In this document: in pieces, positions 1-34,444 of the stretch
How the letters are laid out: each line of letters starts with the position of its first letter
Position numbering within the stretch: position 1 is the stretch's first letter
DNA from: Ignavibacteria bacterium
GTDB lineage: Bacteria; Bacteroidota; Ignavibacteria; Tepidaquicellales; OLB5
NCBI GenBank assembly: GCA_025451455.1
Contig: JANWKI010000094.1
Span: 1-34,444, forward strand
Reading direction: 5' to 3'
DNA length: 34,444 nt
Translations under genes and position numbers: made by a program
The notes under the pieces: generated by a model
Told to the model about the DNA's origin: nothing
The model's database searches: none
The model's input: only the letters and a program-made list of their open reading frames with translations

Positions 1-1096
1 CTCTCGAGAGGGGAATACTGAATCTAATCTTTGTTACCGGATTGAAAGGGTTGGGATAATTCTGGAATAGTGAAAAATTATCCGGAATTTCTGAAGATAC
101 CGGCTGAATTCCAAGTACGCCGTTATAGACTGAAATTCCACCGTCAATTCTGGCTGCCCATAGCTTAGTACTTCCGTTCCTGCCCTTTGTAATGTGGTTA
201 TACCCGGAGTTTGTCGGGGCGGTATATTGTGCTATCCACGTATCTCCGTCATTATATGTATAATATATCTTATTGGAAAGAAACCTGACATACCACCAGT
301 AATTGCCAACACCTGTTATGCCTTTAATTATTTCCGGTCCTGAACTGTTGGGGGTAATGGTCCAGTTCATGCCGCTTGATTCAGTCCTGATGATATTCCT
401 GTCTGCACTGGAGTAACCGTGAACGGCATCATCAAACCAAATGGCTGATGGATATGCGTAACCTGTCCAGGTTACGTCCTGCAGTATCCAGTTTGCTCCG
501 TTATTTGAAGAATAATATATTCCCCTGTTCCTTGCTCCGAACCATACCTTGCTGCCGGAACAAAAAATGCCATTCTCAAAGCTCCATACGGAAGGGTCTG
601 TCTCAGGTATATACAGGCCGGTTGAGTCCCAGTTATTGCCGGCATTGGTTGTTTTCCACAAAGACCATCTGCCGCCGACCGGCCAGCCGACCATAAATCC
701 TTCATTATTTGGTTTTATCCATATCCCTGAAATGTATGCATCATCTCCCTGTGTGAAAACAAGTGACCATGTAGCGCCTGCGTTTGTTGTTTTATACACG
801 TAGGCATATAACACAGGGGTCCCATCATAGCAGGAGAAAATAGCCGTATTTGCATCGATAGCAAAAATGCAGGGCTGAAAGCCGTTTGGTTCGGGAATAT
901 TTGCACCTACATTTTCCCATGACGCACCTCCATTGGTCGTACGAAGGACATTATTAAACGAAGTAGATGCCCAAACAATATTATCATTAACGGCAGATAG
1001 AGAAAATATTGAAAAACTGATCCCTGAATTCTGTTCTGACCACTGTGAAAAAAGCGGGATTGAACAAATTAATATTAATATTACAATTTTTTTCAT
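1..1096 (-). CDS. T9SS type A sorting domain protein, probably beta-propeller/YCF48-like; 3' end truncated by the window edge
   Basis: Not in the ORF track (no stop in window). Minus-strand ATG at 1096 (MKKIVILILICSIPLFSQWSEQNSG...). In the same frame the end reads PVSSEIPDNFSLFQNYPNPFNPVTKIRFSIPLSR, a T9SS sorting-domain start. Confidence 0.8.
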   Translation of the reverse strand, partial: MKKIVILILICSIPLFSQWSEQNSGISFSIFSLSAVNDNIVWASTSFNNVLRTTNGGASWENVGANIPEPNGFQPCIFAIDANTAIFSCYDGTPVLYAYVYKTTNAGATWSLVFTQGDDAYISGIWIKPNNEGFMVGWPVGGRWSLWKTTNAGNNWDSTGLYIPETDPSVWSFENGIFCSGSKVWFGARNRGIYYSSNNGANWILQDVTWTGYAYPSAIWFDDAVHGYSSADRNIIRTESSGMNWTITPNSSGPEIIKGITGVGNYWWYVRFLSNKIYYTYNDGDTWIAQYTAPTNSGYNHITKGRNGSTKLWAARIDGGISVYNGVLGIQPVSSEIPDNFSLFQNYPNPFNPVTKIRFSIPLSR

Positions 1097-1097
1097 A

Positions 1098-2357
1098 TTA
1101 CTTCATTAATACCATTTTTTTAGTTTCGATGTAATCTTCCGAAATTATCTTATAAGAATACACACCGCTTGAGAAATTCGAAGCATCCCAGTCAGTTTCA
1201 TATGTGCCGGGCTTAAGCTCTTCGTTTACAAGTGTTGCGACTTCCCTGCCGAGCAGATCATAAATAATAAGCTTTACATCTGATAATCTTTTAATCTGAA
1301 ATCTTATAATCGTAACTGGGTTGAAGGGGTTGGGATAGTTTTGGGAAAGGGAAAATCTTTCCGGAATTTCTGAATTAATATTATTTATGCCAACAATATT
1401 ACCGCCTCCGTTCGTTGTTTTCAAAATTACTGGAACATTATTTGAACCTCCCGCTGCATAACCTGTGTTACTATCCACAAAGAAAATAGAGTTTAATCTA
1501 TTTGGAGTATTGGTTGCTAAAAAATTCCATGACTGTCCGATATCCGTAGTTTTAAGAATTTTACCCGAATCAGCAGTAACATAGCCGGTAGAATTGTTTG
1601 TAAAAAAGATCGAAGTAAAGGGACTGTTAATACTGAAATTATATCCTTGCCAGTTGATTCCACCATTTGTAGTTTTATATATTGTTGATATGCTATTGAC
1701 TCCACCGGTTACAAAACCTGTATTTACATCCAAAAACCAAACAGATCCCAAATTATTGGAAGATGGAGATACCAAACTAAACCAGGAGCCACCTAAATTG
1801 GTAGTTTTCATAATCCTGGGTCCATCACCAACTACATATCCAATTTCATTAACGAAATAGAAGTTTCTAAAATGACCATAATTTGAAGCATAAAATACAT
1901 TAAAGCAATCGATACCGCCATTAGTTGTCTTTTTTATTAATGTCCACACAGAAGAATGAAATCCACCAGATCCTCCAATAAAACCAGTGTTTTCATTAAC
2001 AAAATAAAGGGCATGGTAATAGGTAGGTCCATTCATTGCCGAGGTGTATTCTTGCCAAGTAACTCCTCCGGTTGTTGTTTTATTAATTTTTCCATCGGAA
2101 GTAACAACATATCCAGTTAAACTATTAAGAAAATAAGATGAGCTTAATGTATATGAAAATTCAACCAGAAATGTCCAATTATTTCCACCATTCGTAGTTT
2201 TTTGTATTTCGCGACCTGAAGTGATATAACCTGTATCGTTAAAAACAAATATTTTCCCCAGTGCAGTCTGAATTGCACTATTCTGAAAAACCCATTGCGA
2301 ATTACTAATACTTGAAATCAAAAGAAGGAATGTAATTAGAAAGAATATCTTTTTCAT
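1098..2357 (-). CDS. YCF48-like beta-propeller protein with C-terminal T9SS sorting domain
   Basis: Signal peptide; repeated KTTNGGxxW blades; C-terminal SQNYPNPFNPVTIIRF...LGREVATLVNEELKPGTYETDWDASNFSSGVYSYKI. Confidence 0.88.
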   Translation of the reverse strand: MKKIFFLITFLLLISSISNSQWVFQNSAIQTALGKIFVFNDTGYITSGREIQKTTNGGNNWTFLVEFSYTLSSSYFLNSLTGYVVTSDGKINKTTTGGVTWQEYTSAMNGPTYYHALYFVNENTGFIGGSGGFHSSVWTLIKKTTNGGIDCFNVFYASNYGHFRNFYFVNEIGYVVGDGPRIMKTTNLGGSWFSLVSPSSNNLGSVWFLDVNTGFVTGGVNSISTIYKTTNGGINWQGYNFSINSPFTSIFFTNNSTGYVTADSGKILKTTDIGQSWNFLATNTPNRLNSIFFVDSNTGYAAGGSNNVPVILKTTNGGGNIVGINNINSEIPERFSLSQNYPNPFNPVTIIRFQIKRLSDVKLIIYDLLGREVATLVNEELKPGTYETDWDASNFSSGVYSYKIISEDYIETKKMVLMK

Positions 2358-2376
2358 GACTTTAGTGTTAAAGTTT

Positions 2377-4518
2377 TTACTTCATCAAAATCATTTTTTT
2401 TGTTTCAATGTAGTTACCTGAAATTATCCTATAAAAATACACACCGCTGGAAAAATTCGAAGCATCCCAGTCTACCTCATACGTGCCGGGTTTAAGCTCT
2501 TCGTTTACCAGAGTTACGACTTCCCTGCCGAGAAGATCATATATAACCAGTTTCACGTTTGACGTTTTACCTTTCACATTTGCCGGAACATCAAACTTGA
2601 TCTTCGTTTGCGGATTGAAGGGGTTGGGGTAGTTTTGGGAGAGGAGAAATAATTCAGGCATTGTAGTATTTTGGTAATTAAGGTTAGTTATTATACCGCT
2701 GCCAAGTGTACTCAAAATATATCCTCTTTCACCAACTACCCAACATTTGTTGGTATCAATAGCAAATACTGCACGCAAATTACCATTTGTAAATAATTTC
2801 CATGTATCCCAGGTCAAACCTCCATTCGTTGTTCTTAATAAATTTCCAAACATGCATGCCATATATCCAGTTGATGAATTCACCATTTTCAAATCCATGC
2901 TCGCTTTCCAAGGACTTGATAATAACTGCCAATTCATTCCTAAATTAGTGCTTTTGTAAAAGTCCATTAAAGTTATTGCATAAAGATTGTTTTGACTATC
3001 CTTGCCTAAATCTTGCATTGAATTATCAAATGTTCTTTGCCAGCTTAAACCACCATTTGTTGTTCTGCCAATACCACCAACGCCAGCTATTATACCAGTG
3101 TCAGAATTAAGTAATTGTATGGCATACATCATATTATTTAAGAAACCTTCTACAATATTTATCTTATTCCAATTTATTCCACCATTATTTGTTTTTAATA
3201 TACATGACTCTCCCAGAATCCACCCGGTATTTTGGTTAATAAAGCTGAGGTGATACAAAACTACAGTTGTATTACTATTTTGAATACTCCAATTAATACC
3301 TGAGTTCGTGGTTTTGTAAATCAAACCATTATAACCGGGGACCCAACCTGTCAACTCATTAATAAAATATATATCATTTAAATGACTTGATGCATTTTCA
3401 AAAGTAAAGTACCAGTGTAAACCCTTATCTGTAGTTTTTAATATTGAGTTCGAAGAAATACAAAATCCGGTATTTTCGTTTGCGAAAAAAATAGATTCAA
3501 TTCTATTACTTGTTAGTGATTGGGACAACCATATCCAATTATTACCTTGATTCATTGTCTTTACAATAGTTCCATTGTTGCCGACAACTAAAGCATTATC
3601 ATCATATAAAACAGAAATACTATTACAGCTGGCAGTACTTTGTAATATCCAATTTGTACCGTTATTCGTTGTTTTAAATATACCAGAATTACCTGCAAAG
3701 AAACCAGTTTGACCATTAACAAATGCAATACTACTTACATCAAAATCTTGAGAGCTCCAGGAATTTCCTGAATCAGTGGTTTTCCATAATTTTGTTCCCC
3801 CAGCCCACCCGGTATTTTCATTAACAAAGAAAACAGTTTTTAAAGTCTGTGACATCGGCAACTGGAGTTGAGTTGTGAAACTCAAACCACCATTAGTTGT
3901 TTTGTAAATATAAAAACTACCATCGTATGGTGGTGTTGGGTAAACATATCTCCCTACAAACCAACCTGTATCAGGGTTGATGAAAAATATAGAATATATC
4001 GCTTTTAATGTTGTATTATGGACAAACCAATTTAATCCCCCATCCGTGGTCTTCAAAATAATGTTATTGTTATCGAAACCTCCATAACTACAGCAACTCC
4101 ACCCAGTATTAGCATTTATAAAAAAAATAGATTTAAATGAAGGGAAAGTATCTGTTGTAACACTATTCCATGTATTTCCTTCATCGGTAGTCCTCAATAT
4201 ACCATTAGTATTTGCCGGATAACCCGTTGCAATAAAACCGGTTAATTCATTCAAAAATTTTAAAGTGTACAATGGTTTAGCATAATTACCTGTGAAGCCT
4301 CCCAATGAATGAGTAATGGTCCAATTCAACCCTCCATTCGTACTTTTTATAAATGTACCTGCATCTCCTACAGCATACATTAGATTTAGATTAATATACT
4401 GACCAGAAAATAAATCATTTCCTTGCGGAAGCGGGTTCTGCCAAAACCACCCGCTTTGGGTATAACAATAATTTGTAATAAATATTAACAGCAGGGCAAT
4501 TGCAGTAAGTTTTTTCAT
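2377..4518 (-). CDS. YCF48-like beta-propeller protein with C-terminal T9SS sorting domain
   Basis: Many KTTNGGxxW / NxxTGW blades; C-terminal SQNYPNPFNPQTKIKF...GVYFYRIISGNYIETKKMILMK; signal peptide. Confidence 0.88.
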   Translation of the reverse strand: MKKLTAIALLLIFITNYCYTQSGWFWQNPLPQGNDLFSGQYINLNLMYAVGDAGTFIKSTNGGLNWTITHSLGGFTGNYAKPLYTLKFLNELTGFIATGYPANTNGILRTTDEGNTWNSVTTDTFPSFKSIFFINANTGWSCCSYGGFDNNNIILKTTDGGLNWFVHNTTLKAIYSIFFINPDTGWFVGRYVYPTPPYDGSFYIYKTTNGGLSFTTQLQLPMSQTLKTVFFVNENTGWAGGTKLWKTTDSGNSWSSQDFDVSSIAFVNGQTGFFAGNSGIFKTTNNGTNWILQSTASCNSISVLYDDNALVVGNNGTIVKTMNQGNNWIWLSQSLTSNRIESIFFANENTGFCISSNSILKTTDKGLHWYFTFENASSHLNDIYFINELTGWVPGYNGLIYKTTNSGINWSIQNSNTTVVLYHLSFINQNTGWILGESCILKTNNGGINWNKINIVEGFLNNMMYAIQLLNSDTGIIAGVGGIGRTTNGGLSWQRTFDNSMQDLGKDSQNNLYAITLMDFYKSTNLGMNWQLLSSPWKASMDLKMVNSSTGYMACMFGNLLRTTNGGLTWDTWKLFTNGNLRAVFAIDTNKCWVVGERGYILSTLGSGIITNLNYQNTTMPELFLLSQNYPNPFNPQTKIKFDVPANVKGKTSNVKLVIYDLLGREVVTLVNEELKPGTYEVDWDASNFSSGVYFYRIISGNYIETKKMILMK

Positions 4519-4614
4519 AACTTAATGAGCTTAGTTAATTCCAAATTAACTAATTTTTATGGAGTTGTCAAGAATTTATATCATATAAGAATATGACTTT
4601 TATATAACTTACAA

Positions 4615-6333
4615 TTATAACGGAATATTTCCGTGCTTTTTCTTCGGATTTGACTGCACTTTTGTCTGCAGCATCCTCAGCGCTTTGATAAGTTTCACAC
4701 GCGTCTCTGATGGCTCTATTACATCATCAATATATCCCCTTGCTGCAGCTGCGTAAGGATTTGCAAACTTCACGCGGAATTCCTCTATCTTATCGGCAAG
4801 CGCAACTCTCGGGTCCTTTGCGCTTTCAATTTCTTTCTTGAATATTATTTCTGCTGCGCCGTGCGGTCCCATTACAGCAATTTCGGCTCCCGGCCACGCT
4901 ACGTTATAATCAGCCCTGATATGTTTGCTGTTCATAACGTCATACGCTCCCCCGTACGCTTTGCGGGTAATGACAGTAAGCTTTGGTACAGTTGCCTCTG
5001 CAAATGCATAAAGAAGCTTGGCTCCCTGTTTGATAATTCCCCGCCACTCCTGGAACGTGCCCGGCATGAATCCCGGAACATCTTCAAACACTACCAATGG
5101 AATGTTGAAAGCATCACAGAACCTGACGAACCTTGCGCCTTTTACCGATGAATCGATATCAAGCACACCCGCCATTTTTGAAGGCTGGTTTGCAACTATT
5201 CCGACGGATATACCGTCAAGCCTTGCAAACCCTGTAATAATGTTCGGGGCAAATAGTTCATGCACCTCAAAGAAACTGGATTCCATTTTGCTATCATCCG
5301 GCTCATGATTTTTCTTCTTCTTGCCTTTGTGGTGCTTCTTTTTTTCCTTCTTTATTTCTTCATCAAACTCGCCGACTTCTTTTTCTTCACGGTCAACCAC
5401 AATGTTAATGATCTTCTTCATATCATAGGGGCGTGTATTATCTTCGGGGATAATCCGGTTCAGGTCTATTTCAATCCTTTCGGGATCGTCAACGGGTTTT
5501 TTCTCCGGTGTTTTTTCTCTCCAGTTCTGCGGAATGTATGAAACAAGCTTTCTTATATACTGCAGGCATTGTTTTTCGTCTTCGCAGGCAAAATGCGTTA
5601 CCCCAGATTTGGTTGAATGAGTGATCGCACCTCCCAAGTCCTCAAATGAAACTTCTTCATGAGTTACAGTCTTAACTACGCTGGGTCCGGTAACGAACAT
5701 GTGACTTTTTTCTTTTACCATGAAGATGAAATCTGTGATTGCAGGCGAGTAAACCGCGCCGCCGGCGCAGGGTCCGAGTATTGCCGAAATTTGAGGAATG
5801 ACTCCCGAGACCAGTGTATTGCGTAAAAATATATCTGCATAACCGCCGAGCGATACAACACCTTCCTGAATTCTCGCACCGCCGGAATCATTAAGCCCGA
5901 TAACAGGAGCGCCAAGCTTTTCGGCTGTATCCATTATCTTGCAGATCTTTTCGGCATGCGCTTCCGAGAGCGACCCGCCGAAGACCGTGAAATCCTGGCT
6001 GAAGACAAACACAAGCCTTCCGTTAATTCTGCCGCTTCCGGTAATAACACCATCGCCAAGGAACGTTTGCTTCTCCAGCCCGAAATCATGCGAACGGTGT
6101 GTGACAAACTCATCGGTTTCCTCAAATGTTCCGGGATCGAGCAGTAAATAAATTCTTTCCCTTGCTAAATATTTTCCTTTGGCATGCTGAGACTTAATGC
6201 GTTTTTCACCGCCTCCAAGCTTTGCCGTTTCTCTCATTTTGTGAAGCGTCAAAAGATCTGTAATTCTCTTATCTGTGGGCATGTTGATTGGATTATTTGG
6301 TTTGATATGTTCAGGGTCAAACTTCATCTTCAT
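4615..6333 (-). CDS. Acyl-CoA (propionyl-CoA) carboxylase beta / carboxyltransferase subunit
   Basis: [81 protein letters not shown]; contains a Lys-rich insertion. Confidence 0.93.
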
Positions 6334-6494
6334 ATAGATTTAAATTTATCAAAATTTCTTGATACAAAATAGCATTTTCCGCGGGGAATTACTATAATAT
6401 ACATCAGTGGAAAATATGATAATTATAATGATTTTAATATGGTGTAAAGGTATGTAAAATCAATTAATAAGATTCAATAAATTGATTTCGGTAA

Positions 6495-7547
6495 TTAAGC
6501 TTTTGCAGTGTTTTCCTGCCTCAACTGTCCGCAGCCTGCATTGATATCTATCCCCCGCCTTACGCGAAGAGTGTTTGTAATTCCTGCACGGTTAAGTGTT
6601 TCCCTGAATGCGCTGATGCGCTTTAGCTTTGATTCTTCTCCGGCAAATCCTTTGGTTGGATTCAGCGGAATGAAGTTCACGTGGCACAGCATTCCTTTTA
6701 ACCTGCCGGCAAGTTCCTTCGCCTGTTCAGGGGTATCGTTAACACCATCAATTAGTGCCCATTCAAAACTAACTCTGCGGTTTGTTTTTGCTATGTAATC
6801 GCGGCATGCTTTCATCAGTTCATCGATCGGATATTTTTTGTTTATAGGAAGCATCGTTTCCCTGAGCTTATCAGTAGCGGCGTGGAGCGATACGGCAAGA
6901 TTTACCTGTGAATTCTCTTCGGTGAATTTTTCTATCATTGGCACGATTCCAACCGTGCTGATTGTAATTCTCCTTGCACCAAAAGCATAACCTTCGGGAT
7001 CAGTCAGTGTATCAACTGCTTTCATGACCTGTTTGTAGTTTGCAAACGGTTCACCCATTCCCATAAACACAAGATTAGTAAGCTTGTCATCATTTTTTTT
7101 AAGTGCCCTGTTAAAAAATATTGCCTGCTCTACAATTTCGCCTGAAGTTATATTCCTTTGAAGTCCGCCCTGCCCTGTTGCGCAAAAAGTACATCCCAAA
7201 CCGCACCCCGCCTGGGTTGATATACACGCAGTTCTTCTTTTATCATAACCCATAAGCACAGTTTCAACCTGCCCGGTGCCTTCGAGGTCAAACAGAATTT
7301 TCCTCGTCCACCCGTCAGATGAGAGCAGATCTACCCGGGGAGTAATATGCGAGAAATTCATTTCCTCTTTCAGCTTTTCGCGGAGTTTCCTCGGCACGTC
7401 AGGCATTTCATCAAATGAAGAAGCAAGGTTTCTGTATGCCCTGTTCCAAACCTGCACGGCGCGGAATTTCTGCTGGCCCCAGCCGGTTATTATCTCCTGC
7501 AGTTCTTTAAGTGTCAGATCGAAAAGGAATGGTTTTTTTGTTGTCAT
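6495..7547 (-). CDS. rlmN: 23S rRNA/tRNA m2A methyltransferase RlmN (radical SAM)
   Basis: GCGLGCTFCATGQGG radical SAM motif; VFMGMGEPFANY; VRRGIDINAGCGQLR C-terminus. Confidence 0.95.
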   Translation of the reverse strand: MTTKKPFLFDLTLKELQEIITGWGQQKFRAVQVWNRAYRNLASSFDEMPDVPRKLREKLKEEMNFSHITPRVDLLSSDGWTRKILFDLEGTGQVETVLMGYDKRRTACISTQAGCGLGCTFCATGQGGLQRNITSGEIVEQAIFFNRALKKNDDKLTNLVFMGMGEPFANYKQVMKAVDTLTDPEGYAFGARRITISTVGIVPMIEKFTEENSQVNLAVSLHAATDKLRETMLPINKKYPIDELMKACRDYIAKTNRRVSFEWALIDGVNDTPEQAKELAGRLKGMLCHVNFIPLNPTKGFAGEESKLKRISAFRETLNRAGITNTLRVRRGIDINAGCGQLRQENTAKA

Positions 7548-7589
7548 AATATCGGATTTCGGATCATTGAAGATTTTCCATGAATACTT

Positions 7590-7736
7590 TTATGTCTCAA
7601 AATATAGTTCAACTGCCTCTTTCAAATTCTTTACAGCCTCATCTTCATTTTCACCGAAAGATGAAATTTCGACATTAATACATAAAGCTACATGGTATTT
7701 ATCTTCCTGCCAAACGACATAATCGAATTCTTTCAT
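7590..7736 (-). CDS. HicB-like (type II antitoxin family) short orphan protein
   Basis: MKEFDYVVWQEDKYHVALCINVEISSFGENEDEAVKNLKEAVELYFET resembles the HicB core. The track start at 7835 overlaps arginase; the internal Met at 7736 is preferred. Confidence 0.65.
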   Translation of the reverse strand: MKEFDYVVWQEDKYHVALCINVEISSFGENEDEAVKNLKEAVELYFET

Positions 7737-7755
7737 TTCTTTCTCTTTTTGAAAA

Positions 7756-8709
7756 TTAATCGTATAATATTGATTTGCCAAGTGCTGATTCGATAAAATC
7801 GACAGCAAGCTCGGCAGTAGAGTTTTTTGTGTCAAGTATTGGATTTACTTCCAGCATTTCAAGCGAGCTCATGCATCCGCAATCGGCAACCATTTCCATT
7901 ATCACAGAAGCTTCGCGGTAAGTGAGGCCGCCTTCAACCGGAGTACCAACACCGCTTGCATAATCAGGGTCAACGCCGTCAAGATCGAAGCTTATATGAA
8001 TATGGTCAACTTCTTTTTTGAAATCATTCAGCACTCTTGCTATAATTCTGGTTACACCCTGCTTATCCACGTCTGAAATTGTGTACACCTGCATTCCCCT
8101 GTTACGGAATTCCTTAACAGTTTCAGCCTCGTCCTGATCAACATCCCGCACTCCGATAAGCGCTGAATTTTCCGGCAGCACTTTCGGGGAAAATCCGCCA
8201 AGCCTCACAAGCCTGCTCTCACCGATCCCAAGAGCTGCGGCAAGCGGCATTCCGTGAATATTTCCTGATGGTGTAGTTTCGGGAGTATTCATATCAGCAT
8301 GTGCATCAATCCAGATTACTCCAAGCGTCTTTTTCTTTTTCCTGCAATAGCTGGATATTCCCGCAATACTGCCAAGAGCAGTTGCATGATCGCCACCAAG
8401 AATAAGCGGGAAGTAATTCTGGTTCAGCAGAGTTTCAACTTTTTTGGAAAGTATCTTTGCAGACCGTTCAATTTCAGGCAGGTATTTTAATTTTGGGTTG
8501 TTAACTCTTTGTGTTTCAGCCCCTTCGACAAAAATATCGCCAAAATCCTTGACGGTATATCCCATATTCTCCAGTTTTTCCTCCAAATGGGCATATCTGA
8601 GCGCTGAGGGCCCCATATCAACACCGCGCCTGTCGGCACCTAAATCCATGGGAAAACCGACAATTCCGATCTTTTTCCTCAATCTTTTTGAAAATCTGAC
8701 TGTCTTCAT
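7756..8709 (-). CDS. rocF: Arginase (ureohydrolase family)
   Basis: GGDHATALGS, WIDAHADMNTPETTPSGNIHGMPLA, SFDLDGVDPDYASGVGTPVEGGLTYRE. Confidence 0.9.
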   Translation of the reverse strand: MKTVRFSKRLRKKIGIVGFPMDLGADRRGVDMGPSALRYAHLEEKLENMGYTVKDFGDIFVEGAETQRVNNPKLKYLPEIERSAKILSKKVETLLNQNYFPLILGGDHATALGSIAGISSYCRKKKKTLGVIWIDAHADMNTPETTPSGNIHGMPLAAALGIGESRLVRLGGFSPKVLPENSALIGVRDVDQDEAETVKEFRNRGMQVYTISDVDKQGVTRIIARVLNDFKKEVDHIHISFDLDGVDPDYASGVGTPVEGGLTYREASVIMEMVADCGCMSSLEMLEVNPILDTKNSTAELAVDFIESALGKSILYD

Positions 8710-8841
8710 ATAACTATAATATAGAAATTACCGCACTTAGTTTTAAGGGAGTTTTTTGTAACCAAATTTTGCTGTTTCAATGGTAATTTGATAGCTTTAT
8801 TTTGTGTTATCAATAGTACATAACTAATCTTGCTTACTAAC

Positions 8842-9342
8842 ATGAAATACAAATTAATGATGCTTATCTTACCGCTGTTTTTCTTATCAGCCGGAATAAC
8901 TTACTCGCTTGATCTTGATAAACTGTGCGACCAGATGTATAAGATTTATGATTCCGACGAAATTGCGGCCAAGAAGGAAGTCCTTGCTTACAAAAAGCTC
9001 AATGAGCTTATCGGGCAGTCACAAAGTATAAAGATCACCACATCTGACTCAATTACATACGACAGGAAAGAGGACGCCTCAAGGCTGAAATCAAAGGAAG
9101 TATTTACTTCAGATAACAAAGTTGGCTATTTTGGAGTTTTTGTAATTGCCAAACAAAAGGGTGATTACCTTCTAATGAATACTTCACCCGATAAGGAAAT
9201 GACTGTCACAGGCAAGATAGTTGATGTACTTGTCACGGGTTACATGAAGAATAACCTGAACGAAAAGGCATACACTTCACTAAAAGATTTTGATGATAAG
9301 GGCACAATTATTCAGCAGGTAATTTTAGTGGTTGAAATGTGA
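8842..9342 (+). CDS. Hypothetical secreted protein
   Basis: ORF with N-terminal signal peptide MKYKLMMLILPLFFLSAGITYS; no family recognised. Confidence 0.65.
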   Translation: MKYKLMMLILPLFFLSAGITYSLDLDKLCDQMYKIYDSDEIAAKKEVLAYKKLNELIGQSQSIKITTSDSITYDRKEDASRLKSKEVFTSDNKVGYFGVFVIAKQKGDYLLMNTSPDKEMTVTGKIVDVLVTGYMKNNLNEKAYTSLKDFDDKGTIIQQVILVVEM

Positions 9343-10005
9343 TCAGATTCCGATAGCAGTGTTTAGAAAATCATTCAGTGGCTTTACGGTTCTGAATACT
9401 TTTGCGGTATAGTCGGTGTAATTTCTTGAAAGTACTTTATCTTCTTTTACAGTATGCCCTGCTATAAAGCTTTTTAGCTTCAGATATTCCAGACCCGGAT
9501 GCTCTTTATCGAACCCCTTAGGCGCTGTTTTGAGTGTATCTCCGCTCCATAACTTACCATATGTTTTCCTGAAATCTTTGTTATCAACTATTTTTTTGAA
9601 TGCTTTGAATTCCGAAGCTATTTTATTTCTCACTGCCAGAAGCGTATCAGGCATTGGCATATAGAGCCCGCTGCCAAGGAAGTATTCGGAAGGATCAATA
9701 TGCACGTAATACCCCGCAGTAGAAGCTTTCCTTCCGCCCGGATTAATCGATGCCCCAAGATTAGTTTTGTATGGTGACTTGTCTTTTGAGAACCGCACAT
9801 CTTTATAAATTCTGAAGAGACAGTCCTTGGGTTCAAGCCCCGATATTGATTCATCGTATTCGGATATCTTCTGTATCAGTTCAAATATGAAAACCTCAAA
9901 ATCATATTTTGCATCTTCATAAAGCTTTTTGTTCTTGCCAAACCAGTCACGGTTATTGTTCTTCTTCAGCTTTTTAAGAAAATCTATGGTTGATTTGTGC
10001 AGCAT
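9343..10005 (-). CDS. DUF2461 domain-containing protein
   Basis: FLKKLKKNNNRDWFGKNKKLYEDAK...FRIYKDVRFSKDKSPYKTNLGASINPGGRK...GYYVHIDP. Confidence 0.88.
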   Translation of the reverse strand: MLHKSTIDFLKKLKKNNNRDWFGKNKKLYEDAKYDFEVFIFELIQKISEYDESISGLEPKDCLFRIYKDVRFSKDKSPYKTNLGASINPGGRKASTAGYYVHIDPSEYFLGSGLYMPMPDTLLAVRNKIASEFKAFKKIVDNKDFRKTYGKLWSGDTLKTAPKGFDKEHPGLEYLKLKSFIAGHTVKEDKVLSRNYTDYTAKVFRTVKPLNDFLNTAIGI

Positions 10006-10035
10006 CTTATTCTATTTAGGATTATTTCTGATTTA

Positions 10036-10057
10036 TTGTTGGTGTTTTCACCAACAA
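10036..10057. repeat. Hairpin TTGTTGGTG-TTTT-CACCAACAA (GTTGGTG palindrome family)
   Basis: Perfect 9-bp arms; same GTTGGTG/CACCAAC core as at 28624, 30981 and 18836. Confidence 0.7.
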
Positions 10058-10067
10058 CACTTAATGC

Positions 10068-10835
10068 TTATTTATTCTTACTCAAAAATTTCTGAACACC
10101 AGCCTTGCAATCAGGGGTCATTCTTGTAATAGCATTCAGGTCACAGGCGTATTCAAGCGCTTTTTCAAAATCCATTCCCGATACAGCTGAGAACATTTCC
10201 TTTGTAAGCTTTAATGAGCTTAGTGAATTCTTCTTAAGTCCCTCACAAATTTCATTTACTTTCGCATCAATTTCGTTTGACTGTACTGCGTAATTGATAA
10301 GTCCAATTCTGTATGCTTCTTTGGAATCTATCATTCTGGCAGTCAGCAGAAGGTCTTTGGCATGGGTTTCAGAAACACGCTTTAGGAGGAATAACATTAC
10401 AATTGCGGGAATAAAGCCTATTTTTACCTCAGTATAGCCAAATTTCGCAGATTCATCGGCTACTATAATATCACATGCCGAAGCAATACCGCACCCGCCC
10501 GCCAGGCAATAACCCTTGACCTTTGCAATAACGGGCTTTGAACAATTGTAAATGCTCATCAGCATATTTTTGAATTTACGGGAATCTTCCTTGTTCTGCA
10601 GAATGTCATATTCGGAAATCTTCTGCAGGTAATCAAGATACAGACCTGAGCAGAAATTATCATTTGAACCGGTTATGATTACAGCCTGAACTTCATCATT
10701 CAGGGAAAAATCATTCATAACATGACCAAGATCAAATATCAGCTCTTCATCCAGCGAGTTCATTTTTTCCGGACGGTTCAGTACAATTTCTGCAATTCCG
10801 TTTTCAACTTTATATAATATATTTTTTAGTCCCAT
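10068..10835 (-). CDS. Enoyl-CoA hydratase/isomerase family protein (methylglutaconyl-CoA hydratase-like)
   Basis: Crotonase fold motifs LAGGCGIASACDIIVADESAKFGYTEVKIGFIPAIV. Confidence 0.87.
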   Translation of the reverse strand: MGLKNILYKVENGIAEIVLNRPEKMNSLDEELIFDLGHVMNDFSLNDEVQAVIITGSNDNFCSGLYLDYLQKISEYDILQNKEDSRKFKNMLMSIYNCSKPVIAKVKGYCLAGGCGIASACDIIVADESAKFGYTEVKIGFIPAIVMLFLLKRVSETHAKDLLLTARMIDSKEAYRIGLINYAVQSNEIDAKVNEICEGLKKNSLSSLKLTKEMFSAVSGMDFEKALEYACDLNAITRMTPDCKAGVQKFLSKNK

Positions 10836-10855
10836 AATATTTATTAAAATGATTA

Positions 10856-11788
10856 TTAATCGAATATTAATGCTGCGGCTCCAAGTACGCCTGCATCATT
10901 GTTGATCCCTGACCTTAACACTCTGAAATCCTTATTAATTGTCTTCAGGCTTCTTTCCTTAATTACCTTAATGCACTCAGAAATAAAAAATTTGTATGCA
11001 TTGGAGATACCTCCGCCCAGAATTGCGGTCCTTGTATCCATTAAGTTAAAATAATTCGTGATCCCGATACCGAGATAGAAACCGTATTTCTTAAAAAGCT
11101 CTTTTGCGGTTTTATTATTTTTCGCTGCAAGTTTTTGTATGTCATCAATATCCATATTCCTGCCAATCTTTCCAATTTGTGTTTTTTCATTTTCCAGAAA
11201 ATAATTCCTTCCAAGATATGCTTCCACGGCACCTCGGTTGCCGCCAAGGCACTCGGGTCCATCAAAATTGATGGTCATCATTCCAAACTCACCTGCTCCG
11301 TTTTGTTCGCCCCTGTATAATTTCCCGTCTAAAACGATCGCTCCCCCGATTCCTGTTCCAAGGGTGAGAAAAATAAAATTCCTGTATTTCTTTCCGTGGC
11401 CGAACTTAAGCTCTGCAAGTCCTGCGCAATTTGCATCGTTATCAGCAACTGTCTCCATTTTAAATTTCTTCTCAAAATGATCTTTTAGTTTTACTACTTT
11501 CCAGTTCCTGAAATTCGGGGGATATTTGACTATTCCATCAGTGACAATCCCGGGAGCGCCGATGCCGATTCCAAGCAGCTCTTTGCCAAAACCTTTTTTC
11601 AGCTTTTGGATACTTTTTTCTATCTGTTCAATCACCTTTTTCGGGCTGATGTCAGACCCGGATTCAGTTTTAAACTGCTTTATAAGCTTGCCGCCGGAAT
11701 CAACAATTGCTGACTTTATAAATGTGCCGCCGAGATCGATCCCTATGGCATATGTTACCTTTTTCGGATGTGTTTCCAGTATTATCAT
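10856..11788 (-). CDS. ROK family sugar kinase / glucokinase-like, with degenerate zinc motif
   Basis: AIGIDLGGTFIKSAIVD, GIGAPGIV, DNDANCAGLAELKFG, TLGTGIGGAIV, LGGGISNAY. Confidence 0.88.
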   Translation of the reverse strand: MIILETHPKKVTYAIGIDLGGTFIKSAIVDSGGKLIKQFKTESGSDISPKKVIEQIEKSIQKLKKGFGKELLGIGIGAPGIVTDGIVKYPPNFRNWKVVKLKDHFEKKFKMETVADNDANCAGLAELKFGHGKKYRNFIFLTLGTGIGGAIVLDGKLYRGEQNGAGEFGMMTINFDGPECLGGNRGAVEAYLGRNYFLENEKTQIGKIGRNMDIDDIQKLAAKNNKTAKELFKKYGFYLGIGITNYFNLMDTRTAILGGGISNAYKFFISECIKVIKERSLKTINKDFRVLRSGINNDAGVLGAAALIFD

Positions 11789-11834
11789 TTATTCATTACG
11801 CCCCGATGCGCAGTTAGACTTACTGTAAAGTAAT

Positions 11835-13169
11835 TTATCTTTTCTTGTTTTTCCACCAGTTATTCAGGCGTTCCTTAATTTTTGATTCTGCCCCGATATC
11901 TGCGGGCTGATAGTAAATTCTGTCTTTTAATTCTTCCGGTAAATACTGCTGCTGGGTAAAATGCCCGTCAAAATCATGGGAATATTTGTAGTCTTTGCCG
12001 TAATCCATTTGTTTCATCAGCTTTGTCGGCGCATTCCTGAGATGAAGCGGAACAGCCAGCTCTCCTGTTATTTCAACATCAGCTTTTGCCTTTGAAATTG
12101 CAAGGTATGAGGCATTGCTTTTTGGACAGCTTGCCAGGTACGTTGCTGCCTGGGCAAGTATAAGCTGAGCCTCAGGCATTCCAATATAATCAATGGCCGT
12201 AAACGCTGATACAGCAAGTGTCAATGCATACGGATCGGCGTTGCCAATATCTTCAGATGCAAGGACTATCATCCTTCTTGCTATGAATTTCGGTTCTTCT
12301 CCGCCTTTAAGCATTCTGGCAAGCCAGTAAACTGCTGCATCCGGGTCACTACCCCTTATACATTTGATAAATGCTGAAATAATATTGTAGTGTTCTTCCG
12401 CATCTTTATCATACCTGATGTAATTTTTCTGATATGTTTCCTTTAAGACTTCATTGGTAATTTGTATGATTCCGTCTGCATCAGGCTTAGTGGTTTTGAA
12501 AGCAAGATCCAGGCCGTTAAGCAAACGCCGGGCATCACCGCCTGAAAACTGAAGAAGCAGTTTCTTATCATGGATATCTATCTTTTGTTTCTTAAGTTCT
12601 TCATCATTTTTCATTGCACTGTCTGCCAGCAAAAGCAGGTCATCTTCAGAAAGATCTTCCAATACATACACCCTGCATCTTGATAAGAGCGGGGATATAA
12701 CTTCAAATGACGGATTTTCAGTCGTTGCGCCGATTAGTGTTATTATCCCGCTTTCAACTGAATGAAGCAGTGAATCCTGCTGTGCCTTGTTGAAGCGGTG
12801 AATCTCATCTATGAACAGAATTGTGCGCTTGGCAAGATGCCTTTGGTTATACTCTGCTTTTTCTATTGCCGCACGTACATCTTTCACTCCCGATGATACT
12901 GCAGATATCTGTATAAAATCAGCTTTAACGCTTCCGGCTATTATCAAAGCCAGTGTTGTTTTACCTACTCCTGGCGGTCCCCAGAAGATCATTGAGAAAA
13001 TATCATTATTCTCGATCATCAGCCTGATGGGTTTGCCGGGTCCGATCAGATGTTTCTGCCCTGCAAAATCATCAAGCGTTTTGGGGCGCATGCGCTCAGC
13101 AAGCGGAAAGAACTTTGCCTGCGATCTCGGACTTCCTTTAATCGTATTTTCGTTACCGAATAGATCCAC
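11835..13169 (-). CDS. rarA: Replication-associated recombination protein A (RarA/MgsA AAA+ ATPase)
   Basis: PLAERMRPKTLDDFAGQKHL, GPPGVGKTTLA, FIDEIHRFNKAQQD, GATTENPSFEV. Confidence 0.95.
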   Translation of the reverse strand: MDLFGNENTIKGSPRSQAKFFPLAERMRPKTLDDFAGQKHLIGPGKPIRLMIENNDIFSMIFWGPPGVGKTTLALIIAGSVKADFIQISAVSSGVKDVRAAIEKAEYNQRHLAKRTILFIDEIHRFNKAQQDSLLHSVESGIITLIGATTENPSFEVISPLLSRCRVYVLEDLSEDDLLLLADSAMKNDEELKKQKIDIHDKKLLLQFSGGDARRLLNGLDLAFKTTKPDADGIIQITNEVLKETYQKNYIRYDKDAEEHYNIISAFIKCIRGSDPDAAVYWLARMLKGGEEPKFIARRMIVLASEDIGNADPYALTLAVSAFTAIDYIGMPEAQLILAQAATYLASCPKSNASYLAISKAKADVEITGELAVPLHLRNAPTKLMKQMDYGKDYKYSHDFDGHFTQQQYLPEELKDRIYYQPADIGAESKIKERLNNWWKNKKR

Positions 13170-13213
13170 TATTTTATCTATTGAAAAACAATTTTAGCTA
13201 TAATAGTATAAAC

Positions 13214-13240
13214 AAAAAAGGCAGGTTTAAAAACCTGCCT
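13214..13240 (-). terminator. Rho-independent terminator of the M42 peptidase gene
   Basis: Minus strand reads AGGCAGGTTTTTAAACCTGCCTTTTTTG: perfect 10-bp stem followed by a T-run, just after the stop at 13259. Confidence 0.88.
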
Positions 13241-13258
13241 GTAGTAGTAATCATTAAA

Positions 13259-14269
13259 CTAAAAGCAATCAATGTATAACTTTGTTAATTTATACGTTTC
13301 CTCAAGTGCTTTTTCATGTGTGCGCTCAACACCATGCGAGGCAGATACACCGGGACCGATCAGCCCGACACGCACATCATAGCCGGCAGCGAGTGCCGCA
13401 GAGCCATCGGAACCGTAAAAGGGATAAATATCGGTCACATAATTCAGTTTATTCTTGATTGCCAGTTCGCGAAGCTTTCCCGTGACAGTAAAATCATACG
13501 GCCCGGAAGAATCCTTTACGCAAATTGAAACTGCATCTTCTTTTCCAGCGCATCCTTCACCAATAACAGCCATATCCAGTACCAGCAGTTCTTTTGCTGA
13601 GTCAGGAATACCGACGCATGCGCCGTGCCCAACTTCCTCGTAATTTGAGAAATAGAACCCGGTTTTTTTCTTCATTCCTGCCGCCGAAAATTCCTTTATT
13701 AATTCTATCATTATTGCAGCGCATGCCTTATCATCAAGAAAACGGCTTTTTATGAAGCGGCTTTTAGTGTATTCAAATCTTGTATCATAGAAAATAAAAT
13801 CACCTACGTTTATTGCCAGCTTATTAACATCTGCTGCATTTTTAACCAGCTCATCAAGCCTGATAGACATATTCTCGGTGCTTCTTTTTGTTTCGTTAAT
13901 GCTTTTGTTTACATGGCTTGCCGGATTATTCAGTAAAAAAGTTCCCCTGAAAAGTTCACCTTTGTAATTCCGGATAGTTACATACTCACCTTCAAAAGAA
14001 TTTAGCTCCAGTCCCCCGATCTTTGTAATAGCAATTGTTCCGTCTTCATTTACTTGCTTAACCATTGCGCCAAGTGTATCTATATGACCGGAAATTACAA
14101 GCTCGGGATTTTCATCAAAAGATACTAATAGTGAGCCCTTGTTTGTCTTTTTAATGAAAAGTTTGGAATCCTTGAACAGGTTTTCAACATAATTGATCAC
14201 TTCAATTGTGTAACCTGTCGGTGAGTTGATCTTAAGTATCTCTTCTAAAGTTGTTACAATATTTTTCAT
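13259..14269 (-). CDS. M42 family metallopeptidase (aminopeptidase/endoglucanase-like)
   Basis: SGHIDTLGAMVK, SRFLDDKACAAIM, NYEEVGHGA, VSASHGVERTHEKAL. Confidence 0.9.
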   Translation of the reverse strand: MKNIVTTLEEILKINSPTGYTIEVINYVENLFKDSKLFIKKTNKGSLLVSFDENPELVISGHIDTLGAMVKQVNEDGTIAITKIGGLELNSFEGEYVTIRNYKGELFRGTFLLNNPASHVNKSINETKRSTENMSIRLDELVKNAADVNKLAINVGDFIFYDTRFEYTKSRFIKSRFLDDKACAAIMIELIKEFSAAGMKKKTGFYFSNYEEVGHGACVGIPDSAKELLVLDMAVIGEGCAGKEDAVSICVKDSSGPYDFTVTGKLRELAIKNKLNYVTDIYPFYGSDGSAALAAGYDVRVGLIGPGVSASHGVERTHEKALEETYKLTKLYIDCF

Positions 14270-14357
14270 AATTGATTTGTAAGAATCTTAATGATAAATT
14301 CTTCAATAATAAATCTTAGTTCATTGAATCTTTAATCTTTAATTTTGAATCTTTAAT

Positions 14358-14684
14358 CTACTTTGTGCTGTCAGTAACAACCTTATATATTTCTTCGCCG
14401 TCTTTAACCATTCCGTACTTTTCGCGGGCAACTTTTTCTATTTTCTTGTCAGATGTCCTCAGGTCCTCTACTTCCTTCTGAAGCATAAGAGTTTTTTCCT
14501 GTTCAGCTTTCAGCTTGTTCTTTAATTCGCTGTTTTCCATTTCAAGCTCAACCCTCTGTAAAATTCCCTTTCTGCCAAATACTGCATATGATAATACCAA
14601 CAGCAGAACCAGAACGTAAAGAAAGAACCTCTTACGCCGGTAAATATATCTTACAACATTTTTTACAAAGCTGTCGTCTTTCAT
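14358..14684 (-). CDS. Septum formation initiator family protein (FtsB/DivIC-like)
   Basis: Short protein with one TM helix, then a coiled coil and KIEKVAREKYGMVKDGEEIYKV. Confidence 0.83.
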   Translation of the reverse strand: MKDDSFVKNVVRYIYRRKRFFLYVLVLLLVLSYAVFGRKGILQRVELEMENSELKNKLKAEQEKTLMLQKEVEDLRTSDKKIEKVAREKYGMVKDGEEIYKVVTDSTK

Positions 14685-14724
14685 TTACTCTTTTTATACT
14701 ATTACAGACAAAAATAACATAATA

Positions 14725-15753
14725 TTAAATCAAACTGTACTCAATAATCCTGTTGAGCAGCTCAGGAAAAGACATTCCAATGGCACCGGCAGATTTTGGC
14801 ACAAGGCTAAGCTCTGTCATACCCGGAAGAGAATTGACTTCCAGGCAGAAATACTCTCCCTTTGAATTAAGCCTGAAATCAACCCTTGAATATACCTTGC
14901 AGCCAAGTGCATTATGGGCGGCGAGAGATTTTTCCTGAAGTTCTAAAGCCAGTTTTTCCGGCAGATCCGCCGGGCAGAAATACTCTGTCATTCCTTTGGT
15001 ATATTTATGCTCATAATCATAAAAACCATCTTTGGGTTTTATTTCTACAACCGGTAATGCCTCATTGCCTAAAATAGCAACTGTCAATTCTCTGCCCTCA
15101 ATAAACTGTTCAACCATAATTCTATCGGAATAATTGAACGCCATATCCAGCGCAGCTCCAAGCTGGGCATCTTCAACATCAGGCTGAACTATTGAAAGAC
15201 CGACAGTACTGCCTTCATCATTTGGTTTTATTACTGCAGGATAACCCATTTCCAGCTTGATGTTCTCGTCGATCTTAAGCACATCTTTCAGTCCCTTCCT
15301 CAGCATAAACCATCTGGCAGTCGGGATATTGCAGTTGTTGAATATGATCTTGGAAATATCTTTATCCATGGCTATTGCGCTTGATGTTACCCCCGAACCT
15401 GTATACTTAACGCCGCGCATTTCAAGCAGAGATTGCAGGCGTCCGTCTTCGCCAAACTTGCCGTGTAAACCAAGGAAAACAATATCGGTATTATCAAAAA
15501 GATCAGACTGGATACACTCAAGTACTTTCCTGCTGTTATACCTGTTCAGCTCTTCGGCAGTCGGGAATTCTTCGCCAACGGTTAAATGCCCTTCAAAAAT
15601 TGCAGCTTCTTCCGGCTGGTTTGCCCCGTATATCGGGTCAATGACCCTGACATTATGTCCGGATTCCCTCAATCCTTTAGCAATTGCTCTTCCGGATGCC
15701 AGAGCAACATTTCTTTCAGCCGAATTTCCCCCTGTTAATACTATAATATTCAT
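14725..15753 (-). CDS. ddl: D-alanine--D-alanine ligase
   Basis: GGNSAERNVALASG, HGKFGEDGRLQSLLEMRGVKYTGSGV, VKPNDEGSTVG-like IKPNDEGSTVGLS, CLEVNSLPGMTELSLVPKSA. Confidence 0.94.
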   Translation of the reverse strand: MNIIVLTGGNSAERNVALASGRAIAKGLRESGHNVRVIDPIYGANQPEEAAIFEGHLTVGEEFPTAEELNRYNSRKVLECIQSDLFDNTDIVFLGLHGKFGEDGRLQSLLEMRGVKYTGSGVTSSAIAMDKDISKIIFNNCNIPTARWFMLRKGLKDVLKIDENIKLEMGYPAVIKPNDEGSTVGLSIVQPDVEDAQLGAALDMAFNYSDRIMVEQFIEGRELTVAILGNEALPVVEIKPKDGFYDYEHKYTKGMTEYFCPADLPEKLALELQEKSLAAHNALGCKVYSRVDFRLNSKGEYFCLEVNSLPGMTELSLVPKSAGAIGMSFPELLNRIIEYSLI

Positions 15754-15783
15754 TTAGATTTTTGTTATACTGTTTTAGCGGAA

Positions 15784-16431
15784 TTAATAATTTAGTTTGC
15801 CTTGTTTCAACAGGTCAAGTTTTCGGATCTGCTCAACAGTCAGTTCAACTTCACCGCCAAGCAGCCTGGCATAAAAACTTATTTCTGCAAACTGTTCAAC
15901 TTTCTCAGTTAAATAATAAGCCTCTTTGAGCGATGAACCGAATGTTACAAGTCCGTGATTTGCCAGCAGTATCGCTTTGTGATCATCCACTAATCCCGCA
16001 ATCGATTCCGGGACCTCTTCTGTTGAAGGTACTGCAAATGGCGCAAGCGGAATTTTCCCCATTCCTAAATAAACTTCAGGCAGCACGATCTTATCAAGCG
16101 GTAATCCGGCTGCAGAGAATGCTGCTGCAAATTTGGGATGTGTATGAATAACGGCATTAATATCTTTTCTTTTGAGGTAAATATAAAGGTGAAGTTTAAT
16201 TTCGCTTGAGAGATTTTTAGGAGTGCGTGTTTTATTTGATGAGCCTGCAGAACTATCAAGGCTGCATTTGACAAGGTCCGCAGCTTTTATACTGCCTTTG
16301 CATGTATTTGCAGAGGTAGAAATTACGAAGTTTTTATTTGTCCTGATACTTAAGTTACCGTCAGTTGCGGCAACAAATTTATTTTTGTAACAAAGCTTTG
16401 AATAATATATTAGCCCTGCCTTCTCGTCCAA
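15784..16431 (-). CDS. Class II aldolase/adducin family protein
   Basis: ATDGNLSIR, VIHTHPKFAAAFSAA, LPEVYLGMG, LLANHGLVTFGSSLKEAYYLTEKVEQFAEI. Confidence 0.88.
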   Translation of the reverse strand: MDEKAGLIYYSKLCYKNKFVAATDGNLSIRTNKNFVISTSANTCKGSIKAADLVKCSLDSSAGSSNKTRTPKNLSSEIKLHLYIYLKRKDINAVIHTHPKFAAAFSAAGLPLDKIVLPEVYLGMGKIPLAPFAVPSTEEVPESIAGLVDDHKAILLANHGLVTFGSSLKEAYYLTEKVEQFAEISFYARLLGGEVELTVEQIRKLDLLKQGKLNY

Positions 16432-16434
16432 TTT

Positions 16435-17388
16435 CTACATATTTAGATAGTTGAACATCTTAATTATCGGTTTGGCGCTCTGCATAATATAGAAGTGCAG
16501 GCTTGGCGCTCCGTTATTGAGAAGTTCCTCAGCCTGTTTTGCCGCCCAGCGTGCGCCAATATCTGTTACATGCTCATCTTTGGCTTCAAGCACTTCTCCT
16601 GCAAGCTCTTCGGGAATACTTATATAAAAATTCTTCGGAATATTAGAAAGATGCGATTTTGCTGTAAGGACTTTGAGCCCGGGAATTATAGGCGCTGTAA
16701 TGCCTGCATCGCGGCACTTGTTTACAAAATCAAAATAAGCTTTATTGTCATAGAACATCTGGGTAACAACATAATCGCCGCCGGAATCAATTTTCTTCTT
16801 GACGTGCTCTATTTCAACTTTCATATTAGGCGCTTCAAAATGTTTTTCGGGGTAGCCGCTAATACCAATGCAAAAATCTGTCGGTTTGGCATCAAGAAGA
16901 TCTTCTTCAAGATATTTTCCTTTGTTCATGTTCCTTACCTGCTCAACAAGCTGGTATGCAAATGCATTCTGCGATTTGTATTCAGGTATCGGCTTATGAT
17001 AACCAAGGTCATCGCCCCTGATGGCAAGAACATTTTCTATTCCAAGATAGTGAAGTTCGATAAGTGCATCCTCAGTTTCCTCGCGGGTAAAGCCAAAGCA
17101 GAGTATATGCGGAACAGCATCTATATTGAAGTGATTTTTAATGGCAACACTTATCCCGATAGTGCCGGGCCTTTTCCTTATGACTTTCTTCTGTATACCG
17201 GCGGGTGTATCTCTGTATTCAACCTCTGCTGCGCGCGAAGTTACATCAATAAACGGCGGATTATACGGCAGTATATCCTGGATCACCTTAAACAGCTGGT
17301 TAATATCACCCCCGCGCTTTGGAGGTATGACCTCAAAGCTTATCAGCGGTTTTCCCTTTGCTCTCTCTAAATGTTCAATTACTTTCAA
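16435..17388 (-). CDS. metF: Methylenetetrahydrofolate reductase
   Basis: ISFEVIPPKRGG, ENVLAIRGDD, GISGYPEKH, GGDYVVTQMFYDNKAYFDFVNKCRDAGI, PIIPGLKVL. Confidence 0.93.
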   Translation of the reverse strand: MKVIEHLERAKGKPLISFEVIPPKRGGDINQLFKVIQDILPYNPPFIDVTSRAAEVEYRDTPAGIQKKVIRKRPGTIGISVAIKNHFNIDAVPHILCFGFTREETEDALIELHYLGIENVLAIRGDDLGYHKPIPEYKSQNAFAYQLVEQVRNMNKGKYLEEDLLDAKPTDFCIGISGYPEKHFEAPNMKVEIEHVKKKIDSGGDYVVTQMFYDNKAYFDFVNKCRDAGITAPIIPGLKVLTAKSHLSNIPKNFYISIPEELAGEVLEAKDEHVTDIGARWAAKQAEELLNNGAPSLHFYIMQSAKPIIKMFNYLNM

Positions 17389-17401
17389 TAGGATTCAAGA
17401 T

Positions 17402-18406
17402 TTACTTTTGAATTGTGGGAGTTATGTTATTTGCTTTTTCTCCCGTCAGATTCTGTTTTGTTCCTTTTTCCACATCAATTATCCACACGCTTGATACACC
17501 CGAAGACTGGCTGTCAAATACTATCTTTTTGCTGTCCCCTGACCAGTCAAACTCAACAGTGCTGCCGTTTTCGCTGGTTAATTGCCTTAGGCTGCTTCCA
17601 TCGGGCTTGCATATATAGATATTAAATTTACCGCCGGACTTATCTGAAACAAATGCCAGCAGATTCCCGTCCGGCGACCATTTTGGATTATAAGAACTGC
17701 CGCCTGATGAAATTACTTTTACATTCTTACCTTTGTCATCACATACTTTAAGAGTGCCCTTATAGTTGATATCAAATGATGAAAAAGCGATCTTAGTGCC
17801 GTCCGGGGAAAACGTTCCGTAAATTTCAGCATCCTTGGTTGCAACAATAGTCTGCTGAGCTTTATCGGTCGTATCAAGAAGATTAACAACAACAAGGTCG
17901 AAGTTCTGCTCCATGCTTGATGAATACACAATCCTGTTGCCATCATGGGAAAATTCTCCGTGGGTTGCCAGGCTGCCGTCACTTACCACAAATGATTCAC
18001 TTGTGGCAACATCCATTATATAGATATTATTTTCTTCTTCTTTTTCAGAGCGGTACATCAGCATTGTTCCATCTGCGGAAAAAACAGGGTCAATTCCGCC
18101 ATCAAGGAACATTGGGAACCGGAAAGTACTGGTATCGGCAAGATCGACTACATATAAATAATCGGAAATAACATTGGTTGCACAAAAAACCAATTTGGTT
18201 CCTGTCGGTGCGAACTTCGGGTTATAGCAGTCAAGATCAAGGAAGGCGACCTGCTTTACATTATCGCCTTCTTCATCCATGATGAATATCTGCTGTTTGT
18301 CATTTTTGGTTGCGTCGCTTGAAAATGCAATAAGTTTTTTTTGAGAGTACACATTTGCTGCTGCTGCAAATATGATAATTGAGGCGAGAAGAAGGTTTTT
18401 CATCAA
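17402..18406 (-). CDS. TolB-like PD40 (WD40-like) beta-propeller protein, exported
   Basis: Signal peptide; repeated FSPDGTKIAFSS / WSPDGNLLAFVSDKSGGKFNIYICKPDGS blades. Confidence 0.87.
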   Translation of the reverse strand: MMKNLLLASIIIFAAAANVYSQKKLIAFSSDATKNDKQQIFIMDEEGDNVKQVAFLDLDCYNPKFAPTGTKLVFCATNVISDYLYVVDLADTSTFRFPMFLDGGIDPVFSADGTMLMYRSEKEEENNIYIMDVATSESFVVSDGSLATHGEFSHDGNRIVYSSSMEQNFDLVVVNLLDTTDKAQQTIVATKDAEIYGTFSPDGTKIAFSSFDINYKGTLKVCDDKGKNVKVISSGGSSYNPKWSPDGNLLAFVSDKSGGKFNIYICKPDGSSLRQLTSENGSTVEFDWSGDSKKIVFDSQSSGVSSVWIIDVEKGTKQNLTGEKANNITPTIQK

Positions 18407-18590
18407 AATGAGCCTATAAATCCATTAAAATTATTAGATATTCTGCAATTTTACCCAATTAAATGGACTCTTTCAAGGAAGTAAAAACCGTATAGAAATA
18501 GCAGTTCTGTTTATGATAAAAAAATGAGCCGTGAATATTCATTGAATTTATCCTTTTTGAAATCAACACTCCGCTGTATGCAATTGCGGA

Positions 18591-18806
18591 TCAAACCTTG
18601 CTCTTTTTTTCAGCTTTTCCTAGGTCATCGATTTTTTCCAGAAACCATTTTCTGGCGTTCAGCTCTTTAGTATTCATTATCTCGTTTTTGATTGAATCAA
18701 CCCCCATACCGGAAGGATGTTCTTTAATCAGATGGCAGAATAGGTGATGTAGTCCCCATTGCTCCGGATGACGAAAAATGGTGGGAGAAGTAAAATTTAC
18801 CGCCAT
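18591..18806 (-). CDS. Small hypothetical ORF, possibly spurious or a remnant
   Basis: 71-aa ORF bordering the repeat island; a shorter start (MGVDSIKNEIMNTKELNARKWFLEK...) is possible; no family recognised. Confidence 0.25.
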   Translation of the reverse strand: MAVNFTSPTIFRHPEQWGLHHLFCHLIKEHPSGMGVDSIKNEIMNTKELNARKWFLEKIDDLGKAEKKSKV

Positions 18807-18830
18807 AGTCAGGTTTTCAACTTTATCCCG

Positions 18831-18908
18831 CCGTTGTTGGTCTACGACTCTTCGAGTCGAAGACTAGTAGAGTGATTCCTGCCCGGCCTTGACGTGGTCA
18901 CCAACGAC
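18831..18908. repeat. GTTGGTG-family interspersed palindromic repeat, copy with inserted hairpin
   Basis: CCGTTGTTGGT...ATTCCTGCCCGGCCTTGACGTGGTCACCAACGAC; core nearly matches the reverse complement of 30978..31026. Confidence 0.75.
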
Positions 18909-18944
18909 AAAAAAAGCTTCCTCCTGTATGATTTTTAACATGTC

Positions 18945-18957
18945 ACCCCTAAGGGGT
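18945..18957. repeat. Short palindrome ACCCCTAAGGGGT
   Basis: Read directly; related to the GACCCCTACGGGGTC palindrome 38 bp further on. Confidence 0.6.
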
Positions 18958-18994
18958 TATACTGTTTTGTTAAATGCTTTATCTACAAACATTC

Positions 18995-19009
18995 GACCCC
19001 TACGGGGTC
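18995..19009. repeat. Short palindrome GACCCCTACGGGGTC
   Basis: Read directly; second CCCCT/AGGGG-type palindrome in the island. Confidence 0.6.
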
Positions 19010-19099
19010 AAAGCCTTTTACGCAGCAAAAATAGGGTAGGTAAGAAATGTAAGCATTTTCTCCTTGCTATATTCCAATTGCATATATATATTTGTATAT

Positions 19100-19114
19100 T
19101 ATGCCGAAGGCATA
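19100..19114. repeat. Short palindrome TATGCCGAAGGCATA
   Basis: Read directly, in the same island. Confidence 0.5.
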
Positions 19115-19140
19115 TAATGAAGAATTTAGGGCATTTAAGC

Positions 19141-19177
19141 TGTCCGGCTATTGGAAGTCAAAACGAATCACCGGACA
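19141..19177. repeat. TGTCCGG...CCGGACA inverted-repeat unit, copy 1
   Basis: TGTCCGGCTATTGGAAGTCAAAACGAATCACCGGACA. Confidence 0.65.
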
Positions 19178-19212
19178 AGGGGGTAAAACATTTAATTTTG
19201 AGCTGAATTTAC

Positions 19213-19256
19213 AGTCCGGCTGTTGGCGAATGAAAATCAATCGAACCGCCGGACAA
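19213..19256. repeat. AGTCCGGC...GCCGGACAA inverted-repeat unit, copy 2
   Basis: AGTCCGGCTGTTGGCGAATGAAAATCAATCGAACCGCCGGACAA, clearly related to copy 1. Confidence 0.65.
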
Positions 19257-19421
19257 CGGATTGCTCGAAATATGGAGAAACGGCAATGAAAAAGCGAATG
19301 CGTCCTTCGACGGAGTTTATCCCGTACTTGATGCGGGGCTCAGGACGACATAACTGGGGGGTGGAGTTCTTTCTCCTTCTATTTCAACTGTACCTTTTTA
19401 TTTTTGCAAAAGCCCTATTTC

Positions 19422-19453
19422 CTTGAAACACGGGCATATTATTTGTAATTTTG
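19422..19453 (+). promoter_or_regulatory. Candidate Bacteroidota-type promoter upstream of gdhA
   Basis: CTTG - 20 nt - TAATTTTG, matching the TTTG / TAnnTTTG consensus, ~57 bp before the gdhA start. Confidence 0.4.
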
Positions 19454-19509
19454 TTGATTAATCTAAAAAACGACATTTTGAAACAGTTAACCTCACTTAT
19501 CCGGATTAA

Positions 19510-20817
19510 ATGAGCGAAAGAACCAGTGATATCGCAGGTCCAAGCTATGTAGAGCCGGCGCCCGTCCATCATAACGAACCCAATCCGTTTGAATCGATGA
19601 TGGCTAGATTCGATAAAGCCGCTGAGATACTTAACCTCGAAAAGGGTGTTTATGAATATCTCCAGAAACCTGTAAAACAGGTTATTGTTTCTATCCCTAT
19701 ACAGATGGATAATGGCGAAATTAAGGTATTTGAAGGTTACCGTGTTATTCATGATAATATCCTCGGACCATCCAAAGGCGGAATAAGGTATGCCCCCGAT
19801 GTAACACTTGATGAAGTAAAAGCGCTTGCTTCATGGATGACATGGAAATGCGCAGTAGCAAATATTCCTTTCGGCGGAGCAAAAGGCGCAGTAAGATGCG
19901 ATCCTTCAAAGCTTTCGAAAGTTGAGCTCGAAAAAATTACAAGGCGTTATACTGCAAACATGTTCAATGTATTCGGTCCGGAATCCGATATTCCCGCCCC
20001 TGACATGAATACCAACGAACAGACAATGGCGTGGATAATGGATACATATTCTATGCACTCGCAGCGCACGGAAACTGCAGTCGTTACCGGTAAGCCATTA
20101 ATTATCGGCGGTTCTTTAGGCAGAGTCGAAGCAACAGGACGCGGTGTAATGATATCAACACTTGAAGCCCTGAAAAAGCTTGGCTTGAATCCCTCAGATG
20201 TTACAGTTGTTGTTCAGGGATTCGGGAATGTAGGTTCGATAAGCGCGAAACTATTGAAAGCAGAAGGATGCAAGATAATCGGTATAAGTGATGTTACAGG
20301 CGGGTATTATAATCCAAAAGGAATTGAAGTCGAGTCAGCTATTGATTACGTAAAGCAGAACCGCACACTTGAAGGCTCAAATTTCGGTGAGAAGATAACC
20401 AATGAAGAGCTCTTAGAACTGAACTGTGATGTACTGGTACCTGCTGCCAAGGAAGACCAGATAAGCGCAGATAATGCCGGAAACATTAAAGCCAGGCTGA
20501 TTGTTGAAGGCGCTAACGGCCCCACTATGAGTGAGGCAGATGAAATACTGAAAGAAAAAGGTATTATGGTTATCCCGGATATTTTAGCAAATGCAGGCGG
20601 TGTAACGGTTTCTTACTTTGAATGGGTTCAGAACCGCCTTGGCTATTACTGGGATATTGACGATATTAACAAACGCCATGACAGAATGATGAGAGAGGCA
20701 TTTGAGTGTGTTTATGATACTGCAAATAAGTATAAGACAACAATGAGGCTTGGAGCATATATCTTTGCAATCGATAAAGTTGCCCGGACATTGGTTCTAA
20801 GGGGCATTTACGGATGA
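19510..20817 (+). CDS. gdhA: Glutamate dehydrogenase (Glu/Leu/Phe/Val dehydrogenase family)
   Basis: GYRVIHDNILGPSKGGIRYAPDVTLDEVKALASWMTWKCAVANIPFGGAKG; VVQGFGNVGS. Confidence 0.95.
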   Translation: MSERTSDIAGPSYVEPAPVHHNEPNPFESMMARFDKAAEILNLEKGVYEYLQKPVKQVIVSIPIQMDNGEIKVFEGYRVIHDNILGPSKGGIRYAPDVTLDEVKALASWMTWKCAVANIPFGGAKGAVRCDPSKLSKVELEKITRRYTANMFNVFGPESDIPAPDMNTNEQTMAWIMDTYSMHSQRTETAVVTGKPLIIGGSLGRVEATGRGVMISTLEALKKLGLNPSDVTVVVQGFGNVGSISAKLLKAEGCKIIGISDVTGGYYNPKGIEVESAIDYVKQNRTLEGSNFGEKITNEELLELNCDVLVPAAKEDQISADNAGNIKARLIVEGANGPTMSEADEILKEKGIMVIPDILANAGGVTVSYFEWVQNRLGYYWDIDDINKRHDRMMREAFECVYDTANKYKTTMRLGAYIFAIDKVARTLVLRGIYG

Positions 20818-20828
20818 TACCGAATGAG

Positions 20829-20847
20829 ACAGGTATTAACCTGTTTT
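20829..20847 (+). terminator. Possible terminator after gdhA
   Basis: ACAGGT-ATTA-ACCTGTTTT hairpin 12 bp after the gdhA stop; short stem and T-run. Confidence 0.4.
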
Positions 20848-20876
20848 CAAACTAAATATAAGAACGATCACAAAAT

Positions 20877-21527
20877 TTGGCCAAAACGTTCATTTATGTA
20901 ATTCTGCTTCTCACAGGCGTAAATTTTTGCATTCTGCAGGGTCAAACACCGAAAAAGACAAACCTTGAAGTACTTGAACAGGATATTTCCGGAGAGCTTG
21001 AAAAGTTTTTTTACTACCCGGATTTAAACAGGGATATTCAGTTCGTCTTCTATGTAACATCTGTAAGTAAAGAAAAGAATGAAAAGAAGTTCATCGAGTC
21101 TGTAATAAAAAAAACTGCTGAAAAAAACAGGCTTAAGATTAGTTTTTCGAAAGATGAACAAATGCTCTCGTCAGATAGTGTTTATAATAAAGTAAATATT
21201 GGAATTGTTAAGCTTAAAACTGATTACACGAAGTTTGTTAAAAACCAGTTCCTGGGCGATAAATCTATTCAGCGTGTTGTAACTTCAGAACTCTCTATTG
21301 AGATCACAACAAACAGGGATATATTGTCAGTTAAGGACAGTATATTAACCGGTTACAAAGATGAAATTCCGTATGAGAACTTCGAAGAATTCGAAAGCAG
21401 TGAATACCATTTCACACAGTCAATACCGCCGGGTATCAGCTGGCTTGAAACAATAATTTTCCCAGCAGTTATCATAACGGTTTCTGCAGTAGCAGCAATA
21501 CTTTTTTTTACAATAAGGTCTAAATAA
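20877..21527 (+). CDS. Hypothetical exported protein with C-terminal transmembrane anchor
   Basis: TTG start; N-terminal signal-like segment; C-terminal hydrophobic helix followed by RSK; no family recognised. Confidence 0.7.
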   Translation: MAKTFIYVILLLTGVNFCILQGQTPKKTNLEVLEQDISGELEKFFYYPDLNRDIQFVFYVTSVSKEKNEKKFIESVIKKTAEKNRLKISFSKDEQMLSSDSVYNKVNIGIVKLKTDYTKFVKNQFLGDKSIQRVVTSELSIEITTNRDILSVKDSILTGYKDEIPYENFEEFESSEYHFTQSIPPGISWLETIIFPAVIITVSAVAAILFFTIRSK

Positions 21528-21531
21528 CAAA

Positions 21532-22308
21532 TTGAAAATAACAAAATATATTATACCGGCACTTACCGCTGTATTCATCATATTTTACGCCTCCGGATGC
21601 GGTTCATCAAAATCTGATATCAGCACTGACGATCCTGAGAAAGCATTTTACATGGCTAAGAAAAAGTTCGATAATAAAGACTATGTGGATGCTATTGAAG
21701 ATTTTTCATTCATAAAAATACGTTTTAAAGGAACAGAAATATCAGATAAGGCGCAGTATTACCTTGCTGAAAGCTATTACTACCAGAAAGAGTACCTTCT
21801 GGCTGAATATGAGTACCGCACTTTTCTTAAGGAATACTCCGTAAGCCCCCTTGTTCCGACTGCAAAATACATGCTCGCCTGTACATATTACGGGCTCTCC
21901 CCGAAATATTCCCTGGACCAGGAGTATACCAAAGAAGCAATCGACGAATTCCTTTCATATATAGAAATGTATCCGCTGGATAAAAATGTACCCGATGCTG
22001 AAAAGAAGGTCAAAGAGCTTAAAAATAAGCTCGCTTACAAGAGTTTCCATACGGCTGAGCTTTACATGAAAACTGATTATTACAAGGCAGCAGCAGTATA
22101 TTTTCAGTATGTATACGAAAATTATATTGATTCAGACTGGGCAGATGATGCTATGGTTGGCCAGGCAGATGCATTTATAAACGGAAAAAAATATGCGGAT
22201 GCCAAAAAGGTTCTGGAAAGATTTTATAAACTTTTTCCCAAGAGCGACCAGAAATCAAAAGCCGACAGATTGAAAAATAAGATCCGTGAAAACATGCAAT
22301 ACGACTAA
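21532..22308 (+). CDS. bamD: Outer membrane protein assembly factor BamD (TPR lipoprotein)
   Basis: Lipobox YASGCGSS; TPR-like DPEKAFYMAKKKFDNKDYVDAIEDFSFI...AQYYLAESYYYQKEYLLAEYEYRTFLKEYS; TTG start. Confidence 0.88.
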   Translation: MKITKYIIPALTAVFIIFYASGCGSSKSDISTDDPEKAFYMAKKKFDNKDYVDAIEDFSFIKIRFKGTEISDKAQYYLAESYYYQKEYLLAEYEYRTFLKEYSVSPLVPTAKYMLACTYYGLSPKYSLDQEYTKEAIDEFLSYIEMYPLDKNVPDAEKKVKELKNKLAYKSFHTAELYMKTDYYKAAAVYFQYVYENYIDSDWADDAMVGQADAFINGKKYADAKKVLERFYKLFPKSDQKSKADRLKNKIRENMQYD

Positions 22309-22321
22309 TCTAAATCCTGAA

Positions 22322-22804
22322 ATGAAACCAAAAACAATGAAAGAATCACAGGTAACAATGGTTGAGCTTGTTCTGCCAAATGATACTAACATTCTCAATA
22401 ACCTGCTCGGCGGAAGGCTGATGCACTGGATGGATATTGCGGCAGCTATGGCTGCATCACGCCACAGCCACACAGTTGCTGTAACCGCAGAGGTTGATGA
22501 CCTCTCCTTCCATGAGCCTATCAGGCTCGGGAACATTGTTTCATTAAAAGCTTCTGTCAACAGGGCTTTTAATACGTCTATGGAAGTCGGTATTAAGGTT
22601 GAGGTAGAGGATTTCAGGACAGGAGAGAAAAAGCATTCCAACAGCGCATATTTTACATTTGTAAGTATAGATAGTGTTACCGGGAAAAAAATGCCGGTTG
22701 CCCCTGTTATCCCCGAGACCGATGAAGAAAAGAAATGGTTTGAAGATGCACTGGTGAGAAGAACTCAGCGGCTGAAGAAAAAGCATGGTATCTTTCAGCA
22801 TTAA
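22322..22804 (+). CDS. Acyl-CoA thioesterase, hotdog fold
   Basis: LGGRLMHWMDIAAAMAASRHSH, VDDLSFHEPIRLGNIV; internal ATG preferred because the track start overlaps bamD. Confidence 0.88.
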   Translation: MKPKTMKESQVTMVELVLPNDTNILNNLLGGRLMHWMDIAAAMAASRHSHTVAVTAEVDDLSFHEPIRLGNIVSLKASVNRAFNTSMEVGIKVEVEDFRTGEKKHSNSAYFTFVSIDSVTGKKMPVAPVIPETDEEKKWFEDALVRRTQRLKKKHGIFQH

Positions 22805-22807
22805 ATA

Positions 22808-23437
22808 ATGGGTGGTTTAACAGATATCAGGCTGGAAGCAGTAAACCTTACAAAAAAATTTGACAGGAAAACAATTTTCGAAAATGTGAACTTTGAACTT
22901 ACAAAAAAAAGTTCAGTTGCTATTACCGGCAGAAACGGCTCGGGCAAATCAACGCTCATTAAGATTATTGCAAATCTGCTCACGCAAAGCTCAGGTGAGC
23001 TTAATTTGTTTTCCGATGGCAAAAAAGTGAAGAAAGAAATTGTTTACCGGTATATCGGATTTGTTTCGCCTTACCTTAATCTTTATGACGAATTTACGGG
23101 CGCTGAAAACCTGAAAATTGCTTCGGCAATCAGGGGCATTTCCGGTGATAATTCAGATTCTGTCCTGAAACAAGTCGGGTTGTTTGAAAGAAGGCATGAC
23201 CTGCTGAAAATATATTCATCCGGAATGAAACAGCGGCTGAAGATAGCATTTTCAATCCTTCACGATCCCTATATACTCCTGCTTGATGAGCCAACAAGCA
23301 ATCTTGATCTTGAGGGTGTCAGTGTAGTTGATGACATCGCAGGCGGGTACAAAAAAGACAGGATATTAATTATTGCAACCAATGATGCACATGAGAAGTC
23401 ACTCTGTGACTCAGAAATAAATCTTAATAAAATTTAG
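22808..23437 (+). CDS. ccmA: ABC transporter ATP-binding protein, heme exporter CcmA-like
   Basis: Walker A GRNGSGKSTLIKII; signature YSSGMKQRLKIA; Walker B ILLLDEPTSNLD; directly precedes ccmB. Confidence 0.82.
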   Translation: MGGLTDIRLEAVNLTKKFDRKTIFENVNFELTKKSSVAITGRNGSGKSTLIKIIANLLTQSSGELNLFSDGKKVKKEIVYRYIGFVSPYLNLYDEFTGAENLKIASAIRGISGDNSDSVLKQVGLFERRHDLLKIYSSGMKQRLKIAFSILHDPYILLLDEPTSNLDLEGVSVVDDIAGGYKKDRILIIATNDAHEKSLCDSEINLNKI

Positions 23438-23471
23438 TACAGTATCATTTTTCATCTAAACTCAACAATAA

Positions 23472-24134
23472 ATGTTTAAACAGGCAATAGCAATTTGTAA
23501 AAAGGACTTCCGTTCTGAAATCAGGACACGCTATGCCATTAATGCACTGTTAATGTTTATTATTGTGGTTATTTCGGTAATTAAGTTCTCCCTTGGAGAA
23601 GAAAAGCTTTCTGCTGAAATGAATGCAGGTCTGATATGGATCATTATATTCTTCGCCACTTCAAACGGCCTTTCAAGGGTATTTGTTTCTGAAGAAGAAC
23701 GGGGCACATCTTTGGTACTGAAGTTAAGCAGTGAAGCAAGGTCGGTAATTCTGGGCAAGCTTATTTTTAACACTGTCTTAACATTCATAATTAATTTCTT
23801 CATCATAATATTGTATATATTAATTACTGATCTTACAATAAAGAACATCGCCCTTTTTTCGCTTTCTGTCTCCCTGGGTACCCTGGGCTTATCTGCCGTA
23901 ATGACAATTATTGCGGCGCTTATTTCAAAGGCAGGTTCAAAGGGAACTTTGTATCCCGTCCTTTCATTCCCTTTGCTGCTTCCGCTCATGCTTGCATCCA
24001 TAAGCTCAACCTGGCTTACTATTGAAGGCGCCGGGCTAAGTGCAATAGCAGGCGAACTGCAGATGATGGTATCCTACACAATTGTGGTTATTACGGCTTC
24101 ATTTTTGCTATTTGAGCTGATTTGGAATGATTAG
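23472..24134 (+). CDS. ccmB: Heme exporter protein CcmB
   Basis: KKDFRSEIRTRYAINALLMF, EEERGTSLVLKLS, PVLSFPLLLPLMLAS; multiple TM helices. Confidence 0.87.
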   Translation: MFKQAIAICKKDFRSEIRTRYAINALLMFIIVVISVIKFSLGEEKLSAEMNAGLIWIIIFFATSNGLSRVFVSEEERGTSLVLKLSSEARSVILGKLIFNTVLTFIINFFIIILYILITDLTIKNIALFSLSVSLGTLGLSAVMTIIAALISKAGSKGTLYPVLSFPLLLPLMLASISSTWLTIEGAGLSAIAGELQMMVSYTIVVITASFLLFELIWND

Positions 24135-24187
24135 GGATATCGCTTAAGACGAGCTACAAGAATAACAACAACTGTTAATATCAAACA

Positions 24188-24205
24188 GTGTAAAAATTTT
24201 TACAC
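24188..24205. promoter_or_regulatory. 18-bp perfect palindrome GTGTAAAAATTTTTACAC, operator-like
   Basis: Read directly, in the intergenic gap between ccmB and the TPR gene, ~78 bp before the TPR start. Confidence 0.45.
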
Positions 24206-24282
24206 CCTCTTAATCTCAATAATAACTTGACATATCAACAAAAAAATTTTAGATTGAATTAATAAAAATTCAGGAGTTGAAA

Positions 24283-25692
24283 ATGGGATTTTTTGACGAC
24301 ATTGAGTTCGAAGAAGGTTCTAAAAGCAAAAATAAAGATAAGGAAGAGTTAATAGCATCGCTTCTAAGAAAAGGCGAACGCTGCATGCCCGACCTTGACC
24401 TGGATTCGATTGATGACATAGTAAATTATCTCCTGGAAAAGAATCAGCATGATAAAGCGATCAACTGCGTTGACTCCCTTCTTGATTATTATCCGTACTC
24501 CAACGAAATCTGGCAGAGGAAAGCTATTATTTATGATCACAAAGGCGATTATGAAAATGCCATTGAATGTTTTGATAAGGCAATCAGCTTAAACCCTAAT
24601 GATGAAGAATCACTTATCAACAAAGGAATTACACTGGATAACTCCGGCGGGTTTTTAGATGCTTTGAAGTGTTTTGATGATGTTCTGAACTTTGCTCCCC
24701 ATAATATTGACGCTTTATTCAACAAGGGGCTGGTTCTTGAAAAATGTGACCGGTTTGAAGATGCAATCTTCTGTTTTGAGAAGATCATTGAGCTTGAGCC
24801 TGATCATAAAGATGCTTTTTACGAGCTTGGTTATTGCTTTGATTATATAGAGAGGCTTAGCGATTCGCTCAGCTCTTACGACAAACACATTAATATTGTT
24901 CCTTTCAATTACAATGCATGGTATAACAAGGGTGTAGTACTTAGCCGCATGGGCAGGTATTATTATGCAATTGAAAGCTACGAGATGGCGCTTTCTGTCA
25001 ACCCGAAGTTTGCATCTGCATGGTATAACAAAGGCAATGCTTACGCAAGCCTTGGTATATTAACAAAAGCCATTGCCGATTACAAAACAGCGCTTTCTTA
25101 CAACAGGAAAGATGTATTTGCACTGTATAACTTAGCAAGCGCTTACGAGCAAATTGGCAATAACAGGGAAGCAATAGAAACTTTTACAAAGGCAATTGCA
25201 GTTGATCCTGCTCACTACGAGTCTTATTTCGGAAGGGGGAACTGTTATTACCAGCTGGAGGATTTCAATAAGTCATTGAGAGATTATGATAAAGCTGTTG
25301 AATTATTCCGTGAGAACCCGGAGTTATGGTATGCTAAGGCAGATGCCGAATACAATCTGGGCAGAATCCCGGAATCGATCCAAAGCTACAAAACTGTACT
25401 GGCTTTAAATCCGGATAACAGGCAGGCTTCGCTTGACCTGGCAAATACATATATCGATATTGAAAAGTATGACGATGCCGACAGTATCTTATGCGCACTT
25501 ATTGAATCTAACCCTGCATGGGCAGAGCCTTATTATTCCAAATCGAAACTGAATTTTCTGAAGGCAGAAATTGAGATTGGCATTAAATATATCGAAATGG
25601 CTTTTACTATTAACCCGCAGGACAGGTTTGATTACGAATTTGAGGCTGATTGGGAAAAGGTGCTGCAGTTTTTAATTTCAAGAGACGCATAA
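24283..25692 (+). CDS. Tetratricopeptide repeat protein
   Basis: Tandem TPRs (AIECFDKAISLNPNDEESLINKGITLDNSG...); AGGAG 6 nt before ATG 24283 supports that start over TTG 24277. Confidence 0.92.
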   Translation: MGFFDDIEFEEGSKSKNKDKEELIASLLRKGERCMPDLDLDSIDDIVNYLLEKNQHDKAINCVDSLLDYYPYSNEIWQRKAIIYDHKGDYENAIECFDKAISLNPNDEESLINKGITLDNSGGFLDALKCFDDVLNFAPHNIDALFNKGLVLEKCDRFEDAIFCFEKIIELEPDHKDAFYELGYCFDYIERLSDSLSSYDKHINIVPFNYNAWYNKGVVLSRMGRYYYAIESYEMALSVNPKFASAWYNKGNAYASLGILTKAIADYKTALSYNRKDVFALYNLASAYEQIGNNREAIETFTKAIAVDPAHYESYFGRGNCYYQLEDFNKSLRDYDKAVELFRENPELWYAKADAEYNLGRIPESIQSYKTVLALNPDNRQASLDLANTYIDIEKYDDADSILCALIESNPAWAEPYYSKSKLNFLKAEIEIGIKYIEMAFTINPQDRFDYEFEADWEKVLQFLISRDA

Positions 25693-25734
25693 ACAACAAT
25701 TTCCCTGCATAATTAATTCAAGACTTACTGATCA

Positions 25735-26403
25735 CTATTCTTTTAAGACAACTTCCAGAACCTTCTTGTCCTTTATCTGCAGAAGGCGCTTGCTCTTCAG
25801 CCTCCTGACTATATCATAATTATGAGTCGCTATAAAAACGGCAGTTCCTTTATAATTGATATCCAGCAGAAGCTTCACTATTTCGAAAGATACAAACGGG
25901 TCCAAATTTCCCGTGGGCTCATCTGCTATCAATATGTAAGGTTCATTTACAATTGCCCGGGCAATGGAAACACGCTGCTGCTCACCGCCTGAGAGTTCCT
26001 GGGGCATCTTTTTGTATGAATCGAATACCCCGACTTCGCTCAGCACATTATACACTTTTTTCTTTATTACATCAGGCTTCAGCCCCGCGAGATACAGCGG
26101 CAGTGCGACATTTTCAAACACATCCCTGTCATTTAAAAGCTTGTAATCCTGAAACACAAATCCGATCTTCCTCCTGAGCGAAGGGATCTCAGGCTTTTTA
26201 ATATGCTTTGAATTCACTCCGTAAACTATGACCTCGCCCCTGGCCGGGAATAATTCCATATTTATCATTCTAAGCAGGGTAGTTTTCCCCATGCCGCTTT
26301 CCCCTATCAGAAATACAAACTCGCCTTTATCGATGCTGAAGGATACATCACTAAAAAGGTTTTTGGAGGGATACGAAAATGTTATGTCTTTGAATTCTAT
26401 CAA
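25735..26403 (-). CDS. ftsE: Cell division ATP-binding protein FtsE
   Basis: GESGMGKTTLLRMI, VFQDYKLLNDRDVFENVALPL, LSGGEQQRVSIARAIVNEPYILIADEPTGNLDP. Confidence 0.88.
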   Translation of the reverse strand: MIEFKDITFSYPSKNLFSDVSFSIDKGEFVFLIGESGMGKTTLLRMINMELFPARGEVIVYGVNSKHIKKPEIPSLRRKIGFVFQDYKLLNDRDVFENVALPLYLAGLKPDVIKKKVYNVLSEVGVFDSYKKMPQELSGGEQQRVSIARAIVNEPYILIADEPTGNLDPFVSFEIVKLLLDINYKGTAVFIATHNYDIVRRLKSKRLLQIKDKKVLEVVLKE

Positions 26404-26410
26404 TTATTTT

Positions 26411-27382
26411 TTAATGTCTATTCTTAACACGGTTTTTGAATATTCTGTCTGCCCATTTAATTGCCTCTGAAAGGCTTGCTTCACTTGCCTTATTTTTTCC
26501 GGCAATATCAAATGCTGTGCCATGGTCCGGTGAAGTCCTTACAAAGCTTAACCCCGCAGTAAAATTTGTTCCGTAATGCCCTGCCAGCATTTTGAAGGGA
26601 ATAAATCCCTGGTCATGGTACATTGCAAAGGTCATATCAAACTTCCTGTATGCCTTCGAAGCAAAATATGCATCCGGTGAAAAAGGCCCGTTAAACTTAT
26701 CATTGCCATACTTTGCATTCAATAACCTAATTGCCGGAGAAATGACCCTGCTCTCCTCATCTCCGATTAACCCGCTATCACCTGCATGCGGATTTAAGCC
26801 AAGCACTCCGACCAGCGGCTTTTTCACCAACAGATCTTTCCTTAACGAATCATAGCACACGGAAAGTTTTCTTTTCAAAAGATCTCTAGTGATAAGTCCT
26901 GCAACTTTTTTTAGCGGCGGATGCGTAGTTGCAAAACCCATATTCAGCCTGCCTGAAAGCATCATCATGCATGTTTCTTTTGCTTTTCCAAGAGCTCCAA
27001 GCATTTCAGTGTGCCCGTCAAATCTGTAACCCCCGAGGTTCAATGCTTTTTTTGATATTGGCGCAGTAACAATTGCATCATAATCTCCTGCTAGACACAG
27101 CTCGATTGCTGTTTGAACTGCCAGACCCGATATAAATCCCGAGGCAGCTGTTATTCTGCCGGTTTCTATCTTTACTTTTTCACCGCCGATCGGCAGAATG
27201 TTAAAGTTATCTGCTGTAAGCCTTATATTAAACTTTCCTGCATAATGTGAAAGAACAGAAAACGGTGAAACCACTGTTATGTCATACTTCTTTATAATCC
27301 GGCTATTTTTAAGGGTTTTGAGCACTATTTCGGGGCCGATGCCGTTAATATCCCCGATTGTTATCAGTATTCTGGTTTTCAC
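26411..27382 (-). CDS. pdxA: 4-hydroxythreonine-4-phosphate dehydrogenase
   Basis: TIGDINGIGPEIVLK, VTAPISKKALN, GHTEMLG, YHDQGFIPFKML, RTSPDHGTAFDIAGK. Confidence 0.95.
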   Translation of the reverse strand: MKTRILITIGDINGIGPEIVLKTLKNSRIIKKYDITVVSPFSVLSHYAGKFNIRLTADNFNILPIGGEKVKIETGRITAASGFISGLAVQTAIELCLAGDYDAIVTAPISKKALNLGGYRFDGHTEMLGALGKAKETCMMMLSGRLNMGFATTHPPLKKVAGLITRDLLKRKLSVCYDSLRKDLLVKKPLVGVLGLNPHAGDSGLIGDEESRVISPAIRLLNAKYGNDKFNGPFSPDAYFASKAYRKFDMTFAMYHDQGFIPFKMLAGHYGTNFTAGLSFVRTSPDHGTAFDIAGKNKASEASLSEAIKWADRIFKNRVKNRH

Positions 27383-27398
27383 TAAGGCAAATATATAT

Positions 27399-28529
27399 TT
27401 ATGAATCTGCTACTGCAAGGCATTCATCGAAATATTTCCCGGCTGCTTCTATTCTTCTTTTTATTGAAGGATGCGAGTAAGACCAGAACTCAACCAGCTT
27501 ATTAGGTTCCTCATTTGAGAGATTCTGATCTGAGAGCTTTAACATGGCTGACCTGTATGAGGCAATGTCTTTTGTAGTATCAAGCGCAAAACGGTCTGCT
27601 TCAAATTCAAACTTGCGTGAAAGCCCGGCGCCTATCGGACTTGTAAAAAAACTGAAAACCGCAGCAATCAAAGCAAGCAATGGCAGGGCTCCGATTTCCC
27701 ATGGATTGACAAAACAAAACATGGAAAGCAGCCACAGGTAGATCTTTGACATGATGAACAATCCTGCAAATGTTGCCGCTAAGGAAAAAAGAATATTCTT
27801 CTTGATATGCCCTTTTTTGTAGTGGCCAAGCTCATGGGCAAATACTGTTTCTATTTCATCATCCGTGAATGTTTCAAGCAAAGTATCGCCAAGAATAATT
27901 CTTTTGGTTTTACCCATTCCTGTAAATGCAGCATTTGCTTTTTTTGTTGTTTTGCTCATGTTGAATTTATAAATACCGCTGACTTTGAATCCGGCTTTTT
28001 CGCATAATGCCATTAGCTTGCCTGTTAAGTCTTCGTTTTCAATCCTGGAGAATTTATAAAACAATGGGAAGATCAGAACCGGCGCAATTTGAGCAAGCAA
28101 AACCGTATATCCCCAAACAATGCATGCAAGGTACAGCCACCAAAGCTCATAGCTTGAAATAAGCCAGTAAAACAAAAATGCTATCGGCGCACCGATCACA
28201 CCGCCTACGAGCGCTGCTTTTATTTTTTCCTTTATCCACCCGCCGAAGGTAAGGTTTGAGAGCTCAAACTTATGCTCCAGCCTGTAACCGAAAACATAAT
28301 CAACCGGAAAGAAAAGCAATGAGCTGAATATTCCAATAACAGCGCCGAATATCACGAGTGCCAGGTATGGGTTTGATGTAAAGCTGAAAGCGTAGATCTC
28401 AAGCTTCTTGCTGTAACCAAGCGCAAGGAAAAGCACTAAGATCACAAGTGATACAACACCCTCAACTATACCAACAGTCAGTTTTATTTTCTCGTATTTC
28501 TTAGCAAGCTCTTTCCTCGTTTCATCCAT
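27399..28529 (-). CDS. M48 family metalloprotease (Ste24/CAAX protease-like)
   Basis: FAHELGHYKKGHIKKN zinc motif; multiple TM helices; FEADRFAL. Confidence 0.92.
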   Translation of the reverse strand: MDETRKELAKKYEKIKLTVGIVEGVVSLVILVLFLALGYSKKLEIYAFSFTSNPYLALVIFGAVIGIFSSLLFFPVDYVFGYRLEHKFELSNLTFGGWIKEKIKAALVGGVIGAPIAFLFYWLISSYELWWLYLACIVWGYTVLLAQIAPVLIFPLFYKFSRIENEDLTGKLMALCEKAGFKVSGIYKFNMSKTTKKANAAFTGMGKTKRIILGDTLLETFTDDEIETVFAHELGHYKKGHIKKNILFSLAATFAGLFIMSKIYLWLLSMFCFVNPWEIGALPLLALIAAVFSFFTSPIGAGLSRKFEFEADRFALDTTKDIASYRSAMLKLSDQNLSNEEPNKLVEFWSYSHPSIKRRIEAAGKYFDECLAVADS

Positions 28530-28622
28530 ACATGCAAAATAGATTTAACAGGCGAATAATTAAACTTATAAATTATTACATATTCCTCCGGTTATCAAAT
28601 CAAGAGCCAAGAACTTTCTTTG

Positions 28623-28648
28623 CCGTTGGTGAGAACACCAACGACGGC
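28623..28648. repeat. GTTGGTG-family palindrome CGTTGGTG-AGAA-CACCAACG(ACGGC)
   Basis: Perfect 8-bp arms with flanking GCCG/ACGGC. Confidence 0.7.
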
Positions 28649-28668
28649 GTGAAAAGGGGTATTTTTCC

Positions 28669-28723
28669 GTAGCCGCAAGCTTTAGCTTGCGAATTTACAG
28701 CACAGCCTGAAGGCTGCGGCTAC
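28669..28723. repeat. 55-bp palindromic element GTAGCCGCA...TGCGGCTAC with two internal hairpins
   Basis: Outer arms GTAGCCGCA/TGCGGCTAC; inner GCAAGCTTTAGCTTGC and CAGCCTGAAGGCTG. Confidence 0.78.
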
Positions 28724-28856
28724 AAATCACAATTAATAAACTCAATAATACAAATGCTGCATCAAATACTCCACTACCTTACTTACCATACTAAGCTATT
28801 TGTCTTGAACAATCTTAAAAATAGTATTAAGTTTTTTAAAAATAACTCAATTTATA

Positions 28857-29327
28857 ATGGCTAAATCAGACGAGTTTAAGCAAATAGACAGTAAGATTCA
28901 AAAAATTCTGGCTAAATTAGACGAGATCAAACAGGTAGACAGCAGAATTCACGAAATTATGGATAATGTACCGCCTGCACTTTCAAACCTGAAAAAAAGA
29001 ATGTCTCTTAATACTGCTTATTTTAAGAATCCGGTTTTATCAGAGAGAAACTATAAGCTTTCTTTCAGCTTTTATTCAATTAAGTTTGAAATTACTGCTC
29101 ACATAAAACTAAACACTTCACCGGATTTAATTACACAGGGTGTTTTGAGAACCGGCGTTTATGATGAAACACAAATGAGGTATATTCATAATCCCGGTTA
29201 TGATATGACAATTGATATGCTTGGAAATATCGATACCGCCTTTAGTAATGAAAATTGGGCAGAACATTACTTTAACAAAGTCATTTGGGATTTTTACAAG
29301 AAAGCAGCGGAAATTGCGTTTAGTTAA
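28857..29327 (+). CDS. Hypothetical protein with N-terminal coiled-coil-like repeat
   Basis: 156-aa ORF; DEFKQIDSKIQKILAKL / DEIKQVDSRIHEIMDNV internal repeat; no family recognised. Confidence 0.6.
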   Translation: MAKSDEFKQIDSKIQKILAKLDEIKQVDSRIHEIMDNVPPALSNLKKRMSLNTAYFKNPVLSERNYKLSFSFYSIKFEITAHIKLNTSPDLITQGVLRTGVYDETQMRYIHNPGYDMTIDMLGNIDTAFSNENWAEHYFNKVIWDFYKKAAEIAFS

Positions 29328-29370
29328 GAAATGAGGGTAATATACTTTCTTTTATGGCGAGGTATCCCGG

Positions 29371-30777
29371 CTACTTTATCAATACCATTTTCTTCGTATC
29401 CTTAAATCCACTGGTTTCCATTGAATAGAAATACAACCCTGAGGCATAATTCAATCCGTCAAATTTTACTTCATAGATTCCTGCTCTTTTAAATTCCTCA
29501 ATATTAAATATTTCTTTACCCAGTATATCAAATACCTTAATTGCTACAAAACCATCTTTTGGCAAATCAAATTTTATATTAGTATTTGGATTGAAGGGAT
29601 TAGGAAAATTTTGATATAAGGTGAAACCTGAGGGAATATAATTGCTTATTTGCGTGATGCCTATTACAGATACTGGCGGAAAGTTAAATAATGAATCTGT
29701 TCTGAGCGCTAAAAAAATAGCTTTCGAGCTAGTATCGCTAGCGGCAGCATAACCCATAAATATTAAATCAGAATTTGAGCAAATTTCTACTTCACTTAGA
29801 TCTATAAAATTTGAGAATTCGATTTTCTTAACTCTTAATATATTCCCGGTTGAATCACCAAGTATAAGTTTTGAATAAATAGAATCAGAATTCACAAAAT
29901 CGGTTGTCGCATATACAAATCTGTCTGGCGTAAGCAGTTTCATATCTTTAACTTGTTCTGATTGTTGTAATGAATCTATTGAAAATGTACCATATATATT
30001 TCCCAATATATCAATTTTAGTTACTGTCCTTTGACCGCTAATAATATAGTTTGAATTCGATTTATTGATAGATACACCACTAATATTAGACCCATATTGT
30101 CTGATCCATAAGCTATCACCATTTTCGTTTACCTTAACTATAAATAATTTTATAGGGTCATTCCAAAAATCTTTGCTTCTGCCAATAGCTATATAACCGC
30201 CATCAATTCCCTCTTCAATTGAATAAAGCAGCTTCTCAAAAGTTGAAGCATAAACTCTCTCCCATAATAAATTACCAAGTGAATCGAATTTTATTATTAT
30301 ACCATTATCGATATTATATCTTCCGCAAGCAATGAAATTATTATCAACAGTTCTTTTTATGTCAAATAATCTTCTTTCTGCATCAGTTAAAACCTTGTTA
30401 ATTATAGTATCACCATTTGCGTTAAATTTCAAGAATCTTGCAGCATCACCTGTTGCAACACAGCCTCCTCCAGAAGTTGGAGCAACCGAGTAAGCATATC
30501 CTGTCCCATTCATGCCTCCAATCGCTTTTGACCATATAACGTATCCGTTAGGGTCAATTTTTTTTACGTAAAAATTCGGGAAGTAATTCCAACCTGTTGC
30601 CCCACCAGCCAAAAAGAAATTCCCATCAGTTGAGGCACAAATGCCATAGCCATAGTCATCCAAATCGTAAGGTCCAGGATACAGCCATTGCCATTGAATT
30701 GAAGGCTGGCTAATCACGTCAAACGTAAAAAGTGAAAAGTGAAAAGTTAAGAAAGATATGTATAGTAATTTCTTCAA
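29371..30777 (-). CDS. T9SS type A sorting domain protein with propeller-like repeats
   Basis: Signal peptide; FTLYQNFPNPFNPNTNIKFDLPKDGFVAIKVFDILGKEI...GLYFYSMETSGFKDTKKMVLIK. Confidence 0.87.
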   Translation of the reverse strand: MKKLLYISFLTFHFSLFTFDVISQPSIQWQWLYPGPYDLDDYGYGICASTDGNFFLAGGATGWNYFPNFYVKKIDPNGYVIWSKAIGGMNGTGYAYSVAPTSGGGCVATGDAARFLKFNANGDTIINKVLTDAERRLFDIKRTVDNNFIACGRYNIDNGIIIKFDSLGNLLWERVYASTFEKLLYSIEEGIDGGYIAIGRSKDFWNDPIKLFIVKVNENGDSLWIRQYGSNISGVSINKSNSNYIISGQRTVTKIDILGNIYGTFSIDSLQQSEQVKDMKLLTPDRFVYATTDFVNSDSIYSKLILGDSTGNILRVKKIEFSNFIDLSEVEICSNSDLIFMGYAAASDTSSKAIFLALRTDSLFNFPPVSVIGITQISNYIPSGFTLYQNFPNPFNPNTNIKFDLPKDGFVAIKVFDILGKEIFNIEEFKRAGIYEVKFDGLNYASGLYFYSMETSGFKDTKKMVLIK

Positions 30778-30926
30778 GAACGGGCATTTACTTATACAAA
30801 ATTAATATATCTTTTAAGGGATGTCAACGGGAATGCGTGGTATTGATGAAATATGGTTGATATTGTTACAAAAAGCGGGCAGTCGATATGTATTTGACCA
30901 TGCCAACGCCAAATGCGGGCTGGTGC

Positions 30927-30948
30927 GTGTCAGGTAAATACCTGACAC
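30927..30948. repeat. Perfect hairpin GTGTCAGGTA-AA-TACCTGACAC
   Basis: 10-bp perfect arms, 2-nt spacer, intergenic. Confidence 0.75.
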
Positions 30949-30977
30949 CACTTCTGAATCAGAATTTGACAGAGTAG

Positions 30978-31026
30978 TGTCGTTGGTGACCACGTCAGAG
31001 CCGGGCAGGAAACACCAACGACGGCG
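30978..31026. repeat. GTTGGTG-family palindromic repeat (reference copy)
   Basis: CGTTGGTG...CACCAACG arms around ACCACGTCAGAGCCGGGCAGGAAA; core shared in inverse orientation with 18831..18908. Confidence 0.78.
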
Positions 31027-31128
31027 GTAAAACTATGGTTCTGCCTGTTAACATATTTCCATTTCACGTTCGGGAATATTTCTATATATTTGACAAAAAT
31101 CACAGTAAAAATCCCGGGAAATCCATTC

Positions 31129-32808
31129 ATGAAATCATTGAAATTATTAATAATAGCGTTTTTTTGCCTTTTCTTGGCATCCTGCAGCAAAAATCCGGAA
31201 GTAATATACATTAACGGAAAAATATACACGCTCGATAAGAACAACACAATTGTTGAAGCAATTGCAGTGCATGAAGGCAGGATACTTGCCCTTGGAAAGT
31301 CCGGTGAGCTTACCGAAAAGTACAAGGATGCAAAAGTAATTGACCTCAAAGGCAAAACTGTCGTTCCCGGATTCATTGACGCCGAGGCGAACTTGATGGA
31401 ATTTTCAAAACAGTTAAGCCTGCTTGATCTGAGGAACGCAAAGTCAGTTGATGAAATACTTAGCATAGTTTCCGAAAGAGTCAAAACTTCCAAACCCGAT
31501 GAATGGATAGGCGGATTCGGCTGGGATGAACTGAAGATTCCTGAGAAAGATATGGAAAGAATGAATCATACTTTGCTGGATAAGATATCCTCGGGCCAGT
31601 TTATTTACCTCGTCAATGCCTTAGGAAATACTACATGGGTGAATAAGAAAGTACTGGACTTAACCAAGGTGAATAAGGATACACCGGACCCTGAAAACGG
31701 AGCGATCGGCTTTGATGACAATAATAATCCCACAGGCTTGTTTTATGAATCAGCCCAGGCAATTGTTATCAGTATCCTCCCTCAGCCCTCTGAGCAGGAA
31801 GTTATCAGGAATATTGAACGGGGCATTAACGAACTTTTCAAATACGGAATAACAGAAATAAATGATGCAAATATTACCGAGCAGGGGCTTAATGTTTACA
31901 AAAAGATGGTAGATGATAATAAATTCCCTATAAGGCTATATGCAATGATACCCGGCAAAGGTCCCTTGTTTGAAAAATATATTTCAAGCGGTCCGGAAAA
32001 CTACAAAGACAGGATAAATGTAAAATGCGTAAGCCTTGAATACGACGGGTATTTCGAATCTCAGGATGCTGCAATGGAAAACGATTACAACGCAGACCCC
32101 AAGAGAATGACACCGTTTAATGATGAGTTTGATATTAAGGAAATGACAAAGAAAGCTTACGAAAAAGATTTCCAGATATCGGTAAAGACAGTTGGTGACA
32201 GAGCCGTTACCCTGACGCTTAATGCAATAGAATCGGTGACAAAGGAAGTGAAGCCAAAAGCAGGCAGAACAAGGCTTGAGTATCTTGAATTTGTGAAACA
32301 AGCAGATATGCAGAGGATAAAGCAGCTTGAGATCATTCCCTCCATAAGGCCTGAAGTTACACTGGCTGATAAAATTGCATTACCCGAATTGATAAAACCT
32401 GAAAACGGCCAGAATCTGGGGCTTTGGAACACTCTCTACAATCAGAACAATTTTGTTATTTCAGGAACTGATTTCCCGTATCACACAATTAACCCGCTTG
32501 TGCTGATGTACTATCTTTCCACCGGGCTCTCGCTGGATACAGCTTTCAACAGGATATCAAACAATGCATCCCAGAAAATAAGTTTGCTTGAGGCGCTGAA
32601 GTCATTCACGGTTTACGCGGCATATGCTTCATTTTGCGATGATGTTAAGGGAACACTGGAAAAGGACAAGTTTGCCGATATGGTTGTTATTTCAAATGAT
32701 ATTCTTTCTTCAGACCCCGCTGTACTTCTTAAGACCCGTGTATTAATGACAATAATAAGGGGCGAGGTTTTATATGAAAATAAAACTCCCGCTGCCTTAA
32801 ATTATTAA
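31129..32808 (+). CDS. Amidohydrolase_3/YtcJ-like lipoprotein, likely catalytically degenerate
   Basis: Lipobox FLASCSKNP; INGKIYTLDKNNTIVEAIAVHEGRILALG, KGKTVVPGFIDAE, NNPTGLFYESA, VGDRAV, SGTDFPYHTINPL; metal His residues replaced. Confidence 0.88.
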   Translation: MKSLKLLIIAFFCLFLASCSKNPEVIYINGKIYTLDKNNTIVEAIAVHEGRILALGKSGELTEKYKDAKVIDLKGKTVVPGFIDAEANLMEFSKQLSLLDLRNAKSVDEILSIVSERVKTSKPDEWIGGFGWDELKIPEKDMERMNHTLLDKISSGQFIYLVNALGNTTWVNKKVLDLTKVNKDTPDPENGAIGFDDNNNPTGLFYESAQAIVISILPQPSEQEVIRNIERGINELFKYGITEINDANITEQGLNVYKKMVDDNKFPIRLYAMIPGKGPLFEKYISSGPENYKDRINVKCVSLEYDGYFESQDAAMENDYNADPKRMTPFNDEFDIKEMTKKAYEKDFQISVKTVGDRAVTLTLNAIESVTKEVKPKAGRTRLEYLEFVKQADMQRIKQLEIIPSIRPEVTLADKIALPELIKPENGQNLGLWNTLYNQNNFVISGTDFPYHTINPLVLMYYLSTGLSLDTAFNRISNNASQKISLLEALKSFTVYAAYASFCDDVKGTLEKDKFADMVVISNDILSSDPAVLLKTRVLMTIIRGEVLYENKTPAALNY

Positions 32809-33677
32809 TGGCGGAAGTTTCGAAAATTTGGCGTATAATAGATTTGCTGAAGATTACCGAAGGACTGCTCAAAGAAAAAGGCATTTCAAGCCCGAGGCTA
32901 AATGCAGAACTTCTCTTAAGTGATACTCTGAATACCAATAGAATGGACCTTTATCTGAATTTTGAAAAACCGCTTCAGGAAAGTGAGCTTACAGAATTCA
33001 GGGGAAAGATCAAAAGACGGCTAAGCAGAGAACCTTTACAGTATGTAACCGGCAAATGCGGTTTTTACGGCATGGAATTTAAGGTAGGCCCCTCTGTGTT
33101 AATACCCCGCCCTGAAACAGAAACCCTGATCGATGTTTCGCTGGAAAATATTAGAGCAAGAGAACTTGATAATCCAAAGATCCTTGAAATAGGAACAGGT
33201 TCCGGATGTATATCGATAGCAATTGCAGGTAAGATAAACTGCAGAATAGATTCAATTGATACAAGCAATGATGCTCTGAAAATTGCAGAAGAAAATTCGG
33301 GAACAAACAATACTTCTTCAAAAATAAATTTTCAGCTTAAGGATATATTCAGGGACGTCATGGATTTTTCAGGATATGATATAGTAATAAGCAATCCGCC
33401 TTACATAGCTTTTAATGAACTGGAAACTTTGGAGCCTGAAGTAAGGGATTTTGAGCCGCTTGCCGCACTGACTGATAATGAAGACGGGCTGAAGTTTTAC
33501 AGAAGAATTTTTGAGCTTGCTACAAAAACTGACGGAAAGACCAGTGTATTGCTTGAAATCGGAGACGGTAAAAGAGCAAACGTTGAAAATCTCGCTATTA
33601 ATATGGGGATAACAAACTACTGTTTTTACAAAGATCTGCTGAATATTGACCGCGTAATTTACGCCGAAATTTGGTAG
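32808..33677 (+). CDS. prmC: Peptide chain release factor N5-glutamine methyltransferase PrmC/HemK
   Basis: REPLQYVTGKCGFYGMEFKVGPSVLIPRPETETL, ILEIGTGSGCISIAIA, VISNPPYI. Confidence 0.95.
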   Translation: MAEVSKIWRIIDLLKITEGLLKEKGISSPRLNAELLLSDTLNTNRMDLYLNFEKPLQESELTEFRGKIKRRLSREPLQYVTGKCGFYGMEFKVGPSVLIPRPETETLIDVSLENIRARELDNPKILEIGTGSGCISIAIAGKINCRIDSIDTSNDALKIAEENSGTNNTSSKINFQLKDIFRDVMDFSGYDIVISNPPYIAFNELETLEPEVRDFEPLAALTDNEDGLKFYRRIFELATKTDGKTSVLLEIGDGKRANVENLAINMGITNYCFYKDLLNIDRVIYAEIW

Positions 33678-33702
33678 TGGGGATTTTCATTTCTCAAAAA
33701 AA

Positions 33703-33773
33703 TGTCATTCTGAACTTGTTTCAGAATCTTTGAGAATTTAGACAAAAGACCCTGAAATAAATTCAGGGTGACA
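33703..33773. repeat. Composite palindromic element TGTCATTCTGAA...TTCAGGGTGACA
   Basis: Imperfect terminal inverted repeats plus inner hairpins TTCTGAACTTGTTTCAGAA and CCCTGAAATAAATTCAGGG. Confidence 0.75.
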
Positions 33774-33806
33774 ATTGAAGAAGAAAAAATTTGATGTAAC
33801 ATTATT

Positions 33807-34262
33807 ATGATAGCTTTAATACAAAGAGTACTGGAATCCAAAGTAACAGTTGATGCTGAACTAATTGATATGATAGGAGGCGGGCTGCTGGTACTGCTTG
33901 GTGTAAGGCAGGAAGATACGGTTAGTGACGCTAAATATCTTGCTGCTAAAACCGCGAACCTCAGGATATTTTCTGATGATGAGGGAAAGATGAATTTATC
34001 ACTTCTGGATAACGGGCTTGAAGCACTTGTGGTCTCACAGTTCACTCTGCATGCTGATACAAGGCACGGCAACAGACCAAGCTTTACGGAAGCGGCTGAA
34101 CCGGAGCGTGCTAACGAGCTTTATGAAGAGTATATACAGGAAATGAAAGAGCTCATCGGGCGTGATAAAGTGCACAAAGGAACATTTGGCGCCATGATGA
34201 AAGTAAAGCTTGTTAATGACGGCCCGGTAACAATAATACTCAGAAGCAAAAACGATCACTGA
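33807..34262 (+). CDS. dtd: D-aminoacyl-tRNA deacylase
   Basis: MIALIQRVLESKVTVDAE, GGGLLVLLGV, VVSQFTLHADTRHGNRPSFTEAA. Confidence 0.95.
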   Translation: MIALIQRVLESKVTVDAELIDMIGGGLLVLLGVRQEDTVSDAKYLAAKTANLRIFSDDEGKMNLSLLDNGLEALVVSQFTLHADTRHGNRPSFTEAAEPERANELYEEYIQEMKELIGRDKVHKGTFGAMMKVKLVNDGPVTIILRSKNDH

Positions 34263-34444
34263 TGGTTAATACTGCAATAATCGGATTTGGAAAACTGGGC
34301 TCTCATTTATTTTATGCTCTGAAAAAAACCGGTAAATATAACTTAATGCGTATTCCAAAAAATATATCCGGCAGAAATTACAGAACAATGATAGATGCAT
34401 GCAGTGTAATATTTATTTGCGTACAGGATTCCCGGATCTCTAAA
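34262..34444 (+). CDS. Rossmann-fold (NADP oxidoreductase/DUF2520-like) protein, 3' end cut by window edge
   Basis: Not in the ORF track. ATG overlaps the dtd stop (TGATG); open to the edge: MVNTAIIGFGKLGSHLFYALKKTGKYNLMRIPK...VIFICVQDSRISK. Confidence 0.7.
   Translation, partial: MVNTAIIGFGKLGSHLFYALKKTGKYNLMRIPKNISGRNYRTMIDACSVIFICVQDSRISK

Follow-up and report, generated by a model that had tools for sequence, protein, structure and literature searches.

Can a protein with the full-length profile of a metal-dependent hydrolase still be an enzyme once the residues that hold its metals have been replaced, and if not, for what is it kept? The question is raised by a gene, here called psAH, in a stretch of 34,444 nucleotides from an Ignavibacteria bacterium (contig JANWKI010000094.1; the window). 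Our preferred reading, to which we assign a probability of roughly 0.78, is that psAH is a vertically inherited, metal-free pseudo-amidohydrolase that was fixed ancestrally and has been kept for binding or scaffolding in the envelope. The gene and its downstream neighbours are arranged as follows.

31129-32808, + strand: psAH, pseudo-amidohydrolase lipoprotein gene (559 aa; intact ORF, PF07969, AlphaFold2, Foldseek)
31129-31185, + strand: psAH lipoprotein signal peptide with lipobox L16-A-S-C19 (Cys19 aligned in 40/40 orthologues)
32808-33677, + strand: prmC, release-factor glutamine methyltransferase (PF17827, PrmC_N; its start overlaps the psAH stop, TAATG)
33807-34262, + strand: dtd, D-aminoacyl-tRNA deacylase (PF02580, 190 bits; position conserved)

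The psAH reading frame runs uninterrupted from an ATG at 31129 to a stop codon at 32806-32808. A TTG is present in frame at 31090, 5' of this ATG, and the ATG is favoured because it yields a lipoprotein signal. An N-terminal signal followed by LASC19, read from the lipobox motif and the alignment, marks psAH as a bacterial lipoprotein, and the psAH clade is predicted to be uniformly lipoprotein. The initial annotation had described an intact frame with a lipobox encoding an Amidohydro_3/YtcJ-like lipoprotein. Both points were confirmed, the latter by a match over the entire Pfam Amidohydro_3 profile (PF07969; 237.9 bits, cut-off 29.7, profile positions 1-472 of 472), which was also matched by 36/36 psAH clade members. 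A search against NCBIfam gave weak N-terminal matches only, far below cut-off. By sequence, its closest relatives of known structure are 3igh and 3icj, both metal-dependent hydrolases from archaea whose function is unknown. The same two structures were the top Foldseek matches (TM-score by target 0.86-0.87) of an AlphaFold2 model of psAH that was built from an input alignment of window and locus proteins (pLDDT 92.7, pTM 0.87) and that has the amidohydrolase TIM-barrel fold. By descent and fold, psAH is an Amidohydro_3 protein.

The defining feature of the family is its metal site, which comprises an HxH motif, a carboxylated Lys, two His and an Asp. In the Amidohydro_3 enzyme BwBSH1 the six ligands are H110, H112, carboxylated K373, H441, H474 and D583, and alanine at any single one of them abolishes activity (PMC13081902). 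Comparison of 40 psAH clade sequences with 38 canonical relatives gave the following picture of the corresponding positions in psAH.

31384-31392, + strand: former HxH metal site, E86-A-N88 (clade E31/D7/N2 and S26/N14; canonical H38 and H38)
31615-31629, + strand: former substrate-side segment RxDGH, N163...N167 (clade N37/40 at 163, variable at 167; canonical R38 and H38)
32032-32040, + strand: former carboxylated-Lys ligand S302 and new acidic E304 (clade S/T at 302 and D/E 40/40 at 304; canonical K38 and Y/F)
32185-32187, + strand: K353, replacing the next metal His, that of HAIGDRA (K in 40/40 clade sequences; H in 38/38 canonical sequences)
32281-32289, + strand: Y385, replacing the following metal His, with E387 (clade Y26/H7/other and E36; canonical H38 and Q38)
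32347-32349, + strand: R407, a charged residue specific to the clade (R in 36/40; Q in 38/38 canonical sequences)
32470-32472, + strand: D448, the last ligand in the window psAH (clade D30/N5/G3/E2; canonical D38)

Five of the six ligands are replaced in the window psAH and D448 is the sole one left. The motif readings of the initial annotation were all right: D84-A-E86-A-N88 at 31378-31392, A-L-G-N167-T-T-W-V-N at 31618-31644, K353, Y385 and D448. Its statement that all metal-binding His are replaced also stands. Its ligand list was incomplete, having missed S302 (32032-32034), which aligns with the Lys of VK(L/M)(Y/F)xDG that is carboxylated in the family. Position 302 is S28/T8/other in the clade versus K38 in canonical relatives, position 304 is D28/E12 versus Y35/F3, and position 312 is Q35 versus R38. 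The claim that the Asp of S(G/S)TD remains was correct for the window protein and did not extend across the clade, where N, G or E takes its place in ten members. Conservation of the ExN/K/Y residues, raised as a check in the initial annotation, was borne out for Lys353 and for E/D86 (38/40) and not for Tyr385, which is not fixed. As far as the sequence tells, psAH is therefore not a metal-dependent amidohydrolase by the defining feature of the family.

A site rebuilt from other residues would leave psAH a metal-dependent hydrolase after all, and the retention of D448 in the window protein and in 30/40 orthologues, together with H385 in 7/40, could be cited in its favour. Among the 40 clade sequences, however, no His is present in more than 55% of members, so that the initial annotation's concern that another His might occupy the metal site did not materialise, and the lipobox Cys19 is the sole conserved Cys. 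A displaced His/Cys metal site is argued against by these two observations. With five of six ligands lost, and D448 itself N or G in several orthologues, we consider a rearranged metal site highly unlikely. Weak binding of a single metal by D448 and, in seven members, H385 is just conceivable from the residues present.

We then considered how far the altered protein extends, in searches covering 59 related genomes, the whole order (44 genomes), the class (391) and the phylum (396). psAH was present in 41/44 genomes of the order. With the clade profile, scores of about 736-900 bits were obtained for near-complete copies, and of 668 bits (G032) and 574 bits (second copy in G006) for two fragments. 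Outside the order the top clade-profile score in the class was 504 bits; occurrence of psAH beyond the order was rejected on this score gap and because the best-scoring outside relatives all read as canonical. A copy from the genus of the window (OLB5; L010, placed by NCBI in Candidatus Tepidaquicellales, class Ignavibacteria) is 82% identical. Ligand loss was common to 40/40 clade sequences examined, all from separate assemblies, whereas the nearest relatives outside the order kept all six ligands in 38/38 (a set that holds one gene twice, L062 = L124). Chance and sequencing error are excluded by this comparison. Close orthologues with canonical ligands, which the initial annotation had named as a sign of local error or decay, were not found among the 40, nor was any canonical copy found at the psAH locus inside the order. 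True loss of psAH in the three remaining genomes was not supported, since in none of them does an assembled locus span the gene: a contig end truncates prmC in two (G001, G009), and in G011 a good prmC match was likewise not found.

In a tree from which the six ligand columns had been left out, computed by a quick search with no bootstrap, the 40 altered proteins formed one clade with an SH-aLRT value of 100 and a stem length of 1.04, nested among canonical enzymes. The metal site was thus lost a single time, in the common ancestor of an Ignavibacteria order. The cytosolic YtcJ paralogues that the order itself possesses (L074, L081, L082 and others) were rejected as the source of psAH, since they form a distant canonical group in the tree. 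The canonical YtcJ-type paralogue in the window's own genome (L079, contig C54, 2001-3560) is split by an in-frame stop and is possibly a pseudogene or an assembly error; several copies from the same genus read through without a stop.

Low dN/dS had been proposed as a check on function, and this is what was obtained by the Nei-Gojobori method: 0.03-0.075 for near pairs with dS of 0.6-1.1, and no more than 0.075 among the listed pairs with finite dS, several dS values being saturated. Wherever both genes gave a value, psAH had a lower dN/dS than prmC, L024/L025 being the one exception. The stop-start overlap of psAH and prmC and the conserved gene order would fit translational coupling, and psAH might on that account be decaying, or be retained only for translation of prmC from the same message. 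This is scarcely credible given the purifying selection on the psAH protein itself, the full-length ORFs in fully assembled copies and the invariance of Lys353 and Cys19. Purifying selection, together with 40 orthologues sharing the loss, likewise upholds the initial annotation in ranking decay below repurposing. Loss of catalytic residues, purifying selection and monophyly are thus combined in psAH, as is characteristic of a conserved pseudoenzyme.

Lys353, Cys19 and an acidic residue at 304 are invariant in the clade (40/40), and K353 is the last residue of a predicted strand (349-353). Read from the alignment, the replacements at 86, 304, 353, 387 and 407 are a coordinated switch to charged residues around the invariant Lys353, not a random scatter. 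The C-terminal ends of the barrel strands, positions taken approximately from predicted secondary structure, have a mean entropy of 1.15 in the psAH clade, against 1.51 for random positions (permutation p 0.0005) and 0.72 for the canonical enzymes; they are thus more conserved than the former and less than the latter, the N-terminal ends being also fairly conserved (1.27). Because the strand C-terminal ends stay conserved, a pocket or interface of psAH may be read as still in use.

One use of such a pocket would be new, metal-independent catalysis in which Lys353 acts together with D/E304 and E/D86, by way of a Schiff base or of general acid/base chemistry, for instance. An invariant Lys at a barrel-strand end, an invariant acidic partner and conserved pocket-rim residues would all suit this proposal, but structural replacement of the metal charge explains the pattern equally. 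We judge a new Lys353 activity unlikely because the pocket positions 167, 302, 385 and 448 differ among orthologues. A one-time conversion in the order's ancestor to a metal-free envelope lipoprotein whose new function, as a ligand receptor or metal-independent catalyst, centres on the invariant Lys353 that supplanted a metal His, is somewhat less doubtful and can be put forward tentatively.

The preferred reading of a retained, metal-free pseudo-amidohydrolase suggests the following course of events. The ancestor would have been a hydrolase of the Amidohydro_3 (YtcJ) type, anchored in the membrane and probably periplasmic, with its gene upstream of prmC-dtd. The two-metal site and a number of residues on the substrate side were lost in the order's ancestor, and throughout the order psAH is a lipoprotein under strong purifying selection. 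In place of the metals, the mouth of the barrel may hold a fixed network of charges, with E/D86, D/E304 and E387 around Lys353 and R407, the Lys353 ammonium standing in for the metal charge. By homology to the BwBSH1 mutants, amide hydrolysis by the family mechanism is probably absent in psAH. Its role may instead lie in the envelope, where it would bind either another protein or a small ligand, much as pseudo-dihydroorotase acts as a partner in assembly. The repurposed binding or scaffold role favoured by the initial annotation is supported as an interpretation, neither of the outcomes that the annotation had named as refuting having occurred; the role itself we infer.

Among known systems, psAH is closest to the Amidohydro_3/YtcJ-like hydrolases (PF07969, COG1574; 3igh, 3icj; BwBSH1), with which it shares the full-length profile, the fold and clear common descent, and whose canonical members occupy its locus in sister families. 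Unlike them, it is lipid-anchored and fixed order-wide with five of six ligands and several substrate-side residues replaced. The pseudo-dihydroorotase (pDHO) of Pseudomonas ATCase is, like psAH, an amidohydrolase-superfamily barrel that is retained while inactive (PMC7053772), inactivity being predicted in the case of psAH. pDHO differs in belonging to another subfamily and in working with aspartate transcarbamoylase, whereas psAH is an envelope lipoprotein. Dihydroorotase models matched a short N-terminal stretch of psAH, far below cut-off, giving no sign of dihydroorotase ancestry, and no ATCase gene was recognised among the neighbouring ORFs. The CRMP/dihydropyrimidinase-like pseudoenzymes also combine an amidohydrolase fold and a lost catalytic metal site with a non-enzymatic role; they are eukaryotic, cytosolic and of the hydantoinase branch. 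Our literature search found no pseudo-YtcJ or other Amidohydro_3/YtcJ pseudoenzyme, no Ignavibacteria pseudo-amidohydrolase and no amidohydrolase-superfamily pseudoenzyme that is an envelope lipoprotein. Pseudoenzymes of the superfamily are already known from pseudo-dihydroorotase; psAH would be an unusually clean case, with a single origin, order-wide fixation, canonical same-locus relatives with a transporter and a charge-swapped pocket, and hence a tractable system for the change from a metalloenzyme to a metal-free protein. It also calls for caution in annotation, as a full-length Pfam match at eight times the cut-off would label a clade of probably inactive proteins as hydrolases.

The order psAH-prmC-dtd was found in all pseudo loci with enough flank, the stop and start of successive genes often being adjacent or overlapping. 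In two families of the class (f4 and f13) a canonical amidohydrolase gene precedes prmC-dtd on the same strand, and a gene for an MFS transporter, together with one or two small genes, usually intervenes; in a third (f17, L123) the canonical gene likewise lies just upstream of prmC-dtd. Each of the six control genomes from f4/f13 has the transporter (E 1e-77 or better), which was found in 0/43 of the order's genomes at 1e-15. Most canonical relatives carry a hydrophobic anchor or signal at the N-terminus, and a lipobox is present in 7/38 rows. The simplest history is that the gene descended in place while the transporter and the metal site were lost. PrmC and Dtd have cytoplasmic housekeeping functions and are for that reason unlikely partners of psAH; the neighbours give no clue to an envelope partner.

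Several further features of these loci were recorded. In family f4 (L061 6569-9030, L104 2307-3553, L105, L106), the interval between the canonical amidohydrolase and prmC encodes a conserved receiver protein resembling response regulators and a small protein that no Pfam model matches. In family f34, from another class of the phylum (L116 5904-8095, L118 5455-7631), a canonical amidohydrolase gene is the immediate neighbour of dtd, and the pairing of these two genes may therefore predate the class. In most relatives prmC runs up to dtd or overlaps it; in the window the two are separated by 129 bases (33678-33806) containing two short inverted repeats (33707-33727, 33749-33769) that resemble a REP-like insertion. 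Two perfect 10-nt inverted repeats (30927-30948, 30979-31022) lie in the 350-base region upstream of psAH, and an Rfam search of the window gave no match. Farther upstream are a 156-aa ORF without a Pfam match (28857-29327) and two regions (1-4518 and 29371-30777) coding for large secreted proteins that bear sorting-domain sequences at the C-terminus; the protein at 29371-30777 matches Por_Secre_tail, which points to type IX secretion.
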